DNA of 64,000 nt from Desulfolutivibrio sulfoxidireducens (GTDB lineage Bacteria; Desulfobacterota; Desulfovibrionia; Desulfovibrionales; Desulfovibrionaceae), in the NCBI RefSeq assembly GCF_013376475.1, contig NZ_CP045508.1, positions 496,001 through 560,000 on the forward strand, read 5' to 3'. Below are positions 1 to 64,000 of the stretch, piece after piece. Numbering within the stretch: the stretch's first letter is position 1; every line of letters begins with the position of its first letter. The notes beneath the pieces were generated by a model. That model was not told where the DNA came from and made no database searches. It saw only the letters and a program-made list of their open reading frames with translations. A program made the translations under genes and the position numbers.

Positions 1-318
1 AAGGCCCGGGGACAGGCCGACCCGGGCGGCCCGGTCGGGACCGGGATCGAGGCGGCGGCGGCGGTGTTCGGCCGGGAAATGGCCCGGGTCCTGGCCGGTT
101 TTCTGGGCGGCTCCCCGGACCGGGCGGGCGTTTCGCTTCCCGGGATCGACGCGGCCTCCCTGTCGGCCGAGGTCGAGGCATTGCGCGGCAAGAACCAGGC
201 CCTGGAGGCCAAGCTCGCGACCCTTGAATCCGAGCTTTTGCGTCTGCGCAAGGACGGTCGCGAGCTTGAGAAATACCTGGTGGAGAAGATCAGGGCCGCC
301 CTGGCGTCCAGGGCCTGA
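1..318 (+). CDS. C-terminal part of a coiled-coil protein (5' end outside window)
   Basis: The reading frame is open from the first base of the window to a TGA at 316-318, so only the C-terminal 105 codons are seen. The last 50 or so residues form a leucine/glutamate/lysine heptad pattern (for example EVEALRGKNQALEAKLATLE), which indicates a coiled coil. The preceding part is Gly/Ala/Pro-rich and has no recognisable domain. The gene converges on pyrF with a 3-base gap. An internal GTG at 64 could be a start, but the frame continues upstream of it. I do not recognise the family; a scaffold or polyhydroxyalkanoate-synthase-subunit-like coiled coil is only a guess. Confidence 0.6.
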   Translation, partial: KARGQADPGGPVGTGIEAAAAVFGREMARVLAGFLGGSPDRAGVSLPGIDAASLSAEVEALRGKNQALEAKLATLESELLRLRKDGRELEKYLVEKIRAALASRA

Positions 319-321
319 GGG

Positions 322-1089
322 TCACCATGCGCCCTTGCCCGGGAGGTCCGCCGCCGCTTCGGCCACTTCGATCAACAGGGCCTCGGCCACGGCCGCCGGA
401 TCGGCGGCCCGGGTGATGGGCCGTCCCACCACCAGATGGTCCGCCCCGGCCCGGATGGCCTCGGCGGCGGTCACCGCCCGGCGCTGGTCGTCCGGGGCGT
501 GGCCGGCCGGCCGGATGCCCGGGGTGACGATGAGGAAGTCGTTCCCCAGGACGTGGCGCAGCATGGCCGCCTCGCGTCCAGAGCAGACCACCCCGTCCGC
601 TCCCCGGGAAAGGGCCTCGCGGGCCCGGGAAAGCACCAGATCCGCCACCCAGTCCTCGCCGTACTCCGACCCCGGGACCGATCCGACCGCCTCGCACGGG
701 GTCGCGAGCCCGGCGGCCTCGGCCGGGCTGTGGCTGGTGAGCACGGTCACGGCCAGAAGCCTGGCCCGGCCCTTGGTCCGGGCCGCGGCCTCGATGACCC
801 CGGGCACGGCGTGGGCCGTGAAAAGGGCGATGTCGTGGTCGTCAAGGCGGGCCACGGCCCGCTTCACCGTCTCCGGGATGTCGTGGAATTTGAGGTCCAG
901 CATGACCTTGCGGCCCATGGCCGCCAGCCGGTCCGGCACGTCGAATCCGGCGGCCAGGAAAAGCTCCAGTCCGACCTTGTAGAAATCCACGCGGGGGCCG
1001 AGCCGCTCGGCCAGCTCCAACGCCTGGTCGCCGCTTGGCACATCCAGGGCCACGATGATCCGCTGGGTCGGGGGAATGATTTTTTCCAT
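322..1089 (-). CDS. pyrF: Orotidine 5'-phosphate decarboxylase
   Basis: This 255-residue protein catalyses the last step of UMP synthesis, OMP to UMP plus CO2, in the cytosol. The N-terminal substrate strand (IIVALDVPSG), the catalytic DLKFHDIP signature near residue 65 and the phosphate-binding VTPGIRP region near residue 190 are visible. The length is normal for the short bacterial TIM-barrel form. The ATG is preceded by a GGAGG Shine-Dalgarno at about 1096-1100. It is transcribed away from the exported-protein cluster that begins at 1523. No other pyrimidine genes are nearby. Confidence 0.95.
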   Translation of the reverse strand: MEKIIPPTQRIIVALDVPSGDQALELAERLGPRVDFYKVGLELFLAAGFDVPDRLAAMGRKVMLDLKFHDIPETVKRAVARLDDHDIALFTAHAVPGVIEAAARTKGRARLLAVTVLTSHSPAEAAGLATPCEAVGSVPGSEYGEDWVADLVLSRAREALSRGADGVVCSGREAAMLRHVLGNDFLIVTPGIRPAGHAPDDQRRAVTAAEAIRAGADHLVVGRPITRAADPAAVAEALLIEVAEAAADLPGKGAW

Positions 1090-1303
1090 GGGGCCTCCAT
1101 ATCAAAACCATAGCCCGGAACGCTGTTCTTGTCATCCCGGGCGGCGTCCCTGGATCGGGATTGGGCAACGGTCATCATGAAATGCCGGGGAAATGCGGAT
1201 ATTTCGTTTCAGGCCCTGGGGCGTTGCCGGCGTCCGGCACGGATCAAACAAAAAGGATGTTCAAATCGAGAGGGTTGGTACGGACGTGAGGAGGGCGGGG
1301 GGT

Positions 1304-1320
1304 TGGCACGTTCCTGGCTT
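1304..1320 (+). promoter_or_regulatory. Possible sigma-54 (-24/-12) promoter
   Basis: TGGCACG-TTCC-TGGC puts GG (1305-1306) and GC (1317-1318) exactly 10 bases apart, as sigma-54 promoters require. The -12 box is TGGC rather than TTGC. If used, it would give a leader of roughly 190 bases to the gene at 1523. No activator-binding sites were recognised. Confidence 0.3.
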
Positions 1321-1421
1321 GTCGTGAGACCGAGGGGGTGTGCCGTACGCCTTAGGACGCGGGCGCCGGTGGCGGAGGGGTCGTGGACGAGGCAAGGAAT
1401 GCGCGTCCGGCGGCGGGCGCG

Positions 1422-1450
1422 TTGACAGCACACCACCGCTGACATATTAC
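1422..1450 (+). promoter_or_regulatory. Sigma-70 type promoter for the exported-protein cluster
   Basis: A perfect -35 box TTGACA (1422-1427) and a -10 like box TATTAC (1445-1450) are separated by 17 bases. Transcription would start near 1457, about 65 bases before the ATG at 1523. The rest of the 1090-1522 gap between pyrF and this cluster shows no gene. Confidence 0.55.
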
Positions 1451-1522
1451 AAATGGGGCCACATCGTGTTTCAAGACGAATCACTTCTCATTCCCACTAG
1501 TGTACGCGACAGGGTGAAACGC

Positions 1523-2167
1523 ATGAAACGCACCGCCCTTTTCGTTTTCACCATTTGGCTTGCGCTTGACCTTGGCGCGGCCCAGGCCTTTTCCTTTTCC
1601 GAGGAGGCGCAACGGGACGCCGCCGCGTCCCAGGCCAAGGCCGCCGCCATGTATGCCAACCTGTCCGCCCCCTGCCGGGAGAGCCTCAAGGGGAAAAAGA
1701 TCGCCGTGCTCATCGCCGAGCGCCACTCCGGGAAGCTCCAGACCGGCGGCGGCCACGGCCTGCTGCATCAGGAATTCAACCGCCAACTCGCCGCCCTGGG
1801 CCTGAACACCGTGTCCCAGGGCCAGATCAACGCCCAGATCGCGGCCGCCGAGATGCACGCCATTTTGAACAACGATCCCGACGCGGCCCTGGCCGCCTCG
1901 GGCCGCCTGGGGGCCTCGTTCTTCTTGAACGGGGTCATCAGCAGTCGTAGTGGGAAAAACATGATGGTCAACGCCAACGAGGTGGCCCTGACCATCCTTT
2001 TGACCCTGACCGACGGCCGGGGCCGGGTGATCTCCAGCCAGACCATCAGCGCCGAATCCTGGGCCGGCCAGGACGTGCTGGGCGTGGCCCTGGGGCTGGT
2101 CCGGGACAGCGCCGGTCCGGCGCTGGCCCAGTTGTACGTCGATTACTGCTCGCGCGCGGGCAGATAA
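1523..2167 (+). CDS. Exported protein, LpoB/CsgG-fold-like (tentative)
   Basis: This 214-residue protein starts at the ATG that gives a clean Sec signal peptide (MKRTALFVFTIWLALDLGAAQA). The frame is open further upstream, but that part reads as non-coding. The mature part has KIAVLIAERHSG, then an alternating helix/strand pattern with LGASFFLNGVISSRSG and a long VALTILLTLTDGRG strand. That layout resembles the small domain shared by LpoB, TolB-N and CsgG, but the match is by pattern only. It is the first of eight collinear genes for exported proteins and is followed 16 bases later by a FlgT-like gene. Its exact function is unknown. Confidence 0.75.
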   Translation: MKRTALFVFTIWLALDLGAAQAFSFSEEAQRDAAASQAKAAAMYANLSAPCRESLKGKKIAVLIAERHSGKLQTGGGHGLLHQEFNRQLAALGLNTVSQGQINAQIAAAEMHAILNNDPDAALAASGRLGASFFLNGVISSRSGKNMMVNANEVALTILLTLTDGRGRVISSQTISAESWAGQDVLGVALGLVRDSAGPALAQLYVDYCSRAGR

Positions 2168-2183
2168 CCACGAGGTTGACCAC

Positions 2184-3731
2184 ATGCGCACGACTTTCGG
2201 ACGAGTGGCCCTGGTGTCCCTGCTCTTTGCGGTCCTGGCCGTGTCCGGGGCGACGTTTTTCGCGGGAGCGGCCCCGGCCGCGGACAAGGCGGCCAAAAAG
2301 CCATTGGACGTCCAGGCCGCGCCGGATCCCGGGCAAAAGGGCAAAAAGCCCCTGGACATCCAGGCCGCGCCGGCGGCCGAGGAAAAGGACGCCTTTATCG
2401 TGATCACGGCCGAGGGCCTGGCCGATCCGAACGCCGACGCCTACACGCGCGACAAGGCGCTGATGATCGAGGATCTGCGCCGCGACGCCAAGGCCCAGAT
2501 CCTGGAGAAGGCCGTGGGGGCCTACGTCGAGACCTCGACCCTGGTCGAGAACTATACGCTGATAAGCGACCGGGTGCTGTCGCGGTCCCAGGGCCTGATA
2601 AAAAGGGTCATCAAGGAATCCGAGCCCTGGATCGGCGAGGACGGCTTCGCCCACATGCTCATGAAGGCCGAGGTCTCGGTGGTGCCCATCACCGAGGCGC
2701 TTCGGGAGATGACCCGGGGCGAGCGGGTGGCCCTGCTCAAGGAATACGGCAACCCGCGCATCTCCGTGGCCATTTTCATCCGCGACGCCGAGCGCGGCCC
2801 GGATGTGGTTCCGGAGCGCTCGGAGATCGCCGAGAACGTGCTCAAGGAGCATATCAAGGGCTTCGGCTATCGGGTATGGTCCGAGGAGCATGTGGAAAAG
2901 CTGCGGGCCCGGCTGGAGAAAAAGACCGAAGGCAATGCCGTGGAGGCCACGGTCAGCGCCTCCTCGCCCAAGGCCGCGGACTTCTCCATCGTGGGCGAGG
3001 CCAAGTTCAAGACCGTCAGCGCCAGGCTTCCGGCCTCGGGCCTGACCGTGACCAAGTACGTGCTCACCTCCTGGAGCGTCAAATGCATCGACAACCACAC
3101 CGGCGAGGAGATCTACTTCAATAATCAGGTGCCCAGGAAGCAGAGTTGGGCCGACGAGGACCAGGCCATCGAGGAGATCGGGCGGATTGTCGGCGGCGAG
3201 TTCTCCAGGGAGTTTTTCGAGGAGCATCTGCAGGCCCCGTCGAAGATGTTCCAGCTCGAGGTGGCGGGCCTGCCGAGCTACGATCTGGGGCAGCTTCTGC
3301 GCAAGGAGTTCATTGGCCTTCGGCCGGTTTTGAACATCGATTTCCGGGAGTTCGACGCGTCCGGGACCTCGCTCTACGAGGTGGAATTCACGGGGTCGCG
3401 GGGGAACTTCAACGAGCTTTTGACCAGCGCCATCCTTGTTCCGCTGAACCAGAAGGTGGGGCAGGGGGCCTTCACCCTGGAGTCGGCCAAGGGCAATGTG
3501 GTGCGCCTGAGGTACGCGGCCTCCCTGGACGCGGCGGCCCTGACCGAGAAGCTCAACGCCACGGCCCCGGCCTCGGTGGCCACGGCCGCGCCGCAGCGCA
3601 TAAAGGAGATCGTCAAGTCCGAGGAGACCATGAAAAAGGTGGCCGAGGTGTCTCCGGAGATCGTCAAGAAGCTTTCGGAGGAGCCGTCGCAGGGGGCCAA
3701 GACCGGGCTTGACGCGGTCAAGAACTTTTAG
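2184..3731 (+). CDS. Exported FlgT-like multidomain protein
   Basis: This 515-residue protein has a signal peptide (cleavage near AGAAPAAD). A short linker contains two copies of KKPLD(V/I)QAAP. The domain at about residues 70-170 carries the pattern typical of FlgT N-terminal domains: AKAQILEKAVGAYVETSTLV, then SDRVLSRSQGLIKRV. Residues 180-340 (PRISVAIFIRDAERG through DFSIVGEAKFKTV) resemble the FlgT/CsgG middle domain. The C-terminal 150 residues are a further repeat-like domain. FlgT is a flagellar outer-membrane-ring protein in Vibrio, but no flagellar genes are nearby, so the cluster context suggests a different envelope assembly. The assignment is by motif pattern, not by alignment. 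Confidence 0.75.
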   Translation: MRTTFGRVALVSLLFAVLAVSGATFFAGAAPAADKAAKKPLDVQAAPDPGQKGKKPLDIQAAPAAEEKDAFIVITAEGLADPNADAYTRDKALMIEDLRRDAKAQILEKAVGAYVETSTLVENYTLISDRVLSRSQGLIKRVIKESEPWIGEDGFAHMLMKAEVSVVPITEALREMTRGERVALLKEYGNPRISVAIFIRDAERGPDVVPERSEIAENVLKEHIKGFGYRVWSEEHVEKLRARLEKKTEGNAVEATVSASSPKAADFSIVGEAKFKTVSARLPASGLTVTKYVLTSWSVKCIDNHTGEEIYFNNQVPRKQSWADEDQAIEEIGRIVGGEFSREFFEEHLQAPSKMFQLEVAGLPSYDLGQLLRKEFIGLRPVLNIDFREFDASGTSLYEVEFTGSRGNFNELLTSAILVPLNQKVGQGAFTLESAKGNVVRLRYAASLDAAALTEKLNATAPASVATAAPQRIKEIVKSEETMKKVAEVSPEIVKKLSEEPSQGAKTGLDAVKNF

Positions 3732-3847
3732 GGAGGCGCGCCGGGGGGCGGCGGACTCCTCGGCGGAAGTGGGTGGGGGATGCCGCCGTCTGTGCGCGTG
3801 GCGCGTTGGCCAACCGGGAGAAAAGCAAGGGAAACGGAGGTGGGATC

Positions 3848-4612
3848 ATGAGGGGCGGAGTTGTTGTGACGATTTTGGTCGTGCTTGGGCTGGTCACGGT
3901 CAGCGGATGCAAATCGTCGTCGAAAAGGGCCAACGAGATGGCCGATCAGGCCATGTACCAACCCGTGGCCTATTCGGACAAGCCGGGTCCGGTGGTGGTG
4001 GTCATCGGCGGCGAGATCAAAAGCGCCAACGCCGGGTATACCCAGAAGGTCGGGGCCAACAACATCGCGGACTACGCCGAACTGGAACTGGGCAAGGCCA
4101 AGTTCCAGGTGCTCGAGCGTTCGGACCTGGGCCCCATGCTTCAGGAGGTCGAGATCGCGGCCAACCTGGGCGACGCCTCGCAGTTGGCGAAATTCAAGAA
4201 GGGCAAGTTTCAGGCCACCAACTGGCTGATCCGTTTCGACATCCTCAAGGCCGAACCCGTGGCCGAGGTCAAGTCCAGCTTTGACGGAACCTGGCTTGGG
4301 GTCATCGCCGGAACGGCCGTGGGCTCGGCCACGGACAGTTGGGCGGCCGGAGTGGGCACCGGCGCGGCCGTGGGCTCGATCCAGGCCCATGACGCCACGG
4401 GCATCTGGATCGTGGGCATGCGCTACAAGGTCCTTGACGCCAATACCGGCGAGCAGAAGGCCACGGGCTACTTCGAGGACAAGATGGAGATCGGTTCCTC
4501 GGGCGGCGGGGCCCTGGGCATCTCGCGCACCGAGACCCAGCAGGTGACCCTGGACACCATGACCCAGCGGCTGGTGCAGCGCTGCGTCCAGGATCTGGAC
4601 AAGATGAAGTAG
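3848..4612 (+). CDS. CsgG-family lipoprotein
   Basis: This 254-residue protein begins with a lipoprotein signal peptide ending in the lipobox VSGC, preceded by a GGAGG ribosome site. The body matches the CsgG pattern: a strand-rich start (PVVVVIGGEIKSAN), the hallmark ELGKAKFQVLERSDLGPML, then NWLIRFDILKAEPV and a variable glycine-rich stretch where the CsgG pore loop would lie. CsgG proteins form outer-membrane nonamers that export curli subunits. No curli subunit (CsgA/B) is seen here, so this copy may form a ring for another substrate or act as a structural lipoprotein. Confidence 0.8.
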   Translation: MRGGVVVTILVVLGLVTVSGCKSSSKRANEMADQAMYQPVAYSDKPGPVVVVIGGEIKSANAGYTQKVGANNIADYAELELGKAKFQVLERSDLGPMLQEVEIAANLGDASQLAKFKKGKFQATNWLIRFDILKAEPVAEVKSSFDGTWLGVIAGTAVGSATDSWAAGVGTGAAVGSIQAHDATGIWIVGMRYKVLDANTGEQKATGYFEDKMEIGSSGGGALGISRTETQQVTLDTMTQRLVQRCVQDLDKMK

Positions 4613-4658
4613 GGCCTCAACCCCGGCGCGCCGCGCCGAAAACACAGGAGAACACGTC

Positions 4659-5306
4659 ATGAGAACCCGCATGGCCGTACTGATCGCTACGTTGATGTGC
4701 GTTTCCATGCTTGCCGTGGGCTGCGGCAAGCGGCAGGTCGAGGAACCCGTCCCCATGTACACGGCCCAGCAATACTACGACATGGGCATCCAGGCCTTCA
4801 CCGCCGAGGACTTCGTCCAGGCCACCCAGCTTTTCGAGGCGGCCGTGTCCATGGCCCCGTCCATGGCCGACGCCTATTATTATCTGGGGCTGTGCTACAT
4901 GAAGCAGAACATGTTGCAAAAGGCCGAGGATGCCCTGGCCGCCGCCCTGCGCTACAACCCGGGGATGCTGCGCGCCCACGAGGCCCTGGGCATCCTGTTA
5001 TACAACAAGGGCGACTACTTCCAGGCCAAGCGCGAGCTGGAACAGGCCCGGGCCATGTATTCCACCAACGCCCAGGTCTATTACTACCTGGGCGGCATCT
5101 ATCTGGCCGAGGGCAACTGCCCCGCCGCATTGCCCCTGCTGACCCGGGCTGTGGAGCTTGATCCCTCTTCCCTCCCGGCCCGGCAGGCCCTGGAAGACGC
5201 CAGGCGCCGTTGCGGCAAGGGCGGCGGCCCCAAGGTCGCGCCGCAGCCCAGGATCGAGAAGTCCTTCAAGGGCGGCGGCAAGGCCCTGGACCCTGACGAG
5301 TTCTAG
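4659..5306 (+). CDS. TPR-repeat lipoprotein
   Basis: This 215-residue protein has a signal peptide ending in AVGC, giving a predicted lipidated Cys, and a good ribosome site (CAGGAGA). About four tetratricopeptide repeats follow between residues 30 and 180 (for example AYYYLGLCYMKQNMLQKAED and VYYYLGGIYLAEGNCPAALP). TPR lipoproteins act as periplasmic scaffolds for outer-membrane complexes. Its position right after the CsgG-like lipoprotein suggests it is a partner of that ring. The C-terminus is basic and glycine-rich (GKGGGPKVAPQ). The exact partner is unknown. Confidence 0.85.
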   Translation: MRTRMAVLIATLMCVSMLAVGCGKRQVEEPVPMYTAQQYYDMGIQAFTAEDFVQATQLFEAAVSMAPSMADAYYYLGLCYMKQNMLQKAEDALAAALRYNPGMLRAHEALGILLYNKGDYFQAKRELEQARAMYSTNAQVYYYLGGIYLAEGNCPAALPLLTRAVELDPSSLPARQALEDARRRCGKGGGPKVAPQPRIEKSFKGGGKALDPDEF

Positions 5307-5530
5307 CGGACCGTCGGCCCGTTGCGGGGCATCCCCCGGACCGCGTCCCAATCGGGCGTGTTCCGGGGGGCGGCGGACGGGATGCGACGCGCCGGCCGCG
5401 TTGGCCGGATGAGGCGTTCCCGGAATCGGGGAGGCCGGCATGGCGGGCGCGGCGGTTACGGAAGGGATGGTTTCCACTATCCGGCGGGCCGGTACTCAGG
5501 GTGCGTCGCACCTGGAGGCGGAGGCGGGGA

Positions 5531-6016
5531 ATGCACGTGAGCGGTTGGGGATATTGCCTGGGCGTGTGGGCGGTCTGTCTGGCCTTCACGGATCCGGCCG
5601 GGGCCGCGGAAGAGGCGTCCCCCCGGGGCGGCAACGCCGTGCTCATGGAGCGTTGGGCCGAACAGCGCCGCCTGATCCGTGACGAGGTCCTGGCCACCCT
5701 GCGCCGGCAGGGCCGGCTGCCGGAAAACGGGACCGTGAGTTTCGAGGCCCTGGTGGCCCCGGACCCTCAAAACCGCGAGCGCTTGAAGGTGCGTTTGGAG
5801 TCCATCGAGATCATCCCGGCGTCGGACGGGACGGCCCGGCGGAACGCCGCCCCGGGGTCCGCCCCCGGGGGCGGGGAGATGGATCGGGCCTTTGCCCCGG
5901 TGGACCTTTCGCGGCAACTGGAACTGCGCAACCTGGACGTGCCCATTGACGGGACGTTGCGGGAAAACCTGACCATACAAAAGGGCAAGCCGGTGGAACC
6001 GGGTCTTTCCCGGTAG
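5531..6016 (+). CDS. Exported protein A1, first copy of duplicated module
   Basis: This 161-residue protein starts at the ATG giving a signal peptide (cleavage near PAGAAEEA). It belongs to an unrecognised family shared with the gene at 6955-7743. Matching blocks are NAVLMERWAEQRRLIRDEV against NAPLMDEWAARRRQVRDKV, GTVSFEALVAPDP against GTIEFEARFRPDP, and a C-terminal LELRNLDVPIDGTLRE against VELRTLDVPVAVSFKE. No catalytic motif is visible. The 225 bases upstream (5307-5530) show no gene. It is followed after 21 bases by B1, and this A-B order repeats downstream. Confidence 0.65.
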   Translation: MHVSGWGYCLGVWAVCLAFTDPAGAAEEASPRGGNAVLMERWAEQRRLIRDEVLATLRRQGRLPENGTVSFEALVAPDPQNRERLKVRLESIEIIPASDGTARRNAAPGSAPGGGEMDRAFAPVDLSRQLELRNLDVPIDGTLRENLTIQKGKPVEPGLSR

Positions 6017-6037
6017 GCCCGGCAAGCGAGGACCGCC

Positions 6038-6925
6038 ATGAGACGAGACGCCGTATTCCCCCTGTTGTGGGCCGTTTTCCTGGCCGCGTGGCTGGCGCCG
6101 GTCCTGGCCCTGGCCGGGAACAGGCAGCTTATGACCGAGAAGATGGCCGAGCAGGACATGAAGCGGGTCATCATGGAATCGGTCGTCGGCTACAAGGTCC
6201 GAAGCGAGAGCCGCCTGGGTCTGACCGAGGACCCGAGCTACAAGGTCGAGACCAAGGCCGCGGCCGTGATCAAGGGCATCAAGGTCGACAAGATGATCTA
6301 CGACAAGGACAAGGACATCGCCCTGTGCTTCGGACACCTCGACGTTGGCGACGTGGTCAACGTGGTGGGCGAACTGGTGCGTTTCAAGGGGGTCACGGTG
6401 GAGGGCTTCGGTTTCGGGACCATGACCGAGGCCGCCAAGTCGCCGCTGATGGCCCTTCGCGCCGCGCTTCTGGACGCCTACAACCAGATGGCCGCCCTGT
6501 TGGTGGGCGAGAAGATCTTGAGCCAAAGCACCATGGAGAACTTCATCCTGACCAAGGACGTCAACCGCTCCAAGGTCTGCGCGGCCATCTTCGGGGCCTA
6601 CATCCCGAACCCCGGCCTGAGTAGCCCCAACCGGGGCTGGGGCTGGGACGAGACCGGCAACGCCTTTGTCAAGCTCGAGCTCGACCCGCGCAAGGTCCAG
6701 GACATTCTGGGAAACCTCATCGTGTATAAGGGCGCAAGCGTGCTCGAGGTCACCGGCCGGGGCTCCCAGGTGGACGATCTGACCCCGGTCCAGGAAGGCT
6801 CGGGCGCGGCCAGCATGATCCGCGACTCCGGGTCCAAGACCAGGTACATGAGCCTGGACGTGCCCACGGCCCCGGCCCCGGCCGAGGGGGCGGACAAGCT
6901 TGATGGCGGCGGCAAGACCCAGTAG
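6038..6925 (+). CDS. Exported LPP20/FlgT-N-like protein B1
   Basis: This 295-residue protein has a signal peptide (cleavage after LALA) and mature start GNRQLMTEKMAEQDMKR. It appears to hold two related halves. The first has AAAVIKGIKVDKMIYDKDKD and the second LSQSTMENFILTKDVNR followed by AAIFGAYIPNPG. Both fit the LPP20/FlgT-N layout of a helix, a strand-rich segment and a conserved aliphatic strand. The C-terminal 50 residues are Gly/Pro/Ala-rich and probably disordered. It is a close paralogue of the gene at 7896-8741. The family assignment is by pattern only and the role is unknown. Confidence 0.7.
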   Translation: MRRDAVFPLLWAVFLAAWLAPVLALAGNRQLMTEKMAEQDMKRVIMESVVGYKVRSESRLGLTEDPSYKVETKAAAVIKGIKVDKMIYDKDKDIALCFGHLDVGDVVNVVGELVRFKGVTVEGFGFGTMTEAAKSPLMALRAALLDAYNQMAALLVGEKILSQSTMENFILTKDVNRSKVCAAIFGAYIPNPGLSSPNRGWGWDETGNAFVKLELDPRKVQDILGNLIVYKGASVLEVTGRGSQVDDLTPVQEGSGAASMIRDSGSKTRYMSLDVPTAPAPAEGADKLDGGGKTQ

Positions 6926-6954
6926 CCGCAAATGAAGGCGGCAAGGCGCGGGAT

Positions 6955-7743
6955 ATGAAAACAACGAGAGCGGTCCTGGTTTTTTCGGCCTGTCTGGCCG
7001 TGACGGCTGTGGCGCAACCGGGGAGGGCGGCCGGACCGGCCCGGTCGGGGCAAGGGATGGAACTGGCCCAGGCCGGCCAGGTCGTCCAGCCGACCCAGCC
7101 CGGGCGGATGCCTCAGCCGGCCCAGCCGGGTCAGGCCGTCCAACCAGGGCAAGCCATCCAGCCGGCCCAGCCGGGTCAGGCCGGCCAGCCCGGACAGGTC
7201 GTCCAGCCGACCCCGGGCGCCGTCGGCGGCAACGCGCCGCTCATGGACGAATGGGCGGCCAGGCGGCGCCAGGTGCGGGACAAGGTGCTCACCCGGCTTC
7301 AGGAGCAGGGCAAGGTCCCCCGGGACGGGACCATCGAGTTCGAGGCCAGGTTCCGGCCAGACCCCAAGGATCCGGCCAAGCTGTTCGTGGCCGTGGACGC
7401 GGTGCGGGTGACGCCGCACGGCCCGGGCAAGGCCCCGGGAAGGCCCGAGCATGTGGACGGCAAGGCCGGGACCGAGGCCATCGACCTGGCCCTGGCGCCC
7501 ATTGAGATGCCCGGCCGGGTGGAGCTTCGAACCCTGGACGTGCCTGTGGCCGTTTCCTTCAAGGAGGCGGTGACCATCCGGGAAGGCCGCGTGGACGAGG
7601 CCCCGGCCTTTGCCCCGGCCCCGGCCCCGTCGCCCGGACTGGCGGGCGGCGGCGCGGACGTGGGCGGGGACGGTTCGGATGCGGGTCTTTGGGGCCAGGT
7701 GAAGGGATTCTGGAAAAAGATTGTGGGCTTTTTCGGGTTCTAG
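6955..7743 (+). CDS. Exported protein A2 with a Pro-Gly-Gln repeat tract
   Basis: This 262-residue paralogue of the 5531 gene has an N-terminal signal peptide. About 46 residues of Gln/Pro/Gly repeats (residues 41-86) are inserted before the conserved domain NAPLMDEWAARRRQVRDKV. The conserved domain runs to about residue 215. A linker rich in Ala/Pro follows, and the protein ends in GFWKKIVGFFGF, which would form an amphipathic aromatic helix suited to membrane contact. A1 has neither the repeat tract nor this C-terminal helix, so the two copies have diverged in architecture. The function is unknown. Confidence 0.65.
   Translation: MKTTRAVLVFSACLAVTAVAQPGRAAGPARSGQGMELAQAGQVVQPTQPGRMPQPAQPGQAVQPGQAIQPAQPGQAGQPGQVVQPTPGAVGGNAPLMDEWAARRRQVRDKVLTRLQEQGKVPRDGTIEFEARFRPDPKDPAKLFVAVDAVRVTPHGPGKAPGRPEHVDGKAGTEAIDLALAPIEMPGRVELRTLDVPVAVSFKEAVTIREGRVDEAPAFAPAPAPSPGLAGGGADVGGDGSDAGLWGQVKGFWKKIVGFFGF
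7075..7212 (+). repeat. In-frame QPGQ-type low-complexity repeats
   Basis: Residues 41-86 of protein A2 repeat variants of QP-x-QPGQ (QPTQPGRMPQPAQPGQ and QPGQAIQPAQPGQ). The DNA repeats cag-ccg-g motifs to match. It may be a flexible spacer across the periplasm or cell wall, and it is likely to vary in length by slippage. Confidence 0.8.
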
Positions 7744-7895
7744 CGTCGCGGCCGACACGATGTGAACTGTCCGTAGCGCACGCACGGGATCCGCTGAAGA
7801 GATTTTTCGTCAGCCGACGGCGGGGGTGAGCGGCTGACGCCACACGGGACGACAAACCGGCGGCGGGTGGGTGGCGCGCCCAAAAGGAGCAGGTC

Positions 7896-8741
7896 ATGAA
7901 ACGCATTCTCGTCCTGGCGGCGGTCGTGGGCCTTGTGCTCGCGGCCCAGGCCGGGCTGGCCGGAAACAAGCAACTGATGACGGAAAAGATGGCCGAACAG
8001 GACCTCAAGCGCAACATCGTGGAGGCGGTCATCGGCTACAAGGTCAGAAGCGAAAGCCGCATGGGCCTGACCGAGGACCCCAGCTACAAGGCCGAGACCA
8101 AGGCCGCGGCGGTGATCAAGGGCATAAAAATCGACAAGATGATCTACGACAAGGACAAGGACATCGCCCTGTGCTTCGGCCACATCGAACTCGGCGACGT
8201 GGTCAACGTGGTGGGCGATCTGGTGCGTTTCAAGGGGGTCACGGTGGAGGGCTTCGGCTTCGGGACCATGACCGAGGCCGCGCGGCCGCCGCTCATGGCC
8301 CTGCGCGCGGCGGTGGTCAACGCCCACGACGAACTGGCCAAGCTTTTGGTGGGCGAGAAGATCTTGAGCCAAAGCACCATGGAGAACTTCATCCTGACCA
8401 AGGACGTCAACCGCTCCAAGGTCTGCGCGGCCATCTTCGGGGCCTACATCCCCAACCCGGGCCTAAATAGCCCCAACCGGGGCTGGGGCTGGGACGAGAC
8501 CGGCAACGCCTTTGTCAAACTCGAGGTGGACGCCAGAAAGGTCCGCGACGTGCTGGGCAACCTCATCATCTACAAGGGCCCGAACATCATCGAGGTCACC
8601 GGACGCGGCTCCCAGACCGACGACCTGTCCGGGGACACGCCGGGGAGCATGGTCCGCGACTCGGGGTCCAAGACCAAATATATGAGCATCGACGCCCCAA
8701 CGGCCCCTGCCGGCGGGGAGACGGCCCCCAAGACCCCGTAG
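7896..8741 (+). CDS. Exported LPP20/FlgT-N-like protein B2
   Basis: This 281-residue close paralogue of B1 has a signal peptide (cleavage near AQAGLAG) and the same two-half layout (AAAVIKGIKIDKMIYDKDKD, LSQSTMENFILTKDVNR). A stretch of 107 bases (8346-8452) is identical to 6500-6606 in B1, and flanking stretches are nearly so. That points to recent duplication or gene conversion. The 152-base gap before it (7744-7895) holds no gene and ends in a good ribosome site (AAGGAG), so it may have its own promoter. It is the last gene of the cluster. Confidence 0.7.
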   Translation: MKRILVLAAVVGLVLAAQAGLAGNKQLMTEKMAEQDLKRNIVEAVIGYKVRSESRMGLTEDPSYKAETKAAAVIKGIKIDKMIYDKDKDIALCFGHIELGDVVNVVGDLVRFKGVTVEGFGFGTMTEAARPPLMALRAAVVNAHDELAKLLVGEKILSQSTMENFILTKDVNRSKVCAAIFGAYIPNPGLNSPNRGWGWDETGNAFVKLEVDARKVRDVLGNLIIYKGPNIIEVTGRGSQTDDLSGDTPGSMVRDSGSKTKYMSIDAPTAPAGGETAPKTP

Positions 8742-8795
8742 CCTCGGCGTGAACCGGCATGGAAACGGGCCGTCTCCGGATTCGGGGCCGGCCCG

Positions 8796-9473
8796 TCATG
8801 TTTTGGTGAAACGCACGGCATGCTTGAAGCGCCGGGCGGGGTCGCCTCCCGGGGTGAGCATGCGCGCCTCCCAGTCGGGCAGGCGGGAGGCCACGTAATC
8901 CAGGAGGAAGAACCGGCCGTCGCGGACGAAATGCGTACCGTAGATTCGCGGCAGCCCGAATTCGTCGCGGGGGTCCAGGTCGCGGCAGGCATAGATCGGC
9001 CGCAGGGTGAAGAGCATTTCTTTCGCCGCGAACCGGGCCGCGGCGGCAAGGACCGCGTCCAGGCGGCCCTTGACGATGGTCCCCCGGCCGATGAAGTCCA
9101 CGAGCAGGACCATGTCGAAGGGGGTTTCCGGCGTCTCGGCGGTGAAATCGGCCACCCGGAAGCGCACGTTGGCCAGACCCTGCATGTCGGCCAGAATCCC
9201 GGCGCCCTCGACCACCAGGGGGTCCACGTCCAGGCCCTCGACCATGGTCGCGCCGTCCCGGGCGGCCATGAAGGAGAAATAGCCCAGGTTGCAGCCCATG
9301 TCGCACACGGTCTTGCCGGAAAACGACACCCCCTGGAGATACTCGGACAGCCCGTCCTCGCCGATGCCCGATCCCTTGGCCAGAAGCCGGCCATTGGCGT
9401 CGCGCACGGGTCGCCAGACCACCCCGTCGTCGAGCTCCTCCAGGATGGCCAGAAGTCGTTGCCCTCGGTCCAT
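8796..9473 (-). CDS. Class I SAM-dependent methyltransferase
   Basis: This 225-residue protein has a clear SAM-binding motif I (VCDMGCNLGYFSFMAA, about residues 50-65) and an acidic motif II (VEGLDVDP). Motif IV lies at PFDMVLLVDF. The pattern resembles the CmoB/DUF1698 type. The substrate is not evident. I start it at MDRGQ because the open frame upstream of this ATG reads as intergenic (9474-9808, no gene seen apart from a palindrome). It converges on the exported-protein cluster and is divergent from the acyltransferase gene at 9809. Confidence 0.75.
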   Translation of the reverse strand: MDRGQRLLAILEELDDGVVWRPVRDANGRLLAKGSGIGEDGLSEYLQGVSFSGKTVCDMGCNLGYFSFMAARDGATMVEGLDVDPLVVEGAGILADMQGLANVRFRVADFTAETPETPFDMVLLVDFIGRGTIVKGRLDAVLAAAARFAAKEMLFTLRPIYACRDLDPRDEFGLPRIYGTHFVRDGRFFLLDYVASRLPDWEARMLTPGGDPARRFKHAVRFTKT

Positions 9474-9750
9474 TTTCGCCCCGCCGGACGCCGCCGATTC
9501 CCGGCCGTCCCTGTTTGTGTCCGGGCGCGCCGCCTCCGGGCCCAAGCCCGCCCGGGCGCGCCCCGGCCGCGGGGTGTTCCCGGGCCTGGCCATGCATATC
9601 CCGAAGGGGCGAAAATCCAAAGCGGGAACATGCCCAGCGGACAAGGTGGCCTCCCCGACGCCGAGGCGGCGCTTGCGGGGCCGGCCGGTTCCTCCGAGGC
9701 CCGGGAGTTGTCAAAACCGCCCCGCTTGGGTAAGAGCGGTCACCGCGACA

Positions 9751-9768
9751 CGATACCGTGCGGTATCG
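9751..9768. promoter_or_regulatory. Perfect palindrome upstream of the MBOAT gene
   Basis: CGATACCG-TG-CGGTATCG has two 8-base arms around a 2-base centre, 41 bases before the ATG at 9809. It could be a dimeric regulator's operator. No matching second site was noticed in the window. Confidence 0.4.
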
Positions 9769-9808
9769 CGCCGCCAAACCCCCAACCATCCGGCCCACAT
9801 CATCCATT

Positions 9809-11260
9809 ATGGTATTTAGCTCCGCCGCCTTTCTCTTTTATTTCCTGCCGCTGGTCCTGGCCGGCTATTTCCTCCTGGTCTCCCACAGCAGGGCGCGCAA
9901 CTGGCTGCTTCTGGCGGCCAGCCTGTTTTTCTACGCCTGGGGCGAGGGCGAGTTCGTGGCCATCATGCTGGTGTCCATCGTGGCCAATTATTTTTTCGGC
10001 ATCTGGGTCTATCGGGAGCACCAGCGGTCGGAGTCCAAGCTCGCGATCTCCTGCGCCATCGCCTTCAATATCATCCTTCTGATCATCTTCAAATATACCA
10101 ACTTCATCGTGGACAACATAAACGGGTTCACGGCGGAGTTCGGGATTGACCCTGTCATCATCGGGAAGGTGCATCTGCCCATCGGCATATCCTTCTTTAC
10201 CTTCCACTGCATCTCCTACATCATGGACATCTATCGGCGGCAGACCCCGCCGCAGATGTCGCTTCCCAACACGGCCCTGTATATTTCGCTTTTTCCGCAA
10301 CTGGTGGCCGGCCCCATCGTGCGCTACAAGGACATCGCCGGACAGCTCATAAGCCGCCACGTGGACATGGGGCGTTTTTCCAGGGGGGTGCAGCGGTTCG
10401 TGGCTGGCCTGGGCAAGAAGGTCCTGGTGGCCAACGTGGTGGCCCTGCCGGCGGACAAGATCTTCAGCATCCCCCCGGAGCAGCTTACGGCCCCGGTGGC
10501 CTGGCTGGGCATCCTGTGCTATACTTTGCAGATATATTTCGATTTTTCAGGCTATTCGGACATGGCCATCGGCCTGGCCAACATGTTCGGCTTCAAGTTC
10601 ATGGAGAATTTCAATTATCCCTATATCTCCAGGTCGCTACGCGAGTTCTGGCGACGCTGGCACATCTCCCTGTCCACCTGGTTTCGGGACTACCTGTACA
10701 TCCCTCTGGGCGGCAACCGGTGCGGCCCCGGCCGGGTGCGGCTGAACCTGGTGATCGTCTTTTTCCTGACGGGCCTGTGGCACGGCGCGAGCTGGAATTT
10801 CATCTTCTGGGGTCTTTTCCACGGGGCCTTCCTGGTGGCCGAGCGCGGCCGCTTCGGAAAGCTCCTGGACGAGGGGCCACGGATTTTTGGCCACGCCTAC
10901 GCGATTGTGGTGTTCATGGTCGGCTGGGTCTTTTTCCGGGCCGCCGACCTGACCACGGCCGTCGGCTACCTCCAGGCCATGTTCGGATTCGGGACCGGAT
11001 CGGGCATGGAATGGTACGTGGGGCTTTTCGTGACCCCAAAGCTCATCCTGGTGTTGTGCCTGGGCGTGGTCGGCGTGACCCCGGTCATCCCCTGGATCAA
11101 GGCCAGGCGGGAGAGACTTTTGGCCAACCGGCGCACGGCGGCCCTGGATGACGGCCTGGAGGCCGTGGCCAGTCTGGTCCTGACCCCGGCCATCTTTGTC
11201 CTGTGCGCCATGTCCCTGGCCAGCGGGACCCACAACCCGTTCATTTATTTCCAGTTCTAG
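9809..11260 (+). CDS. MBOAT O-acyltransferase (AlgI/DltB family)
   Basis: This 483-residue polytopic membrane protein starts at MVFSSAAFLFYFLP, typical of AlgI-type proteins. It has roughly ten membrane segments. The conserved SLREFWRRWHISLSTWFRDY block near residue 280 and the catalytic histidine region GLWHGASWNF near residue 330 are present. These proteins pass acyl (usually acetyl) groups across the membrane to a periplasmic acceptor. With the AlgJ/X-like gene that follows, it should O-acetylate an exported polysaccharide. No polymer synthesis genes are in the window, so the substrate is unknown. Confidence 0.9.
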   Translation: MVFSSAAFLFYFLPLVLAGYFLLVSHSRARNWLLLAASLFFYAWGEGEFVAIMLVSIVANYFFGIWVYREHQRSESKLAISCAIAFNIILLIIFKYTNFIVDNINGFTAEFGIDPVIIGKVHLPIGISFFTFHCISYIMDIYRRQTPPQMSLPNTALYISLFPQLVAGPIVRYKDIAGQLISRHVDMGRFSRGVQRFVAGLGKKVLVANVVALPADKIFSIPPEQLTAPVAWLGILCYTLQIYFDFSGYSDMAIGLANMFGFKFMENFNYPYISRSLREFWRRWHISLSTWFRDYLYIPLGGNRCGPGRVRLNLVIVFFLTGLWHGASWNFIFWGLFHGAFLVAERGRFGKLLDEGPRIFGHAYAIVVFMVGWVFFRAADLTTAVGYLQAMFGFGTGSGMEWYVGLFVTPKLILVLCLGVVGVTPVIPWIKARRERLLANRRTAALDDGLEAVASLVLTPAIFVLCAMSLASGTHNPFIYFQF

Positions 11261-11312
11261 GTTCCTTTTACGGAAAGGCAGACATGGCTTCCCGCCGCAG
11301 CCACACCAGTCC

Positions 11313-12491
11313 ATGACCGTGCCCGCCGCCTCGGCCCGAAGAAGGGCCATTCACCTGCTTGGCGTGCTCCTCTTCGTCGTGCTCGTCTGTCTGCCCGCGG
11401 CCGACGGTTTTTTTCACCTGTCCCCGCCGGTCAACCTCATGGAGCCCGATCCCGGCCCGCCTCCGGCCCTGTCCCTGAATCCGACGACCTGGGAGGCGGG
11501 GTTCAGGACGCTTCGCAAGGGCTATCTGGAACGCGCCTTCGGGTTCCGCAAACTCCTGGTGCGCTCCGAGAACGCCATGGACATCTTCTGGCTCGATTCG
11601 TCCAGCGAGGACCATCCGGTCCTGGCCGGGCGCGACCAGTGGCTGTTTCTGGCCCGGGAAAACCATGAGACGAACGTGGTCGAGGACTACCGGTCATTTC
11701 GTCTCTTTTCGCCTGGAGAGCTCGCCGCCTGGGTCGCGGAATTCACGGCCCGGCGCGACTGGCTGGCGGGCCTGGGCATCCGCTATCTGGTCGTGGTCGC
11801 GCCGAACAAGCACGGCATCTATCCGGAAAAGCTCCCGGAACGCCTGCGCCGGGCCGGCCCCGTCTCCCGGACCGACCAGCTCGTGGCCGCCCTGCGGCAG
11901 GCGCGGGTGGATGTCGTCGACCTGCGGCCGATCCTGCTCGAAGTAAAAAAGACCCGGCAGGCCTATTATCGCACGGACAGCCACTGGACGCCACACGGGG
12001 CCTATGCCGCCTATCTGGAGATCATGCGCGCCTTGTCGCGCCATTTCCCCCGGTTCGCGGACGAGGTCCGCCGCGACTACGACGCAACCCCCCTTGCGGG
12101 AAGCAAGGGCGGCCTTGCCCCCATGCTCGGCCTGGAGGATCTGTTTCCCGAGGAGAAATTCGTCTACGTTCCCCGGGGCGGATTTCGCTCGCACCCCCGG
12201 GACGACTCGCGGGCCGGCTCCCCGGAGGATTTCCAGCCCGCCGAGGTGCGCGAGAATCCCGACGCGACCCTGCCCCGGGCCGTGGTCTTCCGGGACTCCT
12301 TTTGCCATGAACTGATCCCCTTTTTGTCCGAGCACTTCTCCAGGGTGGTCTACCTGTGGCCCTTCCCCTCCAATCCCCGCCAGATGCGGCGGTTCGAGAG
12401 GGAGGTCGTCGAACGGGAACGGCCCCAGGTGGTGGTGGACGAGTTCGTGGAGCGCTATTTCACCCAGTTCCCCCCCGACGCCCCCCGCTGA
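11313..12491 (+). CDS. AlgJ/AlgX-like SGNH O-acetyltransferase
   Basis: This 392-residue protein has an N-terminal membrane anchor (LLGVLLFVVLVCLPAADGFF) and a periplasmic SGNH-type domain. Catalytic-triad candidates are Asp222 and His224 in YRTDSHWTPHG and Ser329 in FRDSFCHEL, matching the AlgJ/AlgX arrangement. The role inferred is final transfer of the acetyl group delivered by the MBOAT partner to a polysaccharide. It lies 52 bases after the MBOAT gene in the same direction. An earlier in-frame start overlapping that gene exists, but this ATG leaves a normal short cytoplasmic N-terminus. Confidence 0.85.
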   Translation: MTVPAASARRRAIHLLGVLLFVVLVCLPAADGFFHLSPPVNLMEPDPGPPPALSLNPTTWEAGFRTLRKGYLERAFGFRKLLVRSENAMDIFWLDSSSEDHPVLAGRDQWLFLARENHETNVVEDYRSFRLFSPGELAAWVAEFTARRDWLAGLGIRYLVVVAPNKHGIYPEKLPERLRRAGPVSRTDQLVAALRQARVDVVDLRPILLEVKKTRQAYYRTDSHWTPHGAYAAYLEIMRALSRHFPRFADEVRRDYDATPLAGSKGGLAPMLGLEDLFPEEKFVYVPRGGFRSHPRDDSRAGSPEDFQPAEVRENPDATLPRAVVFRDSFCHELIPFLSEHFSRVVYLWPFPSNPRQMRRFEREVVERERPQVVVDEFVERYFTQFPPDAPR

Positions 12492-12605
12492 CCGGCTCCC
12501 GGTTCCCGCCCGCTGAAGCCCTCTGGAATTCGTGCCGGGCCCGGCGTATGCTCGCGGCATTGCGAGCCCCGCCCCGCGACGCGACACTGGCGCAAAGACA
12601 AGGAC

Positions 12606-13247
12606 ATGGAACACATCCGGGCCTTTCTCGGCATCCCCCTGCCGGGCGCCTACCAGGACGGCCTGGCCGCGCTGGGGCCGCGACTTGCGGCCATCGCGCC
12701 GGCCAGGCTGGCGCTCACGCGTCCCGGGTCATGGCACCTGACCCTGAAATTTCTGGGCCACACCCCCCGGCGGGGGCCGACGGGCATCCAGGCCGTGGGC
12801 CAGGCCCTGGCGGGCGTCGTGTGGGAGGCGTTTGTCCTTTTGGGGGGCGGGGGCGGCTTTTTCCCGAACGCGGCCCGGCCCCGGGTGGTCTATGTGGGAC
12901 TTTCACGGGGGGCGCGGGATTGCCGGGAGTTGGCCGGGCGCGTCGAGGCGGCCCTGTCGGCCCTTGGCGTGCCGCCCGAGCCCCGGGCCTTCATCCCGCA
13001 CCTGACCGTGGCCAGGGTTCGGGATTTCCCGAAAGACCGGGGAGGGAAGGGCGGCTGGGACGAGGTGGCCGGGCGTCTGGCGCGGGCGGTGTGGCCGGAG
13101 TGCGTCGTGGACAGGTTCGTCCTGTACCAAAGCATTCTCGGCCCGCACGGTCCCCGCTACGAGGTCGTGGAGGAATTTCCGGCCCGGGGGGTGGCCCCGG
13201 GCGGCGGGCCGGCGAAGGGTGCGAATCGGGCCGGGTGTCCATCCTGA
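12606..13247 (+). CDS. thpR: RNA 2',3'-cyclic phosphodiesterase (2'-5' RNA ligase family)
   Basis: This 213-residue protein shows both HxTx signatures of the 2H phosphoesterase fold: HLTLKFLG near residue 43 and HLTVARVR near residue 137. The N-terminus (RAFLGIPLP) is also typical of ThpR. These enzymes open RNA 2',3'-cyclic phosphates. The length is slightly above the usual 180-190 because of a Gly-rich C-terminal tail. It stands alone on the plus strand, 115 bases after the AlgJ-like gene. Confidence 0.9.
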   Translation: MEHIRAFLGIPLPGAYQDGLAALGPRLAAIAPARLALTRPGSWHLTLKFLGHTPRRGPTGIQAVGQALAGVVWEAFVLLGGGGGFFPNAARPRVVYVGLSRGARDCRELAGRVEAALSALGVPPEPRAFIPHLTVARVRDFPKDRGGKGGWDEVAGRLARAVWPECVVDRFVLYQSILGPHGPRYEVVEEFPARGVAPGGGPAKGANRAGCPS

Positions 13248-13275
13248 CGCCCGGCCCGGGTCGATGCGTGAGGGG

Positions 13276-13770
13276 TTAGATGTAGTCGCCCCGGTTGAAC
13301 TTGATCTTCTCGGTCACGGCCATGACTTCGAGCTCGTTGACCAACGATCCCATGTCGGGGTTCTCCTGATCCATGCCGGGCCAGTCCTGCTTGAGCTTCT
13401 GAACGCCGCTTTCGATATGCTCAAGCACGCCGTAGGCCTGGCGCAACCCGCCTCCCTCCTCGCCGGATGCGAGTTGGTCGGCATAATTTTCCCATTCGGT
13501 CAGCAAGCTGTCCACGTTTTCCATGGCCGTGAGCTCTTTTTCGGTCAGGTCCGCGGCCGGGGACACTCCCTCGGCCTCGATCAGGGACGCGATCTCAAGC
13601 ATCCCGCCGTCGATGGGCGGGACGGCCGTCCGCGCCGTGTCCTGGGTTTCGGTTTCCTGGACTTCCCGGGCCAGAATGTCGTCGAAGCCCTCGACGCCCG
13701 AGGTTGTCCTGTTTCGTTCCTGGGACTCGGTCTGCTGGAGAGCGCTCGTGGTTTCCTGGGTTATCTTCAT
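13276..13770 (-). CDS. Acidic conserved-type hypothetical protein
   Basis: This 164-residue, strongly acidic, Glu/Gln/Thr-rich soluble protein has no signal peptide or membrane segment. The N-terminal 60 residues look disordered. The rest is helical (LTEKELTAMENVDSLLTEWE and YGVLEHIESGVQKLKQ). The ATG at 13770 has a GAGGTGAG ribosome site at the right distance; a GTG nine bases earlier does not. The family is not recognised. It is divergent from uspA across a 284-base gap (13771-14054), where I see no gene. Confidence 0.6.
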   Translation of the reverse strand: MKITQETTSALQQTESQERNRTTSGVEGFDDILAREVQETETQDTARTAVPPIDGGMLEIASLIEAEGVSPAADLTEKELTAMENVDSLLTEWENYADQLASGEEGGGLRQAYGVLEHIESGVQKLKQDWPGMDQENPDMGSLVNELEVMAVTEKIKFNRGDYI

Positions 13771-14054
13771 GGCCCTCACCTCGTTGCGACGTTTTGCCTT
13801 TTTCTAGCAAGTATCCTGCCAAGTCATATATGAAATACGTCTTTGAAATCATTGCTATTTAAAGAGGAGCAGGGGAATTATTTTCCCTTGGGCGGTCCGG
13901 ATCGGCATCCACGATCCAACTATAGGCTCTGGGACGCGGCTTGTCTATTTCCGGGGAAATGGGCATAACAAACTCGCCGCGTGACGTTCTTTTCGGCGGA
14001 CTTGGCGGGAACTTTACCCGCGCAGGCCCAGGAACGGGAAAAGGAGGCGGAATC

Positions 14055-14507
14055 ATGGCCGAGATCAATAAAATTTTATGCGCTGTGGATTTTTCCGAAC
14101 ACAGCCCCAGGGTGGCGGACTATGCCGCCGAACTGGCCCGGGGTTTCGGGGCCGAGGTGTTGTGCCTGTATGTGGCCCCGTCGCTCAGCGAATACCTGGG
14201 CTTCCATGTGCCCCCAAGCTCCATCGAGAACTTCGTGGGCGAGATCGTGGCCGGCGCGGACACCACCATGGAGGACTTCGTGGCCAAGCGTTTCGAAGGC
14301 GTGCCCTGCACCGGCAAGGTGCTCACCGGATACGCCGCCGAGGAGATCCTGGCCGCGATCACAAACGAAAAGGCCGACCTCCTGGTCATGGGCACCCACG
14401 GCCGCAAGGGCATCGACCGCATCCTGTTCGGTTCCGTGGCCGAGAAGGTGGTCAAGGCCGCCACCTGCCCGGTGCTGACCATCCGTCCCCTGCCGGCCGG
14501 GAAATGA
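14055..14507 (+). CDS. Universal stress protein (UspA family)
   Basis: This 150-residue single-domain Usp protein opens with KILCAVDFSEHS. The ATP-binding signature G-x2-G-x9-G-S/T is present near residue 110 in GTHGRKGIDRILFGSV, so it is probably of the nucleotide-binding class. The ATG at 14055 is preceded by AAGGAGG. No partner is obvious: the neighbours are a divergent hypothetical gene and hisC, 197 bases downstream. Confidence 0.9.
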   Translation: MAEINKILCAVDFSEHSPRVADYAAELARGFGAEVLCLYVAPSLSEYLGFHVPPSSIENFVGEIVAGADTTMEDFVAKRFEGVPCTGKVLTGYAAEEILAAITNEKADLLVMGTHGRKGIDRILFGSVAEKVVKAATCPVLTIRPLPAGK

Positions 14508-14704
14508 CCGCGCGGCCATCGTGCACCAGGCCCGGGCGGCGATCCGCCCCTGCCGGCAGGGAAACAGCCGGGGTCCGCATCGCGCGTCCAGGGCGGCGTG
14601 GATTCACCGGCCCATTTCCGAAGGCACGAGGCCCTTTACCCGCCGGGGCTTAGCGGATACCTTCGCCCCTCGTTTCACATCCATCCATGCGGGGGGCTTT
14701 TGCC

Positions 14705-15811
14705 ATGTCCGAAGAACCCTTTGTCCGGGACGAGGTGCGCGGGTTCACGCCCTATTCGCCCGGGCTGTCCATCGAGGAAATCAAGGAAAAATACGGCCTG
14801 GCCCGGGTCATCAAGCTGGCCAGCAACGAAAACCCCCTTGGCGTCTCGGCCCTGGTGGCCCGGGTGCTGTCGCGCAAGGCCGGGCTGGTCTTCCGCTATC
14901 CCCGTTCCGGAAATCCGGCCCTGGTTTCGGGCATCGCCCGGTCCTTCGGCCTGGACCCGGCCGGGGTGGTCACCGGCAACGGCTCGGACGAGATCATCGA
15001 CCTTCTGGTGCGGGTCACGGCCAAGCCGGGCCTGGACAATGTGGTGGCCTTCCGGCCGTGCTTCTCCATCTACGTCCACCAGACCCGCCTGTGCGGCGTC
15101 AGCCTGCGACAGGTCCCGCTCGGCCCGGACTTCCGGTTCGATTTCGAGGCCTTGCTTGCGGCCGTGGACGGGAACACGGCCCTGGTCTTCGTCACCAACC
15201 CGGACAATCCCTCGGGCTACGCCGTGCCGGCCGAACAACTGGCCGAGCTGGCCGGGAAACTGCCGCCAAGGGCCATCCTGGTGGTGGACGAGGCCTATGC
15301 CGATTTCGCCGATCCGGCCGGCGAGTACACCCTGTTGCCGCGTCTTTCGGAACTGCGAAACGTGGTCGTCCTGCGTACCTTCTCCAAGATGTACGGCCTG
15401 GCCGGACTGCGTTTGGGGTTCGGGGCCATGGCCGCGCCCCTGGCCGACTATGTGCGCCGGGTGCGCCTGCCTTTCAGCGTGAACCTTCTGGCCGAGGCCG
15501 CCGGGATGGCCGCCATGGAGGACGTCCATTTTCTGGCCGCCACCCGGGAGACCGTGCTTCGCGGCCGCGAATCCGTGTCCAGGGAGCTTTCCCGGCTGGG
15601 CTGCCGGGTTTTTCCGTCCATGGCCAACTTCCTGATGTTCGTGCCGCCGCGCCCGGCGGCGGAGGTCTTCGAGGAGTTGTTGCGCCGGGGGATCATCGTG
15701 CGCCCCCTGACCAGCTACGCTCTGCCGGACCTGCTGCGGGTGAGCCTTGGGGCCGACGAGGAAAACGCGGCCTTCCTGGCCGCCATGGAGGAGATCGTGG
15801 GCCATGCCTGA
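14705..15811 (+). CDS. hisC: Histidinol-phosphate aminotransferase
   Basis: This 368-residue PLP enzyme of aminotransferase class I/II has KLASNENPLGVS near the N-terminus and VVDEAYADF for cofactor contact. The Schiff-base lysine sits in RTFSKMYGLAGLRLGFG near residue 225. HisC converts imidazole-acetol phosphate and glutamate to histidinol phosphate in histidine synthesis. HisC-like proteins can also act on aromatic amino acids. The last codons overlap the start of cmk by 8 bases, so the two are translationally coupled. No other his genes are present. Confidence 0.9.
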   Translation: MSEEPFVRDEVRGFTPYSPGLSIEEIKEKYGLARVIKLASNENPLGVSALVARVLSRKAGLVFRYPRSGNPALVSGIARSFGLDPAGVVTGNGSDEIIDLLVRVTAKPGLDNVVAFRPCFSIYVHQTRLCGVSLRQVPLGPDFRFDFEALLAAVDGNTALVFVTNPDNPSGYAVPAEQLAELAGKLPPRAILVVDEAYADFADPAGEYTLLPRLSELRNVVVLRTFSKMYGLAGLRLGFGAMAAPLADYVRRVRLPFSVNLLAEAAGMAAMEDVHFLAATRETVLRGRESVSRELSRLGCRVFPSMANFLMFVPPRPAAEVFEELLRRGIIVRPLTSYALPDLLRVSLGADEENAAFLAAMEEIVGHA

Positions 15812-16487
15812 TAGCCGCCTGGTGGTGACCATCGACGGTCCGGCCGGGGCCGGCAAGACCACCCTGGCCAGACGCGTGGCGGCGGCCCTGGGCGTGGCCT
15901 ACCTGGACACCGGGGCCATGTTCCGGGTGGCGGCCCTGCGTCTGGGGCCGGACGCGCCGTCCTGGCCCGGCCCGGCCATCGGCGAGGCCCTGGCCGGGTT
16001 GTCCTTTTCCCTGCGCGGGGCCGGATCGGACACCGAGCTTCTGGCCTGCGGCGAGAGCGCCGGGGACGAGATCCGCACCGAGGCCGTGGGCTACCTGGCC
16101 TCGACCCTGGCCACCCTGCCGCGGGTCCGGGCCTTTTTGCGCCAGGCCCAGAAGGACCTGGGGCAACGCGGGTCCCTGGTGGCCGAGGGCCGGGACATGG
16201 GCACGGTGGTCTTTCCGGACGCGTCCCACAAGTTTTTCCTGGACGCCTCGCCCGAGGTGCGCGCGGCCCGGCGCACGGCCCAACTCGCGGCCATGGGCAA
16301 GCCCGCCGATCCGGATGAAATCCTGGCCGACATCCGCCGTCGCGACGAACAGGATCGGAATCGGGCCGAGGCCCCCCTGCGGCCGGCCCCGGACGCGGTG
16401 ATCATCGACACCTCGGCCCTTGACGTGGACGGGGTGTTCGCCGCGATCATGGATCATGTCGGCCAGGGCCGTCGCGCCCCGGCCTGA
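15804..16487 (+). CDS. cmk: Cytidylate kinase
   Basis: This 227-residue P-loop kinase phosphorylates CMP/dCMP to the diphosphates. The Walker A loop is GPAGAGKTT at residues 11-19. The CMP-binding AYLDTGAMFR and the GRDMGTVVFPDASHKFFLDA segment with the lid arginines fit Cmk. The ATG overlaps the end of hisC, and a DedA gene follows 38 bases later. Confidence 0.93.
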   Translation: MPDSRLVVTIDGPAGAGKTTLARRVAAALGVAYLDTGAMFRVAALRLGPDAPSWPGPAIGEALAGLSFSLRGAGSDTELLACGESAGDEIRTEAVGYLASTLATLPRVRAFLRQAQKDLGQRGSLVAEGRDMGTVVFPDASHKFFLDASPEVRAARRTAQLAAMGKPADPDEILADIRRRDEQDRNRAEAPLRPAPDAVIIDTSALDVDGVFAAIMDHVGQGRRAPA

Positions 16488-16525
16488 GCGGGCGCGTCGT
16501 GGCAAGGGCTTTGGCTGGAGGGGCG

Positions 16526-17179
16526 ATGATGGACGGGGCCTGGGACATCGTGCTGCATCTGGACCGCCACGTGGCGGCCTTAAGCGCGGCCTACGGCCTG
16601 TGGTCCTATGTTCTGCTCTTCGGGGTGGTCTTTGCCGAGACCGGGCTGGTCGTGACCACGATCCTGCCCAGCGACACGGTGCTTTTCGCGGCCGGGGCCA
16701 TGGCCGCCAAGGGCATGTTTCCCGTGTGGGTCCTGTATCCTGGGTTCTGTCTGGCGGCTTTTGCCGGGGACACGGTAGCCTACCTGGTCGGTGTTTTCCT
16801 GGGCGACCGGTTCGTGTCGCGCGGCCGGATTCCCTTTGTCAGCCAGGAGGCCCTGGCCAAGGCCCACGAGTATTACGCCCTGCACGGGGGCATGACCGTG
16901 GTGGCGGCCCGGTTCGTGCCGATCCTGCGGCTTGTCGTGCCGCTTGTGGGCGGCGTGGCCGGGATGGCGTTTCCCCGCTTTCTGGCCTTCAACGCCCTGG
17001 GCAAGGTCGTCTGGGGGGCGATCTACGTCTTCGGGGGCTATTTCTTCGGCCAGATTCCGTGGATGGAAAAAAACTTCGCCGTGGTCATCCTGGTGGCCAT
17101 GGGCGTGCCGTTTCTGGTGGCCGGGCTTCGCGTGGCCTATGTCTTTTGGCGTCAGGCGACCCGCAACTCGCGCGGCTAA
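16526..17179 (+). CDS. DedA-family membrane protein
   Basis: This 217-residue integral membrane protein starts at MMDGAWDIV after a GGAGGGG ribosome site. DedA/SNARE-associated hallmarks are the E/D-rich entry FAETGLVVTTILPSDT and the conserved ARFVPILRLVVPLVGG with its essential arginines. GKVVWGAIYVFGGYFFG follows. DedA proteins flip lipids such as undecaprenyl phosphate or phosphatidylethanolamine and support envelope homeostasis. It is the last gene of the hisC-cmk-dedA run. Confidence 0.9.
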   Translation: MMDGAWDIVLHLDRHVAALSAAYGLWSYVLLFGVVFAETGLVVTTILPSDTVLFAAGAMAAKGMFPVWVLYPGFCLAAFAGDTVAYLVGVFLGDRFVSRGRIPFVSQEALAKAHEYYALHGGMTVVAARFVPILRLVVPLVGGVAGMAFPRFLAFNALGKVVWGAIYVFGGYFFGQIPWMEKNFAVVILVAMGVPFLVAGLRVAYVFWRQATRNSRG

Positions 17180-17247
17180 CCACCCCTTTCTCCCGAGGTC
17201 TTCCCCCCTCTCCCTCCCCTTGCCAAAAGTCTTAGGAAGGGGGGTTC

Positions 17248-17282
17248 GGGGGGAGAACCTTTCTTCAGAAAGGTTTCCCCCC
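17248..17282. terminator. Bidirectional hairpin between dedA and paaK
   Basis: A stem of six G/C pairs plus nine further pairs (GAACCTTTC / GAAAGGTTT) surrounds a TTCA loop between two converging genes. It resembles the hairpin at 26269-26304 in sequence as well as in position. Confidence 0.6.
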
Positions 17283-17286
17283 GTCC

Positions 17287-18600
17287 TTATTCTTCCCTCT
17301 TCCCCATCTCCCTCTTATCCACCACCCTTTTTACCTTGCCGTCGGCGCGCTCCAGGCTCTTGGGCTCCACCAGGCGCACCTGCATGGACACGCCCAGTTC
17401 CGAGGCCAGGCGTTTTTTTAGGCGTTCGACCAGGTGCTGGTGTTCGCCGATGCGGTCGAAGAACCCGCCTTCGGCGGCCTCCACCTCCACCGTGGCCTCG
17501 TCCAGGGCCCCGACGCGTTCCACCACCACCCGGTAATGGGGGGTCATGCCCTCCACCTCCAGGATCACGGCCTCGATCTGGGAGGGGAACACGTTGGTTC
17601 CCCGGATGGTGAGCATGTCGTCGGCCCGGCCCAGGATGCGGCTTATGCGCCGGAAGGCGCGTCCGCAGGGGCAGGGTCCGGGCAGGATGCGGGTCAGGTC
17701 GCCGGTGCGGAAGCGGATCATGGGGAAGGCCTCCTTGGTGAGCGTGGTCAGGACCAGCTCGCCGGCCTCGCCCTCGTCCACGGCCTCGCCCGTGACCGGG
17801 TCCACGATCTCCATGAGGAAATGGTCCTCGTTGACGTGCATGCCGCAGCGCTCCAGGCATTCCCCGGCAACTCCCGGCCCCATGATCTCGCTGAGGCCGT
17901 AGTTGTCCGTGGCCGTGAGTTTCAGGCGCGACTCGATCTGGGCGCGCATGGCCTCGGTCCAGGTCTCGGCCCCGAACAGGCCGTGGCGAAGCGACAGGGC
18001 GTTGACATTGATGTCCAGGGCGTCCAGGGCGTCGGCCAAGTGCAGGGCGTAGCTCGGGGTGCACACCAGGGTGGTGGTCCGGTAGTCCTCCATGATCATG
18101 GCCTGGCGGCGGGTGTTGCCGCTGGAGGAGGGGATGACCGCCGCGCCGATGGCCTCGGCCCCGTAGTGGAAGCCGATGCCGCCGGTGAAAAGCCCGTACC
18201 CGAGGGCGATCTGGACCACGTCGTCGCGGCCCGCGCCGCCGGCGACGAGCACGCGGGCCACCAGGGAGGCCCATTTTTTGACGTCGTTTCGGGTGTAGCC
18301 GACCACGGTGGGCTTGCCGGTGGTGCCGGAGGAGGCGTGCAGCCGGACCACCTCGCGTAGCGGCACGGCGAAAAGGCCGTAGGGATAGCCGTCGCGCAGG
18401 TCCTTTTTGGTGGTGAACGGCAGGCGGCGCACGTCGGCCAGGCTTGTGAACTCGTCGGGGTCGATGCCCATTTCCGCGAAGCGTTTGCGGTAATGGGGGA
18501 CGTTGCGGGACACCCGGGTCAGGGTGGCCTGGAGCCGCTCCAGTTGCAGGCGGCGCAGATCCTCGCGGCTTACGGTCTCTTCTTTCGGCTCCCAGTACAT
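17287..18600 (-). CDS. paaK: Phenylacetate-CoA ligase
   Basis: This 437-residue adenylate-forming enzyme activates phenylacetate or a related aryl acid to its CoA ester. Motifs seen are RLHASSGTTGKPTVVGYTRN (ATP loop, near residue 92), DNYGLSEIMGPGVAGEC, RFRTGDLTRILPG and GRADDMLTIRGTNVFPSQIE. These are all characteristic of PaaK, whose usual length is 430-440. In anaerobes such ligases often serve fermentation or breakdown of aromatic amino acids. The adjacent Liv-type transporter on the same strand fits amino-acid or aryl-acid uptake. Confidence 0.92.
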   Translation of the reverse strand: MYWEPKEETVSREDLRRLQLERLQATLTRVSRNVPHYRKRFAEMGIDPDEFTSLADVRRLPFTTKKDLRDGYPYGLFAVPLREVVRLHASSGTTGKPTVVGYTRNDVKKWASLVARVLVAGGAGRDDVVQIALGYGLFTGGIGFHYGAEAIGAAVIPSSSGNTRRQAMIMEDYRTTTLVCTPSYALHLADALDALDINVNALSLRHGLFGAETWTEAMRAQIESRLKLTATDNYGLSEIMGPGVAGECLERCGMHVNEDHFLMEIVDPVTGEAVDEGEAGELVLTTLTKEAFPMIRFRTGDLTRILPGPCPCGRAFRRISRILGRADDMLTIRGTNVFPSQIEAVILEVEGMTPHYRVVVERVGALDEATVEVEAAEGGFFDRIGEHQHLVERLKKRLASELGVSMQVRLVEPKSLERADGKVKRVVDKREMGKREE

Positions 18601-18630
18601 AGGCTCCTCGCGCGGCCCTCGTGGCGCGGT

Positions 18631-19281
18631 TTACGGCTTGACGGACAGGGGGACGTGCTCCAGTTCCAGGGCCAGGGTGCCCACGAAATGGGTGATGGCC
18701 TTGCGGAAGCCCCGGTGCACGGTGTCGAAGCGCAGGCCCAGGTGCAGCACGCCGTCCTGGTTGAAGGCGTTGGTGACCTCGGTGAAGATGCTGTAGCTGT
18801 TTTTTTCCTCGATAGCATAGAAGTCGAGTTTGACCCGCTCCCCCGGGGTGAATCGTCCATCCTCGGGGGCCTTGCCGGCGCCGCGCAGGCTCAGCCGGCA
18901 GCCGCTGGGAGAGAGGTCCGAGATGATCCCGGCCAGGGAGGCCTCGCTGTCGCGCTGGATCCTGGCCGGAAAAAGGCAGGGGATGCGCGGCTCCTTGCGC
19001 AGTTCCAGGATTTCGACGCGAGGGGGATATTCCAGAAAGAGCAGGGAGGCCGGGTCCACGATGTAGTTCATGACCATGGCCCGAAATCCGTAGACCGTGC
19101 CGCCATGGACGTAGCGGCCGGTGACCACGTGTTTCTTGCGGGCCTTTTTCTTCACGGACGTGGTGAACGGGACGAACAGGATGAGGTAGCCTTCCGGATA
19201 CAGGCCCACGAGAACGCCGGCCACCCGCTCGTCGTCCCCGGAAAATTCGAGCTGCACCCTGGTTCCCATCTCGATGTTCAT
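18631..19281 (-). CDS. PilZ-domain (c-di-GMP binding) protein with YcgR-like N-terminal domain
   Basis: This 216-residue soluble protein has a beta-rich N-terminal domain (residues 1-95; GTRVQLEFSGDDERVAGVLV). A PilZ domain follows with both c-di-GMP signatures: RKEPR (RxxxR, near residue 95) and DLSPSG (DxSxxG, near residue 122). It should sense c-di-GMP. It sits between paaK and livF on the same strand, 30 bases from paaK and 98 from livF. Whether it controls the operon or is merely co-located is not clear. Confidence 0.85.
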   Translation of the reverse strand: MNIEMGTRVQLEFSGDDERVAGVLVGLYPEGYLILFVPFTTSVKKKARKKHVVTGRYVHGGTVYGFRAMVMNYIVDPASLLFLEYPPRVEILELRKEPRIPCLFPARIQRDSEASLAGIISDLSPSGCRLSLRGAGKAPEDGRFTPGERVKLDFYAIEEKNSYSIFTEVTNAFNQDGVLHLGLRFDTVHRGFRKAITHFVGTLALELEHVPLSVKP

Positions 19282-19379
19282 GTCCGCCTCCCGCCCGCTT
19301 CGGCCGCGAGCGATGTCCTTTCATGCCATCCCGTGCCGGGCGAGACATGGCCGGGGGCTTTGGCGACGCGAAATCCCGG

Positions 19380-20111
<732 letters not shown>

Positions 20112-20137
20112 GCTTTCTCCACACGACCCGCGAGGCG

Positions 20138-20905
20138 TCAGTCGCCCAGATAGGCGGCCACGACGTCGGGATTTTCCTGAATCCGCCGGGGCGTGCCCGA
20201 GGCCAAAACCGCGCCGAAGGACAGGACGGTCACGGCGTCGCTTATGCCCATGACCAGGTCCATGTCGTGCTCCACAAGCCCCACAGTGATGCCAAGCTCG
20301 TCGCGCACTCGGGCGATAAGCGCGGCCAGGGCCTGGGTCTCCCTGGTGTTCAGGCCGGCGGCCGGTTCGTCCAAAAGCAGCAGCTTCGGCTCGGCGGCCA
20401 CGGCCCGGGCCATCTCCAAAAGCCGCTGGCTGCCGTAGGGCAACTCCCCGGCCAAAAGGTCCTTTTTGTCGGCCAGGCCCACGAAGTCGAGCCTGTCCAG
20501 GGCCGCTTCGCGGCAGGCCCGCTCCCCGGCCCGAAAGCGAGGCGTGCGCAGGATGCCGTCGAAAATGCCGTAGCGCACCAGGGCGTGCCGGCCGGTCATG
20601 ACGTTTTCCAGGACCGTCATGTTGGCGAAGACCTCCAGGTTCTGGAAGGTGCGCACCACCCCGGCCAGGGCTCGGGCGTGGGGGGCCATGGCGGTCACGT
20701 CGCGGCCGGCCAGGACGACGCGGCCCCGGTGCATGGGGACCATGCCGGTGACCGCCCCCAGAAGCGTGGTCTTGCCCGCGCCGTTGGGGCCGATAAGGGC
20801 GGTCACGGTGCCCGTCTCGATGGTGAAATCCACCTCGACCAGGGCGTCCACCCCCCCGAAGCGCACGCAGGCCTCGGAAACCGACAGGATGGGCGCGTCA
20901 GGCAT
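20138..20905 (-). CDS. livG: Branched-chain amino acid ABC transporter ATPase LivG
   Basis: This 255-residue ATPase has Walker A GPNGAGKT, Walker B LLLDEP and the LivG-specific VVRTFQNLEVF block after the Q-loop. The ABC signature is degenerate (LPYGSQR), as is usual in LivG. It overlaps the end of livM by 8 bases, suggesting coupled translation. Confidence 0.92.
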   Translation of the reverse strand: MPDAPILSVSEACVRFGGVDALVEVDFTIETGTVTALIGPNGAGKTTLLGAVTGMVPMHRGRVVLAGRDVTAMAPHARALAGVVRTFQNLEVFANMTVLENVMTGRHALVRYGIFDGILRTPRFRAGERACREAALDRLDFVGLADKKDLLAGELPYGSQRLLEMARAVAAEPKLLLLDEPAAGLNTRETQALAALIARVRDELGITVGLVEHDMDLVMGISDAVTVLSFGAVLASGTPRRIQENPDVVAAYLGD

Positions 20906-21872
20906 GGCCGTCCCCCGCGGCCCGCGTCCGGGTCAGCCTGCGCCATATCGCGGCGGTCGCCCCGGCCAGACCTTGCGGCAGGTACATGACGCACAGGACC
21001 AAAATGGCCCCGTAGATCAGGATGTCCACCTCCTCGAAGCCGCGCAGGGCCTCGGGCAGGGCGGTGAGGAAAAAGGCCCCGGCCACGGCCCCCCAGACGC
21101 TGGCCATGCCTCCCAGGACGACCATGACCATCAGTTGCACGGAAAAGCCGAACCCGAAGGAGGACGGGGCCACGAAGCAGAGGAAGTGGGCGTAGAGCAC
21201 CCCGGCCACCCCGGCGAACACGGCCGAGAGCACGAACACGAAAAGCTTGTATCCGGCGATGTCCACGCCGGCGGTCTGGGCCGCCCGTTCGCTGGTGTGG
21301 ATGGCCCGCAGGGCCCGGCCCAGGCGCGAGTCGATGAGGTTGAGGCAAAAAAGCGCGGCCAGGGCCAAGATGGCGGCCGTCAGGTAGTAGTAGGAGCGGT
21401 CCGAGTCGAAGGACACCCCGAACAGGTTCAGGCGGGGGATGCCCACGAATCCGGAGGGACCGCCGGTGATCGCGATGGTCTCGTTCATGACGATGTTGAC
21501 GATGATGCCGAAGCCCAGGGTGGCCATGGCCAGGTAGTGGCCGCGAAGGCGCAGGGTGGGGATGCCGATGAGCCAGGCCACCCCGGCCGAAAGCGCCACC
21601 CCCAGGGCCATGCCCGCCGGGATGGGCAGGCCGAGCCTGGCCGTGGCGTAGGCCGTGGTGTAGGCCGACAGGCCGAAAAAGGCGGCGTGGCCGAGCGATA
21701 TCTGTCCGGCGTAGCCCAGAAGCAGGTTCAGGCCCAGGGCGATAAGCGCGTTGATCGCGCCCAGGATCAGGATGTTGATGTAGTATTCGTTGGGAAGCAG
21801 GAAAGGCGCCGCGAACAAAAGCGCGGCGAAAATCGCGGCCTTGGCCGGATTTCGCGAGGCCAGGGTCTTCAT
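20898..21872 (-). CDS. livM: Branched-chain amino acid ABC transporter permease LivM
   Basis: This 324-residue polytopic permease starts at MKTLASRNP, and its ATG overlaps the livH stop (ATGA). Typical LivM features are NALIALGLNLLLGYAGQISLGHAAFFG in the first third and TLRLRGHYLAMATLGFG. The coupling region ALRAIHTSERAAQTAGVD also matches. It forms the channel with LivH. Confidence 0.92.
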   Translation of the reverse strand: MKTLASRNPAKAAIFAALLFAAPFLLPNEYYINILILGAINALIALGLNLLLGYAGQISLGHAAFFGLSAYTTAYATARLGLPIPAGMALGVALSAGVAWLIGIPTLRLRGHYLAMATLGFGIIVNIVMNETIAITGGPSGFVGIPRLNLFGVSFDSDRSYYYLTAAILALAALFCLNLIDSRLGRALRAIHTSERAAQTAGVDIAGYKLFVFVLSAVFAGVAGVLYAHFLCFVAPSSFGFGFSVQLMVMVVLGGMASVWGAVAGAFFLTALPEALRGFEEVDILIYGAILVLCVMYLPQGLAGATAAIWRRLTRTRAAGDGHA

Positions 21873-22744
21873 ACCCGCTGCACCCCGGACTTGCCGAAAA
21901 GGCCCGAGGGCCGCACGAAAAGCAGGGCCAAAAGGATGATGAAGGCAAACGCGTCCTTGTAGGCCGAGGACACATAGCCCGCGCCCAAGGATTCCATGAC
22001 CCCGATGCACAGGCCGCCCACGGCCGCGCCAAAGGGACTGCCCAGCCCGCCCAGGATGCAGGCGGCGAAGCCCTTTAAGCCCAGCATCATGCCCACGTCG
22101 TAGGAGGTCATGGTGATGGGGGCCAGAATCGCCCCGCCCACGGCCCCGGTCAAGGCCGACAGGGCAAAGGAGAAAAGGGACATGCGGGCCACGCTTATGC
22201 CCATGAGGCTCGCGGCCTTGCGGTCGCAGGCGCAGGCCAGCATGGCCTTGCCGTGGATGGACGTGGAGAAAAAGAGCTTCAGCGCGGATAAAAGGGCCAG
22301 GGTGATGGCCAGGGCCCACAGGCTCTGGGGCTGGATGGCGGCCCCCATGAAGGCGATGGGCGTCGAGCCGCCAAAAGGCGGCAGGCTGAAGGTGTCCTTG
22401 CCCCACACCAGCATGGCCGCGCCCCGGATGAGGATGGACACGCCGATGGTGGCGATGACCAGGTTTATGGGCGAGGTTCCCTGGATGGGGCGGATGGTCA
22501 GGCGTTCCATGGCCGCGCCCACGGCGGCCGTGGCGGCCACGGCCAGGGCGATGGAGGAAAAGAGGTCGAGCCCGAGCCAGGAGCGGAAAAAGACGCTCAT
22601 CATGCCGCCGAGCATCACGAACTCGCCCTGGGCAAAGTTGATGATCCCGGTGGTGTTGAAGATCATGGTGAAGCCGAGCCCGGTCAGGCCGTAGGTGGCC
22701 CCCACGGTCAGGCCGGAGACGAGGTATTGGGTGGCGGCGAACAT
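21869..22744 (-). CDS. livH: Branched-chain amino acid ABC transporter permease LivH
   Basis: This 291-residue permease has the LivH hallmarks LTVGATYGLTGLGFTMIFNT and INFAQGEFVMLGGM near the N-terminus. The cytoplasmic loop LACACDRKAASLMGI contacts the ATPases. It is the first gene after the two binding-protein genes. Confidence 0.92.
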   Translation of the reverse strand: MFAATQYLVSGLTVGATYGLTGLGFTMIFNTTGIINFAQGEFVMLGGMMSVFFRSWLGLDLFSSIALAVAATAAVGAAMERLTIRPIQGTSPINLVIATIGVSILIRGAAMLVWGKDTFSLPPFGGSTPIAFMGAAIQPQSLWALAITLALLSALKLFFSTSIHGKAMLACACDRKAASLMGISVARMSLFSFALSALTGAVGGAILAPITMTSYDVGMMLGLKGFAACILGGLGSPFGAAVGGLCIGVMESLGAGYVSSAYKDAFAFIILLALLFVRPSGLFGKSGVQRV

Positions 22745-22791
22745 CTTTTGGGGCGTTCCTCGGGGGGAAGCGGTTTTTCAGGGCGCGCCGA

Positions 22792-22830
22792 CCGGCGATC
22801 CCCGGGTGCCGCGCGCCAGGGGATCGCCGG
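22792..22830 (-). terminator. Strong hairpin after the second binding-protein gene
   Basis: Arms CCGGCGATCCCC and GGGGATCGCCGG (12 perfect pairs, 15-base loop) lie just 3' of the gene ending at 22846 on the minus strand. There is no T-run, so it probably protects the upstream mRNA 3' end and dampens read-through to livH. Confidence 0.55.
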
Positions 22831-22845
22831 AGGGAGGACGGGCCG

Positions 22846-23997
22846 CTACTTGGTCAGAATCTTCCAGTCGCCGCCGGCCACCTCGATCATGACGAAGGCC
22901 GAGGCGTCCAGGCCGTTGTGGTCCGTGGGGCTGAAGTTGAAGATGCCGCCCACGCCCACGAAGCCCGTGATCTTCTCCAGGTTGTCCCGGACGGCCTTGG
23001 GCTCGGCCGAGCCGCCCTTTTTCACGGCCTCGGCGAAAAGCATGACCCCGTCCCAGCCGTGGCCGCCGAAGGTGGACACGGGCTGGTGGAACTTCTCGTC
23101 GTACATGTTCGTGTAGTCCATGAGGACCTTTTTCTGCGGATCGGAATCCGGGAGCTGGGCGGCCACGATGAGCTTGCCGGCCGGGAGCATGAGGCCCTCG
23201 GCGGCCTCGCCGGCCAGTTCGATGAATTTTTTCGAGGCCACGCCGTGGCTCATGTACAGGGGCGTGGTCATGCCGAGCTGCACCCGGTTTTTGGCCACCA
23301 CGGCCGGACCCGGATTCGTGCCCCAACAGATGACGGCGTCGGGGGAGACGGACTTGATCTTGGTTAACTGGGCGGTCATGTCCGTGTCTTTCGGGCCGTA
23401 GACCTCGTCGGCCAGAAGCTCGAAGCCGCCGGCCGGGATGAGTTCCTTCAAGACCTCGCGGCCGGCCTGGCCGAACCCGTCGGACACGGTCAGGATGGCC
23501 AGCTTGTTATACCCCCGGGCCTTGGCGTGCTCCAGGATGCGGGCCACGGCGTGGCGGTCGGACTGCGGATTCTTGAATATCCAGGGGTTGACCGGGGTGA
23601 CGATCTTTTCGGCGGCCGAAAAGGAGATCATGGGCACCTCGGCGGCGGCCACGTTTTGCATGATGGCCAGGGTGTTGCCCGAGGTGGTGGGGCCAAGCAC
23701 GGCCACCACCTTGTCCATGCGGATCAGGCGCTGGGCCCCGAGCACGGCCTTGTTCACGTCGGTCTCGTCGTCGAGGATGACCGCCTCGAGCTTTTTGCCC
23801 AAAAGTCCCCCGGCCGCGTTGACCTGATCGACCATCATGAGCACGGTGTTCTTCTCTGGTTCGCCCAGAAACGAAGCCGGGCCGGTCACGGACAACACGG
23901 CCCCGACCTTGATGGTGTCGTCGGCCAGAACCCGGCCGGGCAGGGCCAGGACAAGGATGGCAAAGGCCAGTAACGCCGCGAAAGACGCTCGGTTCAT
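22846..23997 (-). CDS. Branched-chain amino acid-type substrate-binding protein, copy 1
   Basis: This 383-residue periplasmic LivJ/LivK-type protein has a signal peptide ending near RVLADD. The mature start IKVGAVLSVTGPASFLGEPE is typical of the family. The two-lobe ligand site includes LGPTTSGNTLAIMQ and the SFSAAEKIVTP segment. It is a close paralogue of the next gene upstream (24138-25280). The true ligand could be an aliphatic or aromatic amino acid. Confidence 0.92.
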   Translation of the reverse strand: MNRASFAALLAFAILVLALPGRVLADDTIKVGAVLSVTGPASFLGEPEKNTVLMMVDQVNAAGGLLGKKLEAVILDDETDVNKAVLGAQRLIRMDKVVAVLGPTTSGNTLAIMQNVAAAEVPMISFSAAEKIVTPVNPWIFKNPQSDRHAVARILEHAKARGYNKLAILTVSDGFGQAGREVLKELIPAGGFELLADEVYGPKDTDMTAQLTKIKSVSPDAVICWGTNPGPAVVAKNRVQLGMTTPLYMSHGVASKKFIELAGEAAEGLMLPAGKLIVAAQLPDSDPQKKVLMDYTNMYDEKFHQPVSTFGGHGWDGVMLFAEAVKKGGSAEPKAVRDNLEKITGFVGVGGIFNFSPTDHNGLDASAFVMIEVAGGDWKILTK

Positions 23998-24090
23998 GCC
24001 TCTCTCCTTTTCGTCGCGGGCCGGCGGGAGGGTTTCCGCGCCCGCGTGGCCGGGCGCGGCCGGGCTGGTCGCGCCGTTTCGGGCGGATGT

Positions 24091-24117
24091 CCCGGGACGG
24101 ATGTCGTCCGTCCCGGG
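24091..24117 (-). terminator. Strong hairpin after the first binding-protein gene
   Basis: CCCGGGACGGA and TCCGTCCCGGG form 11 perfect pairs around a 5-base loop, directly 3' of the gene ending at 24138. It is equivalent in position to the hairpin at 22792-22830. Confidence 0.55.
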
Positions 24118-24137
24118 GTCGTTTCGTGCCGCGCCGG

Positions 24138-25280
24138 CTACTGGACGATGCTCCAGTCGCCGTTTTTGATGGTGACCATGACGAAGGCGGACTGGTCCAG
24201 GCCGTTATGCTCCTCGGGACTGAAGGTGAAAACGCCGCTTATCCCGACAAGTCCCTTGATTTTTTCCAGGTTGTCCCGGATGGCCTGGGGATCGGCGGAG
24301 TTGCCGGCCTCGATGGCCTTTTGCACCAGGGTCAGGGCGTCGTAGCCGTAGCCGCCGAAAGAGGAGGCGGGCTGGGCGAAGGCGGCCTGATAATCCTTGG
24401 CATAGGCCACGAGAAGCTGCTTCTGAGGGTCGGTGTCGGGCAGGATGGCGGCCACGGTGAGCTTGCCGGCCGGAAGGAGCAGGCCCTCGGCGGCCTCGCC
24501 GGCCAGTTCGATGAACTTTTTCGAGGCCACGCCGTGGCTCATGTACAGGGGGGTGGTCATGCCCAGTTGCACCCGGTTTCTGGCGATGACCGCTGGGCCG
24601 GGGTTGGTGCCCCAGCAGATGACGGCGTCGGGGGAGGCGGACTTGATCTTGGTCAGTTGGGCGGACATGTCCGTGTCTTTCGGGCCGTAGACCTCGTCGG
24701 CCACGAGTTCGAAGCCCCCGGCCGGGACGAGTTCCTTTAAGACCTCGCGGCCGGCCTGGCCGTAGCCGTCGGACACGGTGATGATGGCCAGCTTCTTGAA
24801 ACCCTGCTTTTTGGCGTGATCGAGAATGCTTAAGACCGCGTGTCGGTCGGACTGGGCGGTCTTGAAGATCCAGGGGTTGACCGGGGAGACGATCTTCTCG
24901 GCGGCGGCGCAGGAAATAAGCGGCACCTTGGCGGCGGAAAAACTCTGCATGATGGCCAGGGTGTTGCCCGAGACCGTGGGGCCGAGCACGGCGACCACGT
25001 TGTCCTTCTTGAGCAGCCGCTGGGCAGCCAGCACGGCCTTGTTCACGTCGGCCTCGTCGTCGAGGATGATCATCTCCAGGGGCCGGCCCAGGATGCCGCC
25101 ATTTTTATTGATCTTTTCGGCGAGCATGGTCAGGGTGTTTTTCTCGGGCTCGCCCAGAAAAGACGCCGGTCCGGTCACGGACAGCACCGCCCCGATCTTG
25201 ATGGGTTCGCCCCCGGCCAGCGCGGTTGCCGCCGCGAGCACACAGGCCAGGGCCAGCGCGGCGATCAGGTTCGTTTTCAT
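24138..25280 (-). CDS. Branched-chain amino acid-type substrate-binding protein, copy 2
   Basis: This 380-residue protein has a Sec signal peptide (MKTNLIAALALACVLAAATA) and the same mature layout as copy 1 (IKIGAVLSVTGPASFLGEPE, LGPTVSGNTLAIMQ). The start was chosen because the frame upstream of this ATG lacks signal-peptide character and GGAGGGTCC precedes it. Two different binding proteins with a single LivHMGF core suggest the transporter serves two ligand ranges. The promoter should lie in 25281-25566, but I could not identify it. Confidence 0.92.
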   Translation of the reverse strand: MKTNLIAALALACVLAAATALAGGEPIKIGAVLSVTGPASFLGEPEKNTLTMLAEKINKNGGILGRPLEMIILDDEADVNKAVLAAQRLLKKDNVVAVLGPTVSGNTLAIMQSFSAAKVPLISCAAAEKIVSPVNPWIFKTAQSDRHAVLSILDHAKKQGFKKLAIITVSDGYGQAGREVLKELVPAGGFELVADEVYGPKDTDMSAQLTKIKSASPDAVICWGTNPGPAVIARNRVQLGMTTPLYMSHGVASKKFIELAGEAAEGLLLPAGKLTVAAILPDTDPQKQLLVAYAKDYQAAFAQPASSFGGYGYDALTLVQKAIEAGNSADPQAIRDNLEKIKGLVGISGVFTFSPEEHNGLDQSAFVMVTIKNGDWSIVQ

Positions 25281-25566
25281 GGACCCTCCTTGATTCGTGG
25301 GAAACGGTTGTCCTGGACGAGAAAGACACATGATCCGCCACGTCACCTTGACGACGTACAAACATTCGGACCGGATGGAAACGGAAAATGACTGCTTACG
25401 CGAAATATGCCCAGCGCTCAAGAGCGCAGGCCGGAAATTGCCGCCCAAAAGCGCCGCCCGGGGCGTATTGAAAGATGCCCCGGTCTCGTCTATCCTAGCC
25501 TCGCATTCTCAACTCCAGCGGGACGCGGGTCGCACGCCCGCCGGCCAGCCGATCCAGGAGGAATCC

Positions 25567-26088
25567 ATGCTGCGCTTTTTCCGTTTCGCCCCCGCCCTGT
25601 CCATCCTGGCCATGGCCGTCCTTCTGGCCCTGTCCGTCCAGACGGCCGCCCTGGCCCAGCAGGATAAACCCGCCGCCGCGGCCAAACCCGAGGGCCAGGC
25701 CATTCCGGACACCCCGAAAAAGGACATGGGCGTGGACGGACGGCGCACCCCGGTGGCCATCGAACACGGCAGCACGGACGTGGTCGGTACCCGGATGGTC
25801 TACCATCTCAAGGAGCTTCTGGGCCGTTCCTCGCTCATGACGCTGACGACCAAGGACGAAAAAAAGCTTGTCCTGGCCATCCAGACCCGGGAGGAGTTCA
25901 CCGGCCGGCCGGCCGTCAGCTCCATCTATTCCGTGGCCTGGCTGTATTCGGCCAAGGACGGGACCTTGCGCTATTTCCTGTCGGCCGAGACGGGCATCGT
26001 GGACGCGGCCAGCCTGGAACAAACCGTGGAGGCCATCCTGGCCAAGACGGACAAGATGGCCGGAACCTACGGCTACCTGTTCCAGTAA
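25567..26088 (+). CDS. Exported hypothetical protein
   Basis: This 173-residue protein has an N-terminal signal peptide (cleavage near ALAQQDK) and a GGAGG ribosome site. The first 35 mature residues are Ala/Pro/Lys-rich linker. The remainder is a small mixed alpha/beta domain (MVYHLKELLGRSSLMTLTTK, IYSVAWLYSAKDGTLRYFLS). The family is not recognised. It is immediately followed (3 bases) by a composite palindromic element. Confidence 0.7.
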   Translation: MLRFFRFAPALSILAMAVLLALSVQTAALAQQDKPAAAAKPEGQAIPDTPKKDMGVDGRRTPVAIEHGSTDVVGTRMVYHLKELLGRSSLMTLTTKDEKKLVLAIQTREEFTGRPAVSSIYSVAWLYSAKDGTLRYFLSAETGIVDAASLEQTVEAILAKTDKMAGTYGYLFQ

Positions 26089-26090
26089 TT

Positions 26091-26194
26091 CGGGGCTGCC
26101 GCCCCGAACCCCGCCCGGGGGAAATCATTTCCCCCGGACCCCCTGGCTCCGGCCGGTCTTCCCCGGCGCGACGCGCCGGGGAAGACCGGCCGGA
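26091..26194 (+). repeat. Composite palindromic intergenic element, copy 1
   Basis: Three hairpins lie in order: CGGGGC-TGCC-GCCCCG, then CCGGGGGAAATCATTTCCCCC with its flanks, then a perfect 23-base-arm palindrome (26148-26170 with 26172-26194). The first two modules recur at 28348, 52290 and, inverted, near 58731. The third stem has a different sequence in each copy. It begins 3 bases after the preceding stop codon. Confidence 0.8.
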
Positions 26195-26268
26195 AAACCA
26201 GGTGGTTCAGTGCGAATGATTGCTCCCGAGCGCGGACGCGAAGCGCGATGAAAGTTTTGGAAAGGGGT

Positions 26269-26304
26269 CCAGGGGGAAACTTTTTTCAAAAAGTTTCCCC
26301 CTGG
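26269..26304. terminator. Bidirectional hairpin
   Basis: CCAGGGGGAAACTTTTT pairs with AAAAAGTTTCCCCCTGG around a very short loop, between converging genes (25567 plus strand, 26322 minus strand). A-runs and T-runs flank the loop on both strands. It is similar to the hairpin at 17248-17282. Confidence 0.65.
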
Positions 26305-26321
26305 CCGCCGGAGGCAAAAAA

Positions 26322-27746
26322 TCAGCGCGAGGCGCCGGTGGGAGGTTCGGCGGTCGCCCGCTCAAACAGGTTGATTCGGCTTTCCGGCGTCTTGTCGGTT
26401 TGACCGGCCATGCGCAGGTCTTTCCCGCCGTCCTGGAAGCGCACCAGGACCATGCCCGCGAATTTGTCCTTTTTGTAGAGCTCGACCCGGTACACCCGGC
26501 CGGCCCGGTCCACGGAGAAGCGGCTGGAGACATCCTCGCGGCGCACGGAAATGCCTTCCTCGCTTGCGGCCCCGGGACGGGAATAGCCGATGATGTTCAC
26601 CCGGCAGTCGGGCTTTCCCGCCACCTCGAAGGACCGGCCCACGGAGATGATGCGCCCGAAGGGCACGGTCACCGTCCCGCCGTCCACCAGCAGGGTCAGG
26701 TCGTGCTCGGAGTCGTCGTATTCGAAATATTCCGGCACCAGTTCGGTCAGATTGCGGTTGCCGTAGTAGATGCGGTAGGCGTTCTTGGCCCCGACCACGG
26801 CCATGAGCGGATTGCTGGGCACGTATTCAACGGCCGCGTCCTTTTTGAAGGGGAAAAAGCCCAGACGGTCCCTGGCGTCGGCCAGGTCGAGGAAGATCTT
26901 GTTGTTGAAAAAGGACAGGGCCACGTTGCTGTTGGCCGCCCTGTCCACGCCCTCGGCGGTCATGGGGAAACGCCGCTCGTAGCCGATGCCCAGGATGTCC
27001 ATGAAGCCCTCGATGGCCCGCAACTGGTAGTAGGAGCGCATGGCCGTGGGGAATTCCTTGCTGGCCTCGATGCCGAAGGCCGGCTTGCCGTTGTTGATGG
27101 CGTAATAGGTCAGGGTCTTGGCCATCTCCTTGGCCATGACCGTATCCTTGCGCCGGGTCAGGGTGTTTTTGACGTGATAGGCGTGCTCGGGGTCGTAGAG
27201 CCCCTCGTTGACCCGTTCCACCACCCGGGAGGCCATGGCCGCGAGTTCGATGTACCGGGGCTCGTCGGTACGCTCCTCGTCGATGACCACGCACTGGCCC
27301 CAGCGTTCGGGACAGCGCAGGGGGTCCTGGCGTTGCGGCCGATAGAAGCCGCTGCCGTCGTGCAGATGGGCGATGAGGTCCACGCGTTCGTCGGTGATGA
27401 TCTTTTTGATCTTGGCGACGGTTTCGTATTCGGGGTCCGAGGGGTCCAGGTCCTCGAACTTGCGGTTCATGTCCCCGTAGATGCCCCGGGAATTCTGGAT
27501 GATGCTCGGAAAATTGAGATTGGGGACCACCCAGACGCTGCCCGAGGTGATTTTGTAGTGGGAGATGATCAGGGCCGCCGTGGTGAAGCCGCCGGGTTCG
27601 TCGCCCTGGATGCCGCCGACCACCAGCAGGGTCTTGCCCGGCTTGCCGGAGTCGAGCTTGTGCAGGGTGAAATCAAGTCCGGCCTGGACCGGGCTCGCCA
27701 GAACAAGGGCCAGCAAGGCCCATACGGTCAGAAGTGTCGTTTTCAT
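26322..27746 (-). CDS. Csd4/Pgp1-like D,L-carboxypeptidase (peptidase M99), cell-shape determinant
   Basis: This 474-residue exported protein (signal peptide to about residue 22) has a carboxypeptidase-like fold. The zinc site uses Gln rather than His: Q47 and E50 in GGIQGDEPGG, with H129 in HLHDGSG. This Gln-Glu-His set is a mark of the Csd4/M99 family. The likely catalytic Glu is E227 in AFGIEAS. A long C-terminal region with small beta domains follows, as in Csd4. Csd4 trims the D-amino acid from peptidoglycan tripeptides and sets helical shape in Helicobacter. A similar role in a curved (vibrioid) cell is a reasonable inference. The gene is monocistronic. Confidence 0.8.
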   Translation of the reverse strand: MKTTLLTVWALLALVLASPVQAGLDFTLHKLDSGKPGKTLLVVGGIQGDEPGGFTTAALIISHYKITSGSVWVVPNLNFPSIIQNSRGIYGDMNRKFEDLDPSDPEYETVAKIKKIITDERVDLIAHLHDGSGFYRPQRQDPLRCPERWGQCVVIDEERTDEPRYIELAAMASRVVERVNEGLYDPEHAYHVKNTLTRRKDTVMAKEMAKTLTYYAINNGKPAFGIEASKEFPTAMRSYYQLRAIEGFMDILGIGYERRFPMTAEGVDRAANSNVALSFFNNKIFLDLADARDRLGFFPFKKDAAVEYVPSNPLMAVVGAKNAYRIYYGNRNLTELVPEYFEYDDSEHDLTLLVDGGTVTVPFGRIISVGRSFEVAGKPDCRVNIIGYSRPGAASEEGISVRREDVSSRFSVDRAGRVYRVELYKKDKFAGMVLVRFQDGGKDLRMAGQTDKTPESRINLFERATAEPPTGASR

Positions 27747-27913
27747 GGCCCGCTCGGGAAAACGTCGTCACCGCAAGGGGACGCCGCGAAATCACGAATC
27801 CCCTCCAAAACTGAACCATACAAGGATCGGCAAGCCTTGTCATCAGCCAGGCGCGGGCGCGATGCCACGAAAGTTCAGGATCCCGAAGGAACTGGTCCCC
27901 TTTTTTCGCGACC

Positions 27914-28168
27914 CTAGGCCGAAAGCGACAGAGTCCGTTCCCCCCGCAGACGCTCAAGCCTCGCGGCCAGGGCCTCGGTCAAGGCCCCGGTGATCTCGTC
28001 CGGCGCGGCCGAGGTCTCGTGGCGACGCGAGGCGGCCGTGCGCGCCCGGACCGCGGCGTCGGCATCGGTCATCCCCGAGGCATGGCGGTAGATGGTGTAC
28101 AGAATCGAACGGCCGTAATCAAAGCCGTATTCCCTCCAGTTCGTGTTGTTTTTTTTCGACGCGGGCAT
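27914..28168 (-). CDS. Small hypothetical protein
   Basis: This 84-residue, charged and soluble protein starts at MPASKKNNTNWREYGFDY after a GGGAGGG ribosome site. The N-terminal part has aromatic residues (REYGFDYGRSILYTIYRH), and the C-terminal half is Ala/Arg/Glu helix. There is no signal peptide. I do not recognise the family. The gene upstream on this strand is htpG, across the 28169-28632 gap, and the Csd4-like gene lies downstream. Confidence 0.5.
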   Translation of the reverse strand: MPASKKNNTNWREYGFDYGRSILYTIYRHASGMTDADAAVRARTAASRRHETSAAPDEITGALTEALAARLERLRGERTLSLSA

Positions 28169-28347
28169 GACGGTTCCCTCCCTGGGCCAAGCCGGTTTCA
28201 TTTTCGGATAGCGCTATGTGTATAAAGCAACCTTCGGGCCAACCTGTCCGTCCCAGCACCTACGCCGTCGCCTCCCCTGCCAGGTGACGGCAAGACGACA
28301 TTTTTGTCATGGAGCGCCTACGTATTTGTTTCCCGAACCTGTGGAAT

Positions 28348-28453
28348 CGGGGCTGCCGCCCCGAACCCCGCCCGGGGGGAATCATTCCCCCCGGACCCCC
28401 TGACTCCGGCTGGTTATGCCCAGGCGCAAAGCGCCTGGGCATAACCAGCCGGA
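28348..28453 (+). repeat. Composite palindromic intergenic element, copy 2
   Basis: It has the same two leading modules as copy 1 (CGGGGCTGCCGCCCCG, then the GGGGGGAATCATTCCCCCC palindrome). A perfect 23-base-arm palindrome follows (28405-28427 with 28431-28453, AAA loop). It lies in the gene-free 28169-28632 stretch. Confidence 0.8.
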
Positions 28454-28518
28454 AATCAAGGGGATACGGCGGAAACCATGTCCACCGGGGAGGGTGTCGG
28501 GCCATGCGGGACTGATTT

Positions 28519-28569
28519 CGCCGTGGGCGATCGGGCTGGCGCGAAGCGCCGGTCCGATCGCCCACGGCG
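28519..28569. repeat. Long perfect palindrome downstream of htpG
   Basis: CGCCGTGGGCGATCGG (28519-28534) pairs with CCGATCGCCCACGGCG (28554-28569), with an inner GGCGC-GAA-GCGCC stem. A shorter CAGGGGCCTGAGGCCCCTG hairpin follows before the htpG stop at 28633. It could end the htpG transcript on the minus strand, although no T-run follows. Confidence 0.6.
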
Positions 28570-28632
28570 GGTCAGGGGTGCAGGGGCCTGAGGCCCCTGC
28601 CGGGGGGTGTGGGGGCGGCGCCCCCCGCAATC

Positions 28633-30546
28633 CTAGGTGTTTTTCAGATCGGCGTACCAGCCGCTGGCGTCGGTCAGCAGGGTGGTGACGCGGTCGACCA
28701 TCTGGTGGGGGTCGGCGAGGTAGCCGTCGAGGAGCAGGGCGGCGTCGAGGAGCTGGTTGGCGGCGGTGGCCAGGAAGGGGTCATCGGGCCGGGTCTGGTG
28801 GATGCGCAGCAGGTTGCGCAGCAGGGGGTGATCGGCGTTGATTTCCAGGACCTTGCGCGGCGGGGTTTCGTCCTTGGCGAGCATGCGCATGATTTTTTGC
28901 ATGCCGGCCGAGGGGTCGCCGTCGGGGCTGACCAGGCAGGAGGGGCTTTTGCGCAGTCGTGTGGACACGCGCACGTCGGTTATGCGGTCGCCGAGGAGGT
29001 TTTTGACGGCCGCGGCCAGGGAGGGCAGGGCGGCCTGTTGTTCCGGGGAGAGGGGGGGGGTGTCGGCGGCAACGGTGCTTTCGAAGGCGGCGAGGTCGGC
29101 CGGGTCGATCTTGTCGGCCGGGGCCAGGGTGAAGTCCTTGTAGGAACGCACGCTTTCCATGACGAATTCGTCGATGGGTTCGAGGAGGTAGAGGACCTCG
29201 AGGCCCTTGTCCCGGAAGATCTCCAGGTTGGGGCTTAGGTCCAGGGCGGCCCGGGAGGGGCCGGAGAGGTAGTGGATGTGTTTTTGTCCGGATTTGGCCC
29301 GGGTGACGTAGTCGGCCAGGGAGGTCAGGGGGGCGGGGGCTTCGGGCGTGGGGGCCAGGGCCGAGGATTCGAAGCGGACGAGTTCGGCGAAGGCCTCGCG
29401 GTGGATGTAGTCGCCGTAGCCCAGCTTCATGACCCGGCCGTGTTCGCGCCAGAAGGCGGCGTAGGCGTCGGGGTCGTCCTTGGCCAGCTTTTGCAGTCGT
29501 TCCAGGACCTGTTTGGTGATGGTGGACTGGATTTTGCGCAGGACCAGGTTCTCCTGGAGGGTTTCCCGGGAGAGGTTCAGCGGCAGGTCCTCGGTGTCCA
29601 CCACGCCGCGCACGAAGCCCAGAAACTCGGGCAGGAGATCCTTGGTTTCGTGCTGGATGAGCACCCGACGCACGTAGAGGTCGAGTCCCCGGGCATCGGG
29701 GCGCATGCCGAAGAGGTCCATGGGCTTTTTGGGGATGAAGAGCAGGGCGGTGAACTGGACCGGCGCGTCCACGGCCACGTGGATGGTCAGAAGCGGTTCC
29801 TCGGAGTCGAAGGTCAGAAATTCGTGGAATTCCTTGTACTGCTCGGGGGTGATGGAGAACTTGGACTCGCGCCACAGGGCCGGGACGGTGTTGACCTTGT
29901 CCTGGCCGACGAAAATGGGGAAGGAAATGAAGTTGGAGTGCTTGCGGATAATGGCCTTCAGGCGTTCCGGGTCGGCGAATTCCTTGGCCTCGTCCTTGAG
30001 GTGGATCTCGAGGCGGGTGCCGCGAGCGGCATCTTCGGGGCCGTCGGCCAGGTCGTAGGAGCCGGAGCCGTCGGATTCCCAGTGAACGGCGGGTTGGTCC
30101 GGGATCAGGGACTTGGTGGTCAGGACCACCTTTTTGGCCACCATGAACACGGAATAGAATCCGACGCCGAAGCGGCCGATGATGCCCGGGGCCGCGTCCT
30201 TGTTGTCGGCCAGGTTTTTCAGGAATTCGGCGGACCCGGACTTGGCGATGGTGCCGATGTTTTCGATGAGTTCGTCGCGGGTCATGCCCAGGCCGGTATC
30301 GGCGATGGTCAGGATGCCGGCGTCCTTGTCCGTGGTGATGCGAATTTCAAGCGGCAGATCCGGGTTGGCCGCGGTGGTGCCGCGTCCGGTCTCAAAACGC
30401 AGCTTGTCCAGGGCGTCGGAGGCGTTGGAGATGAGTTCGCGCAGGAAAATCTCGCGGTTGGTGTAGATGGAATGGGTGATGATATCGAGAAGTTGCCGTA
30501 TTTCGGCCTTGAATTCATGGGGTGTTCCCGGTTTCGTGTCCGGCAT
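28633..30546 (-). CDS. htpG: Chaperone HtpG (bacterial Hsp90)
   Basis: This 637-residue GHKL-ATPase chaperone has the N-terminal ATP site with ELISNASDALDKLRF, DTGLGMTRDELIENIGTIAKSG and the GRFGVGFYSVFMVA loop. The middle-domain segment FIPKKPMDLFG and GVVDTEDLPLNLSRE are also present. The length fits the family. A strong AAGGAG ribosome site precedes the ATG. Together with the two hsp20 genes at 31026-31818 it forms a heat-shock neighbourhood. Confidence 0.97.
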   Translation of the reverse strand: MPDTKPGTPHEFKAEIRQLLDIITHSIYTNREIFLRELISNASDALDKLRFETGRGTTAANPDLPLEIRITTDKDAGILTIADTGLGMTRDELIENIGTIAKSGSAEFLKNLADNKDAAPGIIGRFGVGFYSVFMVAKKVVLTTKSLIPDQPAVHWESDGSGSYDLADGPEDAARGTRLEIHLKDEAKEFADPERLKAIIRKHSNFISFPIFVGQDKVNTVPALWRESKFSITPEQYKEFHEFLTFDSEEPLLTIHVAVDAPVQFTALLFIPKKPMDLFGMRPDARGLDLYVRRVLIQHETKDLLPEFLGFVRGVVDTEDLPLNLSRETLQENLVLRKIQSTITKQVLERLQKLAKDDPDAYAAFWREHGRVMKLGYGDYIHREAFAELVRFESSALAPTPEAPAPLTSLADYVTRAKSGQKHIHYLSGPSRAALDLSPNLEIFRDKGLEVLYLLEPIDEFVMESVRSYKDFTLAPADKIDPADLAAFESTVAADTPPLSPEQQAALPSLAAAVKNLLGDRITDVRVSTRLRKSPSCLVSPDGDPSAGMQKIMRMLAKDETPPRKVLEINADHPLLRNLLRIHQTRPDDPFLATAANQLLDAALLLDGYLADPHQMVDRVTTLLTDASGWYADLKNT

Positions 30547-30636
30547 GATGTGCTCCTTTGTTTCAAAGGGTGTTTTCCCGCGTGGAGGCTGGGGGAATAT
30601 CGAGGCGCGCCGCCCGGGCGCGCTGGGCTATTTGGC

Positions 30637-30849
30637 TCAGGAAAATCCGCCGCCGCCGCAGCCCGAGGAGTGGGTTTCGAAGCGGGGCAGGGTGGTTTGT
30701 CCGGGTCGCCGTCCCGATGTGGCGGACAGGACACGATGGCAGTCGGGGTGTCCGCAACGGGGGCAGGGGGGGGTGATCTCCCGGCCAAGGGGGACGAGTT
30801 CCTCGAAGCGGGCGTCACAGGCGGGGCAGGCGTATTCGTACAAGGGCAT
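30637..30849 (-). CDS. FmdB-type zinc-ribbon regulatory protein
   Basis: This 70-residue protein starts at MPLYEYACPACDARFEEL. CPAC and CPRCG form a zinc ribbon, and the C-terminus is rich in Gly and Cys (SSGCGGGGFS). This is the FmdB/CxxC_CXXC_SSSS family, first linked to formamidase regulation; the real role is unclear. The longer open frame upstream lacks a ribosome site. It lies 90 bases upstream of htpG on the same strand. Confidence 0.85.
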   Translation of the reverse strand: MPLYEYACPACDARFEELVPLGREITPPCPRCGHPDCHRVLSATSGRRPGQTTLPRFETHSSGCGGGGFS

Positions 30850-30965
30850 GATGGCCTCCGAAGCAAAATTTTTCGAGGATATCAGATAAGTCACAAAGGC
30901 GAGGTGTCAAGGCCGGTTGATTCGCGACGGCGCGTGGGCGCGGCCGGAAAGTGACGGGGGCGGCG

Positions 30966-30993
30966 TTGACAAAAAGCCGGGCCGGATTATCCT
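30966..30993 (+). promoter_or_regulatory. Promoter of the hsp20 pair
   Basis: TTGACA (30966-30971) and TATCCT (30988-30993) are 16 bases apart, about 25 bases upstream of the ribosome site GGGAGGT (31012-31018). It looks like a housekeeping sigma-70 promoter. No CIRCE element was found nearby. Confidence 0.55.
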
Positions 30994-31025
30994 CAATTGC
31001 GTAAAAACATTGGGAGGTGCATGCC

Positions 31026-31439
31026 ATGGTTATCGATTTGAGTCCATTTTATGGTACGTCGAATCCGTTCGACCGGCTGCTCGAATCGCTTTGGACGCCG
31101 CTTTCCATCAGCCAACGGAGTTTGGCCTATCCACCACTCAACATCAGCGAGGATGACGAGAGCATTTACGTCCAATGCGAGATTCCGGGCATGGACATGG
31201 GGGATCTGGACCTGACCCTGACCGATTCGAGTCTGGTGATCAAGGGCGAACGCAAGGTGGTCAAGGGGAAATACTACCGCCAGGAGCGGCCCACGGGCTT
31301 TTTCCAGCGGGTGGTGAACATCCAGGCGGCCATCAGCCGGGACAAGGTCGCGGCCAAGATGAAGGATGGGGTCCTGGAGGTGGTCATCCCCAAGTCCGAC
31401 GAGAGCAAGCCCAAAAAAATCAGCATCGACATGGAGTAG
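31026..31439 (+). CDS. Small heat-shock protein (Hsp20/alpha-crystallin), first copy
   Basis: This 137-residue ATP-independent holdase has an alpha-crystallin domain at about residues 40-130. ISEDDESIYVQCEIPGMDMG and the C-terminal MKDGVLEVVIPKSDE signature show the family. The ATG at 31026 is favoured over the GTG nine bases earlier by spacing from GGGAGGT. It is the first gene of a two-gene operon. Confidence 0.93.
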   Translation: MVIDLSPFYGTSNPFDRLLESLWTPLSISQRSLAYPPLNISEDDESIYVQCEIPGMDMGDLDLTLTDSSLVIKGERKVVKGKYYRQERPTGFFQRVVNIQAAISRDKVAAKMKDGVLEVVIPKSDESKPKKISIDME

Positions 31440-31452
31440 GGAGGAAGCGGTC

Positions 31453-31818
31453 ATGAACGGGAACGTCGCCAAAAGCGAGACGAGTCTGCCCCGGATCAAG
31501 CCGGCCACGGACATCATCGAGACCGAGGAAGGGTTTCTGATCCTGATGGACATGCCAGGCGTGAACAAGGAGCATTTGATCCTCGACCTCAACGAGGACG
31601 AGATCAAGATATCGGGCAAGGCCGAATACGATCCTTCGGAAAAGCGCAAGCTGGGCCATGTGGAGTTCGGATCGGGAGAATACTTCCGCAGCTTCACCCT
31701 GTCGCACATCGTGGACAAGGAGCGGATCAAGGCCACGCTCAAAAACGGCGTGCTGGAGATTGTGTTGCCCAAGGCTGAAAAGGCCCAGCCGCGCAAGATC
31801 GAGATCCAGGCCGGATAA
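31453..31818 (+). CDS. Small heat-shock protein (Hsp20/alpha-crystallin), second copy
   Basis: This 121-residue sHSP lies 13 bases after the first, with its own GGGAGGAA ribosome site. The alpha-crystallin domain runs from DIIETEEGFLILMDMPGVNK to the signature LKNGVLEIVLPKAEK. Divergent sHSP pairs often form hetero-oligomers, which is the likely arrangement here. A clear terminator follows. Confidence 0.93.
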   Translation: MNGNVAKSETSLPRIKPATDIIETEEGFLILMDMPGVNKEHLILDLNEDEIKISGKAEYDPSEKRKLGHVEFGSGEYFRSFTLSHIVDKERIKATLKNGVLEIVLPKAEKAQPRKIEIQAG

Positions 31819-31846
31819 CCGTCGGGAACGATCGGTTGGAAACGAG

Positions 31847-31877
31847 CGGGCTCCTTTTTCGGGGAGCCCGTTTTTTT
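31847..31877 (+). terminator. Rho-independent terminator of the hsp20 operon
   Basis: Stem CGGGCTCC / GGAGCCCG with a TTTTTCGG loop is followed by seven T residues. It is the best canonical terminator in the window. Confidence 0.9.
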
Positions 31878-31880
31878 GTG

Positions 31881-32790
31881 ATAAGGTCCCGCGGTGACCG
31901 CGTTGGTTCCCACATCCGCAGCCCATGTGATTTCCACCCCCTTTGAGTGGCCAGATCGTTTTTCAGGGAGATTGCGGCAAAGTCTCCTCCGCAACGCCAC
32001 TTTTCAAAAAAATTGCATTTTCAAAACATACTATAAAAACATGTACTTAGAAAAAGTAATTCAAACGAATGCTTGACAAGGTCTTCGACACTCGTCACCT
32101 TCCCAGTCAATGAAAGCATGGCACCGCCCCTTCTCCAAGCGCCAGGGCGGCAGGGAGATCCTGGCTGCGGGAAGACTGTTTTCTGGAAATGGGTTCGATG
32201 GTGCATGTATTCTGGAGAGAGGCGCCGAGGCAACAGTCAATAACTCGGTTGAGGATTGCCTCTTGGCAGCAAAAGCGGTCATTGCAAAGCTGATCATTTT
32301 ACGGAACAAGTCATGGAGAAAATCTTTTTTTAACTTCTGAACAAGAAGGGAACGAACCACACGGGTTGTTTTTATGTCGTCATATTGAAAATATATTGAG
32401 AAGAAAGAGGATGGCGCCAAGATACAAATGATGCACGACGATACTGCAGAGAAAAATCTTCCTTCCTTGTCACTCCGGATATGTTGTGGAATGTATTTAT
32501 GAGGCATAGAGAATTCCGGATGGAATGTGTTTCTCAAGACATTTCTTTTGATTGGACCTCAAGCCGAAGAAGAATTCCATAACTATACGCCGTGGTTATT
32601 TGATGGGTATTTTTATCGTCCTGAAAGTGATCCATTGCATGAATGTCGTCTCGGAAATGCTATTTATGTTAAATTGCAGCGCAGGCTAGACCAACGCGGA
32701 GATCTGTTTTTTAGGTCCGCGAATACCTGCTGTTGAGATTGCAACGATCAATATCACACAAACAGTCAGCATCCCGGGGAAGGCCTTTTC
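31881..32790. other. Gene-poor, lower-GC stretch between hsp20 and the RND pump
   Basis: About 900 bases have visibly lower GC than the flanks and no convincing intact gene. Short frames on both strands lack family character. The exception is the tetR-like remnant at 32110-32340. It looks like a decayed region. Confidence 0.6.
32110..32340 (+). pseudogene. Remnant of a TetR/AcrR-type repressor (N-terminal part)
   Basis: A 76-codon frame reads GREILAAGRLFSGNGFDGAC, then LERGAEATVNN, then CLLAAKAVIAKLI. This follows the TetR HTH consensus (R-E-x-I-L-x-A-A-x-x-L-F-x-x-x-G-F) with small deletions in the recognition helix and in the Y-F-G-S-K-E-A segment. It then stops, with no ligand-binding domain. 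Its position just upstream of an RND pump is where acrR-type repressors usually sit. The call rests on motif spacing alone. Confidence 0.45.
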
Positions 32791-32828
32791 ATCCGACAAC
32801 AGCGACCTGACCTCTCGAGTTGTCGGAT
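32791..32828. promoter_or_regulatory. Inverted repeat upstream of the RND pump genes
   Basis: ATCCGACAAC (32791-32800) and GTTGTCGGAT (32819-32828) are perfect 10-base arms around an 18-base spacer, ending 48 bases before acrA. It may be the operator of the lost or an unlinked repressor, or a leader hairpin. Confidence 0.5.
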
Positions 32829-32876
32829 TTGTTCAGTATTTCGAGGTTCGATTTCTTACCCTTTGGAGGAGCCCGC

Positions 32877-34103
32877 ATGCAACGCAAGAAAAATTTCAAG
32901 ATTTCATTCCGATTTTATAGAATGCCGGCGGCTCTCCTGGCCGTTTTCTTGCTCGTTGGTTGCGACAGCAAACCACAGGGGCCGCCGCCCGCCCCGGTTC
33001 CCGCCGTGTCCATCGTGACCGTGAAGCCCCAAAAGATCCTGATGACCAAGGAATTGTCGGGACGCACCTCCGCGTTTCGGATCGCCGAGATACGCCCCCG
33101 CGTCAACGGGTTGATCCAGAAGCGTCTTTTTACCGAGGGCGGCGATGTCACCGAGGGGCAGGTGCTGTACCAGATCGATCCCGCCCCGTTCGAGGCCGAT
33201 CTGGCCAACGCCGAGGCCGCCCTGGCCGAGGCCCAGGCCAAGCTGCCGAGCATCCAGGCCAAGGCCCAGCGCTACGGCAAGCTTCTCTCCAGCGAATCCT
33301 TAAGCCGGCAGGACTATGACGACGCCGCCGCCGCCCACGACCAGCTCAAGGCCACCATCACCGCCCTTCAGGCCAAGGTCGCGACCGCCAGGATCAACCT
33401 GGGATACACCAAGGTCACCGCGCCCATCTCCGGCCGCATCGGCAAGTCCAGCGTGACCGACGGCGCACTGGTCTCGGCGTACCAGACCGTGGCCCTGGCC
33501 ACCATTCAGCAGCTCGATCCCATCTATGTGGACGTGACCCAGTCCTCGGCCGAGCTTCTCAGGCTGAAGGAACGCCGGGAGAAGGGGTTGATCAACCCGG
33601 ATCAGGCGAACCAGAACACGGTCAATCTCATTATGGAGAACGGCAAGCCCTATGCCCAGGAGGGGACCTTCCAGTTCAGCGACGTCACCGTGGACCCCTC
33701 CACCGGCTCGGTCACCCTGCGCCTGATCTTCCCCAACCCGAGGGCGGAGATCCTGCCCGGCATGTTCGTGCGGGCGATCATCAAGGAAGGCGTCAACGAC
33801 GAGGCCATCCTGGTGGCCCAGCAGGGCGTGTCCCGGGACAGCAAGGGCAACCCCTATGCCCTGGTGGTCAATGCCGAGAACAAGGTCGAGATGCGCCAAC
33901 TGACCCTGGACCGGGCCATCGGCAACCAGTGGATCGTGGTCTCCGGACTCGTCCCGGGGGACCGGGTGATCGTCGAGGGCCTGCAGATGCTTCGGCCCGG
34001 AACCGTGGTCCAGGTCACGCCCGTTGACCAGGGCAAGGATGGCCAGGGCCAGACGGCCCAGGCCGACGGTCGGACGCCGAAAAACGGCGGGGGTGATAAA
34101 TAA
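32877..34103 (+). CDS. acrA: RND efflux periplasmic adaptor (AcrA/MexA type)
   Basis: This 408-residue membrane-fusion lipoprotein has a lipobox at LLVGC. The lipoyl half-motifs are GLIQKRLFTEGGDVTEGQVLYQID and NLGYTKVTAPISGRIGKS. The alpha-helical hairpin lies between them (residues 105-165), and the beta-barrel region TLRLIFPNPRAEILPGMFVR follows. The start has a GGAGG site. The stop overlaps the next start (TAATG). It links the inner-membrane pump to an outer-membrane channel. Confidence 0.93.
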   Translation: MQRKKNFKISFRFYRMPAALLAVFLLVGCDSKPQGPPPAPVPAVSIVTVKPQKILMTKELSGRTSAFRIAEIRPRVNGLIQKRLFTEGGDVTEGQVLYQIDPAPFEADLANAEAALAEAQAKLPSIQAKAQRYGKLLSSESLSRQDYDDAAAAHDQLKATITALQAKVATARINLGYTKVTAPISGRIGKSSVTDGALVSAYQTVALATIQQLDPIYVDVTQSSAELLRLKERREKGLINPDQANQNTVNLIMENGKPYAQEGTFQFSDVTVDPSTGSVTLRLIFPNPRAEILPGMFVRAIIKEGVNDEAILVAQQGVSRDSKGNPYALVVNAENKVEMRQLTLDRAIGNQWIVVSGLVPGDRVIVEGLQMLRPGTVVQVTPVDQGKDGQGQTAQADGRTPKNGGGDK

Positions 34104-37100
34104 TGTTGTCGCGATTTTTCCTGGACAGGCCGGTCTTCGCCTGGGTCATCGCCATAAGCATCATGGCCCTTGGCGCGTTGGCCATCCACAAGATGCCCAT
34201 TTCCCAGTATCCGCCCATCGCCCCGCCCTCCATCTCCATCACCGCCTATTTCCCGGGCGCCTCGGCCGAGACGGTGGAGAACACCGTGACCCAGATCATC
34301 GAGCAGAAGATGACCGGCCTGGACGGGCTGCTGTATTTAAGCGGAACCAGCTCCTCTTCGGGCGAGGCCAGGCTGGAGCTGACCTTCGAGCCGGGCACCG
34401 ATCCGGACATCGCCTGGTCCAAGGTGCAAAACAAGCTGCAACTGGCCACGGCCAGCCTGCCCGACGAGGTGCAGCGCTCGGGCGTCGAGGTCAGCAAGTC
34501 CACCCGCAACTACCTCATCGTGGTCGGCCTGATCTCGGAAGACGGAAGCATGAACGGCGTGGATCTGCGGGACTACGCCCAGTCCAACCTGGAGAAGATC
34601 CTCTCCCGGGTGCCCGGGGTGGGCGAGGTGGAGAACTTCGGCAGCCAGTACGCCATGCGCGTCTGGCTCGATCCGGACAAGCTGCACAGCTACAGCCTGA
34701 CCGTGGCCGACGTTACCGCAGCGCTTACCGCCTACAACGTCGAGGTCTCGGCCGGCCAGATCGGGGGCGCGCCCTTCATGCCCGGCCAGCACCTCAACGC
34801 GCCCATCGTGGTCCAGCACCTGCTCCAGACCCCGGAGGAATTCGCCAACATCCCCATCCGCGTCAATCCCGACGGCTCCGTGGTCCGGGTCAAGGACGTC
34901 GGGCGTACGGAACTGGGCTCCGAACGCTTCGACATCGTGGGCGAGTACAACGGCCTGCCCTCGGCCGCCATGGCCATCCGCCAGGCCGCCGGGGCCAACG
35001 CCCTGGACACCGCCGACGCCATCAAGAGCAAGCTTGCGGAGATGAGCGCGTATTTTCCCCCGGGCTTGAAGGTGGTCTATCCCTACGACACCACGCCGTT
35101 CACCAAGGTGGCCATCGAAGAGGTGGTCAAGACCCTGTTCGAGGCCGTGATCCTGGTTTTTTTGATCATGTACCTGTTCATGGGCAACATCCGGGCCACG
35201 ATTATCCCGACCATCGCGGTGCCCGTGGTGCTCTTGGGGACCTTCGCGGTCCTAAGCGCCTTCGGCTTCTCCATCAACATGCTGACCATGTTCGCCATGG
35301 TGCTGGCCATCGGCCTGCTGGTGGACGACGCCATCGTGGTGGTCGAAAACGTGGAGCGGATCATGTCCGAGGAGGGCCTCTCGCCCCGGGAGGCCACAGC
35401 CAAGTCCATGGACGAGATCACCAGCGCCCTGGTCGGCATCGGCCTGGTGCTCTCGGCGGTGTTCGGTCCCATGGCCTTTTTCCAGGGGTCCACGGGGGTG
35501 CTCTACCGCCAGTTCTCGGTCACGGTCATCGCCGCCATGCTGCTTTCCGTGGTGGTGGCCCTGGTCCTGACCCCGGTTCTGTGCGCCACGTTTCTCAAAC
35601 CCGTGCCCAAGGGGCATGAGCCTTCGGAAAACGTGATCTTCTTTCTGCGTCCCTTTTTCCGCTGGTTCGACCGGGTCTTTTACCGCGCCCGGTCCATCTA
35701 CGTGGGCCTGGTGGGCAGGTCCTTCTCCAGGGCCGCGCGCTACCTCGTCCTGTACGCCCTGATCGTGGCCGGGGTGGGCTACCTGTTTGTGCGCATGCCA
35801 ACCGGCTACATCCCGGAGGAGGACCAGGGCATCCTCATGATCCAGGCCACCCTGCCGCCGGGCTCGTCCACCCTGGAGCAGACCGAGGCGGTCATGGCCA
35901 AGGTCCGCAACTATTTCCTGGAGCAGGAAAAAGACGCCGTGGACAGCTTCATGAACGTCTCCGGCGTGAGTTTCAGCGGCCAGGGACAGAACATGGCCCT
36001 GGGATTCGTCAAGCTCAAGGACTGGGACAAGAGGCCGGGCGACGACCTCAAGGTCAAGGCCATCGCCGCCCGGGCCTCAAAGCACTTGTCCCAGATCAAC
36101 GAGGCCATGGTCTTCGCCTTTCCGCCGCCGCCGGTGGTGGAATTGGGCATGGCCACGGGCTTCGACTTCCAGTTGCAGGACCGGGGCGGCCTGGGCCACG
36201 ACAAGCTCATGGCCGCGCGCAACCAGCTTCTGGGCATGGCCAGGCAGGAGCCCCGGCTGGTCCGGGTCCGGCCCAACGGCATGGAGGACGTTCCGGAGTA
36301 CCATGTCGCCGTGGACTGGGACAAGGCCGGGGCACTGGGGGTGCCCATCACCTCCATCCATAATACCATTTCGGCGGCCTTCGGCAGCTCCTACGTCAAC
36401 AACTTCATCCAGGCCGGCCGGGTCAAGCAGGTCTACGTCCAGGCGGATGCCCCGTACCGCATGCAGCCCCAGGACTTAAACAAGCTCTACGTCCGCAACA
36501 CCGAGGACAAGATGGTCCCCTTCTCGGCCTTTGCCACCGGCCGCTGGACCGTGGGGTCGCCCAAGCTTGAGCGCTACAACGCCTTTCCGTCCATCAACAT
36601 CCTGGGCGAGCCCGCACCGGGCCACAGCACCGGCGAGGCCATGGCCATCATGGAGGATTTCGCCGCCAAGCTGCCCAAGGGCATCGGCTTCGACTGGACG
36701 GGCCTGTCCTATCAGGAACGCATGTCCACGGCCCAGGGGCCGCTTCTCTACGCCTTCTCGATCTTCGTGATCTTTTTGTGCGTGGCGGCCCTGTATGAAA
36801 GCTGGACCATCCCCATCGTCAACATGCTCATGCTGCCGCTTGGCGTGCTCGGGGCCATCGCGGCCACGTCGCTGCGGGGCATGCCCAACGACGTCTACTT
36901 CCAGATCGGCTTTCTGACCACGCTCGGGCTATCCACGAAAAACGCCATCCTGATCATCCAGTTCATCAAGGAGCGCATGGGCCACGGGGAGTCGCTCATC
37001 GACGCCACGCTCGGCGCGGTCAAGACCCGATTTCGGCCGGTGCTCATGACCTCCCTGGCGTTTTTCTTCGGGGTCCTGCCCCTGGCCATCGCCACCGGGG

Positions 37101-37228
37101 CCGGGGCCGGGGCCATGAACGCCATCGGCACGGCCGTGTGCGGCGGCATGCTCTCGGCCACGTTTATCGACCTCATCTTCATCCCCCTGTTCTTCGTGCT
37201 GACCTCCCGGCTGTTCAAGGCCAGGTAA
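34103..37228 (+). CDS. acrB: RND multidrug efflux transporter (AcrB/MexB type, HAE1)
   Basis: This 1041-residue trimeric proton/drug antiporter begins MLSRFFLDRPVFAWVIAISI, as HAE1 pumps do. The proton-relay aspartates lie in GLLVDDAIVVVENVER near residue 405. Twelve membrane segments and two large periplasmic loops are predicted. A second conserved block is STKNAILIIQFIKE in the C-terminal half. Length and layout match AcrB. No outer-membrane factor gene follows, so a TolC/OprM homologue must come from elsewhere. Confidence 0.95.
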   Translation: MLSRFFLDRPVFAWVIAISIMALGALAIHKMPISQYPPIAPPSISITAYFPGASAETVENTVTQIIEQKMTGLDGLLYLSGTSSSSGEARLELTFEPGTDPDIAWSKVQNKLQLATASLPDEVQRSGVEVSKSTRNYLIVVGLISEDGSMNGVDLRDYAQSNLEKILSRVPGVGEVENFGSQYAMRVWLDPDKLHSYSLTVADVTAALTAYNVEVSAGQIGGAPFMPGQHLNAPIVVQHLLQTPEEFANIPIRVNPDGSVVRVKDVGRTELGSERFDIVGEYNGLPSAAMAIRQAAGANALDTADAIKSKLAEMSAYFPPGLKVVYPYDTTPFTKVAIEEVVKTLFEAVILVFLIMYLFMGNIRATIIPTIAVPVVLLGTFAVLSAFGFSINMLTMFAMVLAIGLLVDDAIVVVENVERIMSEEGLSPREATAKSMDEITSALVGIGLVLSAVFGPMAFFQGSTGVLYRQFSVTVIAAMLLSVVVALVLTPVLCATFLKPVPKGHEPSENVIFFLRPFFRWFDRVFYRARSIYVGLVGRSFSRAARYLVLYALIVAGVGYLFVRMPTGYIPEEDQGILMIQATLPPGSSTLEQTEAVMAKVRNYFLEQEKDAVDSFMNVSGVSFSGQGQNMALGFVKLKDWDKRPGDDLKVKAIAARASKHLSQINEAMVFAFPPPPVVELGMATGFDFQLQDRGGLGHDKLMAARNQLLGMARQEPRLVRVRPNGMEDVPEYHVAVDWDKAGALGVPITSIHNTISAAFGSSYVNNFIQAGRVKQVYVQADAPYRMQPQDLNKLYVRNTEDKMVPFSAFATGRWTVGSPKLERYNAFPSINILGEPAPGHSTGEAMAIMEDFAAKLPKGIGFDWTGLSYQERMSTAQGPLLYAFSIFVIFLCVAALYESWTIPIVNMLMLPLGVLGAIAATSLRGMPNDVYFQIGFLTTLGLSTKNAILIIQFIKERMGHGESLIDATLGAVKTRFRPVLMTSLAFFFGVLPLAIATGAGAGAMNAIGTAVCGGMLSATFIDLIFIPLFFVLTSRLFKAR

Positions 37229-37243
37229 GCGGTTCGGCCGCCT

Positions 37244-37272
37244 CCGGGCCCGCGCCTCTGGCGCGGGCCCGG
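37244..37272. terminator. Strong GC hairpin between acrB and the GNAT gene
   Basis: CCGGGCCCGCGCC / GGCGCGGGCCCGG has 13 perfect pairs around a TCT loop, between converging genes. There is no T-run. Confidence 0.55.
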
Positions 37273-37320
37273 GAAGGGCGTCGCGTCGCGCCTCACGCGA
37301 CGCTGAAGGCCGGACCGCCG

Positions 37321-37836
37321 TCAGGACGCGTGGACGCCGAAGGCCTCGTGGGCGATGATTTCGCCTGTGGGGGCCGTGTCCCCGAACCACGCCGCCAGGA
37401 CGTTCCGGTCCGGCACACCCCTGTGGGCGAGTCCCGGCATGTTTCTGAAGCCCAGTCGCGCGTAGAATCCGGGATCGCCCACCAGCACGACGCCGGCGGC
37501 CCCCATGTCGCGCGCTCGGCGCAGCGACTCGCGGACCAGGGCGGAACCTATGCCCTGGCCCTGGAGGCCGGGCAGGACGCCGACGGGTCCGAGCAGGAAC
37601 CAGCCGGTCGCGTCCTCGCCCACGACGGCGGGCGAAAGGGCGACATGCCCGACGGGCTTTCCATCGGCTTCCGCCAGCAGGGACAGGGCCAGGCGGCCGG
37701 AATCGCGCAGGCCTTCGACGATGCGATGCTCCACGGGCTGTGAACCAGGCGCGTGCATGGGATGCCCGGTGAAGGCGGCGTAGTGTATGTGGGAGATGGG
37801 TACAACGTCATCGGGCCGTTCGTCTCGTATCCGCAT
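37321..37836 (-). CDS. GNAT-family N-acetyltransferase
   Basis: This 171-residue protein starts at MRIRDERPDD after an AAGGAG site; the longer upstream frame is not coding-like. The acetyl-CoA binding motif A is VGVLPGLQGQGIGSALVRESL, followed by AAGVVLVGDPGFYARLGFRN. This is the YhbS-like arrangement. The substrate is unknown. Confidence 0.88.
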   Translation of the reverse strand: MRIRDERPDDVVPISHIHYAAFTGHPMHAPGSQPVEHRIVEGLRDSGRLALSLLAEADGKPVGHVALSPAVVGEDATGWFLLGPVGVLPGLQGQGIGSALVRESLRRARDMGAAGVVLVGDPGFYARLGFRNMPGLAHRGVPDRNVLAAWFGDTAPTGEIIAHEAFGVHAS

Positions 37837-38628
37837 TGCGAAACTCCTTGGGCTTGGCGGCGACGCATGGCCGGGCATGGGGCGGGACGGACGCAAGGCC
37901 CGCCCGCATGCGGCGCACGCGGCCGGTGATGGACATGAATAACGCCAGGGAAGCGGTTGCCGGACGAAACGATAGAATGACCGGCCCGGGGACACCGGGT
38001 AGGATCAGGACGGGCGGGTCAGAGCGCCGCGCGGGGGAAGACGCCTCCGTGGGGTGAGGAGGCTCAGGCCATGGGGGCGCTTACCGGCCGCGCTTCTCGC
38101 CGGCAACCAGCGCCACAAGATCCAGTGTGGTGATTCGCAAACAAACCTCTCTGGGAAAGGTGAAGACGTGTGGGATGGATATGCAATGGGCGGCGTGGCG
38201 TCAAGGGGGGAGGCATGGGCGTTGCCGACGTGGGCGATGAAAGAAACCGGCTAAAAACTGGAATCCGGGCGGGTGGGGTTCAAGGCGGGTTTCCTCGTCC
38301 GTCTTGAACTGCCCGCATCGCCCCTACAAGAATCCTTCGCTTTTCGATCATTCTCGCCCCGCGGCTCTGCCGAAATCCAGTCCAGCCGAGGCCCCTCTCC
38401 GTAGCGCACATCACTTGCACACTTCGTCCGCATCGAATAGATTGTCCACAAAAGTTATGTGCCCAGACGATGTATGGGACCACGACGTAAAATCGGACCT
38501 CATTCTTACGGAAATCAGAAGCGCGGGATGCAAAGCAAAATTTTTTCCGGCAACCTAGGACATCAGGTGGGAATGACAGTCGATAACTGTCAGAACTGGC
38601 CGATTTCATGCAGAAAAAGAGATGTCCC
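37837..38628. other. Gene-free stretch
   Basis: No reading frame here has recognisable protein features. A long minus-strand frame (38280-38723) overlaps the HTH-gene start and reads as out-of-frame noise. No promoter was identified with confidence. Confidence 0.5.
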
Positions 38629-38865
38629 ATGCCCCGCGAATCCAAATTCGACGCCGTGAAGCTTCGCACCCTCATCGGCGAAGGGAAATCAGCCCAGCAG
38701 ATCATGGATGCTTTCGGGGTCAAGAAGCCGATGATAAAGTCTTATCTGGCGCGGTTGATCCAGTTAGACGAGAAATTTTACAAGATCGAGGGAATGGATG
38801 GCCGGGCCGTGAGTGGGTCACCAGTGATCAAAAAGACGGGTTTGCACCTGGGGGCGACCCTCCTG

Positions 38866-38873
38866 AAAAATTA
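38866..38873. repeat. Target-site duplication, left copy
   Basis: AAAAATTA directly precedes the left inverted repeat and matches 40215-40222 exactly. Eight bases is the known duplication size for ISL3-family elements. Confidence 0.95.
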
Positions 38874-40214
38874 GGTTCTTCTGGGAATTCCGGGAAGGAA
38901 AAGTGATTTGAGACAACGGTAACTCTCCGATATCTCGAAGGTTGCGAAGCCAAACGAGAGCAAAGGAGAGCACCGTTGTCCGGATCAGAGATTACCCGGC
39001 TTCTGGGCGGCTGGGAAGGATATCGTATCGGGACGGTCCAGCGTTTCGAGGCTGGCGAGAAAGGGCTGCAAGCCGAAGTCTGGATCGAGCTTTTGCCGCT
39101 CAAGCGAAGACGGATGCGTTGCAGCGGGTGCGGAAGACTCGTGAGCAAGGTCCACGATATCGAGGAGCGGTGGATTCGCGACCTGCCACTTCTGGACACG
39201 GCAACGTGGCTTCTGGTCTGGCGACGCAGGGTTCGTTGCCCGGATTGCGGGGCAAAGCTTGAGGAGTTGCCTTGGGTTGGGCGCTACTCGCGAGTGACCA
39301 AGCGCTTGGCCGAAAGCATCGGCAGGTTGTGCGAGGTGGCTTCCATCAAGCATGTGGCCTCGTTCTTCGGCATGAGTTGGTGGGCGGTCAAGGCCGTGGA
39401 CAAGCAATACCTTGCTGAAAAGCTCGGACCTGCGGACGTGAGCAACGTGAGTGCCATCGCCATGGACGAGTTCGCCATCCAGAAGGGGCATCGCTACGCC
39501 ACGGTGATCGTGGAGCCGTACATCAAACGCGTGCTCTGGGTCGGCCGGGGCCGAAGCCGCGAAAGCATCCGGCCGTTCTTTGAACTGCTTGGCCCGGAAG
39601 GTTGTCAAGCCATCAAAGCCGTGGCCATGGACATGAACGGCGCTTACGAGGCGGAGGTCCGGGCTTGGTGCCCCGATGCTGCAATCGTCTACGACCTGTT
39701 CCATGTGGTCATGAAGTACGGCCGCGAAGTCATCGATCCGGTCCGCCGCGCCGAAGCCAAACGTGCCGAGGGTGACAGGCAGGCATGCAAGGTGATCAAG
39801 GGCTCGCGCTGGCTACTGCTGCGAAACAAGCGAAACATCGAGAGCCAGGACGACAGGATCAGGCTCTATGATCTGCTCGAAGCCAACCGGAACTTGATGA
39901 AAGTCTATGTGCTCAAGGAGGATATGAAGCAGCTCTGGGACTTTCGCTACCCGAAAGCGGCTAAACGCTTCTGGAAGGACTGGTACCGACGGGCTATGCA
40001 AAGCGGGATCGAGCCGCTACGCCGCTTCGCCAAAAGACTCAAGCCCTACGTACCAGGCATCGTGGCCCACTGCCGCCATCGGCTGCACACCAGTCTCCTG
40101 GAAGGGATCAACAACAAGATCAAGGTGATCAAACGGATGGCTTACGGCTTCAGGGACGACGCCTACTTCTTCCTCAAAATCAGGGCTGCTTTTCCCGGAA
40201 TTCCGCGATGAACC
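38874..40214 (+). mobile_element. ISL3-family insertion sequence
   Basis: This element of 1341 bases has imperfect terminal inverted repeats of about 23 bases. The left end reads GGTTCTTCTGGGAATTCCGG (38874 on) and the right end, reverse complemented, GGTTCATCGCGGAATTCCGG (ending at 40214). It carries one transposase gene and is flanked by perfect 8-base AAAAATTA duplications. The intact ends, intact transposase and clean duplications imply a recent insertion. Confidence 0.95.
38976..40211 (+). CDS. ISL3-family transposase
   Basis: This 411-residue protein has an N-terminal zinc-finger-like domain (RCSGCGRL near residue 49, RCPDCGAKL near residue 87). An HTH segment (ASIKHVASFFGMSWWAVKAV) follows. 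The catalytic DDE domain shows VSAIAMDEFAIQKGHRYATV (first Asp), AVAMDMNGAYEAEV (second) and LLEGINNKIKVIKRMAYGFR (the Glu). The start is a TTG with AAGGAGAG before it. The stop lies inside the right inverted repeat. It appears intact. Confidence 0.95.
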   Translation: MSGSEITRLLGGWEGYRIGTVQRFEAGEKGLQAEVWIELLPLKRRRMRCSGCGRLVSKVHDIEERWIRDLPLLDTATWLLVWRRRVRCPDCGAKLEELPWVGRYSRVTKRLAESIGRLCEVASIKHVASFFGMSWWAVKAVDKQYLAEKLGPADVSNVSAIAMDEFAIQKGHRYATVIVEPYIKRVLWVGRGRSRESIRPFFELLGPEGCQAIKAVAMDMNGAYEAEVRAWCPDAAIVYDLFHVVMKYGREVIDPVRRAEAKRAEGDRQACKVIKGSRWLLLRNKRNIESQDDRIRLYDLLEANRNLMKVYVLKEDMKQLWDFRYPKAAKRFWKDWYRRAMQSGIEPLRRFAKRLKPYVPGIVAHCRHRLHTSLLEGINNKIKVIKRMAYGFRDDAYFFLKIRAAFPGIPR

Positions 40215-40222
40215 AAAAATTA
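40215..40222. repeat. Target-site duplication, right copy
   Basis: AAAAATTA follows the right inverted repeat and is identical to 38866-38873. Confidence 0.95.
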
Positions 40223-40546
40223 TGGCTTCAGTGAAGGTGATGCGTTCCGGTTTTCGGTGCCGGAAGCTGGGAAGATTGTGTTGGAGAAGATTTAGGTGGC
40301 TAGGCTGCCAGTAACATTGTACAGATAGGCCCACGTCGTCCAGAAAAATTGGTTGGCGTGATTTTTTTTGCAGTAAACGTGATTATAGATCACTTGTTGG
40401 TTGACTTGTTAAGTTTCTATGTTGTTTATAAAAAATGCGTTATTCAGGAAATATATGTTATTTTCCTATTGATTCTTGTCTAGCATAAGTCTTTGTTTTG
40501 TAAGATAGCAACTTCTAAGTATTCAACAAAATCGCAGGTTTTAAAC

Positions 40547-41884
40547 ATGCCTCACAAGTTTGGTTTCTTTTCACCTAAACGATCCAAAGATGAAGCGAAT
40601 AGCTCCTTGGCTTTATTCCCTTATTACGCTGGCTTTTCACAGCGGTTTGTATCATCTGTCTTGTCGTCTTTTAACTTTGACAGAAACGCCATAGTATGCG
40701 ACCCGTGGAATGGAAGCGGAACAACTACTACCGAATCTTTTAAAAATGGCTTTCAAGTCATGGGATTTGATTTGAATCCAGCAATGGTTGTAATTTCGAA
40801 GGCGCGTCTCTTGAGTTGCAATGAAGCTGGAAGTTTAATTCCAATTGCTCATGATATTTCTGAAAAAGTCAAACAACTTCAGGGAGACTTTACCTTTTCC
40901 GAAGATCCTTTACTCGATTGGATGGCTCCAAATAGTGTCAATTGTGTGCGTAAAATAGAATACGTAATTCAAAAATTGTTGGTTGATGAAAAGCAATTTG
41001 TTCCGATGCGCGAAAGGGGGCGATATTCTGAGTTGTCAACACTAGCTTCATTTTTTTATGTGGCTTTGTTTAGATCTGTTCGTCTATTTATGAGCAAATG
41101 TTTGTCTTCAAATCCAACATGGTTTAAAAAGCCAAGGTCAAAGCTCAATCGGATGCGTCCTGATTTTGATTTAATTAACAGAGTTTTTGCAGAGGAATTA
41201 TTTAAAATAATAAAAGTATTAAATGACATGTCGCGCAAGGAAAATAGCCATACGTGCTATGCAAATATTGATGTTGCATCTTCACTGTCGCTACCAGTCA
41301 AAGACAGTCAAATTAATTTTGTCATCTCGTCTCCGCCCTATTGTACTCGGATAGATTACGCGGTTGCTACACTTCCAGAACTATGCGTTTTAGGTTATTC
41401 CAACAGCTCGTTTGAAAAGTTGAGAAGAAGTCTGATCGGAAGTACTTTGACAGATGTTAATCGATCTGTGGAAATAGGATGTTTAGGATCTGAGTGTATG
41501 AACTTTTTAGAAAAAGTTAAAAGTCATAATTCAAAGGCTTCAGGATCATACTACTTTAGAATGCACATCCAATATTTTAATTCAATTTATAAATCTCTTG
41601 TGGAGTTGAGACGAGCTATCGTTCCTGGTGGTAAATGCGTTCTGGTTGTGCAGGACTCTTATTATAAAGACATCCATAACAATCTGCCAAACATTATTAT
41701 TGATATGGCAACCAATAACGAATTTAATTTGGAAGAAAAATTTGATTTTATGTCAACCAGAAGTATGGCTTCAATAAATAATGCAACGAAGAATTACCGA
41801 AAGAAAATTAATTCTGTTGAAAGCGTTCTTGTTTTTTGTTCTCAGAAAAAAATTGACGTCAAAAAAGACACCGTATTGAACTAG
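40547..41884 (+). CDS. DNA methyltransferase (N4-cytosine/N6-adenine type), AT-rich island
   Basis: This 445-residue protein has SAM motif I as DPWNGSGTTTT at residues 52-62 and catalytic motif IV as SSPPYCTRIDY near 261-271. The GSGTT form of motif I resembles that of N4C/N6A methylases. About 200 residues with no clear motif separate the two and may hold the target-recognition region. A late block RRAIVPGGKCVLVVQDSYYK is typical of the fold's later strands. The ATG at 40547 has only a weak ribosome site; a TTG 18 codons earlier is possible. Codon use is AT-rich, unlike the flanking genome. It is followed by DUF262 and HEPN genes, suggesting a self-marking role in a defence module. Confidence 0.8.
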   Translation: MPHKFGFFSPKRSKDEANSSLALFPYYAGFSQRFVSSVLSSFNFDRNAIVCDPWNGSGTTTTESFKNGFQVMGFDLNPAMVVISKARLLSCNEAGSLIPIAHDISEKVKQLQGDFTFSEDPLLDWMAPNSVNCVRKIEYVIQKLLVDEKQFVPMRERGRYSELSTLASFFYVALFRSVRLFMSKCLSSNPTWFKKPRSKLNRMRPDFDLINRVFAEELFKIIKVLNDMSRKENSHTCYANIDVASSLSLPVKDSQINFVISSPPYCTRIDYAVATLPELCVLGYSNSSFEKLRRSLIGSTLTDVNRSVEIGCLGSECMNFLEKVKSHNSKASGSYYFRMHIQYFNSIYKSLVELRRAIVPGGKCVLVVQDSYYKDIHNNLPNIIIDMATNNEFNLEEKFDFMSTRSMASINNATKNYRKKINSVESVLVFCSQKKIDVKKDTVLN

Positions 41885-41967
41885 GTTTTAATGTATTATT
41901 GTAAAGCATAATATTTTTTAGTGTGTCTTGAATGATTATGCAATCCGTGAGGTGGGAAGGGGGGGGG

Positions 41968-43128
41968 ATGGGTAGCAAAATGCCAGAGAAAGAGAAAATC
42001 GACTTGATAGAGATTATTGACTCAAGGCTTAAGAGTGTTCACACACAAAGTCTTGATATATCATTCAATGAACTTCTTGATATGTATTTGTCTGGGGAGT
42101 TAGATATTTCCCCAGATTATCAAAGGCTATTTCAGTGGTCAGAAGGAGCAAGATCTCGATTTGTTGAATCGCTTTTACTTGAGATGCCGATTCCGCCGAT
42201 ATTTGTCATTGAGGAGGATGGAGGACGTTATTCATTGATCGATGGCCTCCAACGCATTTCTGCATATTTACACTTCAGAGGGAAACTTAAAGCGACACAT
42301 CTTGATCCGCCTGTTAAAGTTGGCGACATGCTTAAATTATGTGATTGTGACATTATACAAGAATTTAATGGGCTTACTTTTGATGACCTTCCTACTGCCT
42401 TGCAAATTCGCCTGAAAAGATCATTTATCAGAGTCGAGGTAGTTCGACGAGGAAGTGACCCACATTTCAAATACCATATGTTCAAGAGACTTAATACCGG
42501 AGGAGAGCTTCTTTCGGAACAACAAATTAGGAATTGCACCATAAGGCTTCTGAATAGCAAATTTAATGATTTTATCATCGAGCTTAGTAGGTCAAAAAGC
42601 TTTATAAATTGCACAGAAATGATTGGCGTCCAGAGGAAGCTAATTGCGTTTGACCAAGAGTTAGTTCTTCGTTTTTTTGCATTAAAGAATAATCTGAAAA
42701 ATTTCAAACATGATGTTGCTGATTTTTTAACAGATTTTATGGAGCAGGTTTCTGATCCTAATGGTGGATATATTTTTGATTATGAGCAGGAAAAGAAACT
42801 TTTTAATAAAACTTTTTTGCTTTTTGAAAAAACACTTGCAGAGCGTTCATTTAGTCTTCCAAGCAAGAATCGCAAAACCCTGACAAAGGGTTTTGGCATA
42901 TATCATTATGAGGCATTTACTTTGGGAGTGCAACCATTTATCGAAAAGATCAACATTGTTAACCATGCTGAGATAAAAAAGCTAAAAGATATTTTTTTGG
43001 AGATTAAATGTGATCAGCTATTTATTAATTTGACGACAGGTGGTGGAAAAAATTCTCCGGGTCCATTAAATTCACGTATTAATTTTGTTACAAAAAAATT
43101 AATCGAACATGGATATTCTCGAGATTAG
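41968..43128 (+). CDS. DUF262-domain protein (GmrSD/ParB-like nuclease fold)
   Basis: This protein of about 386 residues has a DUF262 N-terminal domain: LDISPDYQRLFQWSEGARSR, then the nucleotide/nuclease-type motif SLIDGLQRISAYLHF (the DGQQR motif, with Leu for the first Gln). FKRLNTGGELLSEQQIRNC follows near residue 190. DUF262 proteins such as GmrS and SspE couple NTP use to cleavage of foreign or modified DNA. The C-terminal half is helical and unassigned, without a visible HNH motif. The start is uncertain between 41932, 41968 and 41980; 41968 has the G-rich ribosome site. It overlaps the HEPN gene by 20 bases. Confidence 0.82.
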   Translation: MGSKMPEKEKIDLIEIIDSRLKSVHTQSLDISFNELLDMYLSGELDISPDYQRLFQWSEGARSRFVESLLLEMPIPPIFVIEEDGGRYSLIDGLQRISAYLHFRGKLKATHLDPPVKVGDMLKLCDCDIIQEFNGLTFDDLPTALQIRLKRSFIRVEVVRRGSDPHFKYHMFKRLNTGGELLSEQQIRNCTIRLLNSKFNDFIIELSRSKSFINCTEMIGVQRKLIAFDQELVLRFFALKNNLKNFKHDVADFLTDFMEQVSDPNGGYIFDYEQEKKLFNKTFLLFEKTLAERSFSLPSKNRKTLTKGFGIYHYEAFTLGVQPFIEKINIVNHAEIKKLKDIFLEIKCDQLFINLTTGGGKNSPGPLNSRINFVTKKLIEHGYSRD

Positions 43129-43834
43129 GGCTCAACTTGAGTCAAACCAGGCTTGGCGGAGGGAAGAAATTCTTTTCTTCCAAAATCATGCTGCTAAACT
43201 TTCCTCAAAGGAGGAAACGGAGAAATTTTACCGTGCGGTAGTTCTTTTACTCTATGCTCATTTTGAGGGATATTGTAAATTTTCTTTTGCTTTATATATA
43301 GATACCATCAACAAATTAAGCATTAATTTTTCAGAAGCGAACTATTGCATAGCAGCGATTTCACTTTCAAAACTTTTTAAAGCACTACGTTACCCAAATT
43401 CAAAATGCAAAGAATTTAGAAATATACTCCCTGATGATTCAAAATTGCATCTTTTTGCCCGTAATAAAGAATTTGTTGAAAATTATCAGGAATTATGCAC
43501 AGGATTGATATCGATACCTGAAAATGCTATTGACTTAGAGTCAAACATCAATCCAAGTGTTCTTCGCAAAGCTCTTTTTCAATTAGGCTTTCCCTATGAC
43601 GCATTTGTTGAATTTGAAGGAAAAATAGATTATTTGCTTCAAATTCGCAATAAAATTGCTCACGGACAAGAAAGGTCAGGAATTTCTTCTAAGCGATATT
43701 TTGACTTGAGAGACTCAATTTTTAAAATTATGGATGAAATTACTTTATTTGTTACCAAATCGTTAAAAAATAAAAATTACTTAAACGATGAGACTTGCAA
43801 AAAGGGAAAAAGTATTGAAGAAGAAACAGCTTGA
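43109..43834 (+). CDS. MAE_28990/MAE_18760-like HEPN nuclease
   Basis: This 241-residue helical protein has the family's early YRAVVLLLYAHFEGYCKFSF block (residues 41-60). The HEPN catalytic Rx4H appears as R180-NKIA-H185 followed by Gly. HEPN proteins of this type are predicted RNases in toxin-antitoxin and phage-defence loci and are known companions of DUF262 proteins. Its start lies inside the DUF262 gene, implying coupled translation and a fixed ratio. The gene is AT-rich like its two neighbours. The RNase role is inferred from the motif. Confidence 0.82.
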   Translation: MDILEIRAQLESNQAWRREEILFFQNHAAKLSSKEETEKFYRAVVLLLYAHFEGYCKFSFALYIDTINKLSINFSEANYCIAAISLSKLFKALRYPNSKCKEFRNILPDDSKLHLFARNKEFVENYQELCTGLISIPENAIDLESNINPSVLRKALFQLGFPYDAFVEFEGKIDYLLQIRNKIAHGQERSGISSKRYFDLRDSIFKIMDEITLFVTKSLKNKNYLNDETCKKGKSIEEETA

Positions 43835-44089
43835 AATCAAGACTCATCTTAGAACCATTGAGTTTCTGATTGCTCTTCTTTATATCTAAATAAAGTCAAA
43901 TATTTCAAATTGTTAACTTTATTATATTGAAATAGTAGTATTTTCTGCCTCCCTGCCCAAAATCTCACTTCATGATCTCCAGCCAACTTCGCCAACACGC
44001 GCCAACACAAAAAATTTCCTCTTTCTCCCCGGGCCAATCTTGACTTCCCCACTAGTTTGGGGCAAGAAACCCATTCCCGTTTGGCTTTT
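43835..44089. other. Border between the AT-rich island and core DNA
   Basis: The AT-rich composition continues to about 43960 and then gives way to GC-rich sequence. A short direct repeat CGCCAACA occurs twice near 43990-44007. No gene is supported. A possible -35 box TTGACT (44040-44045) precedes the tRNA, but no good -10 box was found. Confidence 0.4.
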
Positions 44090-44164
44090 AGGACCGTAGC
44101 TCAGGGGGAGAGCGCTTGCTTGACACGCAAGAGGTCAGGAGTTCAAATCTCCTCGGTCCTACCA
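44090..44164 (+). tRNA. tRNA-Val (GAC)
   Basis: A 75-base cloverleaf with CCA encoded. The acceptor stem pairs AGGACCG with CGGTCCT. The anticodon stem CTTGC/GCAAG encloses loop TTGACAC (anticodon GAC, reading GUC). The T arm AGGAG/CTCCT encloses TTCAAAT. It sits 90 bases upstream of thrS. Confidence 0.96.
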
Positions 44165-44254
44165 TGTGAATCCGGGGAGGCCCTGGCCTCCCCTTCTTTA
44201 TCGTGATGGCGTCCACAAGACGCGCGGGCGGTTGCCGCCCGGGGAGATGGTGCC

Positions 44255-46198
44255 GTGCAGGTCCGGGTCGAGGACAAAAACGTGGAAGCCGCGCCTGGGG
44301 AATCCTGCGGCCAGGTGTTGGCGAAAGCCCTTTCCGGAAAACGCGTCAAGAATACCTTGCTGTGCCGCTGCGGCCAGACCCTCCTGGACCTGGCCACCCC
44401 CATCCCCGAAGACTGTCGCGAGCTCGAGCCCGTGGCCCCCGACGCCCCCGAAGGCCTTGAGGTCATCCGCCACTCCGCGGCCCACATCATGGCCGAGGCC
44501 GTCAAAAAGCTCTTTCCCTCGGTCAAGGTGACCATCGGCCCGGCCATCGAAAACGGCTTCTACTACGACTTCGCCTTCGACCGCCCCTTCACCCCCGAGG
44601 ACCTCACGGCCATCGAGGCCGAGATGCATCGAGCCGTGGCCCTAAACGCCCCTTTTACGCGTCGCGAGGTCCCGCGCCAGGAGGCCCGGGAGCTTTTCAC
44701 CGGCCAGGGCGAGGACTACAAGGTCGAGATTCTCGACGAGATCGCCAAGGGCGACATGGTCTCGCTGTACACCAACGGCGAATTCACCGACCTGTGCCGC
44801 GGGCCGCACATCCCGTCCTCCGGACACCTCAAGGCCTTCAAGCTGTTGTCCGTGGCCGGGGCCTACTGGCGCGGCGACGAAAAACGGCCCATGCTCCAGC
44901 GCATCTACGGCACGGCCTTCGCCTCGGACAAGGATTTGAAGACCTACCTCCATCATCTGGAGGAGGCCAAAAAGCGCGACCATCGCCGCATCGGCACCCA
45001 GCTCGACCTGTTCAGCTTCTCGGACGAGGCCGGCCCGGGCATGGCCATCTGGCACCCCAAGGGCGAGCTTGTGCGCACCATCCTTGAGGATTTCGAGCGC
45101 CGGGAACATCTCAAGCGCGGCTACCACCTTGTGCGCGGCCCGCAGATCTTGAAGCGCGAACTCTGGGAGCGTTCCGGGCATTACGAGAATTACCGCGAGA
45201 ACATGTATTTCACGGCCATCGACGAGCAGGTCTACGGCATCAAGCCCATGAACTGTCTGGCCCACATGCTCATCTACAAGTCGAAGGTCCGCAGCTACCG
45301 CGACCTGCCGCTTCGCTACTTCGAGCTCGGCGTGGTGCATCGCCACGAGAAATCCGGCGTGCTGCACGGCCTTTTGCGGGTGCGCCAGTTCACCCAGGAC
45401 GACGCCCACATCCTGTGCCGGCCGGACCAGCTTCTGGAGGAGATCACCGGCATCGTCAGGTTCGTGCAGGACGTGGTGGGGATTTTCGAGTTCGATTTCG
45501 AGGTGGAACTGTCCACGCGGCCGGAAAAGTCCATCGGCAGCGACGAGGACTGGGACCGGGCCACCACGGCCCTGACCGAGGCCCTGGACGCCCTGGGACT
45601 GCCGTACGAGATCAACGCGGGCGACGGCGCGTTCTATGGTCCCAAGATTGACATCAAGCTCAAGGATGCCTTAGAGCGCCGGTGGCAGTGCGCGACCATA
45701 CAGTGCGATTTCACCTTGCCCGAACGCTTTGATCTGGTTTACACCGATACGGATGGGAGCCGGAAACGGCCGGTCATGCTGCATCGGGTGATCCTGGGCG
45801 CGGTGGAGCGCTTTTTGGGCGTTTTGATCGAGCACACCGCCGGGGCCTTGCCCGTGTGGCTGTCGCCGGTGCAGGCGAAAATCCTCACCGTGACCGACGC
45901 CCAGGACGAATTCGCCCGGTCGGTGCTGGCCCGGCTTCACGAGGCCGGCATCCGGGCGGAACTCGATGATCGCAACGAAAAGCTGGGCTACAAGGTACGC
46001 GAGGCCCAGATGGAAAAGATCCCCTACATGCTGGTGGTCGGGGACAAGGAGAAGGAGCTCGGCGGGGTCAACGTCCGTCCGCGGTCCGGGGAAAACCTGG
46101 GCCTGAAGTCGTTGGACGAGGTCGTGCTCATGATCCAGGCCGACTGCCAGGAACCATTTAAGCGTGGAGGTATGAGCTATAAATTCTGCTCCCAGTGA
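44255..46198 (+). CDS. thrS: Threonine-tRNA ligase
   Basis: This 647-residue class II synthetase has an N-terminal TGS domain (residues 1-60) and an editing domain with [16 protein letters not shown] and [12 protein letters not shown]. The catalytic domain carries motif 2 ([22 protein letters not shown]) and motif 3 near [19 protein letters not shown]. The C-terminal anticodon-binding domain follows. The start is GTG with a GGGGAGA site. It heads the thrS-infC-rpmI-rplT-pheS-pheT operon, and its last 20 bases overlap infC. Confidence 0.97.
46166..46181 (+). promoter_or_regulatory. Ribosome site and AUA start of infC
   Basis: GGAGG (46166-46170) lies 8 bases before an ATA codon at 46179-46181, in frame with the full-length IF3. 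The nearest ordinary start, a GTG at 46233, would cut off conserved N-terminal residues and has no ribosome site. IF3 genes classically use rare AUU/AUA/AUC starts for autoregulation. Confidence 0.75.
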
Positions 46199-46703
46199 AC
46201 CCCGGTGCAACCACAGGATTCGCGCCCGCGAAGTGCGGGTCATCGCGGATGACGGCCAACAGGTGGGCATTATCCTCACGTCCGAGGCCCTGCGCATGGC
46301 CCAGGAGCGGGGACTTGATCTGGTGGAGGTGGCGCCTGGCGCCGAACCGCCGGTCTGCCGCATCATGGATTTCGGGAAATTCAAGTATCAGCAGCAAAAA
46401 AAGCAGCAGGAAGCCCGAAAAAAACAGACCGTCATCCAGCTCAAGGAAATAAAGGTCCGCCCGAAGACCGACGAACACGACTATCAGACCAAGCTCAAGC
46501 ATATCCGGCGGTTTCTCGATGCCGGAGACCGCTGCAAGGTCACCGTGTTTTTCCGGGGCCGCGAAATCGTGCACAAGGACCGGGGGCTGACCATTTTGTC
46601 CCGGATCGTCGAGGACCTGGGCGAACTGGCCAAGATGGAGCAGGAGCCCAAGAGCGAGGGGCGCACCATGACCATGCTTCTGGCCCCGCAACCTAAAAAG
46701 TGA
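46179..46703 (+). CDS. infC: Translation initiation factor IF-3
   Basis: This 174-residue protein, read from ATA, has the N-terminal domain [20 protein letters not shown] and [20 protein letters not shown]. The helical linker [15 protein letters not shown] and C-terminal domain [20 protein letters not shown] follow. IF3 binds the 30S subunit and proofreads initiation, rejecting non-standard starts. Starting its own gene at AUA would let excess IF3 lower its own synthesis. The length is typical with this start and too short (about 156) from the downstream GTG. Confidence 0.95.
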
Positions 46704-46750
46704 TCCCCCGGACACCGCCAGGGTTCGGGAGTCTATAAAGGAGTTCGCAC

Positions 46751-46948
46751 ATGCCCAAGATGAAAACCAACAGGAGCGCCGCAAAGCGCTTCGGCACCAC
46801 CGGCAGCGGCAAGTTCAAGCGGCGCCGGCAGAATCTGCGGCACATTCTGACCAAGAAAAGCGCCAAGCGGACGCGCCGGCTGGGGCAGGGCACGCTGGTC
46901 GATTCGGCCAACGTCAAGGCCGTGAAAAAGCTTCTGCCCTACGCCTAG
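46751..46948 (+). CDS. rpmI: 50S ribosomal protein L35
   Basis: This 65-residue basic protein has the L35 pattern [20 protein letters not shown] and [16 protein letters not shown]. It sits between infC and rplT, the conserved order. A GGAG ribosome site precedes the ATG. Confidence 0.97.
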
Positions 46949-46956
46949 TCGCGCCT

Positions 46957-46974
46957 TCACGCCATGCGGCGTGA
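46957..46974 (+). promoter_or_regulatory. Hairpin in the rpmI-rplT spacer
   Basis: TCACGCC / GGCGTGA forms a 7-pair stem with a 4-base loop just after the rpmI stop. The spacer (46949-47139) is otherwise without genes. L20 is an autoregulator in several bacteria, so the leader could take part, but no L20-binding mimic was identified. Confidence 0.3.
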
Positions 46975-47139
46975 TGTGACGTAACCGAGTGGTCCCGGGC
47001 ACTCCCCCAAAGACCCTCGCCATTCCCCCACACGCGCCACGGCGGCCTTCTGGGCCGCGCGGCCGGGGAGGGCGCGACCCCGCGCCTGGACACGATATCG
47101 CGGAAAAGGCCCTCGCCTTCCGCCCAAGGAGAGAAGACA

Positions 47140-47493
47140 ATGCGCGTAAAAAGAGGTCAGGCCGCCCACAAGCGGCATAACAAATACCTGAAGCTGGCCA
47201 AGGGCTATGTCGGAGCCCGCAGCAAGCTGTACGAAACCGCGCGCGAGAGCGTGGAGCGGTCCCTGGCGTATGCCTATCGCGACCGCAAGACCAAAAAGCG
47301 CGAGTTCCGCAAGCTGTGGATCATGCGCATCAACGCCGCCGCCCGCGAGCACGGCATGTCCTATAGCGTGTTCATTCGCGGCCTGGCCCTGGCCGGGGTG
47401 GAACTGGACCGCAAGGTTCTGGCCGATCTGGCCGTGCGTGAAAAAGACAGCTTCGGCAAACTCGTGGAGCTGGCTAAAGCCCAGGTGGCTTAG
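47140..47493 (+). CDS. rplT: 50S ribosomal protein L20
   Basis: This 117-residue protein begins [20 protein letters not shown], has the [13 protein letters not shown] block and [20 protein letters not shown]. It is an early assembly protein of the 50S subunit. An AAGGAGAG site precedes the ATG. pheS follows after 2 bases. Confidence 0.98.
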
Positions 47494-47495
47494 AC

Positions 47496-48542
47496 GTGTC
47501 CGCGCCTTCGCTTCTATGCGAACTGGACAGCCTGGTCGGGGAGTGCCTGGCACGCCTCGACCAGGCTTCGACGTTCGAGGACCTCGAAGAGGTCCGGGTG
47601 GCCTATCTCGGCCGCAAGGGACGCCTGGCCCAGGCCATGGCCCTTTTGCCGTCCCTGTCCGCCGACGAACGCCGCCAGGCCGGGCAGGCCGCCAACCGGG
47701 CCAAGGAGACCCTGGCCGGGCGACACGACGAGCGTCTGGCCGACCTGTCCCGGGCCGAAAACGCGGCCCGGCTGGCCGCCTTCGATCCCACCCTGCCGGG
47801 ACGCGCGCCCTTCGCCGGAAGCCGGCATCCCGTGAACATCGTCACCGCCGACATCTGTCGGACCTTCGAGGCCCTGGGCTATGACATCGTGGCCGGGCCC
47901 GAGATCGAGACCGACTATTACAACTTCGAGGCCCTGAACATGCCCCCCGAGCATCCGGCCCGGGACATGCAGGACACCCTGTACATCTCCGATTCCATTG
48001 TCCTGCGCACCCACACCTCGCCGCTTCAGGTGCGCACCATGCTGTCCAAGAAGCCGCCCGTGGCCGTGGTCGCCCCGGGCAAGGTCTACCGCCGCGACTC
48101 GGATCTGACCCACACCCCCATGTTCCATCAGATCGAGGGGCTCTACGTGGACCGCGACGTGTCCATGGCCGACCTGCGCGGCACCCTGACCCATTTCGTG
48201 CGGGCCATCTTCGGCCCCGGGACCAACGTGCGTTTCCGCCCGAGCTTTTTCCCCTTCACCGAGCCCAGCGCCGAGGTGGACATCTCCTGTGTCATCTGCG
48301 GCGGCACGGGCGCGGCCGGGACCGAGACCTGCCGGGTGTGCAAGGGCACGGGCTGGGTGGAGATCCTGGGCTGCGGCATGGTCGACCCCAACGTGTTTCG
48401 AAGCGTCGGCTACGACCCGGAGACGTATACCGGGTTCGCCTTCGGCATGGGCGTGGAGCGGGTGGCCATGCTCAAGTACGGCATCGGCGACCTGCGCATG
48501 TTCTTCGAAAACGACATCCGCTTCCTGAGCCAGTTCGCGTAG
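47496..48542 (+). CDS. pheS: Phenylalanine-tRNA ligase alpha subunit
   Basis: This 348-residue class II synthetase has an N-terminal coiled coil (residues 1-85) and motif 2 in [20 protein letters not shown]. Motif 3 appears as [20 protein letters not shown] near the C-terminus. A zinc-type [18 protein letters not shown] insertion lies near residue 265. The GTG start uses the AGGTGG in the end of rplT as its ribosome site. Confidence 0.96.
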
Positions 48543-48620
48543 GCGGCACCGCAAACCGCGAGCGGTCCCGCCCCGGGTCTGGGATCACCCCGGGTCGCAG
48601 ACCAAGGGCCGGTCGCATGT

Positions 48621-48640
48621 CCGCCATGGCGGCGTTTTTT
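48621..48640 (+). terminator. Weak terminator-like or attenuator hairpin before pheT
   Basis: The palindrome CCGCCATGGCGG is followed by CG and six T residues in the 111-base pheS-pheT spacer. The stem is short, so it may only reduce read-through. Confidence 0.3.
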
Positions 48641-48653
48641 CCCGGAGGATTCC

Positions 48654-51056
48654 ATGCTCCTGAGTCTTGCTTGGCTGCGCGAGTTCACCCCCTACGACGG
48701 CACCCCCCAGGCCCTGGCCGACCGCCTGACCATGCTCGGCCTCGAGGTCGAGGATATTCACGATCCCTTTGCCGGGCTCTCCGGCGTGGTGGTGGGCCAG
48801 GTGCTCACCCGCGATCCCCACCCTGAGGCGGACAAGCTCTCCCTGTGCACGGTGGACGTGGGCGGCCCCGAGGCCCTGTCCATCGTCTGCGGCGCGCCCA
48901 ACGTGGCCGCCGGCCAGCACGTCCCGGTGGCCGTGATCGGGGCCACGCTGCCAAACGGCATGACCATCAAAAAGAGCAAGATTCGCGGCCAACTGTCCTG
49001 CGGCATGATCTGTTCCGAATCCGAACTGGGCCTTTCCGAGGAGAGCGCCGGGATCATGGTCCTTGCCGGCCAGCCCGTCCCCGGGACCCGCCTGGCCGAG
49101 GCCCTTGGCCTGGACACCTGCGTCCTGGACGTGTCCATCACCCCCAACCGGGCCGACTGCCTAAGCGTCCTTGGGCTGGCCCGGGAAACGGCCATGGCCT
49201 TCGGACTGCCCCTGACCCTGCCCGACGCCGCCTACCCCGAAACCGATCCCACCCCCGGGGACCAGTCCCGGGCCGTGGCCATCGAGATCGCGGACCCGGC
49301 CCTGTGCCCGGTCTACCGGGGCAAGCGCATAAAAAATCTCACCGTGGGCAAAAGCCCGGACTGGCTGCGCCACCGGCTTGTGGCCGTGGGCCAGCGGCCC
49401 ATCAGCAACGTGGTGGACGTGACCAACTACGTGCTTTTCGAACTGGGCCAGCCCATGCACGCCTTTGACCGGGACATCCTGGACGGGAACGTGGTCCGCG
49501 TGGCCCCGGCCAGGGACGGCATGCGCTTCACCACCCTGGACGGCCAGGAGCGGACCCTCACCGGCCGCGACCTGCTGATCTGGGACGCCGTAAAGCCCGT
49601 GGGCCTGGCCGGGGTCATGGGTGGCGAAAATTCCGAGATGACCGAGAGAAGCACCGAGGTCTTTTTGGAGTGCGCCGTGTTCGATCCGGCCACCATCCGC
49701 AAGACCGCCCGGCGTCTGGGCATCCCCAGCGAGGCCTCCTACCGCTTCGAGCGCGGCGTGGACCAGGTGGGATCGAAATACGCCCTGGACCGGGCCGTCT
49801 CGCTGATTCTGCGCACCGCCGGGGGACAGGCCCTAAGCGGCGTGGCCCTGGCCGAGCCCCGGCCCTGGACCGCGCCCCGGCTGGCCTTCCGCAAGGCCCG
49901 GGCCGAAAAACTTTTAGGCGTGCCCCTTGCCGACGCCTTCTGCCGCGACACCCTGGCCGCCCTGGGCTGCGTCCTCGGGAACGAACATGACGGCGGGGTG
50001 GATGTGCTGCCGCCCTCCCACCGCCTGGACCTGGAGCGCGAGGTCGATCTCGTCGAGGAAGTGGGCCGGGTGTACGGCCTGGACCGCATCCCGCCGGTTT
50101 TGCCGGCCATCGCCCGCTCCCTGGACAAGGCCGGCGAGTCCCCCCACGCCTTCTGGAACCGCGTGCGGGCCTGGGCCGTGGGCGTGGGGCTTCGCGAGGC
50201 GGTCAACTACAGCTTCGTGGGCCACGCCGACCTGGACCTCTTGTGCCTGGACGCGGCCTGCCGGGTGTCCGTGGCCAACCCCCTGACCGAGGAACAAAAC
50301 GTCATGCGCCCCGAACTGGCGCCCGGGCTTTTGCAGACCGTGCGCACGAACATCTCCCGGGGCAACGCCGACCTGCGCCTGTTCGAGGTGGCCAAGGTCT
50401 TCCACGCCGCCGCCGACTCCGAGACCGGCTGCCGCGAATCCTCCCGGCTGGGACTGGCCCTGCACGGCGGCCGCCACCCCGAGGGCTGGCCCTTTCCGGT
50501 CGAACAGGCCGGCTACGAGGACATAAAGGGCCTGGTGGAGAACCTCCTGGCCGCCTTCCAGCTTCCCCCGGCCGGCTACGCCCTGGACGGGGAAAGCCCC
50601 TGGCTGTCCCCGCGCGTGGAACTGACCCTGGCCGGACGCCCCTTCGGCTATATCGGCCGGGTCACGCCCGAGGTGGCCGACGCCTTCCACGCCCGCCGCG
50701 AACTATGGCTGGCCGAGGTGTCCCTGGACCTTTTGGCCGAGCTTGCGGCCGCGACCCGGGTGGCCTTCAGAACCCTGCCGGTCTATCCGCCCGTGCGCCG
50801 CGACATCACGGTCATCGCCCCGGCCGCGCTGTCGGCCAAGGCCATCGAGGACGCCATCCTCGCCGGCGGGTCGGCCATCCTGGAAGACGTTTTCCTGGCC
50901 GATCTGTTCGTGCCCGAGGGCGCAACCGAACGCAATCTGACCTACCGCCTGACCTACCGCCACGCCGCCCGGACCCTCAAGGACAAGGAGGTGGACCGGG
51001 AACGCGAGGTCCTGGCCGGCCACTTGGCCAAGGTCCTGCCCGTCCGCTTTTCCTGA
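48654..51056 (+). CDS. pheT: Phenylalanine-tRNA ligase beta subunit
   Basis: This 800-residue subunit has an N-terminal tRNA-binding (EMAP-like) domain with HPEADKLSLCTVDVGG near residue 45. The B3/B4 domains carry VVDVTNYVLFELGQPMHAFD and FLECAVFDPATIRKTARRLG. The B5 domain follows, and the C-terminal anticodon-binding ferredoxin fold begins near YPPVRRDITVIAP. The length is normal. The ATG has a GGAGG site. Confidence 0.97.
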   Translation: MLLSLAWLREFTPYDGTPQALADRLTMLGLEVEDIHDPFAGLSGVVVGQVLTRDPHPEADKLSLCTVDVGGPEALSIVCGAPNVAAGQHVPVAVIGATLPNGMTIKKSKIRGQLSCGMICSESELGLSEESAGIMVLAGQPVPGTRLAEALGLDTCVLDVSITPNRADCLSVLGLARETAMAFGLPLTLPDAAYPETDPTPGDQSRAVAIEIADPALCPVYRGKRIKNLTVGKSPDWLRHRLVAVGQRPISNVVDVTNYVLFELGQPMHAFDRDILDGNVVRVAPARDGMRFTTLDGQERTLTGRDLLIWDAVKPVGLAGVMGGENSEMTERSTEVFLECAVFDPATIRKTARRLGIPSEASYRFERGVDQVGSKYALDRAVSLILRTAGGQALSGVALAEPRPWTAPRLAFRKARAEKLLGVPLADAFCRDTLAALGCVLGNEHDGGVDVLPPSHRLDLEREVDLVEEVGRVYGLDRIPPVLPAIARSLDKAGESPHAFWNRVRAWAVGVGLREAVNYSFVGHADLDLLCLDAACRVSVANPLTEEQNVMRPELAPGLLQTVRTNISRGNADLRLFEVAKVFHAAADSETGCRESSRLGLALHGGRHPEGWPFPVEQAGYEDIKGLVENLLAAFQLPPAGYALDGESPWLSPRVELTLAGRPFGYIGRVTPEVADAFHARRELWLAEVSLDLLAELAAATRVAFRTLPVYPPVRRDITVIAPAALSAKAIEDAILAGGSAILEDVFLADLFVPEGATERNLTYRLTYRHAARTLKDKEVDREREVLAGHLAKVLPVRFS

Positions 51057-51148
51057 TTGGCGCGGCTGATTCGCCGGCGCAGGTCCCCGCCCCGCCCGGC
51101 GTCCCCGCCTCCAGGGGGTTGACCGGCGGGCGCTTTGTGGCGCACATC

Positions 51149-51484
51149 ATGACGGTCATGGAGCCGAAGACCTACAAAATCGGGGAGGCGGCCCGGCTGG
51201 CCGGCGTCAAGCCCTTTGTGCTGCGCTTCTGGGAGGGCGAATTCCCGCAACTCGCCCCCATCCGCACCCCCAAGGGGCAACGGCTGTACACCGACGACCA
51301 CGTCCGGCTCATCGCCCGCATCAAGACCCTGCTTCACGAACAGGGCCTGACCATCGACGGTGCGCGGCGCAAGCTCGACGAACACAACGACGCGGCCGAA
51401 CTGCTGCGTCATATCCACGGGGAACTGACGGCCATCCGGGAACTGTTGGCCCGGTCCCAAGGGGCCGCGCGACACCCCACGTGA
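51149..51484 (+). CDS. MerR-family transcriptional regulator
   Basis: This 111-residue protein has an N-terminal winged HTH (YKIGEAARLAGVKPFVLRFW) and dimer helix VRLIARIKTLLHEQGLTIDG. The C-terminal effector part is very short, with no cysteines for metal sensing. A MerR gene after pheT is common in Desulfovibrio-type genomes. The ATG at 51158 is an alternative start. Confidence 0.9.
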   Translation: MTVMEPKTYKIGEAARLAGVKPFVLRFWEGEFPQLAPIRTPKGQRLYTDDHVRLIARIKTLLHEQGLTIDGARRKLDEHNDAAELLRHIHGELTAIRELLARSQGAARHPT

Positions 51485-51502
51485 GGCAAAAGGACGAACG
51501 GC

Positions 51503-52243
51503 ATGAATGGGCGACTGGCGACGATGGCCATGGCGATGCTCATCCTGATGCTGTCTGCCTTGGCGGCGTTGGCCGCGGAGGTGGCAATGCCCCAGGCGGG
51601 CGTCCTGGACGACCTGCGCGGCGTGGTCACCGCCCGCCAGGAGGGCGCGCCGCCCCGGACCATCCCCAAGGGCGGTCCCGTCCTGGTCAAGGATATTCTC
51701 TCCACCGGCCCCGAGGATAGGGGGAAAATCGTCTTCGCCGACGACTCCGTTCTCGAGATCGGACCCGACAGCGAGATCCGCATCGAGGATTTCGCCTACG
51801 ACACCTCTGATCGCGACAACTTCCGCCAGGGCCTCAAGATGGCCAAAGGGCTTTTCCGGTACGCCACCGGGAAAATCGTGGCGGATGATCCCGATCACCT
51901 GAAAATCGAATCCCCTCTGGCCGCCATCGGCATCCGGGGCACCACCACCGACCACATGATCACGGTCCGGGAAACCATCCAGGACGGCGTTCCGGTGCGT
52001 GTGGTCGAGGACGAACTGCACGCCCTGCGCCAGTCAAAGGCCAAGACCGAGGTCGTGGTCACTCACCTGAACAAACGTACCATCCTCAAAAAACAGGACA
52101 TGGCCGCATCCCTGAAACCCAAGACCCCCGCCGTGTCCCGGTCCCTCACCGAGGCCGAGAAAAAGGCCTTCGCGGCCATCCCTCTTTCTCCCGCCCCCTT
52201 CGACCCCAGGCCGGGCTCAAGCCTCACCGGCGGCGGCCAATAA
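51503..52243 (+). CDS. Exported FecR-domain protein
   Basis: This 246-residue protein has a signal peptide (cleavage near LAALAAEV). The FecR domain shows VLDDLRGVVTARQEG, VKDILSTGPEDRGKIVFADD and the closing IESPLAAIGIRGTTTDHMI. This beta-rich domain occurs in anti-sigma partners and in periplasmic or surface proteins. No sigma factor or TonB receptor is adjacent, so it is probably a structural rather than signalling member. The C-terminal 60 residues are Pro/Ser/Lys-rich. Confidence 0.85.
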   Translation: MNGRLATMAMAMLILMLSALAALAAEVAMPQAGVLDDLRGVVTARQEGAPPRTIPKGGPVLVKDILSTGPEDRGKIVFADDSVLEIGPDSEIRIEDFAYDTSDRDNFRQGLKMAKGLFRYATGKIVADDPDHLKIESPLAAIGIRGTTTDHMITVRETIQDGVPVRVVEDELHALRQSKAKTEVVVTHLNKRTILKKQDMAASLKPKTPAVSRSLTEAEKKAFAAIPLSPAPFDPRPGSSLTGGGQ

Positions 52244-52261
52244 GGGGAGGGCGACAGCGTA

Positions 52262-52393
52262 CCGGGGCTGCCGCCCCGGACCCGGCGTGACGGGGCTGCC
52301 GCCCCGAACCCCGCCCGGGGGGAATCATTCCCCCCGGACCCCCAGTCTCCCCTGGCCGGACCGGCTGCTGCGCAGGCCGGTCCGGCCAGGGGA
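52262..52393 (+). repeat. Composite palindromic intergenic element, copy 3
   Basis: It starts with an extra CCGGGGCTGCCGCCCCGG (52262-52279). The conserved pair of modules from 52290 and an 18-base-arm palindrome (52348-52365 with 52376-52393) follow. It lies 18 bases after the FecR-gene stop. Confidence 0.8.
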
Positions 52394-52487
52394 AAATCAC
52401 GGGGCCGGAAGGAGGCAGAACCTCCGGACAGGGCGCGGTCACATGTCCCGGCGAGCGGACACGCTGCCGGCGAGGGAAATGTTGTGC

Positions 52488-52517
52488 TTGACGAGGTCAC
52501 CGTTCGGTGACAAATAT
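52488..52517 (+). promoter_or_regulatory. tetR promoter with embedded operator
   Basis: The -35 box TTGACG (52488-52493) and -10 like AAATAT (52512-52517) enclose the palindrome GTCACCG-TT-CGGTGAC (52496-52511). A repressor bound there would block the polymerase. Transcription would begin at about the ATG (52524), so the mRNA may be leaderless. No ribosome site precedes that ATG. Confidence 0.6.
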
Positions 52518-52523
52518 CCCCGC

Positions 52524-53159
52524 ATGGACAGCCCAAAACGGATCAGCCAGGCCGAGAGGCCCCGGAACCGGGAAGCCACAATGCGGCTCCTGGTTGAGGC
52601 GGTCGGCCGGGTGCTGGCCCGGCAGGGGTTCCGGGCCGTCAAGGTCAATGTCGTGGCCCGGGAGGCGGGCGTCGACAAGGTGCTCATCTATCGCTACTTC
52701 GGCGGCCTGCCCGGCCTCGTGGAGGCCTTCGCCCACAGCGGCGACTTCTGGCCCGACGTGGTGGATTTGGCTGGTGGCGATGTTGCGGCCGTTGCGGCCC
52801 TGCCCTTTGCCGAACGCCTAGTGCTCGTATCACGCAACTACCTGAAACGCCTGCTGCGCCGCCCGCTAACCCTGGAAATCCTGGCCTGGCGGTTCATGGA
52901 GCAAAACGAACTCACCGACGCCCTGGACTCTGCCAGGGAAGCCGGCGGGAACCGGCTGATGCGGCTTGTGGAAAGCGGCGACGTGCCGCCCTCCCTGGAC
53001 ATGCCGGCCCTTTACGCCTTCCTGGGAGCCGCCATCAATCATTTGGCCGTCCGCTCCCGGACGGAAAAAACATTCGTCGGCCTGCCGCTTGACGACCCAG
53101 CCACCTGGGAACGCTTTGAGGCCATGCTGGAAAGGATCATCCGTAGCGTGGCGGGGTAG
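52524..53159 (+). CDS. TetR-family transcriptional regulator
   Basis: This 211-residue regulator has an HTH at about residues 15-60 (RLLVEAVGRVLARQGFRAVK, VVAREAGVDKVLIYRYFGGL). The C-terminal helical domain resembles the TetR_C variants with a conserved tryptophan (EILAWRFMEQNELTDALDSA). It probably binds GTCACC-N4-GGTGAC, which is found at its own promoter and at that of the next gene. The last 69 bases of the gene are duplicated just downstream. A longer frame upstream reads through repeat DNA. Confidence 0.88.
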   Translation: MDSPKRISQAERPRNREATMRLLVEAVGRVLARQGFRAVKVNVVAREAGVDKVLIYRYFGGLPGLVEAFAHSGDFWPDVVDLAGGDVAAVAALPFAERLVLVSRNYLKRLLRRPLTLEILAWRFMEQNELTDALDSAREAGGNRLMRLVESGDVPPSLDMPALYAFLGAAINHLAVRSRTEKTFVGLPLDDPATWERFEAMLERIIRSVAG

Positions 53160-53240
53160 AGGCATTTTGACGACCCAGCCACCTGGGAACGCTTTGAGGC
53201 CATGCTGGAAAGGAGCATCCGCAGCAGGGCAGGGTAGGGG
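53089..53240 (+). repeat. 78-base tandem duplication of the tetR 3' end
   Basis: TTGACGACCCAGCCACCTGG starts at 53089 and again at 53167. The copies stay alike to near 53240, with about six base differences. The first copy is the end of tetR; the second is non-coding. Confidence 0.9.
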
Positions 53241-53259
53241 AATTTTTTTTGGGCGAAAT

Positions 53260-53275
53260 GTCACCGTATGGTGAC
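53260..53275. promoter_or_regulatory. Second TetR-type operator, upstream of the barrel gene
   Basis: GTCACC-GTAT-GGTGAC matches the palindrome at the tetR promoter except in the centre. It lies 57 bases before the next ATG, so the TetR protein probably controls both genes. Confidence 0.65.
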
Positions 53276-53332
53276 AGCCTGATTCAATCCAGACCCGAAG
53301 CGGGTGGGCAACACAACCTGAAGGAGTGGGAC

Positions 53333-54322
53333 ATGCCGTACCGGACGCATCAAAACAGGGAACTGGCTTTTCTGGGAATTCCGCACAGGTCGTGGCCGTG
53401 GATCGTCGGCCTGGGGCTTTTGGCCGTGACGCTGATTCTGGTTGTCGTCGACGAGACCAGAGCCGCCCAGGGGCCTGTGGGCGAAGAGGAAGAGGCCCTG
53501 GCAGCCATGCGCAGGCGGGAGGAATCCGATGCAACCCTGTCCGGCCTGGGCCTGGAGTCCGCCGGCAGCGCCATTGCCCCGGCCAACGTCTCCGGCACGG
53601 GCATGGCCGTGTGGCGTGACGAGATCAAGGCCTCTTACGATATGCCGCATTTCGGTTTCGATGCGGGATATGTGGGTAGCCATTACCTGTTTTCCAAAAC
53701 CGGGAACCTGCTCTTTGCCGGGCGCAGGCCCTTTGAGCATCTGCACAGGCTGGAGGCCGGGGTCACCGTCAGGGGCGGTTTGTGGGGGAACGTCACCGGG
53801 TTTGCGGGGTTCCGGGGCAGCCTGGGCTTCGAACGCGACCCCGGCAGGGGATACGAGGGTACGGCGCTGGCGGGACTCGCCTTCCCCCTGGGCGGCAGTT
53901 GGACCATGACCCTGGGCGGCGGCGCGTCCATCAACAAAGTGGAGGTCCAGCCCGCGGCCCTGCTCGGATTCCGCTACGATGCAGGTGGAGCGTTTGCAGC
54001 CGACCTGGGCTTTCCCCGCACCGAGATCACCTGGCGCGGCGGGCCGTGGTGGGCGTTGCGCCTGACCGGAGGCCTGGATGCGGGGTTCTACGCCCTCTCC
54101 GGCGGCAATCCCGTGGCTCCGGACGGCTACGTTTCCCTGCTGTCGCCGCAAGGCGGCCTGTGGCTTGACCTGCGGCCCCTGGAGGGGCTTGTCGTGAGCC
54201 TTGGGGGCTTGTATTCCCTGCCCGGAACCATGTCGATCTACCGGGAGAGCGGGTCACGCCTCAAACGGCTCGATGTGGGCGGCGCGCCGGGCGGCGGCCT
54301 GCGCCTTCGCTATGAGTTCTAG
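53333..54322 (+). CDS. Outer-membrane beta-barrel-like protein
   Basis: This 329-residue protein starts at an ATG with an AAGGAG site. An N-terminal hydrophobic segment (WIVGLGLLAVTLILVVV) acts as signal or anchor. A charged linker follows, then alternating amphipathic strands rich in Gly and aromatic residues (GGLWGNVTGFAGFRGSLGFE, PWWALRLTGGLDAGFYALSG). It ends in Phe (RLRYEF), the usual mark for outer-membrane insertion. No specific family was recognised. Pairing with a TetR regulator suggests an inducible porin or surface protein. Confidence 0.72.
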   Translation: MPYRTHQNRELAFLGIPHRSWPWIVGLGLLAVTLILVVVDETRAAQGPVGEEEEALAAMRRREESDATLSGLGLESAGSAIAPANVSGTGMAVWRDEIKASYDMPHFGFDAGYVGSHYLFSKTGNLLFAGRRPFEHLHRLEAGVTVRGGLWGNVTGFAGFRGSLGFERDPGRGYEGTALAGLAFPLGGSWTMTLGGGASINKVEVQPAALLGFRYDAGGAFAADLGFPRTEITWRGGPWWALRLTGGLDAGFYALSGGNPVAPDGYVSLLSPQGGLWLDLRPLEGLVVSLGGLYSLPGTMSIYRESGSRLKRLDVGGAPGGGLRLRYEF

Positions 54323-54404
54323 CGTGACGCCCTGACAAGGCAGTGGACGACGTGGCATACATGGCGGCGCATGCGGGAGGAGGAAGCCCTCGCATGAGCC
54401 GCCG

Positions 54405-56459
54405 TCACGAGGCGGATTTTTTCTTCACGGCCTTTGGAGCGGCCTCGCCGGTGAAGCGTTCGATGCGTTGCTTGTAGGCCACGAGCCCGTTGACCATGCC
54501 CTGGGCCAAGGCCTCCAGGTATTTGTCCGAGGCCAGGCGTTTGGCGTCGTCGGGGTTGGTGATGTAGCCCATCTCCACGAGCACGGCGGGCATGCGCGCG
54601 CCCATGAGCACATAGAAGGGGGCCTCGTGGGTGCCCCGATCGCGGGTCTTCCAGCGTCCGGAGACGGACCCGATGGTTTGGGTTTGAACGGTCTTGGCCA
54701 GATCCCGGGACTCCTTCATCTTGGTGTTGAGCATGAGGTCGGTCAGGATGAGCTGCAGGTCGCTTATGGTCTTGGCCGAGACCGCGTTTTCCCGGGCGGC
54801 CACGCGCACGGCATCCTCGGTGCTGGCCAGGTTCAGGGAATAGATTTCGAGTCCCGAGGACTTGGCGTCGCCGTGGGCGTTGCAGTGGATGGACACGAAC
54901 AGGTCGGCCTTTTTGGCGTTGGCCATGGCCGTACGTTCCTCCAGGGGGATGAACACGTCCCTGGTGCGCGTGTAGAGCACCGTAAAGCCGTGGTCCTCGA
55001 GCTTTTTGCCCAGGATCCTGGCGAAGCGCAGGTTGACGTCCTTCTCCACCAGCGTGTTCAGGCCCTGAGCCCCGGGGTCCTTGCCGCCGTGTCCGGCGTC
55101 GACCATGATGGTGCGCACGGTGAGCCCCAGTTGCTCCACCAGATCCCCGATGCGCTTTTCGCTGCCTGGAGGCGGCGTGTAGGCCGACACGGCGGGTGCT
55201 TTCGCGGAAGGCGCGGGGGCCTTGGCGGACGTGGCGGCGGCGTCCTTGGCGGCCTGGGCCGTCTCCTCGCGCATGGCCGCCGTGGCGGCGTCCTTGCCGT
55301 CCTTGGCCGTGGCGGCGCTCTTTCCGGACGGGGCGGATGTCGTGTCCTTGCGCTTGAAGAGGTTGGCGAGCCAGCCGTCGTATTTGTCGTCGGGTTTGGC
55401 CCCGCTGCCGGCCGATGCCGGGGCGGCCTCCTCCCTGGTCTCGGCCGGGGACCGGGGCTTGCCGGCCTTGGCCTTGGCGTAGACGTCGAGCACCACCCGG
55501 AAGGGGCTATCCAGGGTGAACACGTTCTGGCGGTCAAGGTTGTCGATGTCCAGGACCACGCGGACCACGTTCGGCTTGTTGTAGGCGGTGCGGATCTGGC
55601 GCAGGATGCCGTCGGAGATCTTCTCGTCCGGGCGAACGTTCGGACCGAGCTTGACGTTGTCCAGGTCGATATACAGGCGGCGCGGGGCCGCGGATTCGCC
55701 CGGGGCCTGATCCAGGAGTTGGTAGCGGTAGGAGGTTTCCTTGTCCAGGCACAGGGTGATGCGCGAATAATCGTCCCCCCCGGTCTTGGAGATGTCCGAG
55801 AGCAGGGCGGGGCTGGAGGGAGAGGCCAGGTTCGGGGCGGCGGATGAAGAACTGCCGCCTCCCGGAGCGTTTGACGCCCCTGGTGTCGGGGCGGTCTTGG
55901 CCATATCCTTGCCCGGGTCCGCCGTCCTTGGTTCCGGGACGAAAGACGGGTCGAGGGCGCGCAGCATCTCCACGGCCTCGGCGATCTTGTCCCCGTCGGG
56001 ATAGCGTTTGATGACCGCGCGCAATTCGGCCATGGCCTGGGCGGGGTCCTTGAGGCGGTCCCGGAATACCGCGGCCCGGCGCACGTAGGCGTCGTCGGCC
56101 CATTCGTGGCGGGGATAGCGGTCGATCATGCGCTGGTAGAGGTCCAGGCAGGCGGTGGCGTCCTTTTTCAGAAAGGACCGCAAGGCCAGTTCCTCGTGGA
56201 CCCAGCCCCGATAGAACAGGGCCTTGGGCGCCAGGGGGCCGTTTGGGGCGTCGCGGTAGACGGCAACGAACGTCTTGTCCAGGGCCAGCCATTTTTCCCG
56301 CGACTTCCCGGCCTTGGCATCCGTGGACAGATGTTTGAACTCGCGCAGGCCCTCGCGGTAGGTCGTGTCCGGAGCGGCGGCAAAGGCCCGTCCCTCGGAG
56401 AATCCCGCCAGGCACAGGAAGGCCGCCACCGCCAGGAGGAGCCCGACGGCCTTTCCCAT
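54405..56459 (-). CDS. N-acetylmuramoyl-L-alanine amidase (AmiC type) with AMIN domain
   Basis: This 684-residue exported enzyme cuts peptide stems from peptidoglycan during cell separation. It has a signal peptide (MGKAVGLLLAVAAFLCLAGF) and a TPR-like, tol-pal-like helical region (about 30-190). An AMIN septal-targeting domain lies at about 225-335, and an Ala/Lys/Pro-rich linker follows. The Amidase_3 catalytic domain (about 455-670) has zinc ligands in MVDAGHGGKDPGA, TLVEKDVNLRF and FVSIHCNAHG, and the catalytic Glu in VLVEMGYITNPDD. The start was chosen for the signal peptide. glmS lies upstream on the same strand, 43 bases away. Confidence 0.92.
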   Translation of the reverse strand: MGKAVGLLLAVAAFLCLAGFSEGRAFAAAPDTTYREGLREFKHLSTDAKAGKSREKWLALDKTFVAVYRDAPNGPLAPKALFYRGWVHEELALRSFLKKDATACLDLYQRMIDRYPRHEWADDAYVRRAAVFRDRLKDPAQAMAELRAVIKRYPDGDKIAEAVEMLRALDPSFVPEPRTADPGKDMAKTAPTPGASNAPGGGSSSSAAPNLASPSSPALLSDISKTGGDDYSRITLCLDKETSYRYQLLDQAPGESAAPRRLYIDLDNVKLGPNVRPDEKISDGILRQIRTAYNKPNVVRVVLDIDNLDRQNVFTLDSPFRVVLDVYAKAKAGKPRSPAETREEAAPASAGSGAKPDDKYDGWLANLFKRKDTTSAPSGKSAATAKDGKDAATAAMREETAQAAKDAAATSAKAPAPSAKAPAVSAYTPPPGSEKRIGDLVEQLGLTVRTIMVDAGHGGKDPGAQGLNTLVEKDVNLRFARILGKKLEDHGFTVLYTRTRDVFIPLEERTAMANAKKADLFVSIHCNAHGDAKSSGLEIYSLNLASTEDAVRVAARENAVSAKTISDLQLILTDLMLNTKMKESRDLAKTVQTQTIGSVSGRWKTRDRGTHEAPFYVLMGARMPAVLVEMGYITNPDDAKRLASDKYLEALAQGMVNGLVAYKQRIERFTGEAAPKAVKKKSAS

Positions 56460-56502
56460 GCAAAAAGGCCGTGCCGCCCGGAACCCGGACGCGCCGTCCC
56501 GT

Positions 56503-58326
56503 CTATTCGACGGTGACGCTTTTGGCCAGATTTCGTGGCTGATCGACATCTTTCCCCAGGTAATCCGCCATTTCATAGGCGAACATTTGCAGTGCCGGAA
56601 GCATGAGGAAGGTGGACAGGGGGCCCCACGCCTTGGGTGTTTCCCAGATGTGGTCCACGCGCATGTCCGCCCCGGGGTGGGTCAGGGCGATGATCTTTCC
56701 CCCCCGGGCCTGGACCTCTTCGAGGTTGGATTTGACCTTGGGAAAAAGCTCGTCCATGGGGGCCAGGGCGAAGGTCGGAAACCTGGGGTCGATCAGCGCG
56801 ATGGGGCCGTGCTTCATTTCTCCGGCGGCATAGCCCTCGGCGTGGATGTAGGAGATTTCCTTGAGCTTGAGCGCCCCCTCCAGGGCCAGGGGATAGTAAG
56901 GCCCCCGGCCGAGATAGAGAAAGCTCGAGACCTCGCTGTAGGTCTTGGCCAGGTCCATGGCCCGCTCGCGCATGCGCGGCAGTTCCGCCTCAAGCACGCT
57001 TGGCAGTTTTTCCAGACTCGTCAGGCAGTCGATCCGGTCCTGGCGGGATATCTTGCCCGTGGCCTCGCCCAGGCACAGGGCCAGAAGGGTCAGCACGGTG
57101 AGCTGGCTGCACATGGCCTTGGTGGAGGCCACGGAGATTTCCGGGCCGGCCTGGGTGGAGATGACCACGTCCGATTCCCGGGCCACGCTCGATCCCACCA
57201 CGTTGCACAGCCCGATGACCTTGGCTCCGCGCTGCCTGGCCAGGCGCATGCCGGCCAGGGTGTCGGCCGTTTCCCCGGACTGGCTGATGGCCAGGACCAC
57301 GTCGCCGGGTTGCAGGACGGGTTCGCGGTAGCGGAATTCCGAGGCGACCTCCACCCGGGTGGGCACCCCGGCCCACTGTTCCAGAAGATACATGCCCCAC
57401 AGTCCGGCGTGAAACGAGGTGCCGCAGGCCACGATGAAAAGCCTCTCCGGGGTCGGCAGTCCCGCGAGCTCGGGCAGGACCGCCCGGCCAGCGGCCACAT
57501 CCACCCGGCCGGCCAGGCAGTCGGCGATGACCTTGGGCTGCTCGAAGATTTCCTTGAGCATGAAGTGCTTGAAGCCGCCCTTCTGGGCCGCGCTCACGTC
57601 CCAGGTGATGTGCTTGATCTCTTTTTCGATGGGGGCGAGGGTGGCCACGTCCATGACCCGCCAGGAGGCGGCGTCGATGCGCACCATCTCGCCGTCCTCC
57701 AGAAAGACCACGTCCCTGGTGTAGGGCAGAAAGGCCGGGATGTCCGAGGCCAGGAAGTTTTCGCCCACGCCCACGCCAAGGACCAGGGGCGAGGACTTGC
57801 GCGCGGCGTGGATGACCCCGGGGGTGTCGAGGCTGACCACGGCCAGGGCGTACGCGCCCTCCACCCGGCCCAGGGTCTCGCTCATGGCCTGGTCCGTGGG
57901 CAGGCCCTTGTCGATCGCCCTGGCCAGGAGATGGGCCAGGACCTCGGTATCCGTATCCGAGGCGAAGGCGCAGCCTTCGGCCATGAGCTCGTTTTTTATT
58001 TCCTGGTAGTTCTCGATGATGCCATTGTGGATCACGGCCAGTCGTTTGGCTCCGTCCGTGTGCGGATGGGCGTTTTTTTCGATGGGTAGCCCATGGGTGG
58101 CCCAGCGGGTGTGGCCGATGCCGGAGGTGGCCTGGAAAACATTCTGGCCCTCGAGGCGTTTTTCCAGGTTGGCGAGCTTGCCCTGGGCGCGCACGACATG
58201 CAGTTCGCCGTGCTGCAAAAACGCCACGCCAGCCGAATCATAGCCCCGGTATTCCAGACGCCTGAGGCCTTCCAATATGACCGGCACGGCCGGTCTGTGG
58301 CCGCAATACCCGATGATTCCGCACAT
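56503..58326 (-). CDS. glmS: Glutamine-fructose-6-phosphate aminotransferase
   Basis: This 607-residue enzyme makes glucosamine-6-phosphate for peptidoglycan and LPS. The N-terminal glutaminase begins MCGIIGYCGHRPA, with Cys2 as the nucleophile after Met removal. Two SIS domains follow (CGTSFHAGLWGMYLLEQWAG and SQSGETADTLAGMRLARQRG). It ends in AKSVTVE, the conserved GlmS C-terminus. The frame extends upstream, but the MCGI start is obligatory for activity. The gene is followed by the amidase, so both concern the cell wall. Confidence 0.97.
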   Translation of the reverse strand: MCGIIGYCGHRPAVPVILEGLRRLEYRGYDSAGVAFLQHGELHVVRAQGKLANLEKRLEGQNVFQATSGIGHTRWATHGLPIEKNAHPHTDGAKRLAVIHNGIIENYQEIKNELMAEGCAFASDTDTEVLAHLLARAIDKGLPTDQAMSETLGRVEGAYALAVVSLDTPGVIHAARKSSPLVLGVGVGENFLASDIPAFLPYTRDVVFLEDGEMVRIDAASWRVMDVATLAPIEKEIKHITWDVSAAQKGGFKHFMLKEIFEQPKVIADCLAGRVDVAAGRAVLPELAGLPTPERLFIVACGTSFHAGLWGMYLLEQWAGVPTRVEVASEFRYREPVLQPGDVVLAISQSGETADTLAGMRLARQRGAKVIGLCNVVGSSVARESDVVISTQAGPEISVASTKAMCSQLTVLTLLALCLGEATGKISRQDRIDCLTSLEKLPSVLEAELPRMRERAMDLAKTYSEVSSFLYLGRGPYYPLALEGALKLKEISYIHAEGYAAGEMKHGPIALIDPRFPTFALAPMDELFPKVKSNLEEVQARGGKIIALTHPGADMRVDHIWETPKAWGPLSTFLMLPALQMFAYEMADYLGKDVDQPRNLAKSVTVE

Positions 58327-58482
58327 GTCGGCTCCGATGGTTGTCGATGACGGCAAAGGGCCATCCCCGAAAGCAGCTTGACTCCCTTACAATGTCGCTT
58401 CGCACATATCAAGGACGCCGGCCGGCGGGCCTGCCGGGGCCTCGGGTCCCCGCCTCCCGGTCGCTTGGGGCGCGCGGTTTCG

Positions 58483-58648
58483 GACGCGTCACATGTTCCG
58501 ATGTCCCTCCCGGGGAACATGCCCGCCCGCGTATCCGACTCATTCCCTTGGCTTTTTGCCGGCGCGACGCGTCACATGTTCCGACGTCCCTCCCGGGGAA
58601 CATGCCCGCCTGCGTACCCGACGCATTCCCTTGGCTTTTTGCCGGCGC
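58483..58648 (+). repeat. Two 83-base direct repeats between glmS and rdgB
   Basis: GACGCGTCACATGTTCCG begins at 58483 and again at 58566. Each copy runs through CTTGGCTTTTTGCCGGCGC and contains an inner CATGTTCC / GGGAACATG inverted repeat. The second copy merges into a long palindrome (58629-58671). The 58327-58731 stretch has no gene. Confidence 0.85.
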
Positions 58649-58731
58649 GACGCGCCGACAAAAAGCCAAGGAATTCGGGGGGTCCGGGGGGAATGATTCC
58701 CCCCGGGCGGGGTCCGGGGCGCAAGCCCCGG
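58629..58731 (-). repeat. Composite palindromic intergenic element, copy 4 (inverted)
   Basis: Read on the minus strand it begins next to the rdgB stop with GGGGCTTGCGCCCC. The GGGGGGAATCATTCCCCCC palindrome and a long stem (58629-58649 with 58651-58671, one mismatch) follow. Its order and position after a stop codon match copies 1 and 3. Confidence 0.78.
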
Positions 58732-59340
58732 TTATCCCCGCGGCACGTTCCTCAAAAGGGGGACCATTTGGGCCAGGGCGCGGCCTCGGTGGCTGCGGGC
58801 GTTCTTCTCTTCGGGGGTGAGCTGGGCGGCGGTGCGGCCCGTTTCGGGATCGAGGAACAGGGGATCGTAGCCGAAACCGCCGTGGCCCTGCAAGATGACG
58901 GCGATCGCACCTTCCCAGAATCCCTGGGTCTCTATGAGGCGGCCGTCCGGGGTGGCGGCGGCCATGGCGCAGGCGAAGCGGGCGGTGCGTTTTTCGGGAG
59001 GAACGTCTTTGAGGGCGGCAAGGAGTTTGACGTTATTTTCGGCGTCTGTGGCGTGCAAGCCGCTGTAGCGGGCGGAGAACACGCCCGGGGCGCCGGCCAG
59101 GGCGTCCACGCACAGGCCGGAGTCGTCGGCCACGGCGGTCAGGCCGGTGGCCTGGGCCACGGCCAGGGCCTTGATGCGGGCGTTCTCGGCGAAGGTGGCC
59201 CCGGTTTCGGGGATGTCGCCGATGTGGGGAAAATCGCACAGGCCCATCACGGTGATGCCCGTCCCGGCGAGCATGGCCGAGAGTTCGGCGATTTTGCCTG
59301 TGTTGCGGGTGGCCAGGACGATGGTTTTTTCACTCGGCAT
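58732..59340 (-). CDS. rdgB: XTP/dITP diphosphatase (RdgB/HAM1)
   Basis: This 202-residue house-cleaning enzyme hydrolyses ITP, dITP and XTP. Signatures are VLATRNTGKIAEL at the start, TAVADDSGLCVDALAGAPGV and FSARYSG. GYDPLFLDPETGRT appears near the C-terminus. The ATG at 59340 lies 8 bases from AAGGA. It overlaps the end of the kinase gene by 11 bases, so the two are coupled. Confidence 0.95.
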   Translation of the reverse strand: MPSEKTIVLATRNTGKIAELSAMLAGTGITVMGLCDFPHIGDIPETGATFAENARIKALAVAQATGLTAVADDSGLCVDALAGAPGVFSARYSGLHATDAENNVKLLAALKDVPPEKRTARFACAMAAATPDGRLIETQGFWEGAIAVILQGHGGFGYDPLFLDPETGRTAAQLTPEEKNARSHRGRALAQMVPLLRNVPRG

Positions 59341-60790
59341 GCGGGGCATCCTTGTCCAGGGCGAAAAAGGGGGGCAGAAGCAGGGTGACGGCGGTTCCCC
59401 GGCCCACCTCGCTTTTGATTTCCACGGAGCCGCCCAGGTCGTCGAGGATTTTTTTGGTCATGGCCAGGCCCAGTCCGGACCCCTTGTCGCGGGTGCTGAA
59501 AAAGGGATTGAAGACCTGGGGCAGGGTCTCCTTGGGGATGCCCTGGCCGGTGTCGGCGACGGTCAAAAAGACGTTGCCCTGGCGCATGCCCGTGGCCACG
59601 GTGATGCGGCCCCCATGGGGCATGGCCTCCATGGAGTTTTTGAGCAGGTTCACCAGGCACTGCTTGAGCAGTTCCGTATCGCCCCGGGCCTTGGGCAGGG
59701 ACGAGGCCGTTTCGACGATCATTTCCACGCCCTGCTTGTCCATGCCCACGCGCATGAGGTCCATGGTCTGCCGGACAATGTGGTTGAGGTCCACCTCGCC
59801 GGGCGTGGCCTGGGTAGGGCGGGCGAAATTGATGATGCTTTTCAGGATGGTGTCCAGGCGGTTGGACTCCTGGAGGATGATGCCCACTTTTTCCCGGGAG
59901 GGTTCGTCGATGCCTGATGAGCGTAAAAGCGAGTTGGCGAATCCGGCGATGGCGAACAGGGGATTGCGGATCTCGTGGGAGATGAACATGGACAGTTCGC
60001 CGATGGCCGCCAGGCGTTCGGATTTTTGCAGGCGGCGTTCCAGGAACACGTCGTGGGTCACGTCGCGGCGTACGATCACCGTATGCGCGGGGCGTCCCGG
60101 TTCGCCCACGGTATGGGCCGCGACCCGGAAGTAGCGCAGCCGGTCCTCGGCGTCCATGCGCGAATATTCGGCGCGTCCGTCCTTGCCGGACAAGAGGGCC
60201 TCCCACGGTGAGATGTCGTCCGGTGCGGCCGGGCGGAAGTGCTGCAGTTCGTCGAGGACCTCCCGGCAGTGGCGGCCTAAAAGCGCTTCCTTGGGTTTGC
60301 CGGTGCGCCGTCTGGCGACCCGGTTGACGTCCTCGACCAGGCCCGAGGGGCCGGCCAGGACCACCTCGTCGTCGAGGTGATCGAAGACGGCGTCCAGGTA
60401 GAGCTTGGTTTTCGAGAGATCCAGGCGACAGGTCTCGCACAGGGCGGCCGTGGAGACGGTGGTTTTGAGCAGCATGGCCGCGAGGCGGTCCATGACCGTG
60501 ACCCCTGGGGGGAGGACCGTGCCCGGCGGCAGGCCGTTGCCGGTCAGTTCGAGGATGCAGTTGACGTCCGGACGCGCGGCCAGAAGCGCGGCCAGGGATG
60601 GATAGACAGGGATGTCCGGCCCGGCCGAGGCCTGGCCGGGGTCGCCCGGGGCCGCTCCCGCGAACTGGACCTCGGCGAAGATTTCCTCCATGCCCGGGCC
60701 ATGCACAAAGGCGCGGAAGGATTCGATATCCGGCCCAGGGCCATAGAGGGCGATCCGATAGGGCTTGCGCGCCGCGTCGACCTTTGACAT
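59330..60790 (-). CDS. PAS-type sensor histidine kinase
   Basis: This 486-residue cytosolic kinase (no membrane segment seen) has an N-terminal ligand- or nucleotide-binding-like domain (residues 1-150, starting YRIALYGPGPD). A PAS domain lies at about 155-270 (LDAVFDHLDDEVVLAGPSGL). The HisKA phosphoacceptor is in AAIGELSMFISHEIRNPLFA. The HATPase_c domain carries QCLVNLLKNSMEAMPHGG, VADTGQGIPKE and GSGLGLAMTKKIL. No response regulator is adjacent, so the partner is encoded elsewhere. Confidence 0.92.
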   Translation of the reverse strand: MSKVDAARKPYRIALYGPGPDIESFRAFVHGPGMEEIFAEVQFAGAAPGDPGQASAGPDIPVYPSLAALLAARPDVNCILELTGNGLPPGTVLPPGVTVMDRLAAMLLKTTVSTAALCETCRLDLSKTKLYLDAVFDHLDDEVVLAGPSGLVEDVNRVARRRTGKPKEALLGRHCREVLDELQHFRPAAPDDISPWEALLSGKDGRAEYSRMDAEDRLRYFRVAAHTVGEPGRPAHTVIVRRDVTHDVFLERRLQKSERLAAIGELSMFISHEIRNPLFAIAGFANSLLRSSGIDEPSREKVGIILQESNRLDTILKSIINFARPTQATPGEVDLNHIVRQTMDLMRVGMDKQGVEMIVETASSLPKARGDTELLKQCLVNLLKNSMEAMPHGGRITVATGMRQGNVFLTVADTGQGIPKETLPQVFNPFFSTRDKGSGLGLAMTKKILDDLGGSVEIKSEVGRGTAVTLLLPPFFALDKDAPHAE

Positions 60791-60896
60791 GTCCGGCTCC
60801 CCGGGGCCGCGCGGCGAGGCCGCGGCCGGTTTTGTCTTTTGATTTGGGCCATGATAGCGGGGGTCGGGTCGTGAGGCAAGAACCTTGGGAAATACC

Positions 60897-62237
60897 ATGA
60901 AAAGACCGATAAAAGTGCATTGCGTGAGCCTGGGCTGTCCCAAGAACCGGGTCGATGTCGAGACCATGTTGGGATGTGTTCCGGAAGGTGTTGCCATTGT
61001 GGCCGAACCGGGGTTGGCCGAGCTTGTGGTCATCAACACCTGCTCGTTCATCGCCCCGGCCGTGGAGGAATCCGTGCGGGTCATCGTGGAGACGGCCGAG
61101 GCCATCCGCGACCTCTCCCCCCGGCCCAGGCTGGCCGTGACCGGGTGTCTGCCGGCCCGTTACGGGGAGGAACTGCGCCGCGAACTTCCCGAGGTGGACC
61201 TGTGGGGCCTGCCATCGGAACTGGACCTTCTGCCCGGCAGGCTGTCCCGGGCGGTCCGGGGCCAGGCCGCGCCGAGCCGACAAGGCGGGGAAAAGGCCGG
61301 CGGACAACCGTGCGGGGAGCGCCTGATCAGCACGCCCCCGGGCTACGCCTACGTGAAAATCGCCGACGGCTGCAACCACGCCTGCGCCTACTGCACCATC
61401 CCGTCCATCCGGGGCCGACTTAATAGCCGCCCGGCCGGGGACATCGTGGCCGAGGCCCGGGGACTTCTGGCCCGGGGGGTGTCCGAACTGGTGCTCGTGG
61501 CCCAGGATCTGACGGCCTACGGCCGGGACCTGGGGGTGAAAAACGGGCTGCAACGGCTGGTGGAACAGCTTCTGGGACTTTCCGGCCTGGCCTGGCTGCG
61601 GCTTTTATACCTGTATCCGTCCGGACTCGACGAGGGGTTCGCGCGGTTTCTGGCCTCGGCCGGGCCGCCGCTTCTGCCCTCGTTCGACATCCCCTTCCAG
61701 CACGCCCACCCGGACGTGCTTACGGCCATGGGCCGGCCGCGTTCGGCCCCGCCCGAGGCCATCCTGGAGCGGGTGCGGCGGCACTCCCCCGAGGCGGCCA
61801 TCCGCACCACCTTCATCACCGGATTCCCGGGCGAGACCCCGCGTCGGTTTCAGGCCCTGTGCGACTTCGTGGCCGCCTCCCGGATGCACCATGTGGGGGT
61901 TTTCCCGTTTTCGCCCGAGGCGGGCACCCGGGCCGTGACCCTGCCCGGCAAGGTGTCCCGCAGGGAGGCCCTGAAGCGGCGCGAGACGCTCATGGCCATC
62001 CAGGCCGAGATCAGCGCCGGGATTCTGTCCGGCTATGTGGGTCGGACCATGCGGGTCATGGTGGACGCGCCGCATCCGGAATGGCCGGGGCTTTTCGTGG
62101 GCCGGACCTGGTTCCAGGCCCCGGAGGTGGACGGGGTGACCTATGTCAGCGGCCCGGGCGTGGAGACGGGGCGGATGGTCAGCGCCGAGATCGTGGAAAG
62201 CAAGGACTACGACCTGGTGGCCCTGGCCGAGGGATAG
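60897..62237 (+). CDS. rimO: Ribosomal protein S12 methylthiotransferase RimO
   Basis: This 446-residue radical-SAM enzyme adds a methylthio group to Asp of ribosomal protein S12. The N-terminal UPF0004 domain starts VHCVSLGCPKNRVDVETMLG, with its cluster cysteines including NTCSFI and TGCLPARYG. The radical-SAM motif is DGCNHACAYCTIPSIRGRLN, and a C-terminal TRAM domain follows. The SLGCPKNRVD form distinguishes RimO from MiaB. It is divergent from the kinase gene. Confidence 0.95.
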   Translation: MKRPIKVHCVSLGCPKNRVDVETMLGCVPEGVAIVAEPGLAELVVINTCSFIAPAVEESVRVIVETAEAIRDLSPRPRLAVTGCLPARYGEELRRELPEVDLWGLPSELDLLPGRLSRAVRGQAAPSRQGGEKAGGQPCGERLISTPPGYAYVKIADGCNHACAYCTIPSIRGRLNSRPAGDIVAEARGLLARGVSELVLVAQDLTAYGRDLGVKNGLQRLVEQLLGLSGLAWLRLLYLYPSGLDEGFARFLASAGPPLLPSFDIPFQHAHPDVLTAMGRPRSAPPEAILERVRRHSPEAAIRTTFITGFPGETPRRFQALCDFVAASRMHHVGVFPFSPEAGTRAVTLPGKVSRREALKRRETLMAIQAEISAGILSGYVGRTMRVMVDAPHPEWPGLFVGRTWFQAPEVDGVTYVSGPGVETGRMVSAEIVESKDYDLVALAEG

Positions 62238-62323
62238 CCCGGCCAGGCGGCGAGATCCCTGGTGGGCGCGGCGGCGACGCACGCGGCCGATCATCCCGAA
62301 TCGGGCGACCCGCCAGGCGGCGG

Positions 62324-63949
62324 TCAAGGCCTTTGGGTCCGGGGCGTTCCCCGGCCCCCGGCCGTTCCCCCGGACCCGAAAAGTCGCAGGCGCGGCACAA
62401 AGCGCCGCCCGTCCACGACCTCCAATCCGGGCACGGCGTTGTAGGTGTGCAGGCTGTCCCCGACCCCAAGCGCCCCGGCCTCGTGCCGGGCGACCACGGT
62501 TTCCCGGTAGTCGTCCGGGGTCAGGGTCACAATCTCGTGTATGACCAAGGCCCGGCCGTAGTGGCCCGAGCAGTCCTGGGCCGGCCGGTAGAGCCGTCCG
62601 TCCCGGGTGAAGACCCGCCCGGCCGGCCTGGCCCGGCGCACGTCGGACACCACCGGGCTTCTCGGGTGGGGGACGAACGGCCCAAGCGGGGAGTTGGCGT
62701 GAAAAAGGGACATCTCGTCCCACGACGAGGCCCCGTCCTGGCGCAGGTTGACCATCATCCACCACCGGCCGCCGTGCTCGAAAAGGGTGGCGTCCACCGC
62801 CCGCACCCCCTCCAGAAGCACCCCGGCGGATTCCCATTCCAGGGGAAACCGGGTGGCCCGAAAAAGCTCCACCCGGCCGGCCTGGGAACTCTCGGGGACC
62901 AGGAACACCTCCCCGCGCCAGTCGAACACGAAGGGATAGGACAGGTGGCAGGGCCTTTGAAGGACCGGGCCCGGCGGGCCGAAGGCCCCGTCCGGGCCCT
63001 GGGTCATGACCGCGATGCTTCCTTTTCCCGTGGCCGGGTGGATGTCCTCGAAAAAAAGATGCACCGCGCCCTGATGGATAAAGGGAAAGGGATCGGCCCA
63101 GCCGCGTGTTCCGGGCGGGAAGAGGGGCTCGTATCCGGACGGGTCGAACGGGTCGCCGCCTCCCCGGCGCAGGGCCAGAAACCACTGGGGCTTGAAAAAG
63201 ATGTCCCGGAACGCGGCCCGGAGATGGCGGCCGAGAAGCCGGGGCAGGAATCGGAGCATGGCCGCATCGTCGGGGAAGGCCTCCGGGAGGGGGGAAAGGC
63301 GGGGCTCGGCCCGGTCCTCCCAGGCCGTCGGGCCACGGTCCGCGAGTTCGCGCAGGGCCCGGCCGAAGAAACAGGCGGCCTTGGCGCGGGCCGGCGCCCG
63401 GGTCTGGGCCAGGGACAGGGGAAAGACGGCCGAGGGGGAGCGGACCAGGACCCGGGGCTCATGCCCGGCCGCGTGCCAGACCAGGCGGGTTTCAAAGTCC
63501 GGCTTTGCGTCGGATACGGCCGCGAAGGCCCCGGGGGCGTCGCCGGAGGCGAAATCGAGATGGTCGAGGAGAAGCGCGCCCAGGGGAAACGCGGCCAGAA
63601 GTTTCGGGGGAAGTTCCACCCGGCCGGGCACGAGCAGCAGGTCGAGGGACCTTTCCCGGGCCACTCTGGCCAGGGCTTCGGCCCAGTTCGGGGACGCGGG
63701 CAGGGGGAGGGTCACGGCGTCTTTCGGAAGCGACACACGGTCCCGGTGTTCGGCCGGACCGCCGAACAGCAGTCGGTCCAGGGCGCGGTAGGCGGGGTAC
63801 AGCCGCCCGGGACGGCCGCGCGACAGGTCCAGGAGAAAAAGAACCACGGGAATCCCCATGGCCTCGAGGTCGCCCAGGACGCGAGCCGTCTGCCGCGACA
63901 CGGCACTTCCCGGCAGGAGCAAGCCGGCGGAATACGGCGCGTTTTTCAT
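62324..63949 (-). CDS. Two-domain glycan-related protein (formyltransferase-like plus GINT1-type beta-propeller)
   Basis: This 541-residue protein has an N-terminal region (to about 200) beginning SAGLLLPGSAVSRQTARVLG, which resembles formyl-/glycosyltransferase-like Rossmann folds. The C-terminal domain (about 250-520) has repeated blade motifs: GWADPFPFIHQGAVHLFFED, LSYPFVFDWRGEVFLVPESS, and VDATLFEHGGRWWMMVN. These are as in the glucosamine inositolphosphorylceramide transferase (GINT1) N-domain and GH43-like propellers. Such proteins lie in LPS and exopolysaccharide loci. The substrate is unknown. The gene converges on rimO. Confidence 0.7.
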   Translation of the reverse strand: MKNAPYSAGLLLPGSAVSRQTARVLGDLEAMGIPVVLFLLDLSRGRPGRLYPAYRALDRLLFGGPAEHRDRVSLPKDAVTLPLPASPNWAEALARVARERSLDLLLVPGRVELPPKLLAAFPLGALLLDHLDFASGDAPGAFAAVSDAKPDFETRLVWHAAGHEPRVLVRSPSAVFPLSLAQTRAPARAKAACFFGRALRELADRGPTAWEDRAEPRLSPLPEAFPDDAAMLRFLPRLLGRHLRAAFRDIFFKPQWFLALRRGGGDPFDPSGYEPLFPPGTRGWADPFPFIHQGAVHLFFEDIHPATGKGSIAVMTQGPDGAFGPPGPVLQRPCHLSYPFVFDWRGEVFLVPESSQAGRVELFRATRFPLEWESAGVLLEGVRAVDATLFEHGGRWWMMVNLRQDGASSWDEMSLFHANSPLGPFVPHPRSPVVSDVRRARPAGRVFTRDGRLYRPAQDCSGHYGRALVIHEIVTLTPDDYRETVVARHEAGALGVGDSLHTYNAVPGLEVVDGRRFVPRLRLFGSGGTAGGRGTPRTQRP

Positions 63950-64000
63950 GGCTGCCGCCTGAGGCGCGGCTGCGGGGACACGCGCCGGGAGAATCGGGAA

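Follow-up and report, generated by a model that had tools for sequence, protein, structure and literature searches.

A three-gene island beside tRNA-Val

The window, as we call the whole 64,000-nucleotide stretch analysed here, carries a 3.7 kb chromosomal island with three intact open reading frames, encoding a DNA methyltransferase, a DUF262 protein and a HEPN protein (Table 1). The first-pass annotation had described three collinear AT-rich genes, the last two sharing 20 bases, and the ORF coordinates and the composition (35.4% GC in the trio vs 62.6% in the flanks) agree with it. None of the three ORFs encodes an integrase or a replication protein. Performing blastn, we find that the sequence common to the window and two congeneric genomes (L055 and L056) starts at 43982, just 5′ of the tRNA-Val gene. 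The content of this tRNA-Val/thrS slot differed among the three congeneric genomes examined. Horizontal gain of the trio, suggested earlier from its composition, is likely. We ruled out chance ORFs or a pseudogene cluster because the three frames are open, their motifs are conserved and homologous trios exist elsewhere.

Table 1. Positions of the genes and neighbouring features in the window
Feature	Position	Strand	Basis or remark
ISL3 insertion sequence			just upstream of the trio
DNA methyltransferase, N4/N6 type, 445 aa	40547-41884	+	Pfam N6_N4_Mtase, PADLOC MTase_II, PDB beta-class methylases
DUF262/GmrSD_N protein, ParB-Srx fold	41932-43128 (likely true start 41968)	+	Pfam, PADLOC, model
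Run of nine G	41959-41967	+	sequence and run search; directly 5′ of the conserved DUF262 start codon
HEPN protein, 241 aa, R180-x4-H185	43109-43834	+	Pfam, motif, model
Right junction of the variable slot	43982-44089		blastn to L055 and L056
tRNA-Val	44090-44164		just downstream of the trio

The later start of the DUF262 gene comes from the family alignment, where M13 stands opposite the position at which the relatives begin. The G-run before it could possibly act as an expression switch; when the island was simulated 3000 times with a first-order Markov model, a G9 or C9 run arose once. The window holds a second G9 at 29052.

Predicted functions of the three proteins

All three proteins matched the expected families in Pfam above the curated cut-off, and every motif quoted in the first-pass annotation is present. 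The methyltransferase matched N6_N4_Mtase (4e-9) and, in PADLOC, MTase_II (6e-20). Its motif I, DPWNGSGTT (residue 52), precedes the catalytic SSPPY (around residue 262), and the C-terminal segment of PDB beta-class methylases matches its N-terminal segment. SPPY occurs in all 43 family members examined, and 40 show the motif I pattern. The enzyme thus has the intact motifs of a type II R-M methyltransferase. An ordinary Type II R-M system is nevertheless less likely: Pfam recognised no endonuclease among the island genes, although the DUF262 protein has a weak REase_II match in PADLOC (1e-7).

The DUF262 protein matched Pfam GmrSD_N (3e-21) and, in PADLOC, NsnA best (3e-56) and also PD-T4-2_A (1.1e-39). 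It has the DGLQR and RLNTGG motifs, and DGLQR was present in 17/17 trio members examined. Its predicted structure (pLDDT 88.9) aligned to BrxU (Z 8.8) and also to SspE, and BrxU was the best PDB match by Foldseek (E 8.5e-3), while the sequence profile found no PDB chain at E ≤ 0.1. The alignment covers residues 1-420 of the 580 in BrxU and nothing beyond. Searching Pfam, we found no DUF1524 match at E ≤ 1 in any of the three proteins and no other nuclease domain in DUF262; a GmrSD-like DNase in this protein was therefore rejected. Because the model matches BrxU minus its C-terminal part, the HEPN protein is the sole recognised nuclease of the trio. From its sequence and model, the DUF262 protein is probably an NTP-dependent sensor or switch. 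The first-pass annotation had also allowed that it cuts unmarked DNA, an option weakened by the missing nuclease domain and the partial BrxU alignment. DUF262 might still nick DNA and restrict unmethylated DNA itself, leaving HEPN as a second line; the term 'ParB nuclease' in a 2013 table (excerpt of PMC3710099) and the REase_II match would fit, but given the domain and model results we find this quite unlikely.

The HEPN protein matched HEPN_RiboL-PSP (1e-29) and HEPN_MAE_28990 (4e-29) in Pfam and nothing in PADLOC. The motif R180-N-K-I-A-H185 is present, and R-x4-H recurs in 16/17 trio HEPNs, the 17th (L010) being broken off by a contig end. Its model (pLDDT 93.0) found MntA-HepT and Csm6 HEPN among the top structural matches. 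The MntA-HepT match (Z 9.4, 125 aligned, 3.5 Å) is weak as a fold match alone since a designed helical filament scored Z 9.1; two such filaments (Z 9.1 and 8.5) ranked amid HEPN chains whose Z ran from 9.4 to 8.7. Foldseek gave no significant match in the PDB (best E 0.44), and the sequence profile reached a CRISPR-associated protein (E 0.061) and quinolinate synthase (E 0.81). By Pfam, motif and model, the protein combines the HEPN fold with the R-x4-6-H of HEPN RNases and is probably an endoRNase effector.

The gene identities, intact motifs and predicted folds, along with the conserved order, recurrence and partner exchange described below, led us to propose, with roughly even confidence, that the trio is a mobile three-gene R-M-like defence module whose killing arm is an RNase instead of a DNase. 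The methyltransferase would mark a host DNA motif, and the ParB-fold DUF262 protein, presumably binding a nucleotide, would inspect DNA. On meeting unmarked DNA from an incoming phage or plasmid, it would contact HEPN and release or activate it; the R-x4-H site would then cut RNA and halt growth. Put simply, the trio is a candidate anti-phage alarm, one that would use methylation to distinguish the cell's DNA from foreign DNA and would respond by stopping the cell. Were this so, an RNA-cutting growth arrest would be gated directly by the methylation state of DNA, in a system that has no enzyme for cutting DNA.

Recurrence and partner exchange

A failure of the trio to co-occur in other genomes was among the outcomes that the first-pass annotation had named as refuting it. 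The trio does recur, and this supports the annotation: we found it in five phyla (Thermodesulfobacteriota, Pseudomonadota, Bacteroidota, Actinomycetota and Acidobacteriota), in the same gene order. A genome scan that was methylase-anchored, with two short peptide patterns, and not exhaustive gave 35 loci: 10 close trios, 1 trio without HEPN, 9 with the methylase and another DUF262 lineage, 3 cut, and 12 without a match to the DUF262 profile, some of whose neighbours also went through a Pfam scan. In a DUF262-anchored viral scan, 9/10 loci had the trio (7/8 distinct loci after merging near-identical ones), as did 3/3 plasmid records with a DUF262 of at least 60% identity, one of them with a frameshifted methylase. 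Among 59 close relatives, HEPN matched in two, the window's own genome and G001; the DUF262-HEPN pair of G001 belongs to a different lineage, and the window methylase has no match there. This scarcity among close relatives and the 12 methylase loci lacking a DUF262 match count against the proposed module.

Two degraded copies bear on the proposed module. At L004, a Roseomonas mucosa plasmid, the methylase is frameshifted while DUF262 and HEPN are intact. This counts against the simplest model, because DUF262-HEPN without a methylase should be toxic, unless the frameshift is a sequencing error. At L029, HEPN is lost to a transposase and DUF262 is shortened while the methylase frame is still open, the order of loss expected if the methylase protects.

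The trio or its pairs sit on plasmids, viral contigs and a P2-like phage, and the pair at L083 has genes for an integrase and a relaxase as neighbours. Such settings would suit an addiction module in which DUF262-HEPN is the toxin and methylation the antidote, so that gene loss kills daughters and the mobile element is maintained. This reading is compatible with defence rather than exclusive of it, but the window copy is chromosomal and its island lacks integrase and replication genes, and we hold it to be very unlikely.

To follow the HEPN family, we checked PF18737 in a phylum sample and found it in 12/395 genomes at E ≤ 1e-4, 10 of them above the family cut-off. DUF262 adjoins it in 9 of the 11 loci besides the window (L090 and L093 being without), and four of these pairs (L085, L086, L087 and L089) have a methylase no more than 0.9 kb away. 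None was found near the other five (L083, L084, L088, L091 and L092), of which L088 and L091 lie near contig ends and the L088 neighbours were covered by ORF reading and the trio methylase profile only. As with L083 (of G001) and L084 (of G316), a methylase was not found beside the pairs at L006, L008, L066, L068 and L069, with plasmid gene tables being incomplete and L066 neighbours covered by the trio methylase profile only. Such pairs count against the proposed module, since it follows that DUF262-HEPN can function with no methylase of its own.

The partners swap in both directions. The same methylase family stands beside other DUF262 and Pfam-HEPN pairs (L011, L013, L014 and L038) and beside DUF262 with a SIR2-like protein (L019). 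DUF262-HEPN pairs, in turn, adjoin C5 methylases (L087 and L067) or other N4/N6 methylases (L085, L086, L089 and, by annotation, L009). In the methylase tree, L011 and L012 are sisters at 100/93 support, although their DUF262-HEPN lineages differ. The tree was built without L004 (frameshift), L032 (identical to L003), L042-L044 (cut), L049 and L060-L062 (duplicates) and L066 (no methylase). Within the trio, the three genes co-diverged (Mantel r 0.76-0.84, 0/2000 permutations; 17 trio loci, L029 and L065 also left out), which shared descent can also explain. Mean pairwise identity was highest for DUF262 (0.55 vs 0.37 and 0.35 for the other two), which is odd if DUF262 and the methylase recognise one variable motif. 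Partners of 216-277 aa at L034, L035, L039, L041 and L046 were tried as HEPN and left unclassified: R-x4-H is present, those at L034, L035, L041 and L046 had no Pfam match, and when profiles were compared, the probability of a match to the HEPN alignment was 0.3 of 100.

At L085, the DUF262-HEPN pair lies directly before an XhoI-type R-M pair, and at L007 an annotated R-M pair adjoins. This setting would fit a guard like PrrC, in which a methylase-DUF262 complex keeps HEPN inactive until a phage inhibits or destroys the complex (by anti-restriction, a DNA mimic or DNA damage), the trigger being that insult and not unmarked DNA. Such a role was proposed for R-M-linked HEPN genes by analogy with PrrC (Anantharaman et al. 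2013, excerpt of PMC3710099, section 10). PrrC with the EcoprrI type I R-M system likewise couples a HEPN RNase to DNA modification (excerpt of PMC3710099), but by Pfam none of the window genes encodes an ABC-ATPase or an Hsd subunit. The window trio also lacks a recognised restriction enzyme to protect, and some pairs have no methylase found nearby; we consider a guard unlikely, though it is the most probable of the alternatives considered here.

Known relatives and a possible wider family

Anantharaman et al. 2013 list MAE_28990 HEPN genes 'in operon with a ParB nuclease and DNA methylase genes' (Table 1 in an excerpt of PMC3710099), and the window trio shows the corresponding arrangement, its MAE_28990 HEPN gene adjoining those of the ParB-fold protein and the methyltransferase. 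The trio is thus not wholly without precedent; in the excerpt, the table row gives no gene order of the trio, function test, partner exchange or alternative effector. The first-pass annotation had named no tested system of this exact make-up, and no tested methylase-DUF262-HEPN trio was found in a literature search of a PMC collection that takes in few subscription papers or bioRxiv preprints.

The earlier link to DUF262/HEPN defence gained a tested anti-T4 relative, PD-T4-2, whose deletion in the native strain increased T4 plaquing (Vassallo et al. 2022, excerpt of PMC9519451). PD-T4-2 joins DUF262 to a PF18735 HEPN (excerpt of PMC10952713). It resembles the trio in having a DUF262 component plus a HEPN, but there is no methylase among its two PADLOC components. 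PD-T4-2_B had no match at E ≤ 1 to the window HEPN; when four HEPN neighbours of E. coli, Klebsiella and P2-like phage origin were scanned, it matched L069 only and weakly (4e-4). If the proposed defence module is real, DUF262-HEPN systems such as PD-T4-2 would gain a testable input signal.

The top PADLOC match of the window DUF262 carries an Nsn name, which we take to denote Menshen proteins. NsnA was the only Nsn profile in the trio among the matches listed (25 of 34 for the methylase). Menshen pairs its DUF262 component with a predicted OLD nuclease (excerpt of PMC10952713), unlike the window trio, none of whose three genes encodes one by Pfam.

GmrSD, BrxU and SspE share the ParB-fold NTPase part or DUF262 N-terminal domain with the window protein, whereas the trio has HEPN and a methylase in place of the DUF1524 nuclease domain. 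Their DUF262 proteins respond to modified DNA (excerpt of PMC10952713). By this precedent, a foreign modification might trigger DUF262 in a type IV-like manner, with the methylase separate and merely linked, as the pairs with no methylase found nearby would allow. Yet the methylase linkage is maintained in five phyla, also with unrelated methylases, and this is the least probable of the alternatives considered here. The proposed module, if true, would explain why DUF262-HEPN pairs repeatedly adjoin unrelated methylases, and natural swaps such as L011 vs L012 offer a ready way to learn which of the proteins recognises the mark.

More tentatively, and with less than even confidence, the trio may belong to a modular superfamily practising 'restriction without a restriction enzyme', in which swappable methyltransferases would label own DNA, nuclease-free ParB-fold readers (DUF262 and perhaps DndB-like DGQHR proteins) would check for the label and swappable cell-level effectors would respond. 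The effectors that such a superfamily would take in are the HEPN RNase, a SIR2-like protein and an unclassified R-x4-H protein.

Gene content and chromosomal slot of the trio

The first-pass annotation had read the three genes as a DNA methylase, a DUF262 protein and a MAE_28990-type HEPN protein, and Pfam confirmed all three families above curated cut-offs. The claimed 20-base overlap of the last two genes also held, as did the AT-rich composition in GC-rich surroundings (mean GC 35.4% versus 62.6% in the flanks). The methylase and DUF262 genes are separated by 47 bases. Searching PADLOC, we found that the DUF262 protein matches NsnA and PD-T4-2_A, and REase_II weakly; the methylase gene matches Type II methylase profiles, and the HEPN protein gave no PADLOC match. 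NCBIfam at E up to 1 returned nothing for the DUF262 or HEPN proteins. A second GmrSD_N protein lies elsewhere in this genome (L094, G000:C1:2428221-2428760), distant from the trio.

Coordinates of the trio and its neighbours in the window
Feature	Position	Strand	Remark
ISL3-family element, inverted ends	38871-38896 and 40192-40217
ISL3-family transposase	38976-40211		upstream of the trio
DNA methylase	40547-41884	+	N4/N6 type
DUF262 (GmrSD_N)	41932-43128	+
HEPN	43109-43834	+	RiboL-PSP and MAE_28990 families
Nine-G run	41959-41967		abuts conserved DUF262 start codon
tRNA-Val	44090-44164		downstream of the trio

The nine-G run stands out in an island of 35% GC, where it arose by chance in 1 of 3000 Markov simulations. 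Genome-wide, G9 followed by ATG occurs twice, versus once for the reversed control, and a further G9 run lies at window position 29052. The run could make expression of the putative DUF262 sensor phase-variable.

Upstream, identical eight-base sequences flank both ends of the ISL3-family element (38871-40217). The element splits a short stretch containing an 88-aa ORF, with no Pfam match, and an undisrupted copy of this stretch is present in the congeneric genome G002 (L055 2-269, 80-84% identity). Downstream, the tRNA-Val is followed by a 647-aa ORF that we take from its translation to be thrS, and then presumably by infC, rpmI, rplT, pheS and pheT, also named from translations. In both congeneric genomes searched, the match begins at window position 43982 and continues through tRNA-Val into thrS at 88-89%. 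The slot holds a pair of genes (178 and 790 aa) in G002 and an unrelated ORF in G001, where the contig breaks off after only about 1 kb. Since its contents differ among the three genomes, the trio sits in a variable slot. The G002 pair (L055 7411-10328, beside tRNA-Val/thrS) gave only a sub-threshold NPHP3_N match in Pfam and none in PADLOC; it is a candidate unknown defence pair.

Recurrence and exchange of partners

PMC3710099 puts the methylase, DUF262 and HEPN association on record in 2013, and PD-T4-2 is likewise a DUF262 and HEPN system; therefore, the trio is not categorically new. Deleting PD-T4-2 from its native strain made T4 plaque far better, according to PMC9519451. The PMC literature searched yielded no tested methylase-DUF262-HEPN trio.

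The expectation that the trio recurs in other genomes was borne out. Anchoring a genome-contig scan on the methylase, we retrieved 35 loci and sorted them by blast, profile search and Pfam. Ten were close trios (L010, with HEPN cut off by the contig end, L012, L016, L026, L031, L032, L033, L036, L037 and L040). In L029, a transposase replaces HEPN, DUF262 is shortened and the methylase frame is open. Four loci (L011, L013, L014, L038) carry a different DUF262 and HEPN pair in another order or orientation, four (L034, L035, L039, L041) a divergent DUF262 with a 216-277 aa R-x4-H protein, and one (L019) DUF262 with a SIR2-like protein. DUF262 thus adjoins the methylase in 20 of 35; twelve loci had no DUF262 match, and in three the methylase was cut or truncated.

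Three Roseomonas mucosa plasmids carry the trio in unchanged order (identity 60.9% for DUF262, 37% for methylase, 38% for HEPN). In one of them (TT14, L004 5974-7277) the methylase is frameshifted with DUF262 and HEPN intact; unless the sequence is in error at this point, the plasmid offers a natural experiment on whether the methylase is required. Among viral contigs, the methylase-anchored scan gave five loci: two identical trios, a divergent DUF262 (L046), a DndB-like protein (L045) and a cut locus (L047). The DUF262-anchored scan gave the trio in unchanged order in 9 of 10 loci (7 of 8 once identical or 99% identical loci were merged), L066 having the DUF262-HEPN pair alone. Trio hosts named in the records are Pseudomonadota, Bacteroidota, Actinomycetota and, from one MAG contig each, Thermodesulfobacteriota and Acidobacteriota.

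The three gene trees agree across 17 trio loci (Mantel r 0.84 for methylase-DUF262, 0.76 for methylase-HEPN, 0.82 for DUF262-HEPN; 0 of 2000 permutations for each pair), an agreement that could be owed partly to shared host descent. Trio GC lies below flank GC in all 17, the L010 flank being only 536 bases. Mapping the trio label onto the 43-row methylase tree requires nine changes, four of them forced by well supported branches. The L011 and L012 methylases are sisters (100/93), and their DUF262-HEPN pairs differ in lineage and order.

A phylum sample of 395 genomes added nine DUF262-HEPN pairs, with a methylase within 0.9 kb in four and none found near the other five. The methylase is of N4/N6 type near L086, L089 and L085, the last also with an XhoI-type endonuclease, and of C5 type in L087, where it lies immediately upstream. 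Elsewhere, a C5 methylase is adjacent to the pair on a Klebsiella plasmid (L067), an annotated methylase lies two genes upstream in Paraburkholderia (L009), and an annotated R-M pair lies alongside in Psychrobacter (L007). Pairs for which no methylase was found are also common (L006, L008, L066, L068, L069, L083, L084). These sequence comparisons show a methylase and a ParB-fold protein kept together, in most cases along with a HEPN protein, each component being exchangeable.

Predicted structures and mechanism

The HEPN model (pLDDT 93.0, pTM 0.87, 21 sequences) best matches MntA-HepT toxin chains and Csm6, which take five of the top six places at Z 9.4 to 8.7. A designed filament reaches Z 9.1 as well, so the fold match is weak by itself and the family assignment depends on Pfam. 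The DUF262 model (pLDDT 88.9, pTM 0.78, 22 sequences) combines a predicted ParB/Srx part with a C-terminal part made of helices. Its best match is BrxU (Z 8.8, 299 residues, chain 1-420 of 580), with a high rmsd of 12.1, and therefore the domains are positioned differently. SspE follows at Z 7.4, and ParB proteins bound to CTP or CDP at Z 6.5 or lower. A search for a known nuclease domain in the DUF262 protein found none.

The most economical reading is methylation-based self-recognition coupled to an RNase effector. By analogy with GmrSD, BrxU and SspE, whose roles are described in PMC10952713, DUF262 would be the reader, and we infer that the absence of the methylation mark is the trigger. 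The main rival is a PrrC-like mechanism, outlined in PMC3710099, in which HEPN would be released when a guarded DNA-modification complex is inhibited.

Other partners of the methylase family

In L019 (5938-9615, a Deltaproteobacteria/Myxococcota MAG), methylase, SIR2-like protein and DUF262 stand in a row, with SIR2 apparently in place of HEPN; the SIR2 match is 2e-6 in PADLOC and 0.003, under the cut-off, in Pfam. The unclassified 216-277 aa R-x4-H proteins beside DUF262 and methylase (L034 5944-6594, L035 8327-8977, L039 8036-8869, L041 8200-8865 and L046 4414-5064) were not confirmed as HEPN members. In the viral contig L045 (4502-9173), the methylase has a DndB/DGQHR-domain protein on one side and a phage terminase on the other; judged from these genes, the contig is a phage or prophage carrying a putative mark-making enzyme.

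The same methylase family also adjoins a four-gene block of about 279, 368, 510 and 450 aa, recognised by ORF size (L020-L025, L027, L028, L030). In L021 (4696-12157), Pfam matches none of the first three block genes, the fourth encodes a helicase similar to the PLuB model, and a Xre-RES pair lies upstream. The methylase and this block possibly form an undescribed defence system.
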